Part shown: piece after piece, positions 1 through 64,000 of the stretch
Position numbering within the stretch: the stretch's first letter is position 1
Layout of the letters: each line of letters opens with the position of its first letter
Assembly (NCBI RefSeq): GCF_000515315.1
Contig: NZ_KI911562.1
Coordinates: 1,260,505-1,324,504, forward strand
Length of the DNA stretch: 64,000 nt
Reading direction: 5' to 3'
Source of the DNA: Asinibacterium sp. OR53
GTDB taxonomy: Bacteria > Bacteroidota > Bacteroidia > Chitinophagales > Chitinophagaceae
The notes under the pieces: generated by a model
Database searches by the model: none
Told to the model about the DNA's origin: nothing
What the model saw: only the letters and a program-made list of their open reading frames with translations
Position numbers and translations under genes: made by a program

Positions 1-62
1 AATAAAGCTGGTTAAACATTTGCAGTTATATTTTGTCTATCATCTGATAAATCCTAAGCACT

Positions 63-164
63 ATGAAAAGTATTTTTGCGTTTATTCTATCACTACTGGC
101 CTTGGTTTCCATGATCGTGTATGCCTGGTGGCCCGAATCGAAAAAAGTGCATGAACTGAAATAA
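63..164 (+). CDS. small hydrophobic 33-aa protein
   Basis: A short ORF, ATG to TAA, encodes 33 residues: MKS, a hydrophobic run of about 20 residues ending at AWW, then a charged tail with KK and HELK. It could be a single-pass small membrane protein. Its stop codon directly abuts the stop codon of the glycosyltransferase on the opposite strand (165), so the two genes converge with no gap. I do not recognise a family and no function can be given. The ORF is short enough to arise by chance, but the start, the length of the hydrophobic stretch and the exact abutment make it worth listing. Confidence 0.4.
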   Translation: MKSIFAFILSLLALVSMIVYAWWPESKKVHELK

Positions 165-1316
165 TCATTGCACTTTCCTCCCTTTCCATTGGTAAGAGCC
201 GAATTTGCCTAACCATCCGGCCACAACGGTATAAGTAATATGGAAGGGCTGCATGGGAAGGAACCAGTACATGGCAGGCAAATGACCATAAAATTTGCTT
301 ACCGGTATCATAAAGCTCAATTCTACGAGTGTCTTGATTGCGATGAAGATCAGCCAGGGCACCCATCCCCCCCCCGTAAAGAATAAGCTACCGACAAGCC
401 ACAGGAACAGGCAGGCATTCAGGGCGTATACCAGCGCCAGGGTACGAAATATGCCCCGGTCCTGGTAAGCATCTGCTTTGCTGGCCCAACGTATGCGTTG
501 GTTGATGAAACTCCGCCAGTCGGCCATAGGCGCCGTGGCCATGATGGCCCCTTGTGCAAAAAGGTATCCCATCCGGTCCGGGTATAACTGCTTGATCTTG
601 TGCATGAGGAACATATCGTCTCCACTGGCCAGGCCATCGATCCCTTTAAAACCATCCACCGCATAAAATACATCCTTCCGATAAGCCAGGTTGGCGCCAT
701 TGCACATGGTATGAAAACCGGCCGATACTGCCGCCGCAGTAATGCCCTGCAGACTGATAAAATCCAGCAACTGAAACGTATCGAGGAAACTGCCTTTTGT
801 TGTGAACATCACAGGCGCCGCCACAAATACCGGTTGGTATTGCCTGATATATGCATCTAAGAGGGAGAGCCAGCCGGGTTTTGCCTGGCAGTCGGCATCG
901 GTGGTCACCACCCATTCCCCGCTACTCGTTGCGATAGCCAGCTCCAGGGCCTTTTTTTTATAAGAGTTCAAAGCATTGGGCTCCACATGGTCGGCCATAT
1001 TGATGAGGTACAGGTTGGCATGTTGCTCCTGCCATGCTTTTATAACAGCTTCTGTACGGTCTGTAGAATAGTCGTTCACTATAATGACCTCAAAATGGGT
1101 ACCTGGATATGATTGTCCGAATATGGAAGCCAGACAGTTACCAATCTGCCCTTCTTCGTTCCGCGCCGGTATGATGATGGAAAAACGTGTGGGTGTGCCG
1201 GGTGCCGGGGCCGGTTCAAACGGCCGCAGCCGTAAAAACCAGCTGCGGTATTGGAGAATAAGGACAGCGTAGACAGCCAATAACAGCGTTGTAACAATGA
1301 TTATGGCGGTGTACAT
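165..1316 (-). CDS. family 2 glycosyltransferase, membrane-associated
   Basis: 383 aa. An N-terminal membrane segment (about residues 3-25) is followed by a GT-A fold domain opening with SIIIPARNEEGQIGNCLASI. Further GT2 signatures follow: NDYSTDRT, TTDADCQ (the metal-binding DxD region), GDDMFL and the QRIRW motif (QxxRW type) of processive GT2 enzymes. The C-terminal third is hydrophobic with two or three membrane spans. It should transfer a sugar from a nucleotide donor at the inner face of the cytoplasmic membrane to a lipid or growing glycan. The acceptor cannot be told. It is divergent from the marR gene across about 70 bp and has no other glycan gene beside it. Confidence 0.85.
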   Translation of the reverse strand: MYTAIIIVTTLLLAVYAVLILQYRSWFLRLRPFEPAPAPGTPTRFSIIIPARNEEGQIGNCLASIFGQSYPGTHFEVIIVNDYSTDRTEAVIKAWQEQHANLYLINMADHVEPNALNSYKKKALELAIATSSGEWVVTTDADCQAKPGWLSLLDAYIRQYQPVFVAAPVMFTTKGSFLDTFQLLDFISLQGITAAAVSAGFHTMCNGANLAYRKDVFYAVDGFKGIDGLASGDDMFLMHKIKQLYPDRMGYLFAQGAIMATAPMADWRSFINQRIRWASKADAYQDRGIFRTLALVYALNACLFLWLVGSLFFTGGGWVPWLIFIAIKTLVELSFMIPVSKFYGHLPAMYWFLPMQPFHITYTVVAGWLGKFGSYQWKGRKVQ

Positions 1317-1334
1317 CGAACAAAGAAACTTATT

Positions 1335-1384
1335 CTTGGAGATATCACAAAAACAGCCGTACTTTGAATTAGTTGCATAACTAA
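1335..1384 (+). promoter_or_regulatory. promoter and palindromic operator of the marR-acyl-CoA dehydrogenase unit
   Basis: CTTG at 1335-1338, 21 nt, then TACTTTG at 1360-1366 resembles the Bacteroidota promoter (TTTG about 20 nt before TAnnTTTG), with one base fewer in the -7 box. Directly after it, 1369-1384 reads TTAGTT, GCAT, AACTAA: a perfect 6-bp inverted repeat with a 4-nt centre, ending 4 nt before the marR start codon. A MarR dimer bound here would cover the transcription start, so autorepression is the simplest inference. Confidence 0.5.
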
Positions 1385-1388
1385 CTAT

Positions 1389-1835
1389 ATGTCAAACAAC
1401 CAATTTAAAAGAGGGGAGTTATACAGCGTCATCAACAATATGGCGTCTACCGCTGTGGCACGCCGTATGCAGAAGAACTTCAGGCAGGCGGGGCTCGATA
1501 TCACCATCGAGCAGTGGAGTATATTGTATCATTTGTGGAAGGAAGACTGCCTGAGCCAGCAGGAGTTGTGCAACAGAACATTTCGCGACAAACCCAGTAT
1601 TACGCGTCTCATCGATAACCTTGAAAAACAGAAACTGGTAAAGCGTATGCCTTCCAAAGAAGACCGTCGTATTAACCTGGTTTGCTTAACAGAGACAGCC
1701 AAAGAATTGCAGGATCGTACGATTGAACTGGCCAACCAAACGATGAGCGAGGCATTGGTGGGCGTGAACAAGGAAGAGATTGAAACGGTGAAAACTGTTT
1801 TACAAAGGGTATACGATAACCTTACGGGCAATTAG
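1389..1835 (+). CDS. MarR family transcriptional regulator
   Basis: 148 aa, the usual MarR length. The winged-helix core is visible: a recognition region around SQQELCNRTFRDKPSITRLI (about residues 55-74), followed by DNLEKQKLVKRMPSKEDRRI, where the EDRR wing is the family hallmark. It is a cytoplasmic dimeric DNA-binding protein that usually senses a small phenolic or acyl-type ligand. The acyl-CoA dehydrogenase follows 32 bp downstream on the same strand, so fatty-acid or acyl-CoA metabolism is the probable regulon. A perfect palindrome just upstream of the start is its likely operator. Confidence 0.88.
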   Translation: MSNNQFKRGELYSVINNMASTAVARRMQKNFRQAGLDITIEQWSILYHLWKEDCLSQQELCNRTFRDKPSITRLIDNLEKQKLVKRMPSKEDRRINLVCLTETAKELQDRTIELANQTMSEALVGVNKEEIETVKTVLQRVYDNLTGN

Positions 1836-1867
1836 CATGATCTTCTTTAACGCATAAATTTCATTTC

Positions 1868-3655
1868 ATGGAAACCAAACAAACAACCGCATTACATGGC
1901 GGCGAATGGCTGATCAAAGAAAGCAATCCGTTCGATACTTTCATTACGGAAGATTTTAATGAAGAGCAAAATATGGTGATGGATATGTGTCACCAGTTCC
2001 TGGATGCCGATGTGATACCGGTGCTGGATAAGATCGATAAAATGGAACCGGGCCTGATGCCTTCGCTGCTGGAAAAAGCTGGTGAGCAGGGATTGTTGTC
2101 CACTTCCTTACCCGAGCAGTATGGTGGTTTAGGTAAAGATTTCATTACTTCTACCATTGTGAACGAAGGATTGGGCGGCGGCCATTCTTTTTCGGTTGCA
2201 CTCGCAGCACATACGGGAATTGGTTCATTACCCATATTGTATTTTGGTACAGAAGCGCAGAAACAAAAATACATCCCCAAACTGGGCAGCGGTGAATGGA
2301 AGGGCTCTTATGGTTTAACAGAACCCAATAGTGGCAGTGATGCACTGGGTGCCAAGACCACCGCCAGGTTAAGCGAAGACGGAAAATATTATTTGCTGAA
2401 CGGACAAAAATGCTGGATCACGAATGGCGGTTTTGCCGATGTGTACACTGTGTTTGCCAAGATCGATGGCGATAAGTTTACGGCCTTCATTGTAGAGAGG
2501 GGATTTGAGGGATTCACACAAGGACCCGAAGAACACAAAATGGGCATCAAAGGTTCTTCTACTGTGCAGTTGTATTTCCAGGATTGTAAAGTGCCTGTGG
2601 AGAACCTGCTGGGTGAAATTGGCCGCGGTCATATCATTGCATTCAACATCCTCAATATCGGCCGCCTGAAACTCTGTGCAGCCGCATTGGGCGGCGCGAA
2701 GCGTGCCGCGGATATTTCCATTCAATATGCCAAAACAAGGGAACAGTTCAAATTGCCTATTGCGAAGTTCGGAGCCATCCGCCACAAGATGGCAGAAATG
2801 GCTATCCGCATGTGGGTTTGTGAAAGCGCTTTATACCGCACCTCCAAATGGATCGATGACAAAGAACGGGAGCTGGAAGCCAGTGGTAAAACTTTTGCCG
2901 AAGCGTTGCTGGGTGCAGCCGAAGAATATGCCATCGAGTGCGCCATGCTGAAAGTATATGGCAGCGAGATGCTGGATTATGTGGTGGACGAAGGCGTGCA
3001 GATACACGGAGGTAATGGTTTCAGTGATGAATACGTGATTTCTAAAGCCTATCGCGACAGCCGTATCAACCGCATTTATGAAGGCACCAACGAGATCAAT
3101 CGACTGCTTACGGTAGATATGGTATTGAAGCGTGCCATGAAAGGCAAGCTCGACCTGATGGGTCCTGCCCTGGCCGTACAGAAAGAACTGATGAGCATCC
3201 CTGATTTCGGAGCCGAAGAAGAAGGCGCATTTGCCAAAGAGCGCAAATACATCGTCAATTTCAAGAAAGCCATCCTGATGGTGGCGGGAGCCGCTGTGCA
3301 GAAGCTGATGATGCAACTCGATAAAGAACAGGAAATACTTATGAATATCGCCGATATGGCCATTGAGACCTTCAATGCCGAAAGCGCCCTGCTGCGCCTG
3401 ACAAAACTGGCCGACAGCAAGGGAACGGAAGCAGTTGCCCTGCAGGCCGATATTGTACGCACTTACCTCTACGATGCGGCTGACCGCATCAACAAGGCCG
3501 GTAAAGATGCGTTGAACGGCTTTGCCGATGGCGATGAACTGCGGATGATGCATATTGGCCTCAAACGCTTTACCAAACTGGAGCCATTCAATACCAAAGA
3601 TGCCCGCAGGAGGATATCCGACAGGCTGGTGGCTGATAACGGCTATCATATCTGA
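1868..3655 (+). CDS. acyl-CoA dehydrogenase family protein
   Basis: 595 aa flavoprotein that introduces the alpha-beta double bond in acyl-CoA. Visible features: the FAD/substrate-binding stretch YGLTEPNSGSDALGAKTTA, CWITNGGFADVYTVFAK, the IQIHGGNGFSDEY-type helix (VQIHGGNGFSDEYVI) and YEGTNEINRLL with the expected catalytic base at Glu405. About 170 residues follow the dehydrogenase core, a long helical C-terminal extension typical of the 590-600 aa acyl-CoA dehydrogenases of this phylum. It is co-directional with marR (32-bp gap). No thiolase or 3-hydroxyacyl-CoA dehydrogenase is adjacent, so the rest of beta-oxidation lies elsewhere. Chain length specificity cannot be read. Confidence 0.9.
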   Translation: METKQTTALHGGEWLIKESNPFDTFITEDFNEEQNMVMDMCHQFLDADVIPVLDKIDKMEPGLMPSLLEKAGEQGLLSTSLPEQYGGLGKDFITSTIVNEGLGGGHSFSVALAAHTGIGSLPILYFGTEAQKQKYIPKLGSGEWKGSYGLTEPNSGSDALGAKTTARLSEDGKYYLLNGQKCWITNGGFADVYTVFAKIDGDKFTAFIVERGFEGFTQGPEEHKMGIKGSSTVQLYFQDCKVPVENLLGEIGRGHIIAFNILNIGRLKLCAAALGGAKRAADISIQYAKTREQFKLPIAKFGAIRHKMAEMAIRMWVCESALYRTSKWIDDKERELEASGKTFAEALLGAAEEYAIECAMLKVYGSEMLDYVVDEGVQIHGGNGFSDEYVISKAYRDSRINRIYEGTNEINRLLTVDMVLKRAMKGKLDLMGPALAVQKELMSIPDFGAEEEGAFAKERKYIVNFKKAILMVAGAAVQKLMMQLDKEQEILMNIADMAIETFNAESALLRLTKLADSKGTEAVALQADIVRTYLYDAADRINKAGKDALNGFADGDELRMMHIGLKRFTKLEPFNTKDARRRISDRLVADNGYHI

Positions 3656-3733
3656 GAAAAGGACCAAAAAAATTCTTGGGTTTCATAAATTTTGTTAATA
3701 TTTGTTTTGTTTTACGGTTGCTTGCTCAAACAG

Positions 3734-3770
3734 TGGCCTCATCACCAAATGGTAGTGAGGCCATTAATTT
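3734..3770 (+). terminator. intrinsic terminator after acyl-CoA dehydrogenase gene
   Basis: TGGCCTCA at 3734-3741 pairs with TGAGGCCA at 3756-3763; the loop can pair further (ACCA with TGGT). A T-rich stretch follows from 3764. It lies 80 bp after the acyl-CoA dehydrogenase stop and 30 bp before the amidase gene. Confidence 0.7.
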
Positions 3771-3800
3771 TTATCACCCCATCTTTCCTACCTTCAACAG

Positions 3801-4970
3801 ATGAAACGATTTTTTCTTTTTGTCTGCCTGGTGATGAGTATTTGCAGTCTCAAGGCGCAGACTAATACTTCTTATGTGGCCGGACTTGCTACCGGCAAAT
3901 TGCCTGCGCTGGTATATGGCCTGGGTGAAGACAGGCTGGGCGGCGCCAAACTGGGCTATATCGATTCAAATGTTGTACTGCGCGTGATAGACTCTACTAA
4001 AGACCTTTATAAAGTACAGTTGTCAAAGGCCCACACTGCCTATATTGAGAAACCTTATGTTCGCTTCGATACCATTGTGCAGGTGAAACCTTATTACCTC
4101 ACCAATTCTTTCATGGCCAAAGGCGATTCGCTGTTCGATTATGTAAGCATTCATGTAGACGGGAAATTGCCTTACAAGAGCTGGATGGAAATTGATCCGG
4201 CCAGGATCATGGTGGACATATATGGTGTGCAAAGCAATACCAACTGGATCACCCAACTTCGCTCGCTGAAAGAAGTGAAGAATGTGTATTACAACCAGGT
4301 AGAAGATGATGTGGTGCGTGTAACTATTGAGCTGCAACACAAACAACATTGGGGTTACAATATTGGTTACAAACGGAACGTACTCACGGTGAGGATCAAA
4401 AGACAGCCGGCAGTGCTCGACATACGCAAGCTGAAAATAGCCATCGATGCAGGACATGGAGGAACCAATACAGGCGCATCGGGCGTTAGAACAGGCGCTG
4501 AAGAAAAAACATACACCCTGCTTTTTGCCAAAGCATTCGAAAAATACCTGAAGCTCCGGGGCGTTCATAAAATCATCATGACGCGCAGAACCGATACCAC
4601 TTTCGATAACAAAGACAGGGTATTGTTCTTACAACAGGAGAACCCCGATCTGCTCATCAGCTTTCACCTCAATTCCAGTAATAACGAAGAAGTGAAAGGC
4701 GTTAGCACGTATTATAAGCATATCGGTTTTCGTCCGCTTACAACGGCTATTTTACGCAATATGCTTACACTGGGACTGGATGAATTCGGTAACGTAGGCA
4801 ATTTCAATTTTGCATTGAATGGCCCTACCGATTTTCCCAACAGTCTTGTTGAAATAGCATTCCTGAGCAATGCATCCGATGAAAAGCGTGTGCTGAACGC
4901 CAAGTTCCGCGACGATGTAGCTAAAAAAGTATACTTAGGAATTACGCAGTGGTTGCTATCACTGAAATAA
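3801..4970 (+). CDS. N-acetylmuramoyl-L-alanine amidase (Amidase_3), exported
   Basis: 389 aa. A signal peptide (about residues 1-19, ending in SLKAQ) leads into an N-terminal region of about 185 residues resembling an AMIN-type accessory domain (DGKLPYKSWMEIDPARIMVD), then an Amidase_3 zinc hydrolase domain from about residue 210. Predicted zinc ligands and catalytic residues are His219 in IDAGHGG, Glu234 or Glu235 in GAEEKTY, His289 in SFHLNSS and the conserved Glu351 in LVEIAFLSN. It cleaves the bond between MurNAc and the stem peptide in the periplasm and so works in cell separation or wall remodelling. It is monocistronic, bounded by a terminator upstream and an opposite-strand gene 9 bp downstream. 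Confidence 0.9.
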   Translation: MKRFFLFVCLVMSICSLKAQTNTSYVAGLATGKLPALVYGLGEDRLGGAKLGYIDSNVVLRVIDSTKDLYKVQLSKAHTAYIEKPYVRFDTIVQVKPYYLTNSFMAKGDSLFDYVSIHVDGKLPYKSWMEIDPARIMVDIYGVQSNTNWITQLRSLKEVKNVYYNQVEDDVVRVTIELQHKQHWGYNIGYKRNVLTVRIKRQPAVLDIRKLKIAIDAGHGGTNTGASGVRTGAEEKTYTLLFAKAFEKYLKLRGVHKIIMTRRTDTTFDNKDRVLFLQQENPDLLISFHLNSSNNEEVKGVSTYYKHIGFRPLTTAILRNMLTLGLDEFGNVGNFNFALNGPTDFPNSLVEIAFLSNASDEKRVLNAKFRDDVAKKVYLGITQWLLSLK

Positions 4971-4979
4971 ATTGCCTAA

Positions 4980-7133
4980 TTAATGCTTTATGAATCTTTC
5001 GAAAAATTCCATCGTGCGTAACATCTGATCGATGCGCTGGCGGTTGTTGCCACTGCGGGTAAGTTCATGAGTGCCACCGGGATGCCTTACGTATTCAACG
5101 GTGCGGCCTAATACTTTCAGGCTCTTGTACAACATTTCACTTTGTATGACACCCGTGCGTAAATCGTTTTCGCCATGGAAGATGAGATAAGGTGTATGGA
5201 TGTTCTTCACATAGTTGATGGGCGACTCGTGTTCAATCACTGCTTTCGCTTTTTCTTCCCAGGGATAGCCGCCGAAATAATTCGGTACCAATCGCCATGC
5301 ATTGCCTTCGCCGAAGAAAGTACCCAACTCATATACGCCGCGTTGTGAACAGGCTGCTTTGAATCGCTGGTCGTGCGAAACGATCCAGGCAACAAGATAG
5401 CCGGCATAAGAGCCGCCGGTCACTGCCATACGCGCTGTGTCGATGAAGCCTTCCTCCACTGCTTTGTCCAATGAAGTGAGCACATCGGAAGTAGGACCTG
5501 TACCCCAATCGTTGATATTATCCCGCAGGAATGCGGCGCCATAACCACCTGATCCACGGGGATTGCAATACACCACTGCATATCCTTTGGCGCAATAATA
5601 CTGGAACTCATGCCACATAGAAGCTTCGCCAGGGCCCCACATTGCAGAAGGTCCGCCGTGAATATTTAAAATGGTTGGATATTTTTTACCGGCTTCATAG
5701 TTGTATGGTTTCATCATCCAATATTCAACCGTCATGCCCTTGCTGTTCACAAAAGTTTTTTTCTCAGGGAAGCTCAGGTGCTTGTCTTTGATCCAGGCAG
5801 TATTGAAGTTGCTGAGCCTTTTTTCATTTTTACCATTGCTATCTGCTACATACAATTCGGATGGATCGGCCACTTCTGTTTTGGCAAATACAATGGCGTT
5901 CGGTTTCAACGCATAGCTGTTGAGGCCCACGTTGAAGTCGAACAACGCTTCTACTTTGCGTGTTTGCATGTCAACTCTGTAGAGAGGTGCACCTCCATTG
6001 CTTTGGGCAATGAAGTACAAATATTTTTCATCCTTACTCCAGCCGAGTGCGCCCTTGCTGCGATCGAAGGGGATGTTGATGATGTCATTGGCGGTTCCAT
6101 GCAGCGGCATAACGGCCAGCGTGGGCACATCCACGAAAGAAGTGTTACCGTATTGGAAGGCCAGCCACTTGCCGGAGGGAGAAACAGTTGGACTGTTATA
6201 ATTCTTTCCGGCCTCACCCAGTATTTTGCGGAGTTGGTGACTGTTCAGGTCAATCAGGTAAATTTCACTTTCCAGCACACGGTCGGGATGCCGCACAGAA
6301 TCTACATTGCCGCTGATGATAAGCTGTTTGCCATCGGGCGTGAATTCGGCATTGTTGAAACGGTGAAACCCATGCGTTACGGCTACGGGTTGCGCGTCCG
6401 GCTGCAGGCCAATCAAAAAGAAATGGGTGAAATACATTTCAGGTGAAGTGGTAGACTCTTCCTGGAAGTTGAGCTTGTTGAATACTTTGGCCTTTTTATC
6501 AACGGTGTTGAGATCGAGATAAGCCCTGATCTCCTCGAGGTTGCCATCGGGATCGGGTCTGGCATTGGAGGTTTTGAGTTGTTCATTGCCGGCAAACCCC
6601 GGCTTTTCATAAGGCCATTGGGGGATGGCTTTACCTGGATTGAGCAGGGAATCTTTCAGTAATTCCCGCAGGGAGATGCTTGAAGAGAACAGGATCTGAT
6701 GTCCATCGGGACTCCATTTGGGAGAGGCGGCCCCATATTTCGAATGTGTCAATTGTTGGGGTTCGCCGCCATCGAAAGAGAGTAAAAATACCTGGGGCTT
6801 GCCCTCGACCGCCCTGGTGAAAGCCAGTTGTTTTCCATCCGGACTCCAGGTAGGCTGGGTAGCGTTCTCTTTGGAACTGAGCAGGCGCGGGGCCGCTGAG
6901 CCGTCAACGGGTACCAGGTATAACTGGTTCACATACTTGTATTCCCATTTGGCATCGCCATCGGGCTCAATGGCAGTAACGCTGAAAACGGCTTTGGAAC
7001 CATCCGGATTCAACGTAATAGCACCTACCTGCCTGATCTTGAGCATATCGGTTACCTTCACGGGCTCCTGGCCTTTTTGCGCATAGAGCAGGCTGCAGTA
7101 ACAGCAGCTCAATAGAAGTATGATTTTTTTCAT
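4980..7133 (-). CDS. S9 family prolyl oligopeptidase-type serine peptidase
   Basis: 717 aa with a signal peptide (residues 1-18, LLSCCYCSLLYAQ). Residues of about 40-430 form a beta-propeller with TolB/WD40-like PD40 repeats (NPDGSKAVFS, SPDGKQLAF, SPDGHQILFSS, TPDGKQLIIS, SPSGKWLAFQ). The C-terminal alpha/beta-hydrolase domain carries the triad Ser575 in GGSYAG, Asp657 in HGENDLRTG and His689 in GGTHELT. It should be a periplasmic or surface dipeptidyl- or acylaminoacyl-peptidase acting on short peptides. CysCys near the signal peptide could be read as a lipobox, but the spacing to the cleavage site AYAQ-like end argues for ordinary secretion. Divergent from the oxidoreductase gene. Confidence 0.9.
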   Translation of the reverse strand: MKKIILLLSCCYCSLLYAQKGQEPVKVTDMLKIRQVGAITLNPDGSKAVFSVTAIEPDGDAKWEYKYVNQLYLVPVDGSAAPRLLSSKENATQPTWSPDGKQLAFTRAVEGKPQVFLLSFDGGEPQQLTHSKYGAASPKWSPDGHQILFSSSISLRELLKDSLLNPGKAIPQWPYEKPGFAGNEQLKTSNARPDPDGNLEEIRAYLDLNTVDKKAKVFNKLNFQEESTTSPEMYFTHFFLIGLQPDAQPVAVTHGFHRFNNAEFTPDGKQLIISGNVDSVRHPDRVLESEIYLIDLNSHQLRKILGEAGKNYNSPTVSPSGKWLAFQYGNTSFVDVPTLAVMPLHGTANDIINIPFDRSKGALGWSKDEKYLYFIAQSNGGAPLYRVDMQTRKVEALFDFNVGLNSYALKPNAIVFAKTEVADPSELYVADSNGKNEKRLSNFNTAWIKDKHLSFPEKKTFVNSKGMTVEYWMMKPYNYEAGKKYPTILNIHGGPSAMWGPGEASMWHEFQYYCAKGYAVVYCNPRGSGGYGAAFLRDNINDWGTGPTSDVLTSLDKAVEEGFIDTARMAVTGGSYAGYLVAWIVSHDQRFKAACSQRGVYELGTFFGEGNAWRLVPNYFGGYPWEEKAKAVIEHESPINYVKNIHTPYLIFHGENDLRTGVIQSEMLYKSLKVLGRTVEYVRHPGGTHELTRSGNNRQRIDQMLRTMEFFERFIKH

Positions 7134-7219
7134 ATGTTAGTTTGATGCCGTTAAAATACAAAGAAATGACAGTACAAGCCTGATGGTTTTGTAACTTAGC
7201 GGACTCAAATTGGTTTAAG

Positions 7220-8254
7220 ATGTCAGCAGCAGCAACGAGCGCTCCGCTCACCGCGAAAGATTTTGCAACAGACCAGGAAGTAAGGTGGTGTCCGGGTTGT
7301 GGTGATTATTCTATACTCGCACAGGTACAGAAAATAATGCCTGGGATAGGCGTACCCAAAGAAAATATTGTTATCATCAGTGGAATTGGCTGCAGCAGCC
7401 GTTTCCCTTATTACATGAATACTTTTGGCATGCACTCCATCCACGGACGTGCAACAGCCATCGCCAGTGGGTTAAAAGCCACCAGGCCCGAATTGAGTGT
7501 TTGGATCGTAACCGGTGATGGGGATAGTCTCAGCATCGGTGGCAACCATACCATTCACTTGCTGCGCAGGAATTTCGATGTGAATGTACTGATGTTCAAT
7601 AACCAGATCTATGGGTTAACCAAGGGGCAGTATTCACCTACTTCCGAGCAACAAAAGATTACCAAGAGTACGCCTTTCGGAAGCATCGATCATCCGTTCA
7701 ATCCGGCTGCACTGGCTATGGGAGCCGATGCCAGCTTTGTGGGCCGCAGTATGGACCGTGATCCCAAGCACCTGCAATACATGCTCACACGTTCGCATCA
7801 GCACAAAGGCGCTTCTTTCCTGGAAATATACCAGAACTGTAACATCTTCAATGATGGCGCTTTTGAAGTATTCACTGAAAAATCATCAAAAGCCGATGAG
7901 GCGTTGTTCCTCGAACAGGGAAAACCACTGGTATTTGGTGCTACCCAAAACAAGGGTATCAAACTGGATGGTTTAAAACCTGTGGTGGTGGAATTAGGCA
8001 ACGGTGTCAGCGCTGATGACCTGTGGATACACGATGAGCGTGATTTCTTCAAAGCACAGTTACTGGTTCGTTTGTTCGATGACCCCAATAAAGAAGGCGG
8101 CCATTATCCCCGGCCTTTCGGTGTGTTCTTTGAAACAGACCGTGCCTGCTATGAAGATGTGATGAGCATGCAGATAGAAGAGACCATCGCTACCAAAGGA
8201 AAAGGCGATCTGGATAAATTGTTGCGCGGCAAAGAGGTTTGGGAAATTGTATAA
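7220..8254 (+). CDS. korB: 2-oxoacid:ferredoxin oxidoreductase, beta subunit (KorB-type)
   Basis: 344 aa. The thiamine-diphosphate subunit of 2-oxoglutarate (or another 2-oxoacid):ferredoxin oxidoreductase. It shows WCPGCGDY (two [4Fe-4S] cysteines), GCSSRFPYY (third cysteine), the TPP/Mg motif GDGDSLSIGGNH with NNQIYGLTKGQ, and NCNIFNDGAF with the fourth cysteine. It should decarboxylate a 2-oxoacid and pass electrons to ferredoxin in the cytoplasm. The partner alpha/gamma subunit usually lies directly upstream in this phylum; here the upstream neighbour is a divergent peptidase and the downstream neighbour a convergent regulator, so the alpha gene must be elsewhere. Substrate assignment is from family resemblance only. 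Confidence 0.87.
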   Translation: MSAAATSAPLTAKDFATDQEVRWCPGCGDYSILAQVQKIMPGIGVPKENIVIISGIGCSSRFPYYMNTFGMHSIHGRATAIASGLKATRPELSVWIVTGDGDSLSIGGNHTIHLLRRNFDVNVLMFNNQIYGLTKGQYSPTSEQQKITKSTPFGSIDHPFNPAALAMGADASFVGRSMDRDPKHLQYMLTRSHQHKGASFLEIYQNCNIFNDGAFEVFTEKSSKADEALFLEQGKPLVFGATQNKGIKLDGLKPVVVELGNGVSADDLWIHDERDFFKAQLLVRLFDDPNKEGGHYPRPFGVFFETDRACYEDVMSMQIEETIATKGKGDLDKLLRGKEVWEIV

Positions 8255-8267
8255 TGCCGGTTGGGTA

Positions 8268-8927
8268 TTAATAAACGCTGTCGCCAATATTATTGCGCAT
8301 GGCTATCAGCGCTAGTCCTACTCTTGACGATACCTGCAATTTCTGGTACAACAGGTCGCGGAAATTATCGATGACACGTAACGGAACACCCATAACTTCT
8401 GCGATCTCGCGGTGTGTTTTTTCTGTACAATAGAGCGCTAGAAATTCTTTCTCTTTTTCATCCAGTTCATTTACCATTTTTTGCTCCTCGTCGTCGGCGC
8501 TATTGGTAGACTGGAAATTATGGATGATACTGTCACAGGTAATCCTGTTGAGGTATACGCCTTTATGCATCAGCCCGTCGAGCGCCGCTTTCAGTTCCTG
8601 TGGCCGGCAATCTTTCAACAGGAATCCCTTGGCGCCGTTCTTGAACATCCGTATGATGGAACGTTCATCGCTGAGCATGGTCAGCGCCAGTATTTTGATT
8701 TGCGGGTAATGGTTGGTGAGCCATAATGCCGTCTCGTACCCATTCATCTCGGGCATGGTGATATCCAGGATAACAATCTCAGGCAGGTTTTCAGGATCCA
8801 GTTGTTTGACGAATTGCTTTCCGTTATTAGCTTCAAAAAGAACGGTATAATCGGGAAAAGAATTAATCAATGAAACAAGTCCATTCCTCAGCAGTACATG
8901 GTCATCGACCAAGACGATCTTTGTCAT
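8268..8927 (-). CDS. LuxR/NarL-type response regulator, orphan
   Basis: 219 aa. The receiver domain begins TKIVLVDDHVLLRNG with the acidic pair, phosphoacceptor Asp55 in VILDITMPEMNG and the conserved Lys near LLKDCRPQE. A LuxR-type HTH follows from about residue 150 (LDEKEKEFLALYCTEKTHRE, then EIAEVMGVPL). It should be a phosphorylation-controlled transcription factor. No histidine kinase lies beside it; in this phylum such regulators are commonly paired with HisKA_3-type kinases encoded elsewhere. It converges on korB (13-bp gap). Confidence 0.88.
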   Translation of the reverse strand: MTKIVLVDDHVLLRNGLVSLINSFPDYTVLFEANNGKQFVKQLDPENLPEIVILDITMPEMNGYETALWLTNHYPQIKILALTMLSDERSIIRMFKNGAKGFLLKDCRPQELKAALDGLMHKGVYLNRITCDSIIHNFQSTNSADDEEQKMVNELDEKEKEFLALYCTEKTHREIAEVMGVPLRVIDNFRDLLYQKLQVSSRVGLALIAMRNNIGDSVY

Positions 8928-9066
8928 AGCAGCGCATTATATATAGATAAACGATCATTTCCAGTTTGGTTTTGAAAAGACAAAACCCATGCCGGAATGA
9001 TGCGACTACAAATTTGCGGGTTTACAACAGAATAAAATGAGGTGTTTATACGGAATTCGTATGTAG

Positions 9067-9095
9067 AAAACACTGTTTTTAAAACAGTGTTTTTC
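9067..9095 (-). terminator. strong hairpin terminator after the cupin gene
   Basis: AAAACACTGTTTT (9067-9079) and AAAACAGTGTTTT (9081-9093) are perfect 13-nt inverted repeats around a single T. On the minus strand this follows the cupin-like gene's stop (9113) by about 20 nt and ends in a run of T, so it fits an intrinsic terminator. The remaining 8928-9112 interval holds no gene I can support. Confidence 0.7.
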
Positions 9096-9112
9096 ACGCG
9101 TGACTGTAGAAA

Positions 9113-9991
9113 TCACCTATTGAGTTCCTTATTAGCGAGCTCGAATATTTTTTTCTTTTTCCAATCGTACCAGGGATGCGGAAATGTTTTCTTCATCATT
9201 GTGTCAATCGTACGCATTCCAAACAGGTTCCATACACCGCTTAGTTTTCCGGTGAAGGAAGACTGCATAGCACGAAGGCTCATGGCAAATCCGCTGTCGA
9301 GGTATTCCATGTGGTGCCAGTATCCGGCAGGCATGAAAAGCGTATCGCCATGTTCCAGTACAGCATCGTATCCCCTGGCCAGTCTGAGTGCAGGGAAGGT
9401 TTCGTAATCGGGTGTGCCGTTGCGCTGGTAATAATGGCTGAAATCGGCCAGGCTTAATACTTCAAAAGGTTTGCGGTAGAGTTTGTATTGTTCTTCTTTG
9501 GGAAACAACAACACACGCTTTCTACCCACAAACTGTGTATGCAGAATATGACTCAGGTCGATATCAAAATGCATGTGGGTAATGCTGGTAGCGCCGCCTA
9601 CGAATAACATGGGATAACGTTTTACAAAACCCGTGATCAGTTCATCGGGCCAGGTAAAATCATTGGTGAGTTGTGGTGCGTGTTCGAAAATATTGAAAAG
9701 AAAAATGCGCCATCCGGCGGGACCTTTGCGGATCATATCAATGTATTCACCAAAGGTCTTGTAATCGTCGGCCTTGTTGATGGGGGTATATGCATCACTC
9801 TTGGTATTATTATAGAGGCCTACTTTTTTATCGCCCACCAGTTGCTTGAAATAATCCCAGTTCCATTTCTCATAAGCCGGCCAGCTTTTAGCCAGGTCTT
9901 TTATAATGAGGGGGCGATTGGCTTCGTAATAATTTTTTTTAAAATCTGTCGCACTGATCGAACTTACCACGTCAATAGCCTGTAACTGCAT
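9113..9991 (-). CDS. cupin-like / JmjC-fold dioxygenase-related protein
   Basis: 292 aa. The N-terminal half has the Cupin_8 opening NRPLIIKDLAKSWPAYEKWNW. Iron-ligand motifs are visible: THMHFDID, supplying HxD, and HGDTLFMPAGYWHHMEYL, with the distal histidine and the PAGYWH motif of the JmjC/Fe(II)-2-oxoglutarate hydroxylase group. The likely activity is hydroxylation of a protein or RNA side chain in the cytoplasm. The target cannot be told. A TATTTTTG box (10016-10009 on the minus strand) lies about 18 nt upstream of the start, giving a short leader. It is divergent from the Sua5/YciO gene. Confidence 0.82.
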   Translation of the reverse strand: MQLQAIDVVSSISATDFKKNYYEANRPLIIKDLAKSWPAYEKWNWDYFKQLVGDKKVGLYNNTKSDAYTPINKADDYKTFGEYIDMIRKGPAGWRIFLFNIFEHAPQLTNDFTWPDELITGFVKRYPMLFVGGATSITHMHFDIDLSHILHTQFVGRKRVLLFPKEEQYKLYRKPFEVLSLADFSHYYQRNGTPDYETFPALRLARGYDAVLEHGDTLFMPAGYWHHMEYLDSGFAMSLRAMQSSFTGKLSGVWNLFGMRTIDTMMKKTFPHPWYDWKKKKIFELANKELNR

Positions 9992-10039
9992 AATGGAAAT
10001 TTTACATGCAAAAATAAGATGAATGCGCTATTTTTAGGG

Positions 10040-10648
10040 ATGCTTTTGCATATCCATCCGGACAATCCACAACCCCGGCATTTGAAAACTGTTGCAGAAT
10101 GTCTTTTATCGGGCGGCATCATCATTTATCCTACTGATACAATATATGGACTCGGATGCGATATTTTCCAGCACAAATCGGTGGAACGCATCGCGCGTAT
10201 CAAACAAATAGAAACCCACAAAGCGCAATTGAGTTTTGTTTGTTATGATTTGAGCGACCTGAGCCAGTATACCAAGAGTACTTCCACGCCCCTGTACCGT
10301 TTATTGAAAAGTCATTTGCCCGGTCCTTATACTTTTATCCTGCCGGCCAGTAAGGAAGTCCCTAAAATTTTACAGAGCAAAAAGAGTACCATAGGGCTCA
10401 GGGTGCCCGATAACCGCATTGCCCGAGGCATTGTACAAGAACTGCGCCACCCTATATTATCTGCTTCTTTGCCAGGGGAAATGGTGGAAGAATACACGGA
10501 TCCCGAACTGATCTATGAGAAATTCGGCAGCCAGGTAGACATCGTGATCAATGGCGGTATCGGCGGTATGATACCTTCTACGGTGATCGACTGCACGCAC
10601 GATACTTATGAAGTGATCAGGGAAGGAGCAGGTGTGGTGGATTTTTGA
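10040..10648 (+). CDS. Sua5/YciO/YrdC family L-threonylcarbamoyladenylate synthase-type protein
   Basis: 202 aa from the chosen ATG. I preferred this start over an in-frame ATG 21 nt upstream because the YciO-like proteins of this phylum begin [13 protein letters not shown]. The YrdC fold is visible: [54 protein letters not shown] and the C-terminal STVIDCT. The family makes L-threonylcarbamoyl-AMP for the t6A37 modification of tRNAs, or is a close paralogue with unknown substrate (YciO group). Its last 32 bp overlap the 3' end of the RNase HII gene on the opposite strand. Confidence 0.85.
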
Positions 10649-11246
10649 TGATGTTGAAACTGTGCCGGTGGTATTTACACAAACCATGTTTTTCAATGGC
10701 AGTCCTGTGATCGGCTGTTCCGTACCCTTTGTTGCAATCCCATTTGTATTGCGGAAATTCCAGGTGCAGCTCCTGCATAAAAGCATCGCGGTATGTTTTG
10801 GCGAGAATGCTTGCGGCGGCGATGCTGGCATAAATACCATCGCCTTTGACAATGCAACGATGCGGCGTTTGCCGGTAAGGGATGAAGCGGTTGCCATCGA
10901 TGAGCAACAACTGTGGTGAAGTTGTTAACCGATCAATGGATAAATGCATGGCCTTGTAAGAAGCTTTGAGGATGTTGATGCGGTCGATCTCGTGATTGTC
11001 TACCTGCGCCACTGCCCAGGCGATGGCGGCAGATTCTATCACAGGTCTCAATGATTCACGTTGCGTTGCAGAAAGTTGTTTACTGTCGTTCAACAATGGA
11101 TGATGAAAATCGACCGGCAGGATCACTGCCGCTGCAAATACCGGCCCTGCATAACAACCCCTGCCTGCTTCATCACAGCCCGCTTCTATCAGCTCCGTTT
11201 GAAAATGCGATTGTAACACGCGGTAAAATTCAACATTCCGATTCAT
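10617..11246 (-). CDS. rnhB: ribonuclease HII
   Basis: 209 aa from the start chosen at [11 protein letters not shown]; a longer in-frame reading to 11438 would run across the heme A synthase promoter and 5' coding region and exceed the family's usual length. The catalytic signature is [20 protein letters not shown] (DEAGRG), followed by LNDSKQLS, the acidic residue in [10 protein letters not shown] and [21 protein letters not shown]. It nicks RNA-DNA hybrids at ribonucleotides, including single ribonucleotides in DNA, in the cytoplasm. The 3' end overlaps the convergent Sua5/YciO gene by 32 bp. It is divergent from heme A synthase over about 50 bp. Confidence 0.93.
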
Positions 11247-11266
11247 ATCTCCCAATACAGTTTCAG

Positions 11267-11274
11267 TACCTTTG
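11267..11274 (+). promoter_or_regulatory. -7 promoter box of heme A synthase gene
   Basis: TACCTTTG matches the TAnnTTTG consensus and lies 21 nt before the ATG at 11296. No good TTTG is present 19-21 nt upstream. The start codon itself is preceded by AAGGAG (11287-11292), a rare clear Shine-Dalgarno match in this window, which supports the ATG at 11296 over the in-frame ATG at 11272. Confidence 0.55.
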
Positions 11275-11295
11275 TGCCATTCTGAAAAAGGAGTT

Positions 11296-12366
11296 ATGGA
11301 TACAACGGCACGTTCTTCGAAATTAGTAGCCACCTGGTTATTGGTGGGAGTGGGTATGACAGTGATACAGATTGCACTGGGAGGCATTACCCGTTTAACG
11401 GGAAGCGGGTTGTCTATTACCGAATGGGATGTGATCACAGGCGCGCTGCCTCCTTTGAATGAGCAGCAATGGATGGCGGAATTCGATAAATACAGGCAAA
11501 CGCCGCAATCTCATTTGTTGAATTTCGATTTTACCCTCTCCGATTTTAAATTCATTTTTTTCTGGGAATGGTTTCATCGCTTATGGGCCAGGCTCATTGG
11601 TGTAGTGTTTGCCATGGGGTTTGGCTGGTTCCTGCTGAAAGGATATTTCAAAAAAGAAATGATCAGACCGCTCCTCATCTTGTTTTTACTGGGCGCTTTA
11701 CAGGGAGCCGTAGGCTGGATCATGGTAGCCAGTGGTTTAACGGGCGATGCCGTATATGTGAAACCTACCCGGCTGGCCCTGCATTTCATATTTGCACTGG
11801 GACTACTCTGCTACACTTTCTGGTTTGCTCTGCAGCTATTGGTGAAAAAAGAACAGTTAACCTATAACACCGGTGCGAGAAAATGGAATTGGTTATTGCT
11901 TTGCCTGCTGGTAATACAATTATTATATGGTGCATTGATGGCCGGACATAAAGCGGCTACAGCGGCGCCCAGCTGGCCTACCATCAATGGACAGTGGATA
12001 CCGGAGAAAATGTTTGCCAATGAACATTTCCTGCTCAACTTCATCGACAACAAAACGTTAATCCATTTTATACATCGGGGGCTGGCGTATTTGTTGCTGG
12101 TATTGATTGTTATCTGGACGTTGCGATTGTTTAAAACAAAAGGAACAGGGTTATTCGATCGCACCAAATGGATGCCGCTGGCTGTAGTAAGCTTGCAGGT
12201 ATTGCTGGGCATTGCAGCAGTACTCACCAGCACCGGTATCGTACCGGGTAAATGGGGTATATTTGAATGGATGGCGCAATTGCACCAACTAATAGGCATG
12301 TTGTTGTTGCTGTCACTGGTGTGGATGCTGTATATTGTGCGAAGGGAAAGAGCGGTAGTGGAATAA
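11296..12366 (+). CDS. ctaA: heme A synthase (COX15/CtaA family)
   Basis: 356 aa with eight predicted membrane spans. The N-terminal half has [20 protein letters not shown], and [15 protein letters not shown] with a heme-ligand histidine; the second half repeats the fold with [32 protein letters not shown] and [14 protein letters not shown]. It oxidises the methyl group of heme O to the formyl of heme A in the cytoplasmic membrane for aa3-type cytochrome oxidase. No cytochrome oxidase or heme O synthase gene is adjacent. The patatin gene follows 35 bp downstream and may be cotranscribed. Confidence 0.93.
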
Positions 12367-12401
12367 AGCAGCAACTGCTATAAAAAAATGGTCTTGGTTG
12401 T

Positions 12402-14624
12402 ATGAAAAAATACCTGGTTGGTTTCTGGTTCTCACTGCCTGTTCAGCTTTTACTCTTGCACCTCCGCAGGTACCAGGTATTCCTGTTGTTCTGGTATATT
12501 TTATTTGCCACGGTAGCCGGCGATTTCATGCATACATTCGGTGCAGATTCTCTTTTCCTGGCGCCTGAATATTTTGGCGAGGTGAGTCCGATCAGTACCG
12601 GCATTGTGGGTTTTTCACTTGGTGTGTTCATCATGAGCTGGAACATCACCACTTTCATCCTGCACAGCAAGCATTTGAAATTCCTTGCTACCACAGCGCA
12701 GCCATTTTTAAAATATTGTATCAACAATGCGGTGATACCGCTCGTTTTCCTGGTGTTTTATTTCATCAAAGCCGTGAGTTATGCACGCGAGCAGGAATTG
12801 TTTCCTTTATCGGAAGTATTGCTCATGGTAGGAGGATTTGGAGTGGGCATTATTTTGTCCATACTCATCGCATTCATTTATTTTTTCGGTGCCGATAAAA
12901 CCATTTACAGGAGTATGGCCAATGTGATTACCACGGCTAATACCCGTTATGCAGAGATATCGAAGAACAATCCACTACCCAAAGAAAAGACCGACCTGAA
13001 AGTAGATTGGTTCCTGAGTGCCAGCCTGCACCTGCGCAAACCCAGGGATGTGCGGCACTACAGCCAGGACTTCCTCGATACCATTTTCAAACGGCACCAT
13101 TTTGCGGCCGTTATTGCCATACTGGTTGCGTTCATTTTCCTGGTGGCATTGGGATATATTTCAGATACCCGCTTGTTCCAGTTACCGGCCGCTGCCAGTA
13201 TCACCGTATTCTTTGCCATACTGATCGCGGGAGCAGGTGCTATCTCCTTGTTTTTACATAGCTGGAGTCTGTTGTTGCTGGTATCGATCTATGTGGGAAT
13301 GAATTTTTTGTACCAGCACAATATCATCGATCCGCGCAACAAAGCGTACGGACTGAAATACGAGGGCAAAGAAGAAAGACCTGTTTACAGTCGCGAGTCG
13401 GTAATGAAGATGGCTACCCGTGAAAACATGGAGGCAGACAAAAAACAGTACCTCGAAATACTGAACCGGTGGAAAGCCAAACAGGGAAGCGATAAGCCCA
13501 TCGTATACATCATAAACACCAGCGGAGGCGGTACGCGAAGCGCTACCTTCACCATGAATGCATTGCAAAGGCTCGACAGCATGATGGGTGGTGAATTGAT
13601 GAAAAGGACATTGCTCATCACAGGTGCTTCGGGTGGTACACTGGGCGCTGCTTATTTCAGGGAACTGTACCTGGAGAAACTGAAAGGGAATTCGATCAAC
13701 CTCCACGACGGGCAATACGTTGATAATATTTCAAAAGACCTGCTGAGTCCTTTGTTCTCTTCTTTTGTAACGCGCGATATCATGGGCCCCGTACAGAAAT
13801 TCAACAAGTTCGGCTACCAGTATTCCAAAGACCGTGGTTATGCTTTTGAACAGAAGCTCAGTGAGAATACCCATGGGGTGCTTGATAAACGGTTGAAGGA
13901 TTATGCAATACCGGAGCAAACGGCACAGATACCTTTCATGTTCTTCAATTCCGTTATTAACCGCGATGGAAGAAAAATGATCATCGGAACCCACCCGGCG
14001 AGATTCCTGATGCGTCCCATGACCGATGTTGCACGCATCACTCCTTTCGATGCCGATGCGGTAGACTTCCATACATTCTTTGCCAAACAGGATGCGATGA
14101 ACCTGAGTATCTTATCGGCATTGCGCATGAATGCCACTTTCCCTTATGTATTGCCCAATGTATGGCTGCCTTCAGACCCGGTGATCGATGTGATGGATGC
14201 GGGGTTACGCGATAACTTCGGACAGGAAACGGCACTCCGTTTTATTGACGCATTCAAAGACTGGTTCCAGCAGAATACCAGCAAAGTGGTGTTATTGCAG
14301 TTGCGCGACAGGGGGCTGGGCGATTGGGAGCGGCCTTTCGAATCGAGTAACCTGATGGACTGGCTCACCAAGCCTTTTTTACTCTTGCAGAATAACTGGT
14401 ACAAATTGCAGGACTATTATCAGCACGATCAACTGGAATATTTCTTTGAAGGGTATGGGTTGCAATTTCACCGGCTTTGTTTTCAATACGTACCCTCCCG
14501 CAACGATGCGCCGGCCAGCCTGAGCTTTCACCTTACCGCAGCAGAAAAAAGAGACATTGCACTGGCATTGGATAACCCGCTCAACAAACGCGAATTTATG
14601 AAGCTGGAACGTATCATGAAATAA
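12402..14624 (+). CDS. patatin-like phospholipase with multi-span N-terminal membrane domain
   Basis: 740 aa. The first 300 residues contain about seven hydrophobic spans, in two groups separated by a soluble stretch of about 70 residues. The C-terminal 370 residues form a patatin domain: oxyanion motif GGGTRSATF (375-379), nucleophile Ser410 in TGASGGTLGAAYF (GxSxG) and dyad Asp599 in MDAGLRDNFG. It should hydrolyse acyl esters of phospholipids or other lipids at the cytoplasmic membrane. The catalytic Ser-Asp dyad is intact. The membrane-anchored architecture is less common than soluble or outer-membrane patatins. It lies downstream of ctaA and converges on the lipid kinase gene with a 3-bp gap. 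Confidence 0.85.
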   Translation: MKKYLVGFWFSLPVQLLLLHLRRYQVFLLFWYILFATVAGDFMHTFGADSLFLAPEYFGEVSPISTGIVGFSLGVFIMSWNITTFILHSKHLKFLATTAQPFLKYCINNAVIPLVFLVFYFIKAVSYAREQELFPLSEVLLMVGGFGVGIILSILIAFIYFFGADKTIYRSMANVITTANTRYAEISKNNPLPKEKTDLKVDWFLSASLHLRKPRDVRHYSQDFLDTIFKRHHFAAVIAILVAFIFLVALGYISDTRLFQLPAAASITVFFAILIAGAGAISLFLHSWSLLLLVSIYVGMNFLYQHNIIDPRNKAYGLKYEGKEERPVYSRESVMKMATRENMEADKKQYLEILNRWKAKQGSDKPIVYIINTSGGGTRSATFTMNALQRLDSMMGGELMKRTLLITGASGGTLGAAYFRELYLEKLKGNSINLHDGQYVDNISKDLLSPLFSSFVTRDIMGPVQKFNKFGYQYSKDRGYAFEQKLSENTHGVLDKRLKDYAIPEQTAQIPFMFFNSVINRDGRKMIIGTHPARFLMRPMTDVARITPFDADAVDFHTFFAKQDAMNLSILSALRMNATFPYVLPNVWLPSDPVIDVMDAGLRDNFGQETALRFIDAFKDWFQQNTSKVVLLQLRDRGLGDWERPFESSNLMDWLTKPFLLLQNNWYKLQDYYQHDQLEYFFEGYGLQFHRLCFQYVPSRNDAPASLSFHLTAAEKRDIALALDNPLNKREFMKLERIMK

Positions 14625-14627
14625 GCA

Positions 14628-15533
14628 TCAGGGCTGTATCAACTGAAAATAGTCTTTCAGCAATTTTATATTGAATTCTCCCGCGGTTTCCCTGGGTTCG
14701 CCATCGATATGCAGCGGCGCCAGTTTGAGGTTGCGGATGGTGAGTGCAGGCGTTTGAAAATACAGGATGTCTTTCTTACCCATGTCATCTACCAACTGTT
14801 GCAGTTTATTGTTGCCGCGTATTTGCCGGAGGATGGCAAAGGGCAGTTTGGCTTTGTTCATTTTCTGCGCGATCACTATGTCGAGCAAACCGTCGTGCAG
14901 ACTGGCCTGCGGCGCAATGGTGAAATGATTGCCGAACTGGTTGCTGTTGGCGATGCTGATGAAAAAAGCTTCTGCGAAAAAAGAAAAATTATCGAGTACG
15001 ATCTCGAACTGGTAAGGATGTGCTTTGAAATAATGCAGGATGCTTTGTTGTGCGTAGGTGAACAATCCGCGGGTGGCTTTAGTAGAAAAATCATAGGCGA
15101 CCTGTGCATCGAAGCCAATGCCACTGAGCATGCAGGAGTATTCATTGTTCACCATGAATGCATCAACGGGGGCGGCTTTGCCTGCGAAAATGAGCGACAA
15201 TGCCTGCTGTGGTTTAGATGGTATGCCTGCGGCCAGCGCCAACCCGTTACCTGAACCCACCGGTATGATGCCAAATTGAACAGAAACGTTACGCAGCGAC
15301 CGGGTTACCTGGTTCACGGTACCGTCGCCACCAATGATCACGATATCGGTAATTTTTTCGGCCAGCACTTTATCGCGCAGCCAATCGTAATTACCGGTAG
15401 CATTGGTGTTGGTCATTTCATACGAAATGCCCTGTGCGCTTGTTTCCCGCTCTACCAATTTTTTGATGCCCTCTTTTTTGGCAGTTCCCGAAATAGGATT
15501 GACGAGATACACTATTTTTCTTTCCATCATCAA
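14628..15533 (-). CDS. diacylglycerol kinase family lipid kinase (YegS/BmrU/DgkB-like)
   Basis: 301 aa. The N-terminal DAGK catalytic domain shows IVYLVNPISGTAKKEG, the nucleotide-binding IIGGDGTVNQV and FGIIPVGSGNGLA. The C-terminal half is a beta-rich domain ending LAPLHIDGEPRE, the metal-site region of this family. It should phosphorylate a lipid hydroxyl (diacylglycerol, ceramide or a similar lipid) with ATP on the inner face of the membrane. Three consecutive Met codons leave the exact start open by two residues. The neighbouring patatin could release the diacyl or lysolipid species that such kinases recycle, but that link is inference. Confidence 0.88.
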   Translation of the reverse strand: MMMERKIVYLVNPISGTAKKEGIKKLVERETSAQGISYEMTNTNATGNYDWLRDKVLAEKITDIVIIGGDGTVNQVTRSLRNVSVQFGIIPVGSGNGLALAAGIPSKPQQALSLIFAGKAAPVDAFMVNNEYSCMLSGIGFDAQVAYDFSTKATRGLFTYAQQSILHYFKAHPYQFEIVLDNFSFFAEAFFISIANSNQFGNHFTIAPQASLHDGLLDIVIAQKMNKAKLPFAILRQIRGNNKLQQLVDDMGKKDILYFQTPALTIRNLKLAPLHIDGEPRETAGEFNIKLLKDYFQLIQP

Positions 15534-15616
15534 AAGTTAATGTTCATGCCCGGCTTAGTGTGTTGTATTCTGGTGCAATGCTAAACATTATTCAGTGTTA
15601 ATGCCCTAAAATGGTG

Positions 15617-16627
15617 TTAATGATGTAGAGTGGTTACCGGTTTCAGCATCAGCACATCCTGCATGAAGTTGGTCGTGGCTGCTTCCACAGCCGGAATATC
15701 TTTGGAAACAATAATTGAGCCTAACACATGCGCGCCGGCGTTGGGAATGGCTTCCATTTTTTTCTGTGCCGGTAAAGTGCCCAGCTGTTCAAACATATCC
15801 TTCATGGCCGCCACTTTCACCACGGGATCCTGGTGCTGTTCGTCTTTATAATAATAGAGCATCAGCACCGGCTGCTTTACGCTGGAGAAAGCTTCGGTAT
15901 TCATGGTAGTCTCCAGCAGTTCTTCCAGTTGTGTGAGGGCTTCGAGCCGGTATTGGGTATACCAGTATTGTTTGTAGGCACTGTCTTTACCGGTAATGAC
16001 GTTGTAATCGGACTTTTTCACCAGCCGCGCTATCTGCAATCCCCAATGATCGTTGAGCAGCCAGGCATTGGGGTCGTTGATGGCAATATTGGGTGAAAGG
16101 AGGATGAGTCCGGCTATATCCGGATAAGCGGCTGCCAGCTGCAAGGCCAGGGTGCCGCCTGTGGAAGTGCCCATCAATATTACTTTGTCACCCAATTGTT
16201 TGCCAATGCTATAGGCCTGTTTGGCGGTTTCCCAGAGATCATCGGCTGTCATGTGCACCAGTGCGTCACTGGTATCGATACCATGGCCTGCGAGCCTGGA
16301 GAGATATAAGTTGCAACCAAATTGCCTGGCGATATCGCGGTGAACGGGATTGCCCTCTTCCTGGCTGGCGCTGAAACCATGCAGGTACACGATGGCATAA
16401 GGTGTTTTTTGTTTGAGGGAATCGTTGGCCCATACAATACGTGCTTCATTATCGGGTTTGATCTTGTGTGCGGCTTCTATATGGGTTACATATTGTTCCA
16501 ATCCTGCTGCGATGGCCGGAACAGCCGGCAGATCTTTATTATAAACAGGCTTCGAAGGACGCGGACCTAACAAAAAGATAATAAATAGTATGGCGATTAT
16601 CAGCAATATTCGCGAGAAGGAACGCAT
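15617..16627 (-). CDS. alpha/beta hydrolase (serine esterase/lipase type), membrane-anchored
   Basis: 336 aa. A hydrophobic N-terminal anchor (about residues 7-22) precedes an alpha/beta-hydrolase fold: AIVYLHGFSASQEEG (oxyanion HG), nucleophile Ser155 in MGTSTGGTLAL (GxSxG) and a late NAGAHVLG histidine. The acid residue is probably the Asp in YYKDEQHQDP. The profile is that of monoacylglycerol lipase-like or carboxylesterase proteins exposed to the periplasm. The substrate is unknown. It shares the strand with the lipid kinase, with an 83-bp gap, so cotranscription is possible. Confidence 0.83.
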   Translation of the reverse strand: MRSFSRILLIIAILFIIFLLGPRPSKPVYNKDLPAVPAIAAGLEQYVTHIEAAHKIKPDNEARIVWANDSLKQKTPYAIVYLHGFSASQEEGNPVHRDIARQFGCNLYLSRLAGHGIDTSDALVHMTADDLWETAKQAYSIGKQLGDKVILMGTSTGGTLALQLAAAYPDIAGLILLSPNIAINDPNAWLLNDHWGLQIARLVKKSDYNVITGKDSAYKQYWYTQYRLEALTQLEELLETTMNTEAFSSVKQPVLMLYYYKDEQHQDPVVKVAAMKDMFEQLGTLPAQKKMEAIPNAGAHVLGSIIVSKDIPAVEAATTNFMQDVLMLKPVTTLHH

Positions 16628-16668
16628 AAACAGGGGATTTACTTAAAACTAAGGAAGATAGCTGATAT

Positions 16669-16699
16669 TTTGCCCTGCGCGCGTAAAATCGTACCTTTG
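16669..16699 (+). promoter_or_regulatory. typA promoter
   Basis: TTTG at 16669-16672, a 19-nt spacer, then TACCTTTG at 16692-16699: an exact match to the Bacteroidota housekeeping promoter (TTTG-N19-TAnnTTTG). The typA ATG follows 17 nt later. Confidence 0.8.
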
Positions 16700-16716
16700 C
16701 AGCTTCAAATTTTTAC

Positions 16717-18531
16717 ATGGAAATAAGAAACATTGCCATCATCGCACACGTAGACCATGGCAAAACAACATTGGTGGATCGGATCTTGCATGCCACCAAG
16801 GTATTCCGCGACAACCAGGAGACTGGTGAACTGATCATGGATAACAACGACCTCGAAAGAGAAAGGGGTATCACCATCTTCAGTAAGAACGCCGCGGTTA
16901 CTTATAACGGTATCAAGATCAATGTGATAGATACCCCGGGCCACAGTGATTTCGGTGGAGAGGTAGAAAGGGTACTCAAAATGGCCGACGGTGTGATACT
17001 GCTGGTAGATGCTTTTGAAGGCCCTATGCCCCAGACCCGTTTCGTACTGCAGAAAGCCCTGCAGCTGAACCTGCACCCGATTGTAGTGATCAATAAAGTG
17101 GATAAGGCCAATTGCCGTCCCGATGAAGTGCACGACGCCGTGTTCGAATTGTTCTTCAACCTCGACGCTACTGAAGAGCAGCTCAACTTCCCCACATATT
17201 ATGGAAGTGGGAAAAACGGCTGGTTCAACGACAGTTTAACACCTACAGATAATATCCTTCCGTTGATGGATGGTATTCTCAAATATGTACCTGCTCCCAA
17301 AGTATCGGAAGGTACTTTGCAGTTACAGATCACTTCACTCGATTATTCTTCTTTCTTAGGTCGTATTGCAGTGGGTAAAGTAACCCGCGGCAGCATCAAG
17401 GAAAACCAACTGATCGCACTGGTACAGGCCGATGGTTCTGTTAAGAAAAGCCGGGTGAAAGAATTGTATGTGTTTGAAGGAATGGGTAAACGTAAGGTGA
17501 CGGAAGTGTTGTCGGGCGATCTTTGTGCGGTAGTGGGACTGGAAGATTTCAACATCGGTGATACCATTGCCGATGCAGAGAATCCTGAAGCGTTGCCCAT
17601 TATCAGCGTGGATGAGCCTACCATGAGTATGACTTTCAGCATCAACAACTCGCCTTTCTTTGGTAAGGATGGTAAGTTCGTTACCTCGCGTCACCTGCGC
17701 GACCGTTTGATGAAAGAAACTGAAAAGAACCTGGCACTGCGTGTAGAAGATACGGATAGCGCCGATAGTTTCCTGGTGTACGGAAGGGGTATCCTTCACC
17801 TGGGTGTACTGGTAGAAACCATGCGCCGCGAAGGATATGAACTGACTGTGGGCAACCCGCAGGTGCTGGTGAAAACCATCGATGGCAAAAAGAACGAACC
17901 TTATGAGAACCTGGTGGTAGACGTGCCTGCTGAATTCAGCGGCAAAGTGATTGACCTGGTAACACAACGCAAAGGTGAAATGCAGGTGATGGAAAGTAAG
18001 GGAGAGATGCAGCACCTGGAATTCGAGATTCCTTCAAGGGGCTTGATCGGACTGCGTTCGCAAATGTTGACCAATACAGCAGGTGAAGCCGTGATGGCGC
18101 ATCGCTTTATTGAATACAAACCCTGGAAAGGGCCCATCCCCGGGCGTAACAATGGTGTATTGATCTCTAAATTCCAGGGGACTACTACAGCTTATTCTAT
18201 CGACAAACTCCAGGATCGTGGTAGTTTCTTCATCGATCCGGGAGAAGAAGTTTATGCTGGACAGATCATCGCTGAGCATATCAAACCCGGTGACCTGAAT
18301 GTGAACGCTGTGGAAGCCAAGAAGCTCACCAACCACCGTGCAAGCGGTAGTGATGACAGTGTACGCATTACGCCAAAATTACAGTTTACGCTGGAAGAGT
18401 GCATGGAATACATACAGCAGGATGAGTGTATTGAGGTAACCCCCAAATCCATCCGTATGCGTAAAACCATATTGAACGAAGAAGACAGGAAGAAAGCATC
18501 GAGGAGTATGCAGTCAGAAGCAGTTGGATAA
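16717..18531 (+). CDS. typA: translational GTPase TypA/BipA
   Basis: 604 aa, full length. G-domain motifs are IAHVDHGKTTLVD (G1), ERGITIFSKN (G2), DTPGHSDF (G3) and NKVDK (G4). EF-G-like domains II, III and V follow, with the TypA-specific C-terminal domain (SRGLIGLRSQMLTNTAGEA, FIEYKPWKGPIPGRNNGVL). It binds ribosomes and assists 50S assembly and translation under stress or cold. It has its own promoter and an intrinsic terminator, so it is monocistronic. Confidence 0.97.
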   Translation: MEIRNIAIIAHVDHGKTTLVDRILHATKVFRDNQETGELIMDNNDLERERGITIFSKNAAVTYNGIKINVIDTPGHSDFGGEVERVLKMADGVILLVDAFEGPMPQTRFVLQKALQLNLHPIVVINKVDKANCRPDEVHDAVFELFFNLDATEEQLNFPTYYGSGKNGWFNDSLTPTDNILPLMDGILKYVPAPKVSEGTLQLQITSLDYSSFLGRIAVGKVTRGSIKENQLIALVQADGSVKKSRVKELYVFEGMGKRKVTEVLSGDLCAVVGLEDFNIGDTIADAENPEALPIISVDEPTMSMTFSINNSPFFGKDGKFVTSRHLRDRLMKETEKNLALRVEDTDSADSFLVYGRGILHLGVLVETMRREGYELTVGNPQVLVKTIDGKKNEPYENLVVDVPAEFSGKVIDLVTQRKGEMQVMESKGEMQHLEFEIPSRGLIGLRSQMLTNTAGEAVMAHRFIEYKPWKGPIPGRNNGVLISKFQGTTTAYSIDKLQDRGSFFIDPGEEVYAGQIIAEHIKPGDLNVNAVEAKKLTNHRASGSDDSVRITPKLQFTLEECMEYIQQDECIEVTPKSIRMRKTILNEEDRKKASRSMQSEAVG

Positions 18532-18556
18532 AGCCTTTCTTCAACAGATAAAAAAG

Positions 18557-18589
18557 AAAAAGCCATCAGCAATATGCGATGGCTTTTTT
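18557..18589 (+). terminator. typA intrinsic terminator
   Basis: AAAAAGCCATC (18557-18567) pairs with GATGGCTTTTT (18578-18588) around a 10-nt loop, followed by T. The A-rich 5' side makes it usable on the opposite strand too, for the convergent exported-protein gene that stops at 18627. Confidence 0.85.
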
Positions 18590-18626
18590 CTTGATTCTCT
18601 CACAAATATATTGTGGTATGCAGGGA

Positions 18627-19061
18627 TTAGTTTTTGCGAACCACTACATCGGTGATCTCACGTGTGTTCACGTCGATGTTGAATACTTCACGGAAGCTTT
18701 CTTTAGCATCCTGGATCAGGAAAGTGAGGTGGTTCACGCTGAAAGCAGGCAGTTTAAATGACTTCACGAAGTTTTTGTCATTGTAAGTTGCGCTATAGAG
18801 GTTGTCTCCGTTTTCGTCCAGTACGGTGAGGTTGAATTTGCGACCAGCCTGGTTGTCATATTTAACAGTGAATGACAGGAGTTGGTCGTTGTCAACGCCG
18901 ATGTATTTGATTTCAGGCTTAACGATGGTGTTAGCTACTGAATCTACATGTTTAGGACTGGCAGTTCCGTTGGTTGCATGCGCTGTAGTAGAGAAAAGTA
19001 CAGCTACAGATAAAATACTACCCAGAACGATTGTTTTTGCAATGTTTGTTTGCGTTTTCAT
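18627..19061 (-). CDS. small exported protein of unknown function
   Basis: 144 aa. A clear Sec signal peptide (KTIVLGSILSVAVLFSTTAH, then ATNG) is followed by about 115 residues that look like one beta-sandwich: DNDQLLSFTVKYDNQAG, KFNLTVLDENGDNLYS, FKLPAFSVNHLTFLIQD and a C-terminal VNTREITDVVVRKN. The order resembles the short domain of T9SS-associated or fibronectin-like extracellular proteins, but the protein lacks the usual NP and KxxxG motifs of a type A sorting domain. I cannot assign a function. It has a candidate promoter about 200 nt upstream and so probably a long 5' leader. Confidence 0.75.
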   Translation of the reverse strand: MKTQTNIAKTIVLGSILSVAVLFSTTAHATNGTASPKHVDSVANTIVKPEIKYIGVDNDQLLSFTVKYDNQAGRKFNLTVLDENGDNLYSATYNDKNFVKSFKLPAFSVNHLTFLIQDAKESFREVFNIDVNTREITDVVVRKN

Positions 19062-19267
19062 AAATTTTTCTTTTTTAAAGGTTTAAAATGAATTTCGCAG
19101 GCAAAAGATCTCCAGGCAAGCAATAAACATACTCGTTATTCGTGCACGTAAGGCAAAGACAGATGATTCGTAGGCTTAAGAGAAATCGAAGAGGTACAAG
19201 CGGGAAATTAGAACCATTTCGATCGAAGTATCAGCGTGTAGCTACACTGATTAATACTAGAATGGGA

Positions 19268-19301
19268 CAAAGGTAACCCCTGATTTGAAAAAAAATGCAA
19301 A
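19268..19301 (-). promoter_or_regulatory. candidate promoter of the exported-protein gene
   Basis: On the minus strand TTTG (19301-19298), 22 nt, then TACCTTTG (19275-19268). This places the start of transcription near 19261, about 200 nt before the coding start at 19061. The region between (19062-19260) contains no ORF I can support and would form a long untranslated leader. Confidence 0.55.
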
Positions 19302-19325
19302 AAGAAGGTTAGGGAATTGTAAAAA

Positions 19326-20330
19326 CTAGGCCGCAGGCTTGTTCAAGGTCTCCCAAAGCAGGTCTTTCAGCTCATTCAGTCCTGTATTGGTAACAGATGA
19401 AATAAAAAGACTGGGTATACCGGCAGGCAGTTCTTTTTTAATGGCGTCTTTCAGTTCATCATCGAGCATATCGCTTTTGCTTACGGCAATGACGAAATCT
19501 TTCTGCAGCATATCGGGATTATATTCTTCCAGTTCATTGCGTAAAATGTTGAACTCTTTCCGGTGATCGGTACTATCGGCCGGTATGAGGAACAATAGGA
19601 TGGAGTTGCGTTCTATATGACGCAGGAAACGATGCCCAAGTCCTTTTCCTTCCGCAGCTCCTTCGATAATACCGGGAAGATCGGCTACGCAGAATGATTT
19701 GGAGTCGCGGTATTCCACCATGCCCAGTTGAGGAATGAGGGTGGTGAAGGCGTAATTAGCTATTTTGGGTTTGGCTGCTGTAATCACCGAGAGCAGGGTA
19801 GATTTGCCCGCATTGGGAAACCCTACCAGCCCCACATCGGCCAACACTTTGAGTTCCAGGTTTTTCCATCCCTCCACGCCCGGTTCGCCGGGCTGTGCAT
19901 GATCGGGTGCCTGGTTGGTGGGTGTGGCGAAATTGCTGTTGCCCAGTCCGCCGCGGCCACCCTTCATCCATATAATTTCCTGTCCGTCTTCCAATATTTC
20001 GGCTTCTATTGCATCGGTTTCTTCATTTCTCGCTACCGTGCCAAGGGGTACTTCTATAATGATATCTTTTCCATCGCGACCGGTGCAATTGTTTTTGCTG
20101 CCGTTTTCGCCGTTCTCGGCCAGTACATTCTTAAAATAACGGAGGTGCAGTAAAGTCCATAACTGGGCATTGCCTTTGAGGATGATATGACCGCCGCGGC
20201 CGCCGTCGCCGCCATCCGGACCGCCCTTGGCAGTTAATTTATTGCGCATGAAATGTTTTGCTCCGGCGCCACCGTGGCCGCTGCGGGCAAAAATGCGGAT
20301 ATAGTCTATGAAATTGTTCTTGTCGGACAC
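19326..20330 (-). CDS. obgE: GTPase ObgE/CgtA
   Basis: 334 aa. The N-terminal glycine-rich Obg fold (residues 1-160) has [18 protein letters not shown] and [15 protein letters not shown]. The G domain has [11 protein letters not shown] (G1), [20 protein letters not shown] (G3 and switch) and SKSD at the G4 position in place of NKxD, as is common in this phylum. No C-terminal OCT domain is present, which fits the length. It is an essential ribosome-associated GTPase for 50S maturation and growth control. Likely transcribed as its own unit or with the upstream hexapeptide gene (50-bp gap). Confidence 0.96.
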
Positions 20331-20380
20331 TGCTTAGCGGTTGAAACCATGCTGAATAATGGCGCGAAGGTACAATAATG

Positions 20381-20983
20381 TTATGGGTTCCGTGTCTGGT
20401 TCCAGGTTTTATAACCGGCGGTGGCCTGCTCTTCGCTTGTTTCGTTGGGCATACTCCTGAGTGGTTCCACTGGGTGCCAGTGCTGGCGCATAGTTTCAGG
20501 AAGCGATTGATAAAGCTGCGTGCCTTCCGTTTTCCATCGCATCATTTCATCGCTCACGGCTTTGATCCGTTTGGCGGGATTGCCTACGATGAGACTCCTG
20601 TTCTCAAACTGCTCATCGGCTTTGATAAAACTCAGTGCACCTACAATGCATTCATCACCCAATATTACATTGTCCATGAGCACGCTGTTCATACCGATTA
20701 GGCAGTTGCGGCCGATGGTGGCCCCGTGTATCACTGCACCATGACCAATATGCGCGTTTTCTTTCAGCAACACGGTAGTGCCGGGAAACATGTGAATAGT
20801 GCAGTTCTCCTGCACATTGCATCCATCTTCAATGATGATCTTTCCCCAATCGCCGCGGATGGCGGCGCCGGGACCAATGTAAACATCCCTGCCGATGATT
20901 ACATGGCCGGTTACAGCAGCCTGCGGATGTAGGAAAGCTGATTCGTGTATAATAGGTATATGTTGTTGAAAAGCGTAGACCAT
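20381..20983 (-). CDS. PaaY-like hexapeptide-repeat protein (gamma-carbonic anhydrase fold)
   Basis: 200 aa. A left-handed beta-helix is visible as repeated hexapeptides (GRDVYIGPGAAIRGDWGKII, NVQENCTIHMF). The metal-ligand histidines of gamma-class carbonic anhydrases are in CTIHMFPG and HIGHGAVIHGA. The C-terminal extension with HPVEPLRSMP matches PaaY-type proteins, which act as thioesterases supporting phenylacetate degradation, better than plain gamma-carbonic anhydrases. The paa cluster itself lies 10.5 kb away. Either role remains possible. Confidence 0.8.
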   Translation of the reverse strand: MVYAFQQHIPIIHESAFLHPQAAVTGHVIIGRDVYIGPGAAIRGDWGKIIIEDGCNVQENCTIHMFPGTTVLLKENAHIGHGAVIHGATIGRNCLIGMNSVLMDNVILGDECIVGALSFIKADEQFENRSLIVGNPAKRIKAVSDEMMRWKTEGTQLYQSLPETMRQHWHPVEPLRSMPNETSEEQATAGYKTWNQTRNP

Positions 20984-21013
20984 CCATAAAATTACCCAAA
21001 ATAAATCTTCAAA

Positions 21014-21044
21014 ATATTAGTCTACTAATTTGGTAGATTAATAT
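21014..21044. repeat. imperfect inverted repeat upstream of the PaaY-like gene
   Basis: ATATTAGTCTAC (21014-21025) and GTAGATTAATAT (21033-21044) are inverted with one mismatch around a 7-nt centre. It starts 31 bp upstream of the PaaY-like start and lies 125 bp before the tRNA. It could be a dimeric repressor site. The rest of 20984-21169 shows nothing I can name. Confidence 0.35.
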
Positions 21045-21169
21045 GAACACACTAATATTGCCTCATGAAATCGAACAGCATTACTATTTACCATGTCCGG
21101 TCCGGACGATGTTGTTGTACCAGCAACATTTGATTTTTATATCTACTATTTATTGCACAAATCGTTTTT

Positions 21170-21240
21170 GGTCATGTGGCCGAGTGGTAAGGCACAGGTC
21201 TGCAAAACCTTATACGGTGGTTCAAATCCACCCATGGCCT
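21170..21240 (+). tRNA. tRNA-Cys (GCA)
   Basis: 71 nt. The acceptor stem GGTCATG pairs with CATGGCC (one T-G wobble). The anticodon loop is CTGCAAA with anticodon GCA at 21202-21204. The T arm reads GGTGG-TTCAAAT-CCACC. The discriminator base is T, the identity base of cysteine tRNAs. CCA is not encoded. Confidence 0.95.
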
Positions 21241-21279
21241 CGATAATGACAGGTTATCGTACAAGCAATCGAGAAGAGC

Positions 21280-21307
21280 GGGACTGCATTTTTATGCGGT
21301 CCCTTTT
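21280..21307 (+). terminator. tRNA-Cys terminator
   Basis: GGGACTGCAT (21280-21289) pairs with ATGCGGTCCC (21294-21303), including one T-G pair, around a TTTT loop, followed by TTTT. It separates the tRNA from the sigma factor gene. Confidence 0.8.
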
Positions 21308-21436
21308 GTTGCATGCCTGCACTTGGAATGATCGGCCCGTTTCTGATGTCTGTGAAAAGAAATTTTCAATTTATGGAAGCATTGAACCGGGCTTTTATGA
21401 AAATCTCTTAATTTCAGCGTCATTAAGCCAATACGA

Positions 21437-22015
21437 TTGCACGAAGAAGCCAAATTACTGTCATTACTTGCTGGAGGAAGCGAATATGCTTTTCAGGTAT
21501 TGTATGACCGCTATCGTGCCCGTATTTACCAAACGGCTATTCGTTATCTTAAATCGCCACTGCTTGCGCAGGAAGTGGTACAGGATGTTTTCCTGAAGCT
21601 ATGGTTTAAAAGGGCCACTATCAATGAAGAAAAGGGCATAGAAGCCTGGCTGTACACTATTGCCAAAAACAACATCATCAACAGGCTGAAAAAAATCGCC
21701 AGAGAATGGAAAGCACTGGATGGTTATAAATTGGTGTCTGCCGCTGTAACAGACAATACCGCTGATAAGATGCAGGATGCATTTTACAATGAACTGCTGC
21801 AACAAGCCATCCGCGAATTACCTGAACAACAACAAAAAGTCTTCCAACTGGCTCGTTTTGAGCAACTTACCTATATACAAATTGGAGAGCAGATGGGGCT
21901 TTCCCCTTTAACTGTAAAAACGCATATGTCGAGAGCACTTGCTCATATCAGGCGTTTCTTTGAAGAACACGGTGAAATTTTTTTTTCAATCCTTGTACTC
22001 CTGTCTTTTCGTTGA
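21437..22015 (+). CDS. ECF sigma-70 factor, FecI-like
   Basis: 192 aa from a TTG start. An in-frame TGA at 21398 and no ATG between it and 21437 leave TTG as the best start. Region 2 reads AFQVLYDRYRARIYQTAIRY and QEVVQDVFLKLWFKR; region 4 reads LPEQQQKVFQLARFEQLTY and IGEQMGLSPLTVKTHMSRAL. The hydrophobic C-terminal tail (FFSILVLLSF) is usual for sigma factors of this group. It should recruit RNA polymerase to the SusC promoter when released by the FecR protein encoded 48 bp downstream, upon glycan binding at the outer-membrane SusC. Confidence 0.9.
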   Translation: MHEEAKLLSLLAGGSEYAFQVLYDRYRARIYQTAIRYLKSPLLAQEVVQDVFLKLWFKRATINEEKGIEAWLYTIAKNNIINRLKKIAREWKALDGYKLVSAAVTDNTADKMQDAFYNELLQQAIRELPEQQQKVFQLARFEQLTYIQIGEQMGLSPLTVKTHMSRALAHIRRFFEEHGEIFFSILVLLSFR

Positions 22016-22062
22016 GTTGTATTATGTAGTAACCGGGGTGCCAAATCTCCGTTTGCTTGTCT

Positions 22063-23154
22063 ATGAATAAAGCGGAACGCTTTCAATACCTTCTTCAACG
22101 GTATGTTGCCGGCGACATTACCAGTGCAGAGCATGAGGAGTTGTTTGAATATCTGTCTGCGCACGAGTTCGATGAGCAATTAGGAGAGAACATTCTTCAA
22201 GACCTGGCAAGCCAGCAGGAATACGGACAGACCGATCTTCCTCCCCATATTTCCCAGGAGATCATACACAACATTTTTGCTGCGGAAAAAAACACCCAAA
22301 CCATATTACCTGTGACCAAAAAGGTGATGCCCCTTTGGAAATGGGTAGCCGCCGCTTCGGCTATTTTGATGGTCGTCTCCTCTTATTGGTTCTATACCCA
22401 TAAGTATTCAATGCATGACAGGAATTTTGCTTCGATCATTCCCGGAACAGACCTCATTCAGAAAAATAATACGGATACACAACAAGTAATTCTGCTCAAT
22501 GATGGGAGCAAGGTTTTCCTCAGACCGAAAAGTACCCTGCATTACCCGGTCAGCTTCAATACAACTACAAGAGAAGTCTATCTGCAAGGGGAGGCATTTT
22601 TTGAAGTAGCCAAAAATCCGAAAAAACCATTCCTGGTCTTCTATAATAATATTGTTACCCGTGTATTGGGTACCAGCTTTACTGTTAATACCAATACAGA
22701 AACGGGTAATGTTGAAGTGTCGGTGAGAACAGGTAGGGTGCAGGTATATGAGAATGACCGGTTATTACAATCAGCTTCATCCCCCAAAGGGGTTATAGTT
22801 ACGCCTAATCAGCGTGCGGTGTATAAACATACGAACCGGGCTTTTGAAGTGACGTTGGTTGAAGCGCCGCAGCCAATAGCAGCGAACGAGCAAGAGCCGT
22901 TAAATAGCAACAACCTCCAGCCATGGGCTTTTATATATGAGCAGGAAAAGCTGAAAAACATTTTTAGTCAGTTGGAGAAAGCGTATGGTATTGAGATCGT
23001 GGTTGAAAATACCAACCTGTATAATTGTGTTTTTACGGGCGATATCTCTGTGTCCGATTTATTTACCAAGCTTAAGATCATTTGCCTTACTACCAACGCT
23101 TCCTTTGAGGTCAACGGAACAAAGATCCTGATCAAAGGAAAGGGATGTAATTAA
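22063..23154 (+). CDS. FecR-family anti-sigma factor
   Basis: 363 aa from the ATG (an in-frame TTG lies two codons upstream). The N-terminal cytoplasmic part (FQYLLQRYVAGDITSAEHEE) binds the sigma factor. One membrane span lies at about residues 89-107 (WKWVAAASAILMVVSSYWFY). The periplasmic FecR domain has NDGSKVFLRPKSTLHYPVSF and REVYLQGEAFFEVAKNPKKP. The C-terminal DUF4974 region (FIYEQEKLKNIFSQLEKAYG) probably docks to the STN domain of SusC. It relays an outer-membrane signal to the ECF sigma factor. Confidence 0.92.
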   Translation: MNKAERFQYLLQRYVAGDITSAEHEELFEYLSAHEFDEQLGENILQDLASQQEYGQTDLPPHISQEIIHNIFAAEKNTQTILPVTKKVMPLWKWVAAASAILMVVSSYWFYTHKYSMHDRNFASIIPGTDLIQKNNTDTQQVILLNDGSKVFLRPKSTLHYPVSFNTTTREVYLQGEAFFEVAKNPKKPFLVFYNNIVTRVLGTSFTVNTNTETGNVEVSVRTGRVQVYENDRLLQSASSPKGVIVTPNQRAVYKHTNRAFEVTLVEAPQPIAANEQEPLNSNNLQPWAFIYEQEKLKNIFSQLEKAYGIEIVVENTNLYNCVFTGDISVSDLFTKLKIICLTTNASFEVNGTKILIKGKGCN

Positions 23155-23254
23155 TTATCAAAACCCCCAAACAAACTGTATGAATAAGAAGAAAATGTAC
23201 CTGCCCCCTTGATATATACGATGCGGCAACTATGCTGCAACAGCTAAAAAAGCA

Positions 23255-23284
23255 GAGCCGGTTGTGGTGGTGCACAACCAGCTC
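23255..23284 (+). repeat. stem-loop in the leader between fecR and susC
   Basis: GAGC plus GGTTGTG on the left (23255-23266) pair with CACAACC plus GCTC on the right (23273-23284), with one C-A mismatch and a 6-nt loop. It sits in the 194-bp non-coding interval 23155-23348. It may stabilise or attenuate the susC message. No long T-run follows, so I do not call it a terminator. Confidence 0.45.
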
Positions 23285-23348
23285 CTATAGCTTTTTCAAG
23301 CTCTCGTTTTCGTCCCAAAACATTGTTGAACAAAAACATAACAAATTT

Positions 23349-26300
23349 ATGAAAAATAAGCAACGGATAGTTGCTTCTATGCTGATTGCCATGAGATTTA
23401 CTGCCATACAGATAGTGATGTCTATTGTATTTGCCGGGACTCTTTTTGCCAGCGAAGCAAACAGCCAGACTGTTTTACAAAAATCGTTCAATATCACCGC
23501 TGAACACGTACAACTCAAAAAGCTGATTGTAGCTATTGAGCAACAGACCAAAGTGAAGTTCAGCTTCAGCGCCAATATGATCAATGCAGAAAAGGTCATT
23601 ACGTATACAGCCAGGAATAAACGGATCGCAGATTTCCTGGATGAAGTGCTGAAACCCTCCAATATCGGGTACCAGGTGATCAACGATCGCATCATCCTCT
23701 TTCCCCTCATCAACAACCCGCCTAAAGAATCAACCAATAAAACAGAAGAAAAGGCGACTTCAAAAGAGGAACGAACCGTTTCAGGAACGGTGGCCAATGA
23801 AAAAGGCGAACCCTTGCCGGGCGTGACTGTTACGGAGAAAGGATATGCCAATACCGCCATCACCGATGAAAAAGGTGTTTTCTCCATAAAAGTATCGGGT
23901 AGAAATTCCATTCTTGTCTTCAGCAGTATTGGATATGAAAGCACGCAACAGCCTGTTGCCATGGCTTCTGCAGTTGACATTGTATTGAAAGCCACTACCC
24001 AATCACTGAACGATATAGTGGTGGTAGGATACGGCTCGCAAAAAAAGAAAGACCTTACCGGTGCGGTATCTTCTGTTAATACCAATGAGCTGAAATCATT
24101 ACCGGTAGCCAATATCGGCGAAGCGCTCCAGGGAAGATCATCCGGTGTACAGGTTGTATCATCGGGTGCTCCGGGCAGCAATGTAACGTTTCGCATCAGG
24201 GGAACCGGTACCATCAATAACAGTGATCCTTTACTGGTGATCGATGGTGTGCCTACCGATATACCGTTGAATACGTTAAGTCCGGATGATATTGCCAGCA
24301 TTGAAATATTGAAAGACGCTTCGGCATCGGCCATCTACGGCTCCCGCGGAGCCAATGGTGTGGTCATCATTACAACCAAGAGGGGCATATCTGGCAAAAG
24401 CTCGCTTGAATTTAAAATGTTTGCCGGTCAGCAAAAGGCCGACCATGTAGTGCAAATGCTCAATGCATCGCAATTTGCCAGCCTGCACAACGAAATGATG
24501 GCCAACAACGGGCAACCGCAGAATCCCGCTTATGCCAACCCGGGAAGTTTGGGTAAAGGAACCGACTGGTTAGGCGCTTTGTTTCAGACCGCTCCTATTC
24601 AGAGTTATTCACTGGCCTATTCAGGAGGCGGGCCTAAGTCTACTTACTATGTATCGGGCACCATGCTGGACCAGAAAGGCATTGTGTACAATACCGGCTA
24701 TAAAAGATATACGGTACAGTTCAACAGCGAGTCTAAAGTGTTCGACTGGCTTAAGTTTGGAAATAACCTGACACTGAACCATGATGCCAAATACAACGGT
24801 AATTACGACATACGCAATACAATGGCGGCATTGCCCGTTCAGCCCATCTATAATGCAGATGGAACGTACAGCGGTCCTGTTGGACAAGCTTCCTGGTACG
24901 GCGATATCATTAACCCGATAGGTAAGGCCACCATTGTTGACAATACTACGAATGGTTATAATGTACTGGGTAATATTTATACTGAAGTAACACTGTTCAA
25001 AGACCTGAAGTTTAAATCTACCGGTGGCGTGCAGGCCGTGTTCTGGGATAACCGTACATGGTCGCCTAAATACAACTGGCAGCCGATTCCGCAACCAAAC
25101 AGTTATCTTTTTCAGCAATCGAATAAAAGCTTAACCTGGTTATGGGATAACTACCTCACATACGATAAATACTTCGCCTCCAGGCATCATCTTACTTTAT
25201 TGGCCGGTAGCAGTGCGCAGAATAACCGCTATGATTACATGAATGGTTCTGTACAAAATTTTGCAAGCGATAATACACAGCAATTGAATAATGGTACATC
25301 GCAACAAACCATCAGCGGTAACGCGAGTGAATGGGCTTTGCTTTCTTTCATCGGTCGTGCCAATTATACATACGATAATAAATACCTGGTTACAGCTACC
25401 CTTCGCAGGGATGGAAGCAGCCGCTTTGGTGAAAATCATCGGTGGGGTTGGTTCCCATCGGGGTCTTTGGCCTGGCGTATTTCAGAAGAAAAATTCATGA
25501 AGCCGCTGAAATGGGTCAATGATCTTAAAGTGCGTATTGGTTATGGTATCACGGGAAATCAGAATATTGGCAATTACTCATTTGCTTCCGTTCTGCAAAC
25601 CATTCAATACAACTTTAATGGCCAGACTGTAAATGCAGTAGTGCCCCAGGCAATTCCCAACCCGGGTGTTCGTTGGGAAGAGGTACAACAAAGCAATATA
25701 GGTATAGATGCATTGTTGCTGGATGGAAGGATCAGCGTAACAGCCGATGCTTATATCAAGAATACCAACAACATGCTGGTACCGATGAGTGTTCCCATTT
25801 CAACGGGATATTCCGATATCATTGTACCCAGCATCAATGCCGGGAAGGTACAGAACAAAGGCATAGAGCTGAATATCACTACCCGCAACACGAAAGGTGC
25901 GATTGAATGGAACACCAGTTTCAATATCTCATATAACAGCAATAAAGTGGTTAGTCTTAACGACAGCACCCCTCTTTATACCGGGAGCATTGGCCTTAAC
26001 CAGAATCTTTCCATCCAGAAAAATGGCCTGCCGGTGAATTCCTTTTATGGTTTTGTAACCAATGGAATTTTTCAAACCCAGAAAGAAGTGGGTGACTATG
26101 CCGTGCAGGTTCCGGGAAGCGATCCGTTCAACCGTACATCGCCTGGCGATATCAGGTTCCGCGATCTGAATAACGATGGTAAAATCGATGACAATGACCG
26201 TACCTATATCGGCAACCCCAACCCCCGTTTCATTTTTGCCATGAACAACAGTTTTACATGGAAGCATTTCGACCTGGGCATTTTTATGCAAGGTGTGCAG

Positions 26301-26702
26301 GGCAATGCTATTTTCAATGCCAACAGGATTTACCAGGAGGGCATGGCTGTGGCGCAGAATCAAACAATGGCTGTACTCAACCGCTGGACGGGTGCCGGCA
26401 GCAGCAATACGATGCCTCGTGCCATTTTCAATGATCCCAATAAAAACACAAGGGTGTCTGACCGTTTTGTGGAAGATGGAAGCTATATCAAAATAAAGAA
26501 TGTAACGATTGGATATACTTTGCCCAAACGCCTCATACAAAAGGCAAAGATGCAAACAGCAAGGATTTATCTGTCGGCACAAAACCTGGTAACATTCACA
26601 AAATACAAAGGCTTTGATCCGGAAGTGCCTGTTAACGGGATAGACCTGAATGTGTATCCCGTAACGAGGACCCTTAGTGCAGGGATTAACCTGATCTTTT
26701 AA
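23349..26702 (+). CDS. SusC-family TonB-dependent receptor with STN signalling domain
   Basis: 1117 aa from MKNKQRIVASML, chosen because the signal peptide (ending in FASEANSQ) starts there; an in-frame ATG 117 nt upstream would add a leader that covers the stem-loop. Order: signal peptide; STN domain at about 43-115 (SFNITAEHVQLKKLIVAIEQ); carboxypeptidase-D-like beta-sandwich at about 142-225 (VSGTVANEKGEPLPGVTV); plug starting near VVVGYGSQKKKDLTGAV; then the 22-strand barrel ending in ITLSAGINLIF-type strand (TLSAGINLIF). It imports oligosaccharides with TonB energy across the outer membrane and signals through STN to FecR. Paired with SusD directly downstream. Confidence 0.95.
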   Translation: MKNKQRIVASMLIAMRFTAIQIVMSIVFAGTLFASEANSQTVLQKSFNITAEHVQLKKLIVAIEQQTKVKFSFSANMINAEKVITYTARNKRIADFLDEVLKPSNIGYQVINDRIILFPLINNPPKESTNKTEEKATSKEERTVSGTVANEKGEPLPGVTVTEKGYANTAITDEKGVFSIKVSGRNSILVFSSIGYESTQQPVAMASAVDIVLKATTQSLNDIVVVGYGSQKKKDLTGAVSSVNTNELKSLPVANIGEALQGRSSGVQVVSSGAPGSNVTFRIRGTGTINNSDPLLVIDGVPTDIPLNTLSPDDIASIEILKDASASAIYGSRGANGVVIITTKRGISGKSSLEFKMFAGQQKADHVVQMLNASQFASLHNEMMANNGQPQNPAYANPGSLGKGTDWLGALFQTAPIQSYSLAYSGGGPKSTYYVSGTMLDQKGIVYNTGYKRYTVQFNSESKVFDWLKFGNNLTLNHDAKYNGNYDIRNTMAALPVQPIYNADGTYSGPVGQASWYGDIINPIGKATIVDNTTNGYNVLGNIYTEVTLFKDLKFKSTGGVQAVFWDNRTWSPKYNWQPIPQPNSYLFQQSNKSLTWLWDNYLTYDKYFASRHHLTLLAGSSAQNNRYDYMNGSVQNFASDNTQQLNNGTSQQTISGNASEWALLSFIGRANYTYDNKYLVTATLRRDGSSRFGENHRWGWFPSGSLAWRISEEKFMKPLKWVNDLKVRIGYGITGNQNIGNYSFASVLQTIQYNFNGQTVNAVVPQAIPNPGVRWEEVQQSNIGIDALLLDGRISVTADAYIKNTNNMLVPMSVPISTGYSDIIVPSINAGKVQNKGIELNITTRNTKGAIEWNTSFNISYNSNKVVSLNDSTPLYTGSIGLNQNLSIQKNGLPVNSFYGFVTNGIFQTQKEVGDYAVQVPGSDPFNRTSPGDIRFRDLNNDGKIDDNDRTYIGNPNPRFIFAMNNSFTWKHFDLGIFMQGVQGNAIFNANRIYQEGMAVAQNQTMAVLNRWTGAGSSNTMPRAIFNDPNKNTRVSDRFVEDGSYIKIKNVTIGYTLPKRLIQKAKMQTARIYLSAQNLVTFTKYKGFDPEVPVNGIDLNVYPVTRTLSAGINLIF

Positions 26703-26711
26703 TTGATTAAA

Positions 26712-28193
26712 ATGATTACCATGCGAACCTTACAATATATAGCTGCTGTTATACTGGTTACCGGTATCAGCAGTTGCCAAAAATACCTGGACAAAGCTCC
26801 TCTGGACAGTATCAATACTGCCAACTTTTTCAAAACAGAATCGGATGCCGTTGCCGCGATCAATGGTGCTTATCAGCCATTACAATGGCCCAAACTGTAT
26901 AACCTCCGGATATGGACCAGCGATATCTGGGCCGGTAACAGCATTGTGGGTGCAGGCGGCGGAACCGATGGAATAGAAACACAGGATATTTCCAATTTTG
27001 TAACCTCTACCGATAACGCAGCTGCACTGGACATCTGGCGCGGGCCTGCTCCCGGTATCTTACGATGCAACCTGGTGCTCAAAAACGTACCGGGGATGAA
27101 TATCAACCAGAACCTTAAGAATCGTATCCTGGGTGAAGCCTATTTTCTCCGGTCGCATTATTACTTTATACTGGTACGGTTGTTTGGTGATGTACCGTTG
27201 ATAACAGAACCTCAAACACCGGAAGATAACCTGCGTCCTTCGAGGGCACCCAAAGCACAGGTGTATGATCTCATCATCAAAGACCTGCAGCAGGCAATTA
27301 ACCTGTTACCGGACCGGTCTGCTTATAATGGTGCAGATATCGGACGAGCCAGTAAAGGCGCTGCTATGGGAATGCTGGCCAAAGTAAACCTCACCCTGGG
27401 AAAATATACCGAAGCAGTGAACCTGTGCAGGCAAGTGACCGGGCTTGGGTATGCACTCAACACCAACTATTCCGATAATTTCAACCCGGCTACCAAGAAT
27501 TCAAGTGAGAGTATTTTTGAAGTGCAATACTTTGGTAAAACCAGTTACAGTTTCTGGAGTAATGAAAACCAGGCCAGCTGGGTGAGTACCTTCACCGGGC
27601 CGCGTAACGCCGATTTCGTTGCCGGGGGGTACGGTTGGGATCAACCCACCACCGAATTCGTGAACCAATATGAAGCCAACGATAACCGTAAGGATAAAAC
27701 ATTGCTGTATGTTGGCGGCCCCTCTTTTGACAACAAACAATATCAGTCGTCTTATTCTGTAACAGGGTATAACCTGCGCAAATTCCTGGTTCCAAAATCG
27801 GTGTCACCCGATTATGATACCAATCCAGCCAATTGGCCGGTATTGCGTTACAGTGATGTTCTGCTGATGGAAGCGGAAGCATCCTGTGAACTCAATAATC
27901 TTTCCGATGCGCTGGTGCCCTTGAACAAAGTGAGACAGCGGGCCGGATTGCCGGCTTTGAGTGGATTGAACCAGGCTGACCTGAGAGAAAGAATCCGAAA
28001 GGAAAGAAGGATGGAGCTGGCATTTGAAGGACAGCGCTGGTTTGATCTCATTCGTTACGACAATGGGCAATATGCGGCTTCATTCCTGAAAAGCATTGGT
28101 AAAACCAATTTTGCTCCCAAACATTTATTGTTACCGATTCCGCAAAAAGAGATCGACGCCAATCCTAATCTCACACAGAATGCGGGATACTGA
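26712..28193 (+). CDS. SusD/RagB-family glycan-binding lipoprotein
   Basis: 493 aa from ATG at 26712; ATG at 26721 is an equal alternative and a TTG at 26703 also is in frame. Lipobox GISSC is followed by QKYLDK. TPR-like helices typical of SusD are seen: EAYFLRSHYYFILVRLFGDV, AAMGMLAKVNLTLGKYTEAV. The C-terminal RagB region has LLMEAEASCELN, LNKVRQRAGLP and RIRKERRMELAFEGQRWFDL. The end, PIPQKEIDANPNLTQNAGY, is characteristic. It caps the SusC barrel and binds the glycan at the cell surface. The susC stop lies 9 bp upstream. Confidence 0.95.
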   Translation: MITMRTLQYIAAVILVTGISSCQKYLDKAPLDSINTANFFKTESDAVAAINGAYQPLQWPKLYNLRIWTSDIWAGNSIVGAGGGTDGIETQDISNFVTSTDNAAALDIWRGPAPGILRCNLVLKNVPGMNINQNLKNRILGEAYFLRSHYYFILVRLFGDVPLITEPQTPEDNLRPSRAPKAQVYDLIIKDLQQAINLLPDRSAYNGADIGRASKGAAMGMLAKVNLTLGKYTEAVNLCRQVTGLGYALNTNYSDNFNPATKNSSESIFEVQYFGKTSYSFWSNENQASWVSTFTGPRNADFVAGGYGWDQPTTEFVNQYEANDNRKDKTLLYVGGPSFDNKQYQSSYSVTGYNLRKFLVPKSVSPDYDTNPANWPVLRYSDVLLMEAEASCELNNLSDALVPLNKVRQRAGLPALSGLNQADLRERIRKERRMELAFEGQRWFDLIRYDNGQYAASFLKSIGKTNFAPKHLLLPIPQKEIDANPNLTQNAGY

Positions 28194-28216
28194 TAACCAA
28201 CCTTAAAAGTAAAATC

Positions 28217-29674
28217 ATGAAATACGCTCAATATATAATGACCGTTTTGGTCATGGTAATGGTCATGTGCGGTTGCAAGAAAGAAAACTATGCCGAATTG
28301 AATAAAGGTAATATTGCATTGACCTTATCGGCTTCAACCAATACAGTTGTATTGCAGGAAAAGAACAGGGATAATGATGCGTTGATATTGAACTGGACAT
28401 CGGGCAGCAACAAAGGCACCAATGCATCTATCCGGTACACGCTTCAGCTGGCGAAACAAGGCACGAATTTTGCAAACCCCATCAGCTTGGATATGGGCCT
28501 GGCCGTTTATTCCAACAAATTCTCGGTTAGTACATTGAATGATTCACTCAGGAACCATTTCAATGCTACACCCGGCACGGTATTTATGCTGGAAACGAGA
28601 ATAATAGCGCAGACACAGGCAGCCGGTATCAGTGCAGATACATCTCCTGTTGCTGTGATCAGTGTTACCACTTATCAACCGGTTACCAAAACATTGTACC
28701 TGATAGGCGATGCGGCGCCCAATGGCTGGGATAATACGAAAGCCGTTGCTTTAACAGCTATTGCAACGGAGCCGGGAGGATTTACATGGACGGGACAGCT
28801 GAACATAGGTGATTTCAAATTCCTGACTACACTTGGTCAGTGGATACCCACTTATAATAAAAGTGCTGCAGCAGCAGATTCACTGTTCTATAGAACCGAT
28901 TTTGGGCAGGCCGATGATAAATTCCATATTTCTGCTAACGGTATCTATACACTTAAGCTCAACCTGTTGAGTATGAAAATTGCGATCAGTCAGCCTGTAC
29001 AACCCACGGCCCCACCTTATAGCCGCTTATGGATCGTTGGAGATGCAACACCCAATGGCTGGAACATCAGTGCACCCAATGAAATGCGTGTTGACAGTGG
29101 TAATATGTTTGTGTTCAATTACAATGAACTGTTGAATGCGGGAGAATTCAAGATACCTACTGCAACAGGAAACTGGGGTACCGATTATTATATGCCTTTG
29201 GCAAACCATCCGGCTTTATCGGCAACAGATGTGCAACTGGTACGAGGTGGTAGTCCGGATAACAAATGGCAGATCACAACAGCTGGGCCTTATAAGATCA
29301 AACTGGACCTGCTGAACATGAAGATCAACATCCAACCATTTACGCCGTATAAACAATTGTGGCTGGTAGGTGATGCCACGCCGGTTGGCTGGAATATCAA
29401 CAGCCCGGCGCCCATGACTGCCGACCCCACAAATCCCTACCTCTTTACCTGGCAGGGCGCTATGACGGCAGGAGAGTTTAAAATACCTACTACAACGGGA
29501 AACTGGGGCTGCGATTATTTTATGCCCATGGTGAATCACCAACCGATCAGCAGTACACTTGCCAAATTCATTCCTTCAGGTAACCCGGATAATAAATGGC
29601 AGATCACTGTTCCCGGAAACTACAAGATCACATTGGACCAGTTGCATGAAACGATCCTGATACAGAAGCTATAG
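28217..29674 (+). CDS. SusE/SusF-like lipoprotein with three tandem glucan-binding modules
   Basis: 485 aa. Lipobox (MVMCGC then KKENY) and an N-terminal SusE-type Ig-like domain (residues 22-155: LNWTSGSNKG, ASIRYTLQLAKQGTNF). Three repeated modules start at about residues 159, 269 and 379; each opens with L-Y/W-L/I-I/V-GDA-A/T-P-x-GW and ends with a strand such as YKIKLDLLNMKINI. These match the starch-binding modules of SusE/SusF. It should hold alpha-glucan at the cell surface for the SusCD importer. Neighbouring GH66 suggests dextran as ligand. Confidence 0.9.
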   Translation: MKYAQYIMTVLVMVMVMCGCKKENYAELNKGNIALTLSASTNTVVLQEKNRDNDALILNWTSGSNKGTNASIRYTLQLAKQGTNFANPISLDMGLAVYSNKFSVSTLNDSLRNHFNATPGTVFMLETRIIAQTQAAGISADTSPVAVISVTTYQPVTKTLYLIGDAAPNGWDNTKAVALTAIATEPGGFTWTGQLNIGDFKFLTTLGQWIPTYNKSAAAADSLFYRTDFGQADDKFHISANGIYTLKLNLLSMKIAISQPVQPTAPPYSRLWIVGDATPNGWNISAPNEMRVDSGNMFVFNYNELLNAGEFKIPTATGNWGTDYYMPLANHPALSATDVQLVRGGSPDNKWQITTAGPYKIKLDLLNMKINIQPFTPYKQLWLVGDATPVGWNINSPAPMTADPTNPYLFTWQGAMTAGEFKIPTTTGNWGCDYFMPMVNHQPISSTLAKFIPSGNPDNKWQITVPGNYKITLDQLHETILIQKL

Positions 29675-29716
29675 CAATGATGATCGTTAGTATTTAATTC
29701 GAATAAACAAAAAACA

Positions 29717-31459
29717 ATGAATCGATTATTCATTCTCCCTATCATATTTGTGATACTCACTTCCTGTAAGAAGGATGATGAAGTGTATGCCAACCCTGTT
29801 ACGCCGGGAATGACCACTTATGCACTTACAAGCGATAAAGCGGGTTACCATCCAGGAGATAAAGTGATGCTTGCCATCAATACGGTTCCGGCCGGCAGCT
29901 TTGTGCGTTACCGGCATTTGAACACTGTGCTCTCAGAAGAGCCGCTGACCGGCACTTCCTGGAGTTGGCAGGCGCCACCTGCAGATTTTTCGGGATACCT
30001 GGTAGAAGTGTTTGACAAGGAGAACGGAGTGGATAAAACCATTGCCAGCATTGCTGTTGATGTGAGTAGTGACTGGACAAGGTTTCCCCGGTATGGATTT
30101 CTTTCATCATACGGTAAGCTGAGCGACGATAGTATGTTGTCTGTTATGGGTAACCTCAACAGGCACCATATCAATGGCATCCAGTTTTATGATTGGCATT
30201 ACGAGCATCATTTACCGCTGGCGGGTACGGTATCCAATCCTGCCGACCAATGGAAAGACATTGCTAACAGGGATACGTATAAAAGCACTGTTCAAAAGTA
30301 TATTTCACTGGCGCATGGTTATAGCATGAAAGCGATGTTCTACAATCTTTGTTATGGTGCATTGAGCGATGCCTCGGCGGCAGGCGTATCGGATCAGTGG
30401 TACCTGTATGCCGATGCTGCTCATGCTTCGAAGACCGTTCTCAATTTGCCTGCGCCCATGTTTAAAAGCAATATATGGTTGCTGGATCCGTCTAACAGCA
30501 GTTGGCAAAATTACCTTGCGGCGAAGAACAATGATGTGTATTCCGTGTATGACTTCGACGGGTTCCATGTAGACCAGTTGGGCGATTGGGGTAAAAATTA
30601 TACATACAACGGAACTGTTGCAGATCTTGCAACAGGCTACGGTTCGTTTTTAACTGCCATGAAATCGGCGGTGCCCACTAAAAGATTGGTGATGAATGCT
30701 GTTAATCAATTCGGACAACAGCAAGGTATTGCACCATCGCCTGTCGACTTCCTCTATACGGAAGTATGGAATCCCAATGAAAACTATGCCGATCTCGCAC
30801 GGATCATCCAGGACAACGATAGCTGGGCGAATAATGCGAAAAGAACGGTGCTGACGGCATACATGGATTATAAGCTGGCAGATAAAGGAGGTTATTTTAA
30901 TACGCCGGGCGTGTTGCTTACCAATGCAGTCATCTTTTCGTTTGGAGGATCTCATCTTGAATTGGGAGAACACATGCTTTGTAAAGAATATTTCCCGAAT
31001 AATAATTTGAAGATGAGCGCCGAATTGAGCAATGCCATGACAGCGTATTATGATTTCCTGGTAGCGTATGAAAACCTGCTTCGCGATGGCGGTAGTTTCA
31101 ATGCGATCCCTGTAACATGCACCAATGCTAAAATGAACATTAGTGCATGGCCGCTGCAAACCGGTAAAGTGGCTGTTCAGGGAAAGAAGATAGGAGCTGC
31201 GCAGGTATTGCATTTCATCAATTTTGCCAATGCTGCGCATTTCAGCTGGCGCGATACGGATGGTAATCAAACAACCCCCGTAAGTATTACCGCCGCAGAT
31301 ATTGAAGTAAGCTATGATGGCCCGGTACATAAAGTATGGGTTGCCAGTCCGGATGATAACCATGGAGTTCCTCAGCAGCTTTCGTTTACACAGAATGGCA
31401 ATACCATTAAGTTTACGTTAACACAGTTGAAATACTGGGATATGGTAGTAATTGAATAG
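29717..31459 (+). CDS. glycoside hydrolase family 66 (dextranase / cycloisomaltooligosaccharide glucanotransferase-like)
   Basis: 580 aa. Lipobox LTSCKKDDE; the acidic run just after the cysteine fits the lipoprotein export signal that sends lipoproteins to the surface in this phylum. An Ig-like N-terminal domain (about 28-120) is followed by a (beta/alpha)8 barrel: GIQFYDWHYEHH, then DFDGFHVDQLGDWG with predicted nucleophile Asp286 and FLYTEVWNPNENYAD with predicted acid/base Glu349; a C-terminal beta domain (APDDNHGVPQQLSFT-like, ending KYWDMVVIE) closes it. GH66 enzymes cut or transfer alpha-1,6-glucan. I expect dextran breakdown feeding the adjacent SusCD pair. No CBM35 insertion of the CITase type is obvious, which favours an endo-dextranase. 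Confidence 0.87.
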   Translation: MNRLFILPIIFVILTSCKKDDEVYANPVTPGMTTYALTSDKAGYHPGDKVMLAINTVPAGSFVRYRHLNTVLSEEPLTGTSWSWQAPPADFSGYLVEVFDKENGVDKTIASIAVDVSSDWTRFPRYGFLSSYGKLSDDSMLSVMGNLNRHHINGIQFYDWHYEHHLPLAGTVSNPADQWKDIANRDTYKSTVQKYISLAHGYSMKAMFYNLCYGALSDASAAGVSDQWYLYADAAHASKTVLNLPAPMFKSNIWLLDPSNSSWQNYLAAKNNDVYSVYDFDGFHVDQLGDWGKNYTYNGTVADLATGYGSFLTAMKSAVPTKRLVMNAVNQFGQQQGIAPSPVDFLYTEVWNPNENYADLARIIQDNDSWANNAKRTVLTAYMDYKLADKGGYFNTPGVLLTNAVIFSFGGSHLELGEHMLCKEYFPNNNLKMSAELSNAMTAYYDFLVAYENLLRDGGSFNAIPVTCTNAKMNISAWPLQTGKVAVQGKKIGAAQVLHFINFANAAHFSWRDTDGNQTTPVSITAADIEVSYDGPVHKVWVASPDDNHGVPQQLSFTQNGNTIKFTLTQLKYWDMVVIE

Positions 31460-31470
31460 GATATGCAAAT

Positions 31471-31521
31471 AATAGTTTTCGTAGTGCTGCAGATTATTGA
31501 TGTAGTGCTACGAAAACTATT
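31471..31521. terminator. long inverted repeat between convergent GH66 and paaI genes
   Basis: AATAGTTTTCGTAG (31471-31484) is a perfect 14-bp match to CTACGAAAACTATT (31508-31521) with a 23-nt loop. The octamer GTAGTGCT also occurs twice in the same orientation (31481 and 31502). It sits between two converging genes and probably ends transcription from both sides, although T-runs are short. Confidence 0.5.
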
Positions 31522-31556
31522 TCAATACTAACCGGTCTTTGATGCTTGATCGCATG

Positions 31557-31985
31557 TCAGGGCTTGATCAGATCTTTCTCTGTTTTATAGCAAGTGCCTT
31601 TGAACAACGCTACTAATTCATTTCGCTGGTTGGCTACTTCTATCAGGTACAAGCCGGTGCGATTGGTTTGGTTGATCTTTTTGGCTTCTGCGGTTAATAT
31701 ATCGCCTTCGAGTCCGGGCTTGGGGAAAGAGATGGAAACATCTAGTGCTACGGTAACTTTGGCATCACTGTTACAGGCGAAGGCAAAGGCACTATCGGCC
31801 AATGCGAATGTAACGCCGCCATGCGCGATGCCGAATCCATTCATCATTTCTTTACGCAGTGTCATTTGTATTTTGCTGTAACCTTCTTTCACTGCTAAAA
31901 CGGTAACACCCATCCACTGGCTGAAATAATCTTTCTGCATCATGTAGTCTACAGCCTGGCGGGCTAATACATCCTTTTCATTCAT
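31557..31985 (-). CDS. paaI: phenylacetate-pathway hotdog thioesterase PaaI
   Basis: 142 aa, hotdog fold. The key segment NGFGIAHGGVTFALADSAFAFACNSD is split by the helix that carries the active-site Asp after HGG. PaaI hydrolyses ring-hydroxylated phenylacetyl-CoA thioesters and rescues coenzyme A from dead-end products in the cytoplasm. It starts one base after paaG stops, so the two are coupled. Last gene of the paaABCD-G-I unit. Confidence 0.9.
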   Translation of the reverse strand: MNEKDVLARQAVDYMMQKDYFSQWMGVTVLAVKEGYSKIQMTLRKEMMNGFGIAHGGVTFALADSAFAFACNSDAKVTVALDVSISFPKPGLEGDILTAEAKKINQTNRTGLYLIEVANQRNELVALFKGTCYKTEKDLIKP

Positions 31986-31986
31986 A

Positions 31987-32763
31987 TCAATATCCTTTAA
32001 AAGCGGGAACTCTTTTTTCGAGGAAAGATTTCACTCCTTCTTTGAAATCGTTGGTAGCAGCAGCTTTTTGCTGGTATTCATCTTCGAGCTGCAGCTGCGC
32101 TTCGAGGTGGTTGGTGGCCGATAAATTGAGGGCATGTTTGATATAAGCCAAAGCCCTGGTGGGCAACTTGGCCAGTGTGGCTGCAATGTTTTTGCTTTCT
32201 TCTGCAAAACCTGCATCGTCCATCACCTTATACAACATGCCAATTCTTTCTGCTTCGTCTGCAGACAGTTTTTCTCCTAACATCATCAATGCACTCGCTT
32301 TCTGCCAGCCAACCAAACGAGGCAGGAGATAAGTGCCGCCGCTATCGGGTATCAATCCTATTTTAGAGAAAGCTTGTACAAAAGAAGCAGAGCGTGCGGC
32401 AACTACCACATCGCAGGCCAGTGCGATATTAGCGCCGGCGCCTGCCGCTACGCCATTCACCGCAGCTACCACTGGTTTGGGCATGTGGCGTATACGGGTG
32501 ATGATGGGGTTGTAGTGTTCACTTAAGATCTTTTGCATGCCGGGACCTTCGGGGTCTGCCACTTCGGCGAGGTCCTGTCCCGCGCAGAATCCTTTGCCGG
32601 CTCCTGTGAGATACACACAACGCACTTCATGCAGCGATGCGGCTTCATCGAGACGGGCCTGTAAAAGCAACGCCATATCACGGTTGAAAGCGTTGAGTTT
32701 ATCGGGCCTGTTCAACGTGATATAAGCGATACCGTTCTCAATATGAAAAAGAATGGGACACAT
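31987..32763 (-). CDS. paaG: enoyl-CoA hydratase/isomerase family, PaaG-type 1,2-epoxyphenylacetyl-CoA isomerase
   Basis: 258 aa crotonase fold. ITLNRPDKLNAFN opens the domain; oxyanion-hole motifs are GFCAGQDLAEV and NGVAAGAGANIALACDVVVA, and SKIGLIPDSGGTYLLPRLVG contains the acidic residue used for isomerisation. PaaG turns ring-1,2-epoxyphenylacetyl-CoA into the oxepin-CoA. Assignment as PaaG rather than PaaF or a general hydratase rests on context and on the GAGANIALACD and PDSGGTY stretches. 42-bp gap from paaD. Confidence 0.88.
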   Translation of the reverse strand: MCPILFHIENGIAYITLNRPDKLNAFNRDMALLLQARLDEAASLHEVRCVYLTGAGKGFCAGQDLAEVADPEGPGMQKILSEHYNPIITRIRHMPKPVVAAVNGVAAGAGANIALACDVVVAARSASFVQAFSKIGLIPDSGGTYLLPRLVGWQKASALMMLGEKLSADEAERIGMLYKVMDDAGFAEESKNIAATLAKLPTRALAYIKHALNLSATNHLEAQLQLEDEYQQKAAATNDFKEGVKSFLEKRVPAFKGY

Positions 32764-32805
32764 AGCCGATGAATCTGTTATTAAAGATACGCATTCATTT
32801 TTGCG

Positions 32806-33297
32806 TTAATGACATTTGAAATAATCGAAAGGCTCCTGGCAGTCGTTGCACTGGTAAAGGGCTTTGCAGGCCGTAGAGCCAAAACGGGAAACCAACCGTG
32901 TATGATAAGAGCCGCAATGCGGACATTGCACAGCTTCTTCTTCCTGGAAAGCGTCGGGCGTGCATACCAGTTGTTTGTGATTGGGGGGCGCTATGCCATA
33001 GGCTTTCAGCTTTTGTTTGCCGCTTTCACTCATCCAATCGGTGGTCCAGGCAGGCGACAATACCTGCTTTACCTGTACCTGTGCAAACCCTTGCTGCAAC
33101 AACGCTATCCGTATGTTCATGCCAATGACGTCCATGGCGGGGCAACCAGAATAGGTAGGCGTGATCACAACTTCCACTTCCTGTTCACTCTTTACATGCA
33201 CTTCCCGCACAATGCCCAGGTCGAGTATGCTCAATACAGGCACTTCAGGGTCGAATATGTTTTCAAACAGTTTCCATATGGTAGCTTCATTTACCAT
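32806..33297 (-). CDS. paaD: 1,2-phenylacetyl-CoA epoxidase subunit PaaD
   Basis: 163 aa from ATG at 33297; the longer in-frame reading would run 150 nt into paaC. A MIP18/DUF59 domain comes first (IFDPEVPVLSILDLGIVREV, TYSGCPAMDVIG). The C-terminal zinc ribbon has CPHCGSYHT and CNDCQEPFD. PaaD is needed for maturation of the PaaABCE di-iron monooxygenase, probably by delivering iron or sulfur. The start codon overlaps the end of paaC by 7 nt, so translation is coupled. Confidence 0.93.
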   Translation of the reverse strand: MVNEATIWKLFENIFDPEVPVLSILDLGIVREVHVKSEQEVEVVITPTYSGCPAMDVIGMNIRIALLQQGFAQVQVKQVLSPAWTTDWMSESGKQKLKAYGIAPPNHKQLVCTPDAFQEEEAVQCPHCGSYHTRLVSRFGSTACKALYQCNDCQEPFDYFKCH

Positions 33298-34031
33298 GTT
33301 GCACCGGGATAGGTTCTTTGCAGGCTTTGCATTTCGGCCAGTATATAACCCAGGTGTTCGGTATGGATGCCTTCTTTGCCGCCTTTTTGCATCCAGCCTT
33401 GCTGAGGCAATGTCAATGTTGCTTCTTCCATGACTTCTGCAACTTTCTGTTGCCACTGCATTTGAACAAGGTTCAGGTCAACACCAAAGCCTGGTGTTTC
33501 GTATGCAGCAGGTACAAAAAGTTCTCCTGTATAAACCCATAAGTTGTCAACTGCATCTTCCATTTTTTGTTTGCTTTCTTCTGTGCCATCGCCCAGGCGG
33601 ATCACCCATTCGCTGCTCCAGCGAAGATGGTAAGTAACTTCTTTCAGCGATTTTTCTGCAATAGCGGCTAGTTGTACATCGGTACTATTGATCAGTTGCT
33701 GGAACAAATAGTATTGATACGTGCTGAAAAAGAATTGACGTAACACGGTTTGTCCCCAATGGCCATTGGGCAATTCCACCAACAGGCAATTCTTGTATGC
33801 TCTTTCATCGCGCAGGTAAGCCAGCGTATCTTCTGTTGCATCACCCCCTTGTATCGATGCGGCATATTGGTACAAGTTGCGTGCCTGCCCAATCAGGTCG
33901 AGCGCAATATTGGTCAATGCAATATCCTGTTCCAGCACCGGTCCGTGACCACACCATTCGCTGTTGCGGTGTCCTAATATCAATGCACTATCGGCCAGGA
34001 ATAAGCAATAATGGAGAAGAGGATCATGCAT
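33291..34031 (-). CDS. paaC: 1,2-phenylacetyl-CoA epoxidase structural subunit PaaC
   Basis: 246 aa, ferritin-like helical subunit. LFLADSALILGHRNSEWCGH, DIALTNIALDLIGQARNLYQ and LKEVTYHLRWSSEWVIRLGD match PaaC. It has lost the full di-iron ligand set and stabilises the catalytic PaaA in the PaaAC heterodimer. It starts 3 nt after paaB stops and overlaps paaD. Cytoplasmic. Confidence 0.94.
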   Translation of the reverse strand: MHDPLLHYCLFLADSALILGHRNSEWCGHGPVLEQDIALTNIALDLIGQARNLYQYAASIQGGDATEDTLAYLRDERAYKNCLLVELPNGHWGQTVLRQFFFSTYQYYLFQQLINSTDVQLAAIAEKSLKEVTYHLRWSSEWVIRLGDGTEESKQKMEDAVDNLWVYTGELFVPAAYETPGFGVDLNLVQMQWQQKVAEVMEEATLTLPQQGWMQKGGKEGIHTEHLGYILAEMQSLQRTYPGATW

Positions 34032-34034
34032 GAT

Positions 34035-34403
34035 CTAAATATGTTTCAGTTCCTGTGGAAGATCGTAAAAAGTAGGATGCCGGTAAGCTTTATCATTCGC
34101 GGGATCGTACAAAGAGGCTGCTTCATCGGGATTGCTTGCATGGATGTATTTGCTTTCCACTACCCATATGCTCACGCCTTCCATCCTGCGGGTATACACA
34201 TCCCTTGCATTCTCAATAGCCATCGCGGCATCGGCTGCGTGCAGACTACCCACATGTTTGTGATCGAGGCCCTGTTTGCTGCGGATGAATATTTCCCATA
34301 AAGGCCATTCATGCTTGTTGTGTTTTCCCGTGGAAACATCGGCAGGTCCCTGTTTCGATTCACCGTAATCGCCGTAATAATATTTCCGGATATATGCTTT
34401 CAT
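34035..34403 (-). CDS. paaB: 1,2-phenylacetyl-CoA epoxidase subunit PaaB
   Basis: 122 aa. The core EWPLWEIFIRSKQGLDHKHV followed by GSLHAADAAMAIENARDVYT and GVSIWVVESKYI is diagnostic. It carries about 30 additional N-terminal residues and a C-terminal tail (YDPANDKAYRHPTFYDLP) relative to the shorter proteobacterial PaaB. PaaB bridges the oxygenase subunits in the complex. Gaps of 8 nt to paaA and 3 nt to paaC show an operon. Confidence 0.94.
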   Translation of the reverse strand: MKAYIRKYYYGDYGESKQGPADVSTGKHNKHEWPLWEIFIRSKQGLDHKHVGSLHAADAAMAIENARDVYTRRMEGVSIWVVESKYIHASNPDEAASLYDPANDKAYRHPTFYDLPQELKHI

Positions 34404-34411
34404 GTAAATGA

Positions 34412-35344
34412 TTAAGCTGCTTGTTGTTTCTTTTTCGATGCATGTGCGGCAGCGGCTTCACGCACCCAGGCGCCCTCTTCCCAGGCTTTCCTGCGGGCAC
34501 TGAGCCTTTCTTTGTTGCAGGGGCCATTGCCCTGTATCACCTGCCAGAACTCATCCCAATTGATAGCACCAAAATCATAATGCCCTTTTGCTTCATTCCA
34601 GCGCAGATCGGGATCGGGCAAACTGAGGTTCAATGTCTTTACCTGTTCTGCGCAGATATCGATGAATTTCTGGCGCAGTTCGTCGTTGCTGAAACGTTTG
34701 ATCTTCCATTTCATACTCAACTGTGAATTGGGACTCTCATCGTCTTTTGGACCAAACATCATGACACTGGGCCACCACCAGCGGTTGACGGCATCCTGTG
34801 CCATCGCGCGTTGCGCTTCGGTACCGCGGCTCAGCGTGAGCAGTATTTCAAAACCCTGTCGTTGGTGAAAACTTTCTTCTTTGCACACACGCACCATGGC
34901 GCGGGCATAAGGCCCGTAACTGCTTCTGCACAAAAGCACCTGGTTCATGATGGCTGCACCGTCTACCAGCCAGCCGATGGCGCCCATATCGGCCCAGGTG
35001 AGGGTAGGGTAATTGAAGATGGAAGAATATTTTGCTTTGCCGCTGTGCAGTTGCTCGTACATTTCATCGCGACTGATACCCAATGTTTCGGCAGCCGAAT
35101 ACAAATAAAGACCATGACCTGCTTCATCCTGTACTTTGGCCAATAAAATGGCTTTGCGGCGCAGGTTGGGTGCACGCGTGATCCAGTTGCCTTCGGGCAG
35201 CATGCCTACGATTTCACTGTGTGCATGCTGACTGATCTGCCGGATCAATGTTTGCCGGTATTTTTCCGGCATCCAGTCGCGCGGCTCGATCCTGATCTCT
35301 TTATCGATCTTATCCTGGAATATCTTTTCAAAATCCTGGTCCAT
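34412..35344 (-). CDS. paaA: 1,2-phenylacetyl-CoA epoxidase catalytic subunit PaaA
   Basis: 310 aa di-iron oxygenase. It carries [40 protein letters not shown] (ExxH ligands), [16 protein letters not shown] (second ligand set) and [15 protein letters not shown]. With PaaBCDE it inserts one oxygen atom of O2 into the ring of phenylacetyl-CoA. First gene of the paaABCD-G-I transcript. The promoter upstream carries a TACCTTTG box (35371-35364) and a palindrome that matches the site at the tetR gene, so repression by that TetR protein is likely. Confidence 0.95.
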
Positions 35345-35363
35345 CCTGAATCTGGTTAGGTAA

Positions 35364-35371
35364 CAAAGGTA
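35364..35371 (-). promoter_or_regulatory. -7 promoter box of paaA
   Basis: On the minus strand TACCTTTG, a full TAnnTTTG match, 20 nt upstream of the paaA start. The -33 position (about 35391-35395) falls inside the operator at 35387-35406, so a bound repressor would block RNA polymerase. Confidence 0.65.
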
Positions 35372-35386
35372 AGAAAAGAAAACGAG

Positions 35387-35406
35387 ATGCTAACGAACGT
35401 TAGCAT
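35387..35406. promoter_or_regulatory. TetR-type operator upstream of paaA
   Basis: ATGCTAACG and CGTTAGCAT form a perfect inverted repeat around AA. The core CTAAC-N4-GTTAG (35390-35403) recurs 18 bp upstream of the tetR start (37802-37815). The site is also 45 bp upstream of the SGNH hydrolase gene on the other strand. Confidence 0.7.
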
Positions 35407-35450
35407 GATAAAAGGAAGTAAGACCATCCCCCTTTCCTTATCTTTCTGCA

Positions 35451-36107
35451 ATGAAAAAATCATTTCTTTTTTTACTGACTTTTTTTTCCGGACTGTTGTT
35501 GACAGCACAAGTTCCTTTCCAGGGAGAGATTAATGCGTTTAAAAAAGCAGACAGTATCAAGGCGCCTTTGCCAGGCAGTATTTTATTTGTAGGTAGTTCC
35601 TCCTTCCGCAAATGGCAGGATGTGCAAGCGTATTTTCCCGGCTATCGTATTATCAACCGGGGCTTTGGAGGTTCTGCATTGCCCGACCTTATTCATTTTG
35701 CACCAGATGTTATCTATGCTTACAAGCCTTCACAAATTGTTATCTATTGTGGCGATAACGACCTGGCCGCATCGGATACGGTAACAGCGCAGATGGTATT
35801 AAAAAGGTTTAAGCAATTGTTTGGTATGATCAGGCATACATTGGGTGAAGTACCCGTAGCGTATGTATCTATCAAACCCAGTCCCAGCCGCTGGCACCTG
35901 GAGCCTGCGATCAGCGCAGCCAATCGTTTGATCGCGCAGTTCATGGCCAAACAACGCAAAGCAACATTTATTGATATTCATCGTCCCATGCTGCGCGAAG
36001 ATGGAATTGTTAACGGCGCATTATTTACCAGCGACAGTTTGCACATGAATGAAAAGGGATACAAGTTATGGCAGGGCATCATCCGGCCTCATTTGAAAAA
36101 AGGATGA
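35451..36107 (+). CDS. SGNH/GDSL-family hydrolase, exported
   Basis: 218 aa. Signal peptide ending LLTAQ. SGNH blocks: ILFVGSSSFRKW (block I serine in the GSSS stretch), GFGGSALPDL (block II Gly), YCGDNDLAASD (block III, GDND in place of GxND) and SDSLHMNEKGYKLW (block V, Asp-x-x-His). This is an ester hydrolase acting on acetylated sugars or lipids in the periplasm. It is transcribed against the paa genes and sits between paaE and paaA, so a shared function is not evident. Its stop abuts the paaE stop. Confidence 0.87.
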   Translation: MKKSFLFLLTFFSGLLLTAQVPFQGEINAFKKADSIKAPLPGSILFVGSSSFRKWQDVQAYFPGYRIINRGFGGSALPDLIHFAPDVIYAYKPSQIVIYCGDNDLAASDTVTAQMVLKRFKQLFGMIRHTLGEVPVAYVSIKPSPSRWHLEPAISAANRLIAQFMAKQRKATFIDIHRPMLREDGIVNGALFTSDSLHMNEKGYKLWQGIIRPHLKKG

Positions 36108-37190
36108 TCACTTGGCATCGAAATCCACTACCAGCCTGGCCGATCTTGGGTGCGACTGGCAGGTAAGAATAAAGCCGCGCGCCAGTTCTTCCGGTTCCAG
36201 TCCGTAGTTAACATCCATGGCTACTTCTCCTTCCACCAGTTTGGCACGGCAGGTGCAACATACACCGCCTTTGCAGGAGTATGGGAGGTCGGCGCCTTGC
36301 TTCAAAGCGGCGTCCAGTATGGCTTCTTCGTCGTAGCCGAGATCGAAATCAAAACTTACGCCATCGAGCCTTACAGTGATCTTACTCTTTGCCTGGCTTT
36401 CTTTCGTGCTTGCTTCCCTGACGGCAACAGTTGTTGACTGACCCGGTGAAGAGAACAATTCAAAATGAATTTTCTTTTTGGCAACACCGGCTTTTTCCAG
36501 TTGTTCTTTCACGGTAAAGATCATGGCTTCCGGACCACAGATAAAAAATTCATCGGTGCTGTATACATCGATTATTTTATCAAAGAGCAGCTTGCATTTT
36601 GCTTCATCGATATGTCCTGCATTGATGGGCGCGTCTGTTTTTTCGCGGGAGAGTATATAAACGATCTGCAAACGATCAATGTATTTGTTTTTTAGTCCTT
36701 CCAGCTCTTCCCTGAAAATAATGGAATGCCTGTTTCGGTTGCCATATATCAATGTGAAGCTGCTGTTGGGCTCAGTGCGCAATACGGTTTTAATGGTGGA
36801 GAACAGGGGCGTAATACCGCTGCCTGCTGCAAAAGCAACGTATTGTTTATGATGCGTAGGATGCAGTTCGGTAAAGAAATTACCCATGGGAGGCATCAAT
36901 TCCAGCACATCGCCCACTTTTAATTGTTCATTGGCGAAAGCGGAAAACAGGCCCTGGTCTATCTTCTTCACTGCAATGCGAAACTCATCACAGTCAAGCG
37001 GAGAGCTGCAAAGCGAATAAGAACGACGGAGTTCCTGTCCGTTCACGAATGCACGCAACGTGATATGCTGCCCTTGCTTGTATTGAAAAATAGGTTTTAA
37101 AGGATCGGGAATATCAAAACGGATGGAAACACAATCATTCGTTTCTTTCCTGATTTCCTTTACTGCTAACGGGTGAAAATGGGATGACAT
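36108..37190 (-). CDS. paaE: 1,2-phenylacetyl-CoA epoxidase reductase PaaE
   Basis: 360 aa. FAD-binding ferredoxin reductase domain (RRSYSLCSSP), NAD(P)-binding domain (FAAGSGITPLFSTIK; FICGPEAMIF) and a C-terminal plant-type [2Fe-2S] domain (CKGGVCCTCRAKLVEG with the fourth Cys in LTCQSHP). It passes electrons from NADPH to the PaaAC di-iron centre. The ATG begins in the base after the tetR stop codon, so tetR and paaE are one transcript, separated from paaABCD by an inverted gene. Confidence 0.94.
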   Translation of the reverse strand: MSSHFHPLAVKEIRKETNDCVSIRFDIPDPLKPIFQYKQGQHITLRAFVNGQELRRSYSLCSSPLDCDEFRIAVKKIDQGLFSAFANEQLKVGDVLELMPPMGNFFTELHPTHHKQYVAFAAGSGITPLFSTIKTVLRTEPNSSFTLIYGNRNRHSIIFREELEGLKNKYIDRLQIVYILSREKTDAPINAGHIDEAKCKLLFDKIIDVYSTDEFFICGPEAMIFTVKEQLEKAGVAKKKIHFELFSSPGQSTTVAVREASTKESQAKSKITVRLDGVSFDFDLGYDEEAILDAALKQGADLPYSCKGGVCCTCRAKLVEGEVAMDVNYGLEPEELARGFILTCQSHPRSARLVVDFDAK

Positions 37191-37784
37191 TTATTTATTC
37201 GTTAATCCACCTACCAGTATGGTGATCATGTTCTCTTCCAGCTCTTCTGCACTGATCCTTTGTTTGGAGCGGTGCCAGCTTTCAATGCCGCTCACTGCGT
37301 GCAACATGATGAGTACGGCGGTAGGTGCGTCTATTTTTTTGATCTCTTTATTGCGAATGCCTGCTTCGATGATGGAGGCAAATCGTTTGCGGTAGATACG
37401 GCGCTGGTTCTGGTAATTCGAGAGATAGGGATCGGCCAGGTGCTTCCACTCACGATCGCTTACATAAACTTCTTCGTAATGATGCACCATTTCATCGATG
37501 TGAAAGCGCATCAGCTTTTCAATTTTCTCTATGGCGGTGATCTTTTCTGCTTCCACTTCGTCTATGTGATGCATAAAACGGTTGGCGACACTAAAGCATA
37601 ATTCGTGCAGTAATTCGGTTTTGGATTTGATGTGGTTGTACAGGCTGGCTGCTTCCACACCTACTGCTTCGGCAAGATCGCGCATGCTGGCAGCTTTGAA
37701 ACCTTTCTCCCTGAAAAGAGCAGCAGCTTTGGTAACGATCACCTCTTTACGGGATACATTTTTTTCTGTTTTTATCCTGGCCAT
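37191..37784 (-). CDS. TetR/AcrR family regulator of the paa genes (PaaR-like)
   Basis: 197 aa. The N-terminal HTH reads VIVTKAAALFREKGFKAASM and DLAEAVGVEAASLYNHIKSK; the ligand domain follows with the HIDEVEAEK helix. The TetR_C-like C-terminal half probably binds phenylacetyl-CoA or a later intermediate. The gene leads the paaE transcript and has a CTAAC-N4-GTTAG palindrome just upstream, the same as at paaA, so it should repress itself, paaE and paaABCD-G-I until the pathway intermediate appears. The ligand is inferred from known phenylacetate regulation. Confidence 0.87.
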   Translation of the reverse strand: MARIKTEKNVSRKEVIVTKAAALFREKGFKAASMRDLAEAVGVEAASLYNHIKSKTELLHELCFSVANRFMHHIDEVEAEKITAIEKIEKLMRFHIDEMVHHYEEVYVSDREWKHLADPYLSNYQNQRRIYRKRFASIIEAGIRNKEIKKIDAPTAVLIMLHAVSGIESWHRSKQRISAEELEENMITILVGGLTNK

Positions 37785-37801
37785 AACGCGAATATAACAT
37801 A

Positions 37802-37815
37802 CTAACGTGTGTTAG
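37802..37815. promoter_or_regulatory. TetR-type operator upstream of tetR-paaE
   Basis: CTAAC (37802-37806), GTGT, GTTAG (37811-37815). Second copy of the CTAAC-N4-GTTAG core found at paaA. It begins 18 bp upstream of the tetR start codon. Confidence 0.7.
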
Positions 37816-37912
37816 CGAAATAATCGCAGCTTAAAATCTTATTATGTTAGTTTTTTTATACTCCTTTGAAAGACCTAGTTTCGCTCCCCGGTAACCAACC
37901 TTATAATCTATT

Positions 37913-38833
37913 ATGTCATTAGTTGTTGTCGGATCCATGGCTTTCGATGCCATTGAAACCCCTTTCGGGAAAAGTGATAAGATCATTGGCGGAGCGGGCA
38001 CATATATCGCCTGGTGCGCTTCCAACTTCACCCCGGTTAAACAGGTATCTGTAGTAGGCGGCGATTTCCCGCAGTCGGAACTGGATGCGCTTACTGCCAG
38101 GGGCGTTACCCTGGAAGGGGTGCAGGTGAAAAAGGACGAAAAGACCTTTTTTTGGAGCGGCCGCTACCACATGGATATGAACACCCGCGACACACTGGAT
38201 ACTCAGTTGAACGTGCTGGCCAATTTTGAGCCGGTGGTGCCTGAAAGCTACCAGGACTGCGAGTTCCTGATGCTGGGCAACCTGCTTCCGTCGGTACAAC
38301 GCAGTGTGATAGAGCAATTGAAGACCCGCCCGAAACTCATCGTTATGGATACCATGAATTTCTGGATGGAAGTAGCGATGGATGAATTGAAGAAGACCCT
38401 GGCCATGGTGGATGTATTGATGGTGAATGACAGTGAAGCCCGTCAGTTGAGCGGTGAATTTTCATTGGTGAAAGCTGCAGCGGTTATTGAAAAAATGGGT
38501 CCCCGCTTTGTGATCATCAAAAAGGGAGAACACGGCGCGCTGCTGTTCCATGAGAACAAAGTATTCTTTGCTCCCGCCCTGCCCCTGGAAGACGTGTTCG
38601 ACCCCACCGGAGCCGGCGATACTTTTGCCGGAGGCTTTATCGGCCACCTGGCCAAAACCCGCGATATTTCTTTTGAGAACATGAAAACAGCCATCATCCT
38701 GGGTAGCGCTATGGCTTCATTCTGCGTAGAGAAATTCGGTACGCAACGCCTGCGCGAGATCGGCAAAAGCGATATCGATGCACGCCTGGAACAGTTTGTG
38801 CAACTGGTGAATTTTGACATTGATTTGGTTTAA
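37913..38833 (+). CDS. PfkB-family carbohydrate/nucleoside kinase
   Basis: 306 aa ribokinase fold. The N-terminal GGAGTYIAWCAS stretch binds substrate; the C-terminal PfkB signature reads DPTGAGDTFAGGFIGHLA with the catalytic Asp in GAGD. It transfers phosphate from ATP to a sugar or nucleoside in the cytoplasm. The substrate cannot be told; the NAD(P)H-repair and asd neighbours give no clue. The stop codon overlaps the promoter of the asd leader region. Confidence 0.87.
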   Translation: MSLVVVGSMAFDAIETPFGKSDKIIGGAGTYIAWCASNFTPVKQVSVVGGDFPQSELDALTARGVTLEGVQVKKDEKTFFWSGRYHMDMNTRDTLDTQLNVLANFEPVVPESYQDCEFLMLGNLLPSVQRSVIEQLKTRPKLIVMDTMNFWMEVAMDELKKTLAMVDVLMVNDSEARQLSGEFSLVKAAAVIEKMGPRFVIIKKGEHGALLFHENKVFFAPALPLEDVFDPTGAGDTFAGGFIGHLAKTRDISFENMKTAIILGSAMASFCVEKFGTQRLREIGKSDIDARLEQFVQLVNFDIDLV

Positions 38834-38856
38834 TAACAGATTTACCCCTATCTTCG
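38824..38856 (+). promoter_or_regulatory. promoter of the asd leader
   Basis: TTTG (38824-38827), 21 nt, then TATCTTCG (38849-38856), one mismatch from TAnnTTTG. It overlaps the last codons of the kinase gene. Transcription would start near 38860-38864, at or just before the leader-peptide ATG. Confidence 0.5.
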
Positions 38857-38863
38857 CCGGGCA

Positions 38864-38908
38864 ATGATGAACATGAAACATACAAAACGTATTAAGAAAC
38901 CTCTCTGA
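38864..38908 (+). CDS. 14-residue leader peptide of asd (candidate attenuator)
   Basis: ATG to TGA encodes MMNMKHTKRIKKPL. Nine of the 14 residues after counting Met, Asn, Lys, Thr and Ile are amino acids of the aspartate family (three Met, one Asn, four Lys, one Thr, one Ile, so ten with the initiator). asd, directly downstream, makes their common precursor. The stop codon lies one base before the antiterminator arm. Ribosome stalling at Met or Lys codons would leave that arm free, and completion of the peptide would cover it. Too short to prove as a translated gene from one sequence. Confidence 0.55.
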   Translation: MMNMKHTKRIKKPL

Positions 38909-38909
38909 C

Positions 38910-38986
38910 GGGAAGGTGCCTGATCGTTTGTGTATGACAAAATATACTCAGAGGCCTTCCCAAACAGGAAGGCCTCTTTCTTTTTA
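38910..38986 (+). promoter_or_regulatory. antiterminator/terminator switch upstream of asd
   Basis: Terminator: AGAGGCCTTCC (38950-38960) pairs perfectly with GGAAGGCCTCT (38967-38977) over a CAAACA loop, followed by TTCTTTTT. Antiterminator: GGGAAGG (38910-38916) pairs with CCTTCCC (38955-38961) and, after a two-base bulge, CCT (38919-38921) with AGG (38952-38954). Both structures need 38952-38960, so they exclude each other. A weak hairpin of CCTCTC (38900-38905) with the same GGGAAGG could sequester the antiterminator. Confidence 0.65.
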
Positions 38987-39000
38987 ATCAACCTCAAAAA

Positions 39001-39018
39001 AAGGGATACGTAACCCTT
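39001..39018. repeat. 18-bp near-palindrome between attenuator and asd
   Basis: AAGGG-A-TACGTA-A-CCCTT: all positions are self-complementary except one A-A pair. It ends 17 bp before the asd start. It may be a protein-binding site or a small hairpin near the ribosome-loading region. Confidence 0.4.
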
Positions 39019-39035
39019 AAAAAAGCGTAGACAAA

Positions 39036-40028
39036 ATGAAAGTAGCTGTTGTAGGTGCAACCGGACTGGTAGGCACCAAAATGTTGCAGGTGCTGGCCGA
39101 ACGCAACTTCCCCGTAACAGAATTGGTTCCTGTAGCATCTGAAAGATCAGTAGGTAAGGAAGTAGAATTCAAAGGGAAAAAATACAAAGTGGTGAGCATG
39201 GCCGATGGTATCGCCGCCAAGCCCGCTGTAGCTATTTTCTCTGCCGGTGGAAGCACATCCCTGGAATGGGCGCCCAAATTTGCCGAAGCAGGTATCCGCG
39301 TGATCGATAACTCTTCTGCATGGCGTATGGACCCCACCAAAAAACTGGTGGTGCCTGAAGTAAATGCATCGGTGCTCACCGGCAACGATTACATCATTGC
39401 CAATCCCAACTGCTCTACCATACAAATGGTGGTGGCCTTGCAGCCGCTGCATGCCCGTTATAAAATTAAAAGGGTAGTGGTAAGTACTTACCAGAGTGTT
39501 ACCGGTACCGGCAAAAAAGCGGTTGATCAGTTGTTCAATGAAAGAAAAGGTGTGAAAGGCGATATGGCTTATAAATACCAGATCGACCTCAATGTGATTC
39601 CGCAGATTGATGTGTTTCTCGACAACGGTTATACCAAAGAAGAAATGAAAATGGTGAACGAGACCAAGAAGATCATGCAGGACGATTCGATACGTGTAAC
39701 GGCTACAACCGTACGTATTCCGGTTGTGGGCGGGCACAGCGAAAGCGTGAATGTGGAGTTTGAAAATGATTTTGACCTGAATGAAGTACAGCAATTGCTG
39801 AGCGCCGCACCGGGTGTGATCGTAGAGAACAACGATGCAGAACTCCTGTATCCCATGCCTTTGAATGCACACGAGCGCGATGAAGTGTTTGTAGGAAGAC
39901 TGCGCAGGGATGAAACACAACCCAAAACCCTGAACATGTGGATCGTGAGCGATAACCTGCGCAAAGGCGCTGCTACCAATGCCGTGCAGATCGCAGAATA
40001 TCTCCTGAGTAAATCGATCTTATCATAA
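39036..40028 (+). CDS. asd: aspartate-semialdehyde dehydrogenase
   Basis: 330 aa. N-terminal Rossmann motif VAVVGATGLVGTKMLQVL; active-site cysteine in NPNCSTIQMVVAL; the catalytic histidine region VVGGHSESVNVEF; and VSTYQSVTGTGKKAV near it. It reduces aspartyl-4-phosphate to aspartate-4-semialdehyde with NADPH, the branch point to lysine/diaminopimelate, threonine, methionine and isoleucine. It stands alone between a probable attenuator and a terminator, so it is a single-gene transcript. Cytoplasmic. Confidence 0.96.
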   Translation: MKVAVVGATGLVGTKMLQVLAERNFPVTELVPVASERSVGKEVEFKGKKYKVVSMADGIAAKPAVAIFSAGGSTSLEWAPKFAEAGIRVIDNSSAWRMDPTKKLVVPEVNASVLTGNDYIIANPNCSTIQMVVALQPLHARYKIKRVVVSTYQSVTGTGKKAVDQLFNERKGVKGDMAYKYQIDLNVIPQIDVFLDNGYTKEEMKMVNETKKIMQDDSIRVTATTVRIPVVGGHSESVNVEFENDFDLNEVQQLLSAAPGVIVENNDAELLYPMPLNAHERDEVFVGRLRRDETQPKTLNMWIVSDNLRKGAATNAVQIAEYLLSKSILS

Positions 40029-40051
40029 TTGCAAGAATGTGAGTGAGTACC

Positions 40052-40078
40052 GGGGCTTCAGGAATGGAGCCCCTTTTT
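40052..40078 (+). terminator. asd intrinsic terminator
   Basis: GGGGCTTCA (40052-40060) pairs with TGGAGCCCC (40065-40073), one T-G pair, with a GGAA tetraloop and then TTTTT. Its position excludes the longer in-frame reading of the next gene. Confidence 0.85.
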
Positions 40079-40117
40079 AATGCTATGTTGTGTACCTTTA
40101 AATCAATAAACCGGACG

Positions 40118-41602
40118 ATGAAATTATTGAGCGCACAACAATGCCAGCAATGGGATGCATATACCATGCAACACGAGCCCATCGCTTCTATTGACCTGAT
40201 GGAAAGAGCCGGGCTCAAATGCACAGAATGGCTGATCGAACACAAATACAATGAAATGCCCTTGCTGATCTTTTGCGGCAAAGGCAATAATGGCGGCGAT
40301 GGCCTGGTCATTGCAAGGCTGATGATAGAAGCAGGTGCAGCAGTAACGGTTTACATATTGGAATACGGATCCAAAGGCACCGATGATTTCCAGCGTAACC
40401 TCGAAAAGTTACACCGGCTCAGTAAAGACATCCACTTCATACAATCACCTGCCGTATTTCCTGTTATTGAACAGGACAACCTCGTCATAGATGCCTTGTT
40501 CGGCACGGGTTTGAACAGACCACTCCACGATCTTGCTGCTGCACTCGCAGAACACATCAACCAATCTAATGCAAAAGTGATAGCTATTGATGTGCCCAGC
40601 GGTATGCCGGTAGACAATTTCTTTGCTGATGCGCCAGTACTTCGCGCCCACCATACACTTACTTTTCAATCGATTAAATATGCTTTTCTTCTGCCTGAGT
40701 ATGGCAGCTACACAGGAGATATAACGGTACTTGACATAGGACTCATGTCTTCGTTTTTATCTACCATTAATGCCACGGCTGAATTGATAGAACAACAAGA
40801 TGCCGCCAGCATATTGAAACAGAGAGACCGTTTTTCTCATAAAGGAACTTATGGCCATGCTTTGTTGATGGCCGGGCATGAGGGACAGATGGGAGCGGCC
40901 ATACTCGCTTCCAAAGCCTGCCTGCGATCAGGTGTTGGCAAACTCACCGTGCTTGTGCCTCAGGAACAACTGCCGGTGATCCAGACCGCAGTGCCAGAAG
41001 CGATGGCATTGCCGAGAGAAAGAGGATTACCCGTATTTAATGGGTTGGCGGCTGTTGGTATGGGGCCGGGAATGTCGTTTATGAAAGGCACTACTGAATG
41101 TATTGAGACCTTGCTGGAATTGTATAAAAGACCGATAGTATTTGACGCGGATGCATTCACTTATTTTGAGATGCAAAAAGAGGCACTTCCCCAAATACCT
41201 GTCGGGTCGTTGCTTACGCCGCATCCCAAAGAGTTCGACCAGCTTTTCGGTACAAGTGAAAATAGTTTTCAAAGACACCAGAAAGCGATTGCACTTTCTG
41301 CTGAATATCCTTTTATCATCATCCTGAAGGGGCATTATACTTTGATAGCTGCAAACGGTAAAGGATGGTTCAATACCACAGGGAATGCCGGTATGGCAAA
41401 GGGTGGATCGGGCGATGTGTTAACAGGCATATTGACTGCTTTGCTGGCGCAGGGTTATGAACCGCTGAAGGCGGCTAAGCTGGGTGTGTATCTGCACGGA
41501 CTCGCCGGCGATCTTGCTTTAGAACAACAAACTATGGAAACACTCTTACCAACAGATCTGATTGAATCGATGGGGAGTGCATTCCGCAATCTTAAAGATT
41601 AG
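40118..41602 (+). CDS. nnr: bifunctional NAD(P)H-hydrate epimerase / ADP-dependent dehydratase
   Basis: 494 aa from MKLLSAQQCQQWD, the canonical family start; an in-frame ATG 75 nt upstream lies inside the asd terminator. N-terminal YjeF_N epimerase domain: FCGKGNNGGDGLVIARL, DALFGTGLNRPL, AIDVPSGMPVD. C-terminal ribokinase-like dehydratase domain: HKGTYGHALLMAGHEGQMGA, LTPHPKEFDQL, NTTGNAGMAKGGSGDVLTGI. Together the domains repair R and S forms of hydrated NADH and NADPH in the cytoplasm. Confidence 0.95.
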   Translation: MKLLSAQQCQQWDAYTMQHEPIASIDLMERAGLKCTEWLIEHKYNEMPLLIFCGKGNNGGDGLVIARLMIEAGAAVTVYILEYGSKGTDDFQRNLEKLHRLSKDIHFIQSPAVFPVIEQDNLVIDALFGTGLNRPLHDLAAALAEHINQSNAKVIAIDVPSGMPVDNFFADAPVLRAHHTLTFQSIKYAFLLPEYGSYTGDITVLDIGLMSSFLSTINATAELIEQQDAASILKQRDRFSHKGTYGHALLMAGHEGQMGAAILASKACLRSGVGKLTVLVPQEQLPVIQTAVPEAMALPRERGLPVFNGLAAVGMGPGMSFMKGTTECIETLLELYKRPIVFDADAFTYFEMQKEALPQIPVGSLLTPHPKEFDQLFGTSENSFQRHQKAIALSAEYPFIIILKGHYTLIAANGKGWFNTTGNAGMAKGGSGDVLTGILTALLAQGYEPLKAAKLGVYLHGLAGDLALEQQTMETLLPTDLIESMGSAFRNLKD

Positions 41603-41620
41603 CACAACATCATCCCGAGC

Positions 41621-42292
41621 TTAATGTATGATTGCGGTGTTTAAGAATCGGATCAGCGGTTGCAGGGTTTCGAAAGAATGCACGATCTTTTTCACCAGGT
41701 CTTTGCTGGTGAGGTCCGCATCTGTTAACGGAACTGTGGCTATCCAGCTTGTTAGTTTGATATATTCAATAGCAGGATTGCTTTTATCATATCCTTTCGG
41801 CTCACGAACCAAAGAGAGTCCTTCCCCTTTTTCCAGGTCGCCATACAATGCCGCAAATTTTTTACTCCTGATAATACTCCTGAACTCCTTCCAGCTGTAA
41901 TCGATTTCCTGGCGTATCTTTTTCAATTGATCAGCTTCTACCATGTACCGGCCACCGCCCGAAAAACTATTGCCTCCCGGTTCGATATGGAAATAATAAC
42001 CGGCGAGCATGGATTTCTTACCGCCTTCAATGATGCTGGATGCAAAGTTGGTTTTATAAGGGTCTTTGTTCTTGCTGAAGCGGATGTCGCGGTTGATGCG
42101 AAACAGGCAGTCCTTACCTGCAAGACCTGCAATAGCCGGCTCCTTTTTGCCAAAGCCCTTGATCACCTGGTTGGTAAGCTCAGTGAAATCTGCTTTCGCA
42201 GCATCATAAGCTTTCCGGTTTTTATCGAACCATTCTTTGTTGTTATTCTTTTTCAGGTTCTTCAGGAATTGAAGGGTTGCAGGTTGTAACAT
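41621..42292 (-). CDS. DUF2461 family protein
   Basis: 223 aa. The DUF2461 hallmarks are LKKNNNKEWFDKNRKAYD, FRINRDIRFSKNKDPYKTNF and GGRYMVEADQLKKIRQEID, with GYYFHIEPGGNSFSGGG between. The family has no established function. It follows ligA by 3 nt on the same strand, so the two genes are transcribed together, ligA being the downstream gene of the pair. Confidence 0.88.
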   Translation of the reverse strand: MLQPATLQFLKNLKKNNNKEWFDKNRKAYDAAKADFTELTNQVIKGFGKKEPAIAGLAGKDCLFRINRDIRFSKNKDPYKTNFASSIIEGGKKSMLAGYYFHIEPGGNSFSGGGRYMVEADQLKKIRQEIDYSWKEFRSIIRSKKFAALYGDLEKGEGLSLVREPKGYDKSNPAIEYIKLTSWIATVPLTDADLTSKDLVKKIVHSFETLQPLIRFLNTAIIH

Positions 42293-42295
42293 GAT

Positions 42296-44455
<2,160 letters not shown>

Positions 44456-44586
44456 TCATTTTGCATTTTTTTTCGTGAACTTTGCGTTTTCTATGTAAGA
44501 CCACTGAGCTTCCGGAAGCCTTATACAAGGTGTTCCATACGAGTCAAACGACAGCCGCCCGAGGCGGTGCTTTAAAAAAAATATGG

Positions 44587-45324
44587 ATGAAAAAGAAGAT
44601 TGCTCCTATTGTACATGAACCACACCTGGTAAAAGATGCCGTTAAGCTGGTGAAGTCTTACCCCACAGTACCCCTTACGATCGACTGTGTGATATTCGGA
44701 TTTGAAGAGAACGAATTGAAGGTACTGTTGATCAAGAGTGACCTGGAAGTATACAAGGATAAATATTCCCTGCTGGGCGATATTGTAAAGGACAACGAAG
44801 AACTCGACGATGCGGCCTACCGGGTATTGAAAGAGCGTACCGGCATGAACGATGTATTCCTTGACCAGGTAAAAGCTTTCGGGCATCCCCACCGCCATCC
44901 GGGCGGCAGGGTTATTACAGTGGCCTATTGTTCGCTACTCAATATCAATCACCACGAACTTAAGATACACGACAACGAACTGAATTGGCACAGCATTTCT
45001 GCGCTGGAAAGCATGGCGTTCGACCACAAGGAAATTGTAGATGCGTGCTACCAGTGGCTGCAAAAGAGGATACAGGAACACCCGCTCGGCTTCAACTTAT
45101 TGCCCGAAAAATTTTCACTCCGCGAACTGCAAAATTTGTACGAAGCCATACTGGGCGTGCGTCTCGACCGGCGTAACTTCCGCAAAAAATTCGCTTCGAT
45201 GGACCTGCTCATCGATATCGACGAAATGGAACAGGACGTTCCGCATCGCCCGGGAAAACTCTACAAATTCAATTTCGAAAAGTACGAGAAACGCAAGCGT
45301 ACCTGGATAGGTATTGATTTCTAA
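44587..45324 (+). CDS. Nudix-fold transcriptional regulator (NrtR/AraR-like)
   Basis: 245 aa from MKKKIAPIVHEPH. A longer in-frame reading starts with TTG at 44482 and is less likely. The N-terminal Nudix fold (VPLTIDCVIFGFEENELKV, LLGDIVKDNEELDDAAYRVL) has lost parts of the Nudix box: the REUxEE core reads RVLKERTG, so hydrolysis is unlikely and ligand sensing is favoured. The C-terminal winged helix (FSLRELQNLYEAILGVRLD, RRNFRKKFAS) binds DNA. In this phylum such proteins control sugar-utilization genes. It is immediately upstream of the GH13-SusCDEF locus. Confidence 0.87.
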   Translation: MKKKIAPIVHEPHLVKDAVKLVKSYPTVPLTIDCVIFGFEENELKVLLIKSDLEVYKDKYSLLGDIVKDNEELDDAAYRVLKERTGMNDVFLDQVKAFGHPHRHPGGRVITVAYCSLLNINHHELKIHDNELNWHSISALESMAFDHKEIVDACYQWLQKRIQEHPLGFNLLPEKFSLRELQNLYEAILGVRLDRRNFRKKFASMDLLIDIDEMEQDVPHRPGKLYKFNFEKYEKRKRTWIGIDF

Positions 45325-45374
45325 TCCCCGTCACTTAAATCGGTATTAAAAATTATTCCCGGCCAAAAAAAATA

Positions 45375-45403
45375 TTTGGTTGTTTGGAAAAATTCCTACT
45401 TTG
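45375..45403 (+). promoter_or_regulatory. promoter of the GH13-susCDEF operon
   Basis: TTTG (45375-45378), 18 nt, then TACTTTG (45397-45403), close to the TAnnTTTG consensus with one base fewer, as at the marR promoter. The operator palindrome starts 13 nt downstream. Confidence 0.5.
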
Positions 45404-45415
45404 TGCACTCAATTA

Positions 45416-45436
45416 AATGTGTAAAATTTACACATT
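45416..45436. promoter_or_regulatory. 21-bp palindrome, likely operator for the Nudix-type regulator
   Basis: AATGTGTAAA (45416-45425) and TTTACACATT (45427-45436) are perfect inverted arms around one A. It lies between the -7 box and the GH13 start codon at 45463, right after the regulator gene. Binding would block transcription; ligand-dependent release or activation is the inference. Confidence 0.65.
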
Positions 45437-45462
45437 AATTAAAACCACGTTTGCCGGCACAT

Positions 45463-48348
45463 ATGAGATTCGTTTGCTTCATAGGACTACTGCTTATCAT
45501 TGGACTACCCTCCAAAGCGCAACTATTACGAAGCAATCCTATTTTCATTACCGATACCAGTTCCTCCATCGACATCACCTGTGATGCTACCCGCGGCAAA
45601 CAGGGTTTACTTAATTATACTCCTGTTTCAGACGTATATGTACACATTGGCTGCATCACTACAGCCAGCAGCAGTTCATCTGATTGGAAGTACAGCAAAT
45701 TCACCTGGGGTACTACCACTCCCGCAGCACAGTGTGTATCACTGGGCAATAACCAGTGGAAGTATTCCATCACCGGCGGCCTCCGTTCTTTTTTTGGCAT
45801 CACCAACAGCGGCGAAAAGATCCTCCGCATAGCCATCCTCTTCCGCAATGGTAGTGGCAGCCAGGTTTTGCGCAATGCCGATGGAAGTGATATGTACCTG
45901 CCCGTAACCGATACTTCTTTGCAAGTGAGGATCATGCAGCCTTTCTCTCAGCCTACTTACACGCGCCAGCCGGAACCGCTCACAAAGAATGTGGGAGATA
46001 CACTGTCCATCACCGCCAATGCTAACCAGGCTGCTAGTCTGAAACTGTATTGGAATGGGTCTGTAATTGCCACTCAAAACAATGCGGTTACTATTGCTGC
46101 CAATACCCCTATCATTTCTTCCGGTATGCAAACGATTGTGTCGGAAGTAACCAACAGCAATACTACCAGCAGGGATACTTTCAGTTTTTATGTGGCAACA
46201 CCTGTAACAGTAGCGGCTTTACCTGCGGGCGTGAAGGATGGCATCAACTATGAGCCTGGTGATACCTCTCTTACATTGGTTTTGTTTGCACCACTCAAGA
46301 ACAGTGTCAGCGTAGTAGGTGATTTCAACAATTGGACACAGGGTGGTAATTACCAAATGAATCGCACACCCGATGGAAACCGTTTCTGGCTGCGCATCAC
46401 AGGCCTCACACCGAAAGTAGAATATGCTTACCAATACATCATCGATGGTACGCTCAAAGTAGCGGATTATAATACGGAAAAAATACTCGACCCTGTCAAC
46501 GATCCTGGCATTCCTGCTGCAACTTATCCATCGCTCAAATCGTATCCTACAGGAAAAACAACTGGTATCGTAAGTATTATGCAGACTGGTAAACCCCAGT
46601 ATAACTGGCAAATACCTGCGTTTACCAAACCCAATAAACAGAACCTGGTCATTTATGAATTGCTGGTTCGTGACTTCATTGCTGCGCAGAACTGGCAAAC
46701 ATTGAAAGATACCCTCAGCTACATCAAAAGGCTGGGTGTGAATGCCATTGAGCTGATGCCTTTCTCTGAATTTGAAGGCAACAGCAGTTGGGGTTATAAT
46801 CCTATTTTTTATTTCGCACCCGATAAAGCTTACGGCACCGAAACAGCATTGAAACAATTCATCGACGAATGCCACAAGCAGGGTATGGCCGTGATCATGG
46901 ACCTGGTGATGAATCATTCCTTCGGTCAATCGCCCATGGTGCAGATGTACTGGGATGCACAGAACAATCGGCCGGCTGCCAACAGTCCCTGGTTCAATCC
47001 GGTGGCTACCCATCCTTATAGCGTAGGCTACGATTTCAATCACGCATCACAAGCTACCAAAGACTTTGTTGATCGTGTAACGGCGCATTGGATGTTGAAC
47101 TATAAAATAGACGGCTTCCGGTGGGACCTGTCCAAAGGTTTTACACAAACAAACAACCCCAATGATGTAGCTGCATGGAGCGCTTATGATTCCAGCAGGA
47201 TCGCTATCTGGAAAAGGATCTACGATCAGATGCAGGCTACTGTGCCTGGTAGTTATTGCATACTGGAACATTTTGCTGCCAACCAGGAAGAAATAGAATT
47301 GTCTAATTACGGTATGCTGCTTTGGGGTAATGCCAATTACAATTTCAACCAGGCCACCATGGGCTATGCTACCGACTGGAATTTTCAATGGGGCATTTAC
47401 CAGAACCGTAGCTGGAGCAAGCCCAACCTGGTTACGTACATGGAAAGTCACGATGAGGAAAGGCTGATGTACAAGAACCTCAACTATGGCAATGCTGCAG
47501 GCGCTTACAGCGTAAAAGACCTGAATACTGCGTTGAAGCGGAATGAAATGGCTGCTGCATTCTGGGCCATGATACCGGGCCCCAAATTGTTGTGGCAGTT
47601 TGGAGAACTGGGTTATGATTTCAGCATCAACCAATGCCAGAATGCTACCATTGATAATAGTTGCCGCACAGCTCCCAAGCCTATTCACTGGGAGTATGCA
47701 ACCAACAGCAATCGTCTTTCTTTATACAATGTGTACGCACAACTGATCAAACTGCGCTTGCTGCCTGCCTATACCACCACATTCACTACCGGCAACCTGA
47801 GCTACGATTTGTCGGGAGCGTTCAAATGGTTACAACTCAATTCAGATTCTTTGAAAGTAATGGTGTTGGGCAACTTTGATGTGAATGCTGCTACGGCTTC
47901 CATCAGTTTTCCTAGTGCGGGTACCTGGTATAATTATCTCACAGATGCTACGTACACTGCACCTGCTGCAGCGCAAAGCATTACCCTGCAACCCGGCGAA
48001 TATTATGTGTTCACCAATAAGAATTTCAGGAATGTAGTAGTAACTACCATCAATGAGCCTGGTACGCCTGTCGCTAATAATCACCTGGCCATACTGCCCA
48101 ACCCGGTAAACACCAATGGTATTATCGAATATGAAATACCTGCAAGTGGTAAGCTCATGCTCGATGTATGGGATCTGTCGGGTAAACGGATGGCGATACT
48201 GGAAGACGTGTATAAGACCAAAGGTTTTTACCGGGTGCCTTTCAATCGTAATGGTTTGCATACAGGTAGTCTGGCTGCCGGAACATACTTACTCCGGATG
48301 CTCATCAACGGAAAGCAACAAACAATCCCCTTTATAATGAACAATTAA
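45463..48348 (+). CDS. GH13 alpha-amylase-family glycosidase with T9SS type A sorting domain
   Basis: 961 aa from MRFVCFIGLLL (a TTG four codons upstream is in frame). Signal peptide to SKAQ; N-terminal beta domain (26-150); CBM48-like E-set domain with VSVVGDFNNWTQGG at about 280-370; GH13 barrel (YELLVRDFIAAQNWQTLKDT, MDLVMNHSFGQSP, GFRWDLSKGF) with triad Asp555, Glu602 (CILEHFA) and Asp664 (MESHDEERL). A C-terminal T9SS sorting domain (LPNPVNTNGIIEYEIPASGK to the end) directs it outside. It should debranch or hydrolyse starch-type glucans at the cell surface for the adjacent SusCD. Confidence 0.9.
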   Translation: MRFVCFIGLLLIIGLPSKAQLLRSNPIFITDTSSSIDITCDATRGKQGLLNYTPVSDVYVHIGCITTASSSSSDWKYSKFTWGTTTPAAQCVSLGNNQWKYSITGGLRSFFGITNSGEKILRIAILFRNGSGSQVLRNADGSDMYLPVTDTSLQVRIMQPFSQPTYTRQPEPLTKNVGDTLSITANANQAASLKLYWNGSVIATQNNAVTIAANTPIISSGMQTIVSEVTNSNTTSRDTFSFYVATPVTVAALPAGVKDGINYEPGDTSLTLVLFAPLKNSVSVVGDFNNWTQGGNYQMNRTPDGNRFWLRITGLTPKVEYAYQYIIDGTLKVADYNTEKILDPVNDPGIPAATYPSLKSYPTGKTTGIVSIMQTGKPQYNWQIPAFTKPNKQNLVIYELLVRDFIAAQNWQTLKDTLSYIKRLGVNAIELMPFSEFEGNSSWGYNPIFYFAPDKAYGTETALKQFIDECHKQGMAVIMDLVMNHSFGQSPMVQMYWDAQNNRPAANSPWFNPVATHPYSVGYDFNHASQATKDFVDRVTAHWMLNYKIDGFRWDLSKGFTQTNNPNDVAAWSAYDSSRIAIWKRIYDQMQATVPGSYCILEHFAANQEEIELSNYGMLLWGNANYNFNQATMGYATDWNFQWGIYQNRSWSKPNLVTYMESHDEERLMYKNLNYGNAAGAYSVKDLNTALKRNEMAAAFWAMIPGPKLLWQFGELGYDFSINQCQNATIDNSCRTAPKPIHWEYATNSNRLSLYNVYAQLIKLRLLPAYTTTFTTGNLSYDLSGAFKWLQLNSDSLKVMVLGNFDVNAATASISFPSAGTWYNYLTDATYTAPAAAQSITLQPGEYYVFTNKNFRNVVVTTINEPGTPVANNHLAILPNPVNTNGIIEYEIPASGKLMLDVWDLSGKRMAILEDVYKTKGFYRVPFNRNGLHTGSLAAGTYLLRMLINGKQQTIPFIMNN

Positions 48349-48387
48349 ACAATCCCTTCATTTGCCAAAACTGAAAAAACAAAGTAT

Positions 48388-51357
48388 ATGAATGTAAAAC
48401 GTTTGCTTCTATTAATGATCTTACCTGCGTTGTTGTTGCAGTTGTCTGCACAGGCGCAGCAAAGAACTGTTACGGGAAAAGTGACAGATTCAAGGAACGG
48501 CACGGCTTTGCAAAGCGTGTCGGTGACGGTGAAAGGATCTTCCGTTGGTACGCAAACAGCCGCCGATGGTAGTTTCAGCTTAAAAGTCCCATCTGGTGCT
48601 ACCACACTGATGATCTCCAGCATAGGATATGCCAACAGGGAGGTGAAAATAAGCGATGGCCTGGTGAATGTTGCGCTGGATCCCATCGATAAAGCATTGG
48701 GTGATGTGATCGTGATCGCTTATGGTACGCGCAAGAAAAGCGATCTCACCTCTTCTGTGACTGCGATCTCGGCCAAAGATTTCCAGAAAGGAAGCATCGC
48801 GTCTTCCGAGCAGTTGTTACAGGGTAAGGTAGCCGGTTTGGAAATCACTTCCGGCGGTGGCGCTGCGGGCGGTGGTAGCCGTATCCGTATTCGCGGAGGC
48901 GCTTCTCTCAACGCCAGCAACGACCCGTTGATCGTGATCGATGGTATTGCCGTGGATGGCAATGGTGTTGCGGGTTCTGCCAACCTGCTGAATACCATCA
49001 ACCCCAATGATATCGAATCGATCAGCGTATTGAAAGACGCTTCGGCTACTGCGCTGTATGGTTCAAGGGCATCGAATGGGGTACTGATCATCACTACCAA
49101 GAAAGGTGCCAAAGGGAAAGTGCGTTATAATTTCAATACCCAGGTTTCTTCCGGGTCAGTGGCTAAAACAGTTGGTGTGCTGAGTGGTGATGAAGTGAGA
49201 AGCATCATCAATGCAGATGCTACGGCCAGTGGAGATAATACGTATAAAAAATTGTTGGGCACGGCAAATACCGACTGGCAGAAACAAATTTATAAGACTG
49301 CTATCGGCAACGATAACAATATCAGCGCCAGCGGCGGTATCGGAAATATGCCTTTCCGTCTTTCGCTCGGATACCTGAACCAGGATGGTATACTGAAAAC
49401 AGATCATTTCGATCGTATGTCTTCTGCACTCAACCTCTCACCGAAATTCTTCGATAATCATTTATCGGTTGAAGTAGCAGTAAAAGCAAGCAGAACCACC
49501 AACCGATTTGCTGATCAGGGTGCCATTGGTTCAGCTGTTGCTTTCGATCCTACACAACCTGTATATGCGAACAATAAATATGGCGGCTATTACGAATGGC
49601 TGCAACCAGATGGCAAACCCATTGACCTGTCAACCCGTAACCCGTTGGCGCTGCTGAATCTGAGAGACAACCGCTCTACAGTGAACAGGCTGATCGGTAA
49701 TGTACAGCTTGATTATAAACTGCATTTCTTCCCCGATCTGCATGTGTTGACCAACCTCGGAATCGATAACGCCAGTGGTAGCGGCAACGATAACACAGAT
49801 TCTACTTCTGCTACCAATTACAAAACGGCAGGCCGTTATGTGCACTATGAACAAAAGAAAAAATACACACTGGCCGGTGTATCGTTATTGTATAATAAAG
49901 ACATCAGGAGCATCGATAGTAAACTTGATGTGTTAGTGAGTCATGAATACCAGGATTTCGTTACAGAAGTGAGCAATTTTTCTTCTTATGGCCAGAATGG
50001 GGTGGTGATTCCCGGCAGCACACCCACATTTGCTACCGACAAACCTGAGTTCCGTATGGAATCTTATTTTGGACGATTCAACTATTCGCTTTCTGATAAA
50101 TACTTCCTCTCTGCTTCAATCAGAAGAGATGCGAGCTCGAAATTCTCTACTACTAACAGGGTAGGTTATTTCCCTGCTGTATCAGTTGCCTGGAAAATAA
50201 ATGAAGACTTTTTCAAAGGCAGCAGTGTTGTGAATGAATTGAAATTCCGTGCCAGCTTAGGTGTTACCGGTCAGCAAGACATTGGTAACTACTACGGATA
50301 CCTGCCGAAATATTCCCAGAGCAGCAATACTGCACAATACCAATTCGGTAATACTTTCTATAGTTTCCTTCGTCCTTCTGCCTACGATCCGAACATCAAA
50401 TGGGAAACCACTACCACTACCAACCTGGGTCTTGATTTCGTTTTCCTGCACAACAGGATCTCCGGATCAGTAGATGTGTACAGGAAAAAAACAAAAGACC
50501 TGTTGAGTGTGATCCCTGTAGCGCCTGGCTCCAACTTTGATATTGCCTTGCTTACCAACGTAGGTAATATTGAGAACAAGGGCGTGGAATTTGCAGTGAA
50601 TACTGTTCCGGTAAAACAGAACGACCTGGAATGGGATTTAGGATTCAACTTCACTTACAACAAAACAGAGATCACCAACCTGTTGAAACAGCAGGACCCT
50701 AACTTCAAAGGCATTGATGTTGGTGGTATCAGCGGCGGTACCGGAAACAACATCGGAAAATTTGCAGTGGGTTATGCGCCTTTTGTATACAATGTGTACA
50801 AACAGATATACGACAGAACCACCGGTAAGCCCATTGAAAGCTTGTACGACGATTTGAACAGGGATGGCAGGATCGACGAATCTGACCGCTATTACTATAA
50901 AAAACCTTCAGCGGATGTATTGCTGGGCATCAACACCCAGGTGATATACAAGCGCATCAGCTTAGGGTTCGCTGCACACGGATCACTGGGTGGTTATCTC
51001 TATAACAACTTCAACTCCAATAACGGTGTTTTAAGAGCTATCAAGAATCCCATCAACTTCATTGGTAATGCTTCGCGCGACTACCTGTACACAGGATTCG
51101 TGAACAACCAATACCTGTCTGATTATTATATAGAGAATGCTTCTTTCCTGAGACTGGATAATATCAACTTCGGTTACAACGCCGGTAAAGTGTTCAACAA
51201 GCGTGCGCAGATGCGCATATCAGCGAGTGTTCAGAATGTGTTTGTAATTACCAAATACAAAGGACTGGATCCTGAAAACTCGAACAGCTCAGGCGTTGAC
51301 AACAATATCTATCCACGCCCAAGGGTATTCTCATTGGGGTTAAACTTTGATTTCTGA
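48388..51357 (+). CDS. SusC-family TonB-dependent receptor without STN domain
   Basis: 989 aa. Signal peptide (MNVKRLLLLMILPALLLQLS); carboxypeptidase-D-like domain at about 28-110 (VTGKVTDSRNGTALQSVSVT); TonB-box and plug region from DVIVIAYGTRKKSDLTSSV; barrel to residue 989 ending in PRVFSLGLNFDF. There is no STN domain, which matches control by a one-component regulator rather than FecI/FecR. It imports maltooligosaccharides released by the GH13 enzyme. The susD stop-to-start gap downstream is 9 nt. Confidence 0.95.
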   Translation: MNVKRLLLLMILPALLLQLSAQAQQRTVTGKVTDSRNGTALQSVSVTVKGSSVGTQTAADGSFSLKVPSGATTLMISSIGYANREVKISDGLVNVALDPIDKALGDVIVIAYGTRKKSDLTSSVTAISAKDFQKGSIASSEQLLQGKVAGLEITSGGGAAGGGSRIRIRGGASLNASNDPLIVIDGIAVDGNGVAGSANLLNTINPNDIESISVLKDASATALYGSRASNGVLIITTKKGAKGKVRYNFNTQVSSGSVAKTVGVLSGDEVRSIINADATASGDNTYKKLLGTANTDWQKQIYKTAIGNDNNISASGGIGNMPFRLSLGYLNQDGILKTDHFDRMSSALNLSPKFFDNHLSVEVAVKASRTTNRFADQGAIGSAVAFDPTQPVYANNKYGGYYEWLQPDGKPIDLSTRNPLALLNLRDNRSTVNRLIGNVQLDYKLHFFPDLHVLTNLGIDNASGSGNDNTDSTSATNYKTAGRYVHYEQKKKYTLAGVSLLYNKDIRSIDSKLDVLVSHEYQDFVTEVSNFSSYGQNGVVIPGSTPTFATDKPEFRMESYFGRFNYSLSDKYFLSASIRRDASSKFSTTNRVGYFPAVSVAWKINEDFFKGSSVVNELKFRASLGVTGQQDIGNYYGYLPKYSQSSNTAQYQFGNTFYSFLRPSAYDPNIKWETTTTTNLGLDFVFLHNRISGSVDVYRKKTKDLLSVIPVAPGSNFDIALLTNVGNIENKGVEFAVNTVPVKQNDLEWDLGFNFTYNKTEITNLLKQQDPNFKGIDVGGISGGTGNNIGKFAVGYAPFVYNVYKQIYDRTTGKPIESLYDDLNRDGRIDESDRYYYKKPSADVLLGINTQVIYKRISLGFAAHGSLGGYLYNNFNSNNGVLRAIKNPINFIGNASRDYLYTGFVNNQYLSDYYIENASFLRLDNINFGYNAGKVFNKRAQMRISASVQNVFVITKYKGLDPENSNSSGVDNNIYPRPRVFSLGLNFDF

Positions 51358-51366
51358 TTCTGAAAA

Positions 51367-53007
51367 ATGATTAGTATGCAAAACAATATCATAAAGAATA
51401 CGATTATAGCGGCTGTTGCAGTTTTATCTGTCACCGCCTGCTCTAAAAAACTGGACCTGTTTCCGCAGAACGACCTGACGCCCGAGAAGACTTATTCTAG
51501 TGCGGCTGGTTATAAAAGCGTACTGGCCAAAATATATGGTTCACTAGCTATTACAGGTAACAACGGTCCGTCAAATAATCCTGATATCGGAGGTGGCCTC
51601 GATGAAGGTTCACAGGTAGCATTCATCCGCGGTTTTTTCAATTGCGAAGAGTTGCCTACCGATGAAGCGGTGGTAGCATGGAACGACCAGACCATCCACG
51701 ATTTTCACGACCTGAAATGGACCAGCGCTGATCCTTTTTTGAAAGGCATGTATGCAAGGCCTATTTACAATATCACGCTCATCAACGAATACCTGCGGGA
51801 ATCGACAGACGATAAGCTGGCCTCCAGGGGTATCACAGGTAATGATGCAGCCGATGTCAAAAAATCAAGAGCAGAAGCCCGTTTCCTGAGAGCTTTCAAT
51901 TATTGGGTGATGATGGACTTGTTTGGTAACTCTACTTTCATTACCGAAGCAGATGGTATTGGAAGTGGAGGTAGCTTGCCCAAACAAATTAAACGGACTG
52001 ATCTGTTTGTTTATATCGAAAAGGAACTGAAAGCGATCGATGGAGACCTGGCCCCCGTTAAAACCATTGAATATGGAAGGGTGGACCAGGGGGCTGCATG
52101 GGCGTTGCTGGCACGCATGTACCTGAACGCAGGCGTATATACCGGAACGCCCCGGTACAGCGATGCGATCACCTATGCACAGAAAGTGATCAATGGGGGG
52201 TATACACTGAAATCAGGATACAGCAAACTGTTCATGGCCGATAATGATAAGCAAAAAGATGAATTCATCTTCGCTATCAATTGCGATGGATTACACACGC
52301 AGGCTTATGGTAATACTACCTTCTTTGTGCATGCGGCTGCTGGCGATGATTTTGCAGAATATGGTGTAGGAGGTGGATGGTATGGTTACCGCGCTACATC
52401 GTCGTTGGCCAACTTGTTTGCCGATAAGTCTGGTAATACAGATCAACGCGCACTCTTCACCACTTCCAAATTCGGTACATCCAATTCACAAATGGCGATC
52501 AGCGATGTGAGCAATTTCGCGAACGGAGTGCATGTGAAAAAATACGTGAACATTCGTTCAGATGGCGGTGCCGTATCTGATGTTACAAAAACATTCGCTG
52601 ATGTTGACTTCCCTGTTTTCCGCCTGTCTGAAATGTACCTGATCTACGCCGAGTCGGTACTCCGTGGCGGTACAGGAGGAGATGCAGCTACTGCTTTAAC
52701 TTATCTCAACAAAATAAGATTCAGGGCCTATGGCGATAGTTATGGTACCAACAATGTTGGACAACTGGCTGCAGGAGACCTGAACTTACAATTGATACTG
52801 GATGAGCGTGCAAGGGAACTGTATTGGGAAGGACATCGCAGAACAGACCTGATCCGGTACAACCTGCTGACCACGAATACATACCTGTGGCCATGGAAAG
52901 GAGGCGTGTCTTCCGGAACGGGTGTTGATTCGAAATACAACCTGTATCCGGTCCCGGCATCTAACAGGACTTCTAACAGTAACCTGGATCAGAACCCAGG
53001 GTATTAA
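51367..53007 (+). CDS. SusD/RagB-family glycan-binding lipoprotein
   Basis: 546 aa. Lipobox SVTACSKKLDLF; an in-frame ATG three codons in is an alternative start. Helices ARFLRAFNYWVMMDLFGNST and WALLARMYLNAGVYTGT and the C-terminal FRLSEMYLIYAESVLRGGTG, LILDERARELYWEGHRRTDL and SNLDQNPGY are SusD features. It differs from the upstream-locus SusD in length (about 50 residues longer) and is most like SusD proteins of starch loci (RTDLIRYN). It binds alpha-glucan on the surface together with SusC. Confidence 0.95.
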   Translation: MISMQNNIIKNTIIAAVAVLSVTACSKKLDLFPQNDLTPEKTYSSAAGYKSVLAKIYGSLAITGNNGPSNNPDIGGGLDEGSQVAFIRGFFNCEELPTDEAVVAWNDQTIHDFHDLKWTSADPFLKGMYARPIYNITLINEYLRESTDDKLASRGITGNDAADVKKSRAEARFLRAFNYWVMMDLFGNSTFITEADGIGSGGSLPKQIKRTDLFVYIEKELKAIDGDLAPVKTIEYGRVDQGAAWALLARMYLNAGVYTGTPRYSDAITYAQKVINGGYTLKSGYSKLFMADNDKQKDEFIFAINCDGLHTQAYGNTTFFVHAAAGDDFAEYGVGGGWYGYRATSSLANLFADKSGNTDQRALFTTSKFGTSNSQMAISDVSNFANGVHVKKYVNIRSDGGAVSDVTKTFADVDFPVFRLSEMYLIYAESVLRGGTGGDAATALTYLNKIRFRAYGDSYGTNNVGQLAAGDLNLQLILDERARELYWEGHRRTDLIRYNLLTTNTYLWPWKGGVSSGTGVDSKYNLYPVPASNRTSNSNLDQNPGY

Positions 53008-53031
53008 TTCTTAAACAGTCAACTTTTTGTC

Positions 53032-53868
53032 ATGAAAAATATTTTTAAATACCTCTTCTTCTCATCCCTGCTCGCCATTACTGTTGCGTCGTGCAAAAAG
53101 GATGAAGCCAGGAATTATTTTGAAGGAGGCACGAATCCTGTGTTGACATCATCTGTGAGCAATACCATTGCACTGGACTATACCATGCGCGACCAGGAAG
53201 CGATCAAACTTTCGTGGACCAATCCCAATTATAAATTCACTTCAGGTATCGGATCGCAGGATGTTTCTTATTTGGTAGAGATCGATACCAGCGGCGCCAA
53301 CTTCACCAATCCGGGTAAGCAAACGGTTGCTGTTAGCAAGAACCTCTCTTTGTCTATCGCACAGGGGCAGTTCAACGACTACCTCTTGAACCAGTTGCAA
53401 TTGAAACCCGGCATGTCGCACAATCTTGAGATCAGGGTGAAATCTTATATGGCCAATAATGCTGCCATGCTGATTTCCAACGTGCTGAAATTCGCTGTAA
53501 CACCGTACGCCATTCCTCCCAAAGTAACACCACCCTCCGGTGGCGTTTTGTACCTGGTAGGTGACGCCACGCCGGGCGGATGGAATAATCCTGTGCCCGT
53601 GCCCAGCCAGCAGTTTACACAGATAAGCCCTACTTTTTATGAGATCACAGTGGCACTCACCGGTGGCAAGCATTATCTGTTCCTGCCTAAGAATGGCGAC
53701 TGGAGCCACAAGTATGCTGTGAAAGACAATACCATTGCCGGTTTGGGAGATAGTGGCGGTGATTTTGGGTATGACTTCAGTCAGGATATCCCTGCTCCCA
53801 CTGCAAGCGGTACCTATAAAATACAGGCCGACTTCCAGCGTGGCAAATTCATCGTAACCAAACAATAA
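53032..53868 (+). CDS. SusE-like lipoprotein with one glucan-binding module
   Basis: 278 aa. Lipobox VASCKKDEA, with acidic residues after the cysteine that fit surface export. The SusE-type Ig domain spans about 28-165 (ALDYTMRDQEAIKLSWTNPN; YLVEIDTSGANF). One module from about residue 171 opens LYLVGDATPGGWNNPVPVPS and includes HYLFLPKNGDWSHKYA. It should bind starch beside SusCD. The same module, with clear nucleotide similarity, occurs twice in the next gene. Confidence 0.9.
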   Translation: MKNIFKYLFFSSLLAITVASCKKDEARNYFEGGTNPVLTSSVSNTIALDYTMRDQEAIKLSWTNPNYKFTSGIGSQDVSYLVEIDTSGANFTNPGKQTVAVSKNLSLSIAQGQFNDYLLNQLQLKPGMSHNLEIRVKSYMANNAAMLISNVLKFAVTPYAIPPKVTPPSGGVLYLVGDATPGGWNNPVPVPSQQFTQISPTFYEITVALTGGKHYLFLPKNGDWSHKYAVKDNTIAGLGDSGGDFGYDFSQDIPAPTASGTYKIQADFQRGKFIVTKQ

Positions 53869-53886
53869 ACGCAACGATTAAACAAA

Positions 53887-55041
53887 ATGACTATGAAATA
53901 TTTTGCAAAACTCAGTTTCCTCGCAGTGCTGTTGATTGGTTTCTTTACAGCCTGTGAGAAAAAGGTGGGCGATCTGCCGTATTACCAGCCGGGAACTGCG
54001 GTTACTTTAAGCAGTTCTTCCAGCACGGTTGCCGCTGCACCTGCCGATTCTTCAAAAGTGGCGCTTACGTTAACCTGGAGCAATCCCAAATATTCAGTAG
54101 ACTCTTCAACGGTTAAATACATTGTTGAGATCGATTCCAGCGGAAGGAATTTCTCCAAATCAGTGAGCCGTATCATCAGCGGATCACTGACCACTTCCTT
54201 CACTGCAAAAGACCTGAATGCGATTTTGTTGGGATATGGTTTCTCTTTTGGTGTGGCCTATGATATGGATATCCGAATCACTTCTTCTTACGCCAACAAC
54301 AACGAATTACTGCGATCCAATGTGATCAAAGTAAAAATGACGCCCTACAAAATACCGCCGAAAGTTACTCCCCCCGCTTCCGGCAGGTTATTCATTGTAG
54401 GTAGTGCTACTGCCGGTGGTTGGAACAACCCCGTTCCAGCCCCGACGCAGGAGTTCACTAAAATTGATTCGGTTACTTACGGAGGTATTTTCAACCTGAC
54501 AGGTGGTAATGAATATTTGCTGTTGCCGGTGAATGGCGATTGGAGCCACAAATTTTCCGTGGCAGATAAGACAGTGGCAGGCCTGAATGCAGGCGGCAGC
54601 TTCGGTGCCGACCTGAATGATAATATCCCCGGACCGGCTACTTCCGGCATGTATAAGATTATTGTGGATTTCCAGGCAGGTAAATTCACCGTTACACCTT
54701 ACACCGGTGTATTGCCCGCTAATCTATTTATTGTGGGTGATGCTACTCCGGGAGGATGGAACAACCCGGTGCCGGTGCCTGGTCAGCAGTTCGCGCAGGT
54801 GAACTCCACCCAATTCGAACTGACCCTGTCCCTGACAGGAGGAAAGCAATACCTGTTCCTGCCGGTGAACGGCGATTGGAGTCACAAGTTTGCAGTGCCG
54901 GATAATACCATACCTTCTTTGAAAATGGGGGGTAATTTTGCATACGATGCATCGTCGAACTTCCCCGGCCCGGATGCTTCGGGTACTTACAAATTTGTGG
55001 TAAGGTTTATAGACAATAGTTATACGGTTACCAAGCAATAG
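53887..55041 (+). CDS. SusF-like lipoprotein with two glucan-binding modules
   Basis: 384 aa. Lipobox FFTACEKKVGD. N-terminal Ig domain (30-160: LTWSNPKYSVDSS, KYIVEIDSSGRNF), then two modules from about residues 166 (LFIVGSATAGGWNNPVPAPT) and 279 (LFIVGDATPGGWNNPVPVPG). Each has an xYLLLPVNGDWSHKF-type core (NEYLLLPVNGDWSHKF, KQYLFLPVNGDWSHKF). The second start is ambiguous by two codons (53887 or 53893). It is an 18-nt neighbour of the SusE-like gene, which it resembles closely; tandem duplication is likely. Confidence 0.9.
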   Translation: MTMKYFAKLSFLAVLLIGFFTACEKKVGDLPYYQPGTAVTLSSSSSTVAAAPADSSKVALTLTWSNPKYSVDSSTVKYIVEIDSSGRNFSKSVSRIISGSLTTSFTAKDLNAILLGYGFSFGVAYDMDIRITSSYANNNELLRSNVIKVKMTPYKIPPKVTPPASGRLFIVGSATAGGWNNPVPAPTQEFTKIDSVTYGGIFNLTGGNEYLLLPVNGDWSHKFSVADKTVAGLNAGGSFGADLNDNIPGPATSGMYKIIVDFQAGKFTVTPYTGVLPANLFIVGDATPGGWNNPVPVPGQQFAQVNSTQFELTLSLTGGKQYLFLPVNGDWSHKFAVPDNTIPSLKMGGNFAYDASSNFPGPDASGTYKFVVRFIDNSYTVTKQ

Positions 55042-55064
55042 CAAGCAGTGTTTTTGGTTGAAAG

Positions 55065-55087
55065 AAGGGGGCATTTATGCCCCCTTT
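55065..55087 (+). terminator. terminator of the second PUL
   Basis: AAGGGGGCAT (55065-55074) and ATGCCCCCTT (55077-55086) are perfect inverted repeats (the two-base loop would open to a larger one in practice), followed by TTCTC. It ends the GH13-SusCDEF operon. Confidence 0.75.
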
Positions 55088-55157
55088 CTCATGAAAACAG
55101 GTGCTGACTTGTTATCAAACATTACATTCCTTACATTGCACCATTAACACCTACACG

Positions 55158-56033
55158 ATGTTGTATTCCATGACAGGTTATGGCAGGGCTGAACAGACCC
55201 TGGTCGACAAAACTTTTCTTATCGAAGTCCGTTCACTGAACGGCAAACAGTTTGACCTCCGGTTGAATATCCCGGCGCTGTTAAAACCTTTTGAATTCGA
55301 TATACGCAATTTGCTGAATGAAGGGTTGCAAAGAGGAAGTGTGGAATGTGTGATCACCATCAAACAAAACGGTGCGTCCAAACCTGTTACCATCAATACC
55401 GATCTGGCCAAAGCTTATTACCAGCCCGTATCGGAACTGGCCAATGAGCTGAAACTCCCGCACGGAGACATTCTCAGCACGATCCTGAAACTACCCGATG
55501 TCATCACCCCTTCTACTGAAACACTGAGCGATGAAGAGTGGAAAAGCTTTGAACGTTTAATGAAAGCTGCCATCGGCGATCTCAATGAGCACCGCAAAGA
55601 CGAAGGCAAATCGCTTGAGGCCGACCTGCTCCTGCGGATTGCCAATATAGAAGCGCAACAACAAGCCATTCAGGCCCTGGAACCCAAGCGGAGAGCAAAG
55701 ATCAAGGAAGGATTGGTTAAAGTGCTGGAAGACAATGTGGGGAAAGACAATTATGATCCCAACCGCATGGAACAGGAACTGATCTATTATATTGAAAAAA
55801 TCGACATCAGCGAAGAACAGGTGCGACTGAAAAACCATTGCGATTATTTCCGTACGATACTGGAAGAAAAAGATATCAGTAAAGGGAAAAAGTTATCGTT
55901 CATATTGCAGGAACTCGGAAGAGAGATCAATACCACCGGTTCCAAAGCCTACGACTCACAGATGCAGCAATGTGTGATACTGATGAAAGATGAGCTGGAG
56001 AAGGCCAAGGAACAGGTATTGAATGTGTTGTAG
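55158..56033 (+). CDS. YicC family endoribonuclease
   Basis: 291 aa from MLYSMTGYGRAEQ, the conserved N terminus; an upstream in-frame TTG would add 19 residues. Further YicC features: EVRSLNGKQFDLRLNIP, RGSVECVITIK and the C-terminal EQVRLKNHCDYFRTILEEKD, ending with LSFILQELGREINTTGSKAYD. YicC-like proteins are endoribonucleases that act on small RNAs or mRNA. The gene leads to gldH with a 29-nt gap. Confidence 0.92.
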   Translation: MLYSMTGYGRAEQTLVDKTFLIEVRSLNGKQFDLRLNIPALLKPFEFDIRNLLNEGLQRGSVECVITIKQNGASKPVTINTDLAKAYYQPVSELANELKLPHGDILSTILKLPDVITPSTETLSDEEWKSFERLMKAAIGDLNEHRKDEGKSLEADLLLRIANIEAQQQAIQALEPKRRAKIKEGLVKVLEDNVGKDNYDPNRMEQELIYYIEKIDISEEQVRLKNHCDYFRTILEEKDISKGKKLSFILQELGREINTTGSKAYDSQMQQCVILMKDELEKAKEQVLNVL

Positions 56034-56062
56034 CTTGCCCGTATCTTTGAAAAAAAATCTCC

Positions 56063-56533
56063 TTGAACAAACTCCCCATATTGCTGGTTGCCCTGGGCCT
56101 TTTGTTATTGCAGGCCTGCGATACACTGGATGTTTATGAAAAGATGGCTTTTTTCCCGCAACATGAATGGAAAAGCAGCCAGAAACCCGGGTTCAGCTTT
56201 CAAATAGAAGATACTACATCGACTTATAATATCTATGTAGTGATCAGGCATGAAGACGCTTACCGCTACAACAATATCTGGCTGAACGTAATCACACAAG
56301 CGCCGTTGGATACGGCCAGGACGCAGATGCTGAACCTCACCCTGGCCAATAATGCCAAGGGCTGGCTGGGAGCAGGTATGGGCGATGTGTTTGATCATCG
56401 CATCCTCATCACCCGCCATCCCGTGAAACTGAAAAAAGGGAATTATGTCTTCACCCTGCAACAGGCCATGCGCGAAGACCCCCTGCAATATGTACTGAAT
56501 GCAGGCATACGTGTTGAAAAAACCAAGCCATGA
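56063..56533 (+). CDS. gldH: gliding motility lipoprotein GldH
   Basis: 156 aa from a TTG start: an in-frame TGA lies 15 nt upstream, no ATG is available, and MNKLPILLVALGLLLLQAC is a complete lipoprotein signal from this point. DTLDVYEKMAFFPQHEWKSS and ITRHPVKLKKGNYVFTLQQA are GldH features. GldH is a membrane lipoprotein needed for gliding and linked to the type IX secretion machinery in this phylum. It overlaps the histidine kinase gene by 4 nt (ATGA). Confidence 0.88.
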   Translation: MNKLPILLVALGLLLLQACDTLDVYEKMAFFPQHEWKSSQKPGFSFQIEDTTSTYNIYVVIRHEDAYRYNNIWLNVITQAPLDTARTQMLNLTLANNAKGWLGAGMGDVFDHRILITRHPVKLKKGNYVFTLQQAMREDPLQYVLNAGIRVEKTKP

Positions 56534-57504
56534 GTTTTTTTAGATCAAAAAAACTGGCCATTGTAACAGTGGTATATTGGTTCCTGCTGCTGTATATGAT
56601 AGCAGCCCTGTCGTGGTGGTTCATTGCATTGGAGAAACAAAACAAAGAGATCAGCACCATCAGGCTCCAGGAACTTAAAAAAGACGACCCTGCTTATTTT
56701 GCTAAAGCAGTACAGATCGGAGAAGCGAAGAATCGCAAAACATCACAATACATTGGAGAAGGCATGACCTTCCTGGCGTTGGTAGTATTGGGCGCCGTAT
56801 TCGTATTCCGTACCGCACGTAAACAAATCCGCTTTGTACAGCAACAACAGAACTTCATGATGGCTGTTACCCATGAACTGAAAACACCCATCGCCGTTAC
56901 ACGTTTGAACCTGGAAACTTTACAACGAAGAAAGCTGGACGAAGGGAAGCAAGAACAACTCATCAGCAATAGCCTCCAGGAAACCAACAGGCTGAACGCC
57001 CTGTGCAATAATATGCTGCTGGCAGCCCAACTGGAATCGGGTGTTAATTTCACCACGCAACCCGAACTCAATTTCACAGACCTGTTAGAGGGCTGTATCG
57101 ATGATTTTAAAAACCGGTTCCCCAGCCGCGAAATCAAAGAGGAGATAGAAGAAGGGGTTTACCTGAAAGGAGAAGACCTGCTGTTGCAGATGCTGGTCAA
57201 TAACCTGGTAGAGAATGCAATGAAATATTCACTGCCTGCTTCTGCCATCACAGTGAAGCTGGCTGCATCGGATGACGAAGTACTGTTGGCCGTGACAGAT
57301 GAAGGCAGCGGCATCCCCGATACAGAGCGGAAAAAGATATTCAATAAATTTTACCGCATAGGGAATGAGAATACCCGCTCTGCCAAGGGTACGGGGCTTG
57401 GATTGTACCTCTGCGCAAAAATTGCCGAACGGCACAATGGCTCCATATCTGTGACCCATAACCAGCCGCAAGGCAGTATTTTTACAGTATTATTCCAGAC
57501 CTGA
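56530..57504 (+). CDS. sensor histidine kinase, short two-span type
   Basis: 324 aa. Two membrane spans (about 13-35 and 79-96) flank a small periplasmic loop of about 43 residues; there is no HAMP domain. HisKA with phosphoacceptor His115 in VTHELKTPIAVT, N-box LVNNLVENAMKYS, G1 VTDEGSGIPD, and G2 GTGLGLYLCAKIAERH. It should autophosphorylate in response to a membrane or envelope signal and pass phosphate to the response regulator encoded 28 nt downstream. The 4-nt overlap with gldH suggests an envelope role. Confidence 0.93.
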   Translation: MSFFRSKKLAIVTVVYWFLLLYMIAALSWWFIALEKQNKEISTIRLQELKKDDPAYFAKAVQIGEAKNRKTSQYIGEGMTFLALVVLGAVFVFRTARKQIRFVQQQQNFMMAVTHELKTPIAVTRLNLETLQRRKLDEGKQEQLISNSLQETNRLNALCNNMLLAAQLESGVNFTTQPELNFTDLLEGCIDDFKNRFPSREIKEEIEEGVYLKGEDLLLQMLVNNLVENAMKYSLPASAITVKLAASDDEVLLAVTDEGSGIPDTERKKIFNKFYRIGNENTRSAKGTGLGLYLCAKIAERHNGSISVTHNQPQGSIFTVLFQT

Positions 57505-57532
57505 TCCGTGACCGTTCAAAAGACCGAAACAA

Positions 57533-58237
57533 ATGAAAGATCATAAAGCGAGCATATTGCTGGTGGAAGATGAAGAACATCTTCATGAAACACTCAAGCT
57601 GAACCTGGAGCTGGAAGGTTATGAAGTGAGCTCTGCTTTTAACGGCACGGAAGCCCTCAAAAAAGTAGGCAACGAATATTTTGATCTCATCATCATGGAC
57701 ATCATGCTGCCTGAGATCGATGGTATCAGCGTAACGGAAAGCATACGCATCAACCACAACGAAGTGCCCATATTGATCCTGAGTGCCAAGAATACGGGCA
57801 GCGACCGTGTACTGGGATTGAAAAAAGGGGCCGATGATTATCTTACCAAACCTTTTAACCTGGAAGAACTGTTCCTGCGGATTGAAAAGCTGATCGAGAA
57901 AAATAAAAAGTTGCAGGAAAAAGAAACAGTAGGGGATAACTATGAATTCGGCGGCAATCAAATCGATTTCAAAGCTCAGGATGCAGTTGCATGGAATGGA
58001 GAAAGGATTGAGCTGAGCAGGAAAGAAGCTATGTTGTTGAAGTTGCTGGTTGAGAACAAAGGAGAAGTAGTTACCCGCGAAAAAATATTACAGGTAGTAT
58101 GGGGTTATAATGTATATCCCACCACCCGAACGATCGATAATTTCATCCTCAGCTTCCGGAAATACTTTGAACAGGATAGCCGGAACCCCCGCCATTTTCA
58201 CTCGGTAAGGGGAGTGGGTTATAAGTATACCGACTAA
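57533..58237 (+). CDS. OmpR/PhoB-type response regulator
   Basis: 234 aa. Receiver domain: ILLVEDEEHLHETLKLNL, phosphoacceptor Asp56 in LIIMDIMLPEIDG, ILSAKNTGSD and the conserved Lys in DDYLTKPFN. The C-terminal winged helix reads ELSRKEAMLLKLLVENKGEV and RTIDNFILSFRKYFEQD. It is the partner of the upstream histidine kinase. Targets are unknown. Confidence 0.95.
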   Translation: MKDHKASILLVEDEEHLHETLKLNLELEGYEVSSAFNGTEALKKVGNEYFDLIIMDIMLPEIDGISVTESIRINHNEVPILILSAKNTGSDRVLGLKKGADDYLTKPFNLEELFLRIEKLIEKNKKLQEKETVGDNYEFGGNQIDFKAQDAVAWNGERIELSRKEAMLLKLLVENKGEVVTREKILQVVWGYNVYPTTRTIDNFILSFRKYFEQDSRNPRHFHSVRGVGYKYTD

Positions 58238-58288
58238 ACAATTTTTTCTCTCCTTTTACGTTATGTTTGTCACAAACCGAACCTGACA

Positions 58289-59422
58289 ATGTCATTGCAA
58301 ACGATCATAGATTTCCTGGAGCCTGTAAGTATTGCACAACTTTCCAATGATGAAGGGTTCAGAGATACCCAACTGGGTAGACATATAGCAGTATACGATG
58401 AAGTGTTCCCCGATATCGACAATGCAGATCTCGTACTCGTTGGCTGCGGAGAAATGAGGGGAGCCGGTATCCAGTTCACCCATACAGACGCACCCGATGC
58501 CATTCGTAATGAATATTATAAACTGTTTCACTGGCATACCGATGTGAATGTGGCAGATATAGGCAACGTAAAATGCGGGGCCAGTTTGCAGGACAGTTAC
58601 GCCGCCCTGCGCATGGTAGTGAACGAGCTGATTGCCCTGAACAAAAAAGTAGTGATACTGGGCGGGTCGCACGACCTCACCATGGCACAATATGCTGCGT
58701 ACGGGCCGCTGAACAGGATCATCGATACGGTATGTGTGGATGCGCGGATGGACCTTGATATGGAGAGCGTATTACCCGCCGATCATTTTCTGGTAGACTT
58801 GTTTACAGGCACACCTAATCATCTGCGGCATTACACGCATATTGGTTTTCAAAGCTATTTCCTGCATCCGCAGATGCTGGAAACGATTGATAAATTACGC
58901 TTCGATTGTTACCGCGTTGGAAAAGTGAAAGAACATATCGAAGAGATGGAACCTTCGATCCGCAACAGCGAGCTGTTCAGCTTCGATATCGCTGCTATAC
59001 AACATTCGCATGCACCGGCCAACTACCTCAGTCCGAATGGATTCAATGGAGAAGAAGCCTGTACGCTCATGCAATATGCAGGTATGAGCCATATCTGTAA
59101 CAGCATTGGCATCTATGGTTATGTAACCTCCCAGGACGTGCAGCAACTCACGGCGAAGCAGATATCACACATGCTTTGGTACCTGATGGATGGTATCAGC
59201 AAAGGCAAAAAAGAGGCCATGCTCACCGAAAGGACTGAGTTCAATGAATTCACTATGGCTTTTGCAGAAGTGGAAACGGTGTTCCTGCAAAGCAAACGCA
59301 CAGGCCGCTGGTGGATGCAATTGCACGACGGACAGTATGTGGCTTGCAGTTACCGCGATTACCTTACTGCCGGTAACAATGATATTCCTGAAAGATGGCT
59401 TCGTGCTGCTGAAAGAAGTTGA
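58289..59422 (+). CDS. arginase/formimidoylglutamase-fold protein with altered metal site
   Basis: 377 aa. The fold is recognisable from VVILGGSHDLT (125-130), VDARMDLDM and LFSFDIAAIQ. The family's metal ligands are usually GGDHS, DAHxD and SFDxDxxDP. Here they are GGSHDL (His128 kept), DARMDLD (Asp151, Asp155 kept; His changed to Arg153) and SFDIAAIQ (Asp233 kept; second Asp replaced by Ala235). The dinuclear manganese centre is therefore at least partly missing. This group is often annotated as formimidoylglutamase or agmatinase in this phylum, but histidine-degradation genes are absent nearby. Function is unknown. Confidence 0.8.
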   Translation: MSLQTIIDFLEPVSIAQLSNDEGFRDTQLGRHIAVYDEVFPDIDNADLVLVGCGEMRGAGIQFTHTDAPDAIRNEYYKLFHWHTDVNVADIGNVKCGASLQDSYAALRMVVNELIALNKKVVILGGSHDLTMAQYAAYGPLNRIIDTVCVDARMDLDMESVLPADHFLVDLFTGTPNHLRHYTHIGFQSYFLHPQMLETIDKLRFDCYRVGKVKEHIEEMEPSIRNSELFSFDIAAIQHSHAPANYLSPNGFNGEEACTLMQYAGMSHICNSIGIYGYVTSQDVQQLTAKQISHMLWYLMDGISKGKKEAMLTERTEFNEFTMAFAEVETVFLQSKRTGRWWMQLHDGQYVACSYRDYLTAGNNDIPERWLRAAERS

Positions 59423-59431
59423 TAGGCGCGA

Positions 59432-61243
59432 TTATTTTCCGAACATCCTGTCGAGATAATCTTCCTTGAATTCCAGGAAAGTGGGACTGCCTGTAGGCGT
59501 TGCATTCGGACTGCTGCAGGCAAACAGTTCTTCCACTAATGCGAGCATCTCTTGTTGTGATAGAGACTGACCGGCTTTGATGGCTTGTTGTCTGGCCATG
59601 CATCGCACCAGTTTCTCACGTTTACTGAATTTGATATCGCTGCTGAAATGTTTGAACTGTTCTATGAGCAGTTCAATGGCATGCTTTTCATTGCCGGGCA
59701 CTATATCTGCCGGAATGCCCTGTATCACAAAACTATTGTTGCCAAAGGGTTCTACCTCGTAGCCGATGCTTTGCAGATCGGACAGGAGATCCTGCAACAG
59801 TGCGGCATCAGCTGCTGGTAATTCTAATGTAACGGGGAACAGGCTTTTTTGTGTGGGTATTTTGTTGCTGTGTGCTGCCGTGCTGTAACGGTCGTACAAT
59901 ATCCGTTCATGTGCCAGTTGCTGGTGCACCAGGATAAAACCGCTGAGGGTAGAAGCAATGATATACGTGTTGTGCAATTGCAACAAAGGCGTATCAGGTA
60001 TTACCACCCATTTTTTAGGTTCTTCAATAACAGGTGCAGTAACAGGTTGGGCAGGTTGAATGAAAAATTCTTTCCACGCTTTCAGTTCACTTTTGTTTTC
60101 TTTTTCAATAAAATGCGCCTGGTTCTTCTGCGTGAAAGTCCTGTAGAGACTGGAAGAAACAGCCGCATCTTTTTGATCGGTCGTGAAGGGCTTGCTCACG
60201 GCATCGAGCTGTTGTATCTCCTGGTTCAGGGTAAAATCAAGTGAAGGAGCGATGCTGAACTGTGCCAGCGCGTGTTTAACAGCGGCCTGTACAAAAGCAT
60301 AAATGATCTTTTCGTCTTCGAACTTGATCTCCTGCTTGGTAGGATGCACGTTGATATCTACCTGAGCAGGATCAAGCTCGATATAAATAACATAACCAGG
60401 AAAACTGTCTTTGGCGATCAATCCTTCAAAAGCCGTATTAACCGCATGGTTGAGGTAAGCGCTTTTGATGAAGCGGTTGTTGACAAAGAAGTACTGGTCG
60501 CCACGCGTCTTGCGTGCTGTTTCCGGTTTGCCCACAAAACCGTAAATGTTCATGTAATCGGTCTGCTCTGAAACACTTACCAGCTTTGCATTGTATTGAT
60601 TGCCCAATACCTGTACGATGCGTTGTTTGAGGCTGCCCGGTTCCAGGTGGAATACTTCCTGGCCGTTGCTGGTGAGTGAAAAAAAGATATGGGGAAAAGC
60701 CATCGCTACGCGAATGAATTCGTCTATGATATGCCGCAGTTCCGCCGCATTGCTTTTCAGGAAATTTCTGCGGGCAGGCACATTGAAGAAAAGATTCTTC
60801 ATGCTGATATTGGTTCCAGCCTGGGTAGAGCAGGGCTCCTGTTTGATCACCAGGCTGTTCTCTATTTCTACAAAAGTACCCAGCTCATCTTCCTGCCTGC
60901 GTGTCTTGATCTCTACCTGCGCAACGGCGGCAATGGATGCCAGCGCTTCGCCGCGGAAACCCATGGTTTTGATGCGGAACAGGTCGTCGATCTCGCGGAT
61001 CTTGCTGGTGGCGTGGCGCTCGAAAGCCATGCGCGCATCGGCGGGACTCATGCCCTTCCCATTGTCTATTACCTGCACCAGCGCTTTACCGGCATCGGCC
61101 ACCAGGAGGCGGATCTCAGTGGCGCCGGCGTCCACCGCATTTTCCAATAATTCCTTCACTGCACTGCCCGGACGCTGGATCACTTCTCCAGCCGCTATCT
61201 GGTTGGCAATATTATCGGGCAACAACTGTATGATATCAGCCAC
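59432..61243 (-). CDS. mutL: DNA mismatch repair protein MutL
   Basis: 603 aa. The GHKL ATPase domain shows IAAGEVIQRPGSAVKELLEN, IDNGKGM, FERHATSKI and GFRGEALASI; the transducer domain continues to about 330. The C-terminal dimerisation domain has the position of the DQHAxxE endonuclease motif as HQQLAHE (440-446) and ends FACSSPNATPTGSPTF rather than CPHGRP. It couples MutS mismatch recognition to repair. The altered motif suggests that nicking is done by another protein or by a different site. It is convergent with the arginase-fold gene (9-bp gap). Confidence 0.96.
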   Translation of the reverse strand: MADIIQLLPDNIANQIAAGEVIQRPGSAVKELLENAVDAGATEIRLLVADAGKALVQVIDNGKGMSPADARMAFERHATSKIREIDDLFRIKTMGFRGEALASIAAVAQVEIKTRRQEDELGTFVEIENSLVIKQEPCSTQAGTNISMKNLFFNVPARRNFLKSNAAELRHIIDEFIRVAMAFPHIFFSLTSNGQEVFHLEPGSLKQRIVQVLGNQYNAKLVSVSEQTDYMNIYGFVGKPETARKTRGDQYFFVNNRFIKSAYLNHAVNTAFEGLIAKDSFPGYVIYIELDPAQVDINVHPTKQEIKFEDEKIIYAFVQAAVKHALAQFSIAPSLDFTLNQEIQQLDAVSKPFTTDQKDAAVSSSLYRTFTQKNQAHFIEKENKSELKAWKEFFIQPAQPVTAPVIEEPKKWVVIPDTPLLQLHNTYIIASTLSGFILVHQQLAHERILYDRYSTAAHSNKIPTQKSLFPVTLELPAADAALLQDLLSDLQSIGYEVEPFGNNSFVIQGIPADIVPGNEKHAIELLIEQFKHFSSDIKFSKREKLVRCMARQQAIKAGQSLSQQEMLALVEELFACSSPNATPTGSPTFLEFKEDYLDRMFGK

Positions 61244-61336
61244 AAAACTCCTGTTTGATAAAGTTTGTAAAAATACTACTCTCCCTGCTTATCCGCAGCC
61301 CCATTCAACTAATTTTGCCATTCAAAATCCAAAGAA

Positions 61337-63064
61337 ATGAATGTAAGCGCGGATATCAGGAAGCTGGAAAGGCATTTTGTTCCGGCCGATTTTAAAGTAA
61401 CTACCTGGGAAACACTGGAACCCTTTTTTGTAGAATTGGTCAACCGTCCCCTTTCTACAAAGGAAGCGTTGGAGCATTGGTTGAAAGATATCAGTGAGCT
61501 GGAAGCAGTAGTAAGCGAAGACGCCTGCTGGCGCCAGATACGCATGACCTGCGATACGACCGACCCCGCGCTGGAAGAGGCATTTACTTATTTCTGTATG
61601 GAGATACAACCGAAACTGCAACCATACAGCGATAAGCTCAACAGGAAACTGATCGATTGTCCCTTTACCACAGCGCTGGACCAACAGAAATATTTTACTT
61701 ACCTGAGGAGCGTAAAGAAAAGCATTGACCTTTTTCGAGAAGCCAATATACCCATACAGGCCGAACTGAGCGTGATGCAACAACAGTATGGTGCTATCGC
61801 AGGTAAAATGACGGTGGAAGTAAACGGACAGGAATATACACTGCAACAGGCTGCGAAATTTCTGGAAAGCCACGACCGCGAGCTGCGCGAAACAGTTTAC
61901 AGAAAGATACAAGACCGGCGGCTGCAAGATAAAGACGCCATGCACGCGCTTTATTCCGGGCTGATAGCCAAACGCCACCAGGTAGCGCTGAATGCAGGTT
62001 TTGCAAACTATCGCGATTATAAGTTTGTTGAACTGGGCCGCTTTGATTATACCAAAGAAGATTGTTTTCAGTTCCATGAAGCTGTGAAACTGCACGTGTT
62101 GCCCTTAATTGAAAAGATCTACGAAAGGAAGAAGCAAAAGCTCGGACTCGATACGCTGCGTCCCTGGGATACGGAAGCAGAGCCCGATGGTGTAATGCCG
62201 TTGAAGCCCTTTGCAGATGGGAAAGACCTCTATGAAAAATCAGTGGCTTGCTTTGAAGCATTGAATCCTTTTTTTGCCAACTGTTTGAGAAAGATGAACG
62301 AGATGCACCATTTCGATCTTGAAAGCAGGAAGGGAAAAGCACCCGGCGGGTATAACTGTCCGCTGGCAGAGAGCGGCGCCCCTTTTATCTTTATGAATGC
62401 AGCCGGACAAATGAGCGATGTAACGACGATGGTGCACGAAGGTGGACATGCTGTACATTCTTTCCTGGCCCATCACCTGGAGCTGAGCGCATTCAAAGAA
62501 TATCCCATGGAGATTGCAGAAGTGGCAAGCATGTCGATGGAGTTGTTCACCATGGACCACTGGCAGGCTTTCTTTGATAAAGAAGAAGACCTGGTTCGTG
62601 CAAAAGAACACCAGTTGGAAAGAACCATTACCATTTTCCCATGGATTGCCATCATTGATAAATTCCAGCATTGGGTGTACGAAAATCCAACACATACGGT
62701 AGAAGAAAGAACCGCCAAATGGATGGAAATACTGAAAGAGTTTTCTGCAAAAAGTATTGATTATACCGGGCTCGACCATTTCCGGCAGATCGGCTGGCAA
62801 AGACAATTGCATTTGTTTGAAGTACCTTTCTATTATATCGAATACGGAATTGCGCAGTTAGGAGCTATTGGTTTGTGGATGCAATACCAGCAAAACCCAC
62901 AGCAGGCTTTGCAGCATTATATCCATGCACTGAGCCTGGGTGGAACCCGTACCCTGCCTGAATTATATGCTGCCGCAGGTTTGAAATTCGATCTTTCACC
63001 TGCACACATCAAAACATTGATGGAGTTCACGGCAAAGCAAATGGCTGAGCTGATCGGGGATTAA
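61337..63064 (+). CDS. M3 family oligoendopeptidase (PepF type)
   Basis: 575 aa. Zinc motif TMVHEGGHAVHSF with His367, Glu368 and His371, and the third ligand region MEIAEVASMSMELF about 25 residues on. The N-terminal helical part with FCMEIQPKLQPYSDKLNRKL and the late FYYIEYGIAQLGAIGLWMQY are typical. No signal peptide. It should cut short peptides in the cytoplasm. The stop overlaps the convergent RicT gene by 4 bp. Confidence 0.93.
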   Translation: MNVSADIRKLERHFVPADFKVTTWETLEPFFVELVNRPLSTKEALEHWLKDISELEAVVSEDACWRQIRMTCDTTDPALEEAFTYFCMEIQPKLQPYSDKLNRKLIDCPFTTALDQQKYFTYLRSVKKSIDLFREANIPIQAELSVMQQQYGAIAGKMTVEVNGQEYTLQQAAKFLESHDRELRETVYRKIQDRRLQDKDAMHALYSGLIAKRHQVALNAGFANYRDYKFVELGRFDYTKEDCFQFHEAVKLHVLPLIEKIYERKKQKLGLDTLRPWDTEAEPDGVMPLKPFADGKDLYEKSVACFEALNPFFANCLRKMNEMHHFDLESRKGKAPGGYNCPLAESGAPFIFMNAAGQMSDVTTMVHEGGHAVHSFLAHHLELSAFKEYPMEIAEVASMSMELFTMDHWQAFFDKEEDLVRAKEHQLERTITIFPWIAIIDKFQHWVYENPTHTVEERTAKWMEILKEFSAKSIDYTGLDHFRQIGWQRQLHLFEVPFYYIEYGIAQLGAIGLWMQYQQNPQQALQHYIHALSLGGTRTLPELYAAAGLKFDLSPAHIKTLMEFTAKQMAELIGD

Positions 63065-64000
63065 GGTTTAGGCGGCTGCTGGTTCGGGTTTTGCGGAGGT
63101 TTTTGTCCCTGCCCGCCACCGCTGCGGTTGGGTTGTCCGCCCTGAGGCCGCTGTTTTTGTTGTGGCCGCTGACCAGCTTGATTGCCTTGTTGAGGAGGAC
63201 GGTTTTGGTTTTGCTGCCCGCCTTGCGCCTGAGGTCTTTGACCTTGACCTCCTTGTTGCCTGGGCCCTTTTTGCTGTCCGCCATTCCGGCCTTCCTGTTG
63301 CTGCCGTTGCTGATTCCTTTGTTGGTCGCGGCGGCGACGGTCGTTCTTTTCCAGGGTACGGAGGCTGATCTGTCCAACCAGTTCCACAAAAGCAGTCTCT
63401 GTTTCTTTCTGCTTATTACCCGATATTTCTACTGCCTGTAATTCCTCTGCCTTTTGACCTTGTTGATTCATTCGCTTGATCTCTTTCACGCGCTGGATGG
63501 TCAAAGGATAATGTTTGGTATTGTTGGGCAGGGCATACCACATGAGGTTTTTGAAGATATCTTTCTTCACCAGTTGGGCGGTACCCATAACAGTTTCAAG
63601 AGAATCAGCATAATCGGGAAAATGCTGTAATGCATCGAGATAAGTATCCAACTCGTAATTCAGGCAACATTTCAAACGGCCGCATTGTCCGCTTAATTTG
63701 GTTTGGTTGATGGAAAGGTTCTGGTAACGCGCTGCAGTGGTATTAACGCTTTTGAAATCGTTGAGCCAGGTGCTGCAACAGAGCTCGCGGCCGCAACTAC
63801 CTATTCCACCTACTTTGGCGGCTTCCTGGCGGATGCCGATCTGGCGCATCTCTACTTTTACTTTAAAATCGCCGGCGTATATTTTGATTAATTCACGGAA
63901 ATCAACGCGGTCGTCGGCGGTATAAAAGAAAGTACCTTTTTTGCCATCGGCCTGTATTTCCACTTCACTCAGCTTCATTTGCAGGTTCAACTGTTTGGCT
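63061..64000 (-). CDS. RicT/PSP1-domain protein, 5' end outside the window
   Basis: At least 313 residues; the reading frame continues past 64000, so the N terminus is missing. PSP1 signature: FYTADDRVDFRELIKIYAGD, KVKVEMRQIGIRQEAAKVGG, CGRELCCSTWL and QCGRLKCCLNYELDTY, with paired cysteines. About 95 residues at the C terminus are low complexity, rich in Gln, Gly, Pro and Arg. In Bacillus RicT is part of a RicAFT complex with [4Fe-4S] clusters that affects RNase Y; the Bacteroidota homologue has a similar core. Partial gene. Confidence 0.87.
   Translation of the reverse strand, partial: AKQLNLQMKLSEVEIQADGKKGTFFYTADDRVDFRELIKIYAGDFKVKVEMRQIGIRQEAAKVGGIGSCGRELCCSTWLNDFKSVNTTAARYQNLSINQTKLSGQCGRLKCCLNYELDTYLDALQHFPDYADSLETVMGTAQLVKKDIFKNLMWYALPNNTKHYPLTIQRVKEIKRMNQQGQKAEELQAVEISGNKQKETETAFVELVGQISLRTLEKNDRRRRDQQRNQQRQQQEGRNGGQQKGPRQQGGQGQRPQAQGGQQNQNRPPQQGNQAGQRPQQKQRPQGGQPNRSGGGQGQKPPQNPNQQPPKP

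Follow-up and report, generated by a model that had tools for sequence, protein, structure and literature searches.

A predicted lysine-codon transcription attenuator in front of asd in Asinibacterium and related Bacteroidota

Introduction

In Asinibacterium sp. OR53 a short open reading frame and a series of overlapping inverted repeats stand between a sugar-kinase-like (pfkB family) gene and asd, and the question that the locus raises is which amino acid, if any, such a leader would sense. The locus is part of a 64,000-nucleotide stretch of DNA, which is termed the window here. A sequence-only reading of the window had taken the leader for an attenuator that senses several aspartate-family amino acids, with charged tRNA-Lys and tRNA-Met as the signals. 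The comparative analysis described below leads to a narrower proposal. From sequence, asd, and in some relatives also dapA, is predicted to be governed by a ribosome-mediated transcription attenuator that very probably senses charged tRNA-Lys.

The leader upstream of asd

The features of the locus are collected in Table 1. The 14-codon open reading frame described earlier is borne out by direct reading of the sequence (ATG at 38864, TGA at 38906-38908), as is its composition, with Met, Asn, Lys, Thr or Ile at 10 of the 14 residues. The single base said to separate the TGA from the antiterminator arm is also there, the arm (GGGAAGG, segment 2 below) starting at 38910. The downstream gene was identified as asd with a score of 443.8 bits against an NCBIfam cut-off of 223.

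Table 1. Features of the asd leader region, in positions of the window
Feature	Position	Strand	Details and basis
Putative promoter	38824..38856	+	TTTG 38824-38827, 21 nt, TATCTTCG 38849-38856
Leader ORF MMNMKHTKRIKKPL	38864..38908	+	sequence; Lys columns kept in relatives
Helix 1:2 (protector)	38879..38936	+	38879-38889 with 38925-38936; computed pairs; covariation
Tandem control Lys codons AAG AAA	38894..38899	+	Lys columns kept in relatives; third base most variable
Antiterminator helix 2:3	38910..38961	+	38910-38916 with 38955-38961, 38920-38923 with 38948-38951; 7-bp part covaries
Intrinsic terminator helix 3:4 and U-run	38950..38985	+	38950-38960 with 38967-38977, loop 6, then TTTCTTTTT; terminator scan; covariation
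asd, aspartate-semialdehyde dehydrogenase, putative regulated gene	39036..40028	+	ORF; NCBIfam NF011456 and TIGR01296 above cut-off

The promoter-like pair noted earlier is of the Bacteroidota type, but a generic sigma-70 scan found no promoter upstream of the asd leader. The Bacteroidota promoter consensus is TTTG / TAnnTTTG, and the second box of the pair matches five of the six fixed bases of TAnnTTTG. The putative promoter overlaps the 3′ end of the preceding sugar-kinase-like gene, upstream of which, at 33291-37784, lies what we take from the translations to be a phenylacetate-degradation-like cluster with a TetR-like regulator.

A second in-frame stop, absent from the earlier description, is found at 38919-38921, where the frame continues past the first stop as R-E-G-A-stop. 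A further open reading frame in the loop of helix 2:3 (ATG 38934) was considered and rejected, as no conservation was seen by eye among the asd upstream sequences of relatives.

Distribution and target genes

Of 80 asd loci obtained in one scan, 22 have a leader, an arm and a terminator upstream. Many of the 22 are titled Chitinophagaceae, Chitinophagales or a member genus, and others merely Bacteroidetes or Bacteroidota. By eye, no leader was found in the remaining 58 loci, which include Sphingobacteriaceae, Cytophagia and Flavobacteriia as well as loci titled Chitinophaga or Sediminibacterium (L013, L032, L043, L054); terminators do precede asd in some of the Flavobacteriia loci, with no Lys leader seen by eye. 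A covariance model (R1) built from 23 leaders, those of the 22 loci plus the window, gave a best match of E = 0.16 on the same 58 loci.

Within the Chitinophagaceae, R1 matches 232 of 394 genomes (213 once and 19 twice) and finds no match in the other 162. The matches cover 209 of 331 good-quality genomes and 69 of 101 genera. One leader of the initial scan, from Niastella yeongjuensis (L014), is identical to a Chitinophagaceae leader (L153). In all, 144 leaders including that of the window were collected, 135 of them distinct; most of them were either detected by a model trained on such leaders or picked from among its best listed matches, which biases the set toward conservation. Among the 135 distinct leaders, mostly best listed matches, the downstream gene is asd in 128, dapA in five and hisG in one (L144, with the leader MKQFTHIHHHHTFP), and one leader stands at a contig end; the gene names were assigned by NCBIfam on representatives.

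The 19 genomes that R1 matches twice include 17 in which one copy precedes dapA. Of the other two, G322 has both copies before asd, and the second match in G264 (L261) is due to chance. The dapA gene encodes the enzyme that opens the lysine branch and serves lysine only; its presence among the targets is the strongest single pointer to lysine. In Asinibacterium itself no such leader was seen by eye before dapA, and the asd leader is the only R1 match genome-wide.

In class-level scans of 247 and then 395 genomes, R1 and R2 match 17 and 25. An asd leader was found outside the Chitinophagaceae in 14 genomes of four families (f22, f42, f38, f29); other matches outside the family are a hisG leader (G474), a weak match in G605, and weak matches due to chance. 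The weak class-level matches L229, L231, L232, L233 and L236, together with L261, were rejected by eye as terminators of other genes or coding sequence. In L226, from another family, the Lys run is out of frame by eye.

Three alternative helices and their covariation

The 129-nt leader at 38862-38990 folds with z = -5.6, and none of 200 shuffled sequences folds equally well. The 11-bp terminator with its U-run, reported earlier, stands. The antiterminator is likewise present, with a computed pairing of 7 + 4 bp in place of the 7 + 3 bp first described, and in the window a leader transcript ending before segment 4 folds into it. Helix 1:2, which had been overlooked, pairs the leader codons with sequence downstream of the arm and completes the classical three-helix design.

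Covariation was assessed in 100 of the 135 distinct leaders with five measures and 500 shuffles, which ignore relatedness. On every one of the five measures, helices 1:2 and 3:4 score above each of the 500 shuffles. For helix 2:3 this is true of three measures, with 18 cells carrying two-sided changes against 6.2 expected; on the other two measures 160 and 102 of the 500 shuffles are as high, the first figure referring to the number of pairs with two-sided changes, which is four. Covariation scores fall for all three helices when the pairing is slid, although helices 2:3 and 3:4 keep nearly as many paired cells when slid by +1, and helix 2:3 slid by -1 has five pairs with two-sided changes against four unslid. 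By eye, changes in the arm propagate through all three segments. Leaders of other families, and also L106 and L110, have GGAAAGG/CCTTTCC with a matching terminator in place of GGAAGG/CCTTCC, and L006 pairs GGGGCT with GGCCCC.

Directly before the terminator, the window (38938-38949) and many relatives have by eye a short run rich in A and U, frequently ATAAC or ATATAAC.

Codon conservation

Codons were counted in 131 of the 135 distinct leaders. Four were set aside: the hisG leader L144; L182, which has no ATG start and would yield a leader with tandem Lys from a GTG; L198, for which the wrong open reading frame had been taken; and L089, for which the wrong arm had been taken. The last two both carry a Lys leader by eye. 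The dapA leaders that came from the follow-up of two-match genomes are outside these counts.

In these 131 leaders, mostly best listed matches, Lys makes up 26.6% of residues in frame and 8.3% and 11.2% in the two other frames. Four alignment columns are occupied by Lys in 115/130, 113/130, 121/131 and 124/131 leaders. At the tandem control pair, at least one Lys is present in all 125 asd leaders and all five dapA leaders, and both are present in 108 of the 125 and in all five. The pair sits outside all three helices. Its codons have entropies of 0.06 bits at base 1, 0.31-0.33 at base 2 and 0.75-0.81 at base 3, drift at the third base with the first two nearly constant being as expected from selection on the amino acid. 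The third-base changes are A/G swaps (first control codon AAG in 109 leaders and AAA in 12, second AAA in 95 and AAG in 29); each position nonetheless retains a favoured codon.

Across families it is Lys codons that persist. Among nine distinct leaders from outside the Chitinophagaceae in the main set, seven have Lys-Lys just before the arm, and the two others have Met-Lys (L016) and Asn-Lys (L143); apart from this, these leaders have little sequence in common, as MMIKKIKCAKKLFR and MNISCMKRKMKKPLL illustrate. Eleven further dapA leaders were translated: at the control position seven have Lys-Lys and four have Lys-Thr (L251, L252, L253, L255), and these four lower the confidence in a Lys attenuator slightly.

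Conservation across families and the dapA leaders thus support the lysine part of the earlier proposal. Methionine fares differently: the column that precedes the first conserved Lys holds Met in 46 of 131 leaders, and none of the five dapA leaders has it there. When the 5′ regions of asd in relatives are aligned, as the sequence-only reading had suggested, Lys codons are kept, helix 3:4 covaries and helix 2:3 covaries on three of five measures, but Met codons are not kept.

A box of the form TAnnTTnG lies within 24 nt before the leader start in 111 of the 131 leaders. In 110 of these 111 it is, like a -7 box, 6-10 nt from the leader ATG (38849-38864 in the window), a spacing that suggests near-leaderless translation of the leader. 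The leader stop falls in two places, either 9-12 nt from the start of the second control Lys codon (43/131) or 21-30 nt from it, into the arm (88/131). The window has an in-frame stop at both (38906-38921), its second stop being at the position of the one used in the 88 leaders. A stop one base before the arm is thus true of the window and is not general among the 131.

Proposed mechanism and its geometry

The proposed mechanism would run as follows. Transcription would start a few bases upstream of the leader ATG. With ample Lys-tRNA the ribosome would pass the tandem Lys codons and, at the stop, cover segment 2, so that terminator 3:4 would form and asd would be off. With Lys-tRNA scarce, a ribosome stalled at the Lys codons would open helix 1:2 and leave segment 2 free; helix 2:3 could then form ahead of the synthesis of segment 4, and RNA polymerase would read into asd. 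If the leader is not translated, helix 1:2, made first, would hold segment 2, with termination as the default. Competition between antiterminator and terminator, and masking of the arm by a terminating ribosome, had been put forward for this locus before, and both that scheme and its classification as a leader-peptide transcription attenuator of asd are supported here.

The first control Lys codon starts 13-21 nt before segment 2. If the edge of the ribosome is taken to lie 15 nt past the first P-site base, a stall that places the second Lys codon in the A site exposes all of segment 2 in 107 of 131 leaders, and one that places the first there exposes it in all 131; at the stop, the ribosome hides 7 nt or more of the segment in every one of the 131. 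Masked folding before segment 4 gives the antiterminator in 130 of 131 leaders with a stall at the second Lys codon and in none of the 131 at the stop. At full length and with the same stall the terminator wins in 106 leaders and the antiterminator in 25, so that read-through would have to be kinetic. When the ribosome is instead stalled at an earlier codon, up to 56 of 131 full-length leaders adopt the antiterminator, against 25 for the second Lys codon; full-length minimum-energy folding does not discriminate between codons and was rejected as a test of the control codon.

For the window, helix energies are -7.1 (1:2), -14.3 (2:3) and -21.0 (3:4) kcal/mol. Of seven states folded, just one yields the antiterminator in the full-length transcript, that with the ribosome stalled at the second Lys codon. 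When the transcript is cut before segment 4 and no ribosome is present, equilibrium favours the antiterminator, and default termination would therefore also depend on folding order. The locus combines a short Lys-rich open reading frame, an intrinsic terminator, an antiterminator that excludes it and a protector helix over the codons; the freeing of segment 2 by a stall and its masking at the stop are predicted from geometry and constrained folding.

Other leaders in the same genome

The hisG gene of Asinibacterium (L215, C1:3581400-3582700) is preceded by the leader MKLFAHIHHHHYLPKG, an arm GGGTAGGCT and a matching 9-bp hairpin, a layout that by eye resembles that of the asd leader. The U-run of this hairpin is weak, and the hairpin escaped the terminator script. 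The gene for aspartokinase-homoserine dehydrogenase (L216, C1:701000-704200), whose aspartokinase part is presumed, is preceded by a Thr/Ile-rich open reading frame, MNLKQSNIHLSAQTGLLFVTAIITIITTL, that ends in TAIITIITTL and is likely a Thr/Ile attenuator leader. Within one genome there are thus His codons before hisG, Thr/Ile codons before the thr gene and Lys codons before asd, which points to a Lys-specific sensor at asd rather than one for Lys and Met.

Alternative explanations

A sensor of several aspartate-family amino acids, Lys plus Thr, Ile and/or Met, has several observations on its side. The asd gene feeds all aspartate-family products, Thr and Met included, which a Lys leader would not sense, and this counts against a lysine-only reading. 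One column has Thr in 108 of 131 leaders, and another has Thr or Ile in 102 of 131; a ribosome halted at any codon as far as the tandem Lys pair would free segment 2; and Thr takes the second control place in the four dapA leaders mentioned above. On the other hand, Thr at 12.4% in frame hardly exceeds the 11.4% of one off frame (it is below 6.2% in the other), and the conserved Thr codon of the Chitinophagaceae, mostly ACA, lies within helix 1:2. This Thr is absent from most leaders of other families and from three dapA leaders of g25 (IKKYSSKKNIS), whereas Lys is kept before dapA, which serves lysine alone, and the thr gene of Asinibacterium already has a Thr/Ile-rich leader frame of its own. 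With Lys as the codon kept across families, sensing of several amino acids is considered unlikely.

The remaining explanations do without codon-specific control of asd or make it secondary. Because the leader of the window directly follows the sugar-kinase-like gene, the hairpin might be merely the terminator of that gene and the open reading frame a product of chance. The kinase gene is upstream in seven of the 22 leader loci; none was seen in the other 15 (for L018 in 380 nt of upstream sequence only), and two loci, L011 and L013, have the kinase beside asd yet lack the leader. Since the leader occurs without the kinase gene, synteny rejects this reading, which would also leave codon conservation and helices 1:2 and 2:3 unexplained; it is given next to no credence. 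A short frame encoding a basic peptide would also suit nascent-peptide arrest or an antibiotic-type sensor. However, the peptides differ widely between families at residues other than Lys, they end at different places and in different sequences, and a similar layout with a His run stands before hisG in the same genome, all of which make arrest by the peptide exceedingly improbable. Termination would yield an RNA of about 120 nt, and this RNA might act in trans as a small RNA, or the peptide itself might have a function, attenuation being secondary; the attenuator leader RNA rnTrpL of Sinorhizobium has such a dual use. Conservation in the present set fits control in cis, with 133 of the 135 distinct leaders before asd or dapA, and a trans-acting product as the main function is judged highly improbable.

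Relation to known systems

The lysine-sensing attenuator proposed here resembles the his, thr, trp and phe attenuators of Proteobacteria in having a short open reading frame with control codons, helices 1:2, 2:3 and 3:4, an intrinsic terminator and a biosynthetic gene downstream. It differs in its control codon, Lys, and in its targets, asd and dapA, and it falls outside the corresponding Rfam families, the top sub-threshold match being Phe_leader RF01859 at 29.7 bits against a gathering cut-off of 55. Attenuator-like sequences were reportedly described in 1987 before asd of Streptococcus mutans, near the same gene in another phylum, and these may be similar in kind. The lysine riboswitch (L-box, RF00168) also responds to lysine at lysine-pathway genes, but by binding it directly. 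A search of the window with Rfam found no lysine riboswitch RF00168, T-box riboswitch or asd RNA motif RF01732.

The asd RNA motif, from Lactobacillales, is also located near asd, in a different phylum (PMC2864571). RNA control before amino-acid genes of Bacteroidota is represented by Bacteroid-trp RF01692 (PMC2864571) and by Flavobacterium psychrophilum, where signs of leader-peptide attenuation were described, with pheA and hisG among the genes named as carrying conserved elements, so that leader-peptide attenuation is already known in Bacteroidota (PMC9723704). The main text of the latter report contains neither 'asd' nor 'lysine', and its supplementary table of 64 elements may list asd (PMC9723704). 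Attenuator specificities as given in 2013 are His, Leu, Thr and Trp, plus Ile/Val and Phe, a list without lysine (PMC3766115). Searches of the open-access literature turned up no description of a leader-peptide attenuator for lysine, nor of this element upstream of asd or dapA in Bacteroidota. Leader-peptide attenuation is thus a known kind of control, and it is most likely the lysine specificity that is new. It appears somewhat probable that the leaders form an undescribed class of lysine-codon attenuators, present in several families of Bacteroidia, placed before asd and in some genera dapA, with a near-leaderless leader frame and with lysine alone gating a step shared by the aspartate family.

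If the prediction holds, lysine would join the few amino acids known to be sensed by leader-peptide attenuation, and a single genome would use one attenuator design with different control codons, His at hisG and Lys at asd. The model and its controls are ready for testing lysine attenuation. The finding suggests how Bacteroidota may set the supply of lysine and diaminopimelate without a lysine riboswitch at asd.
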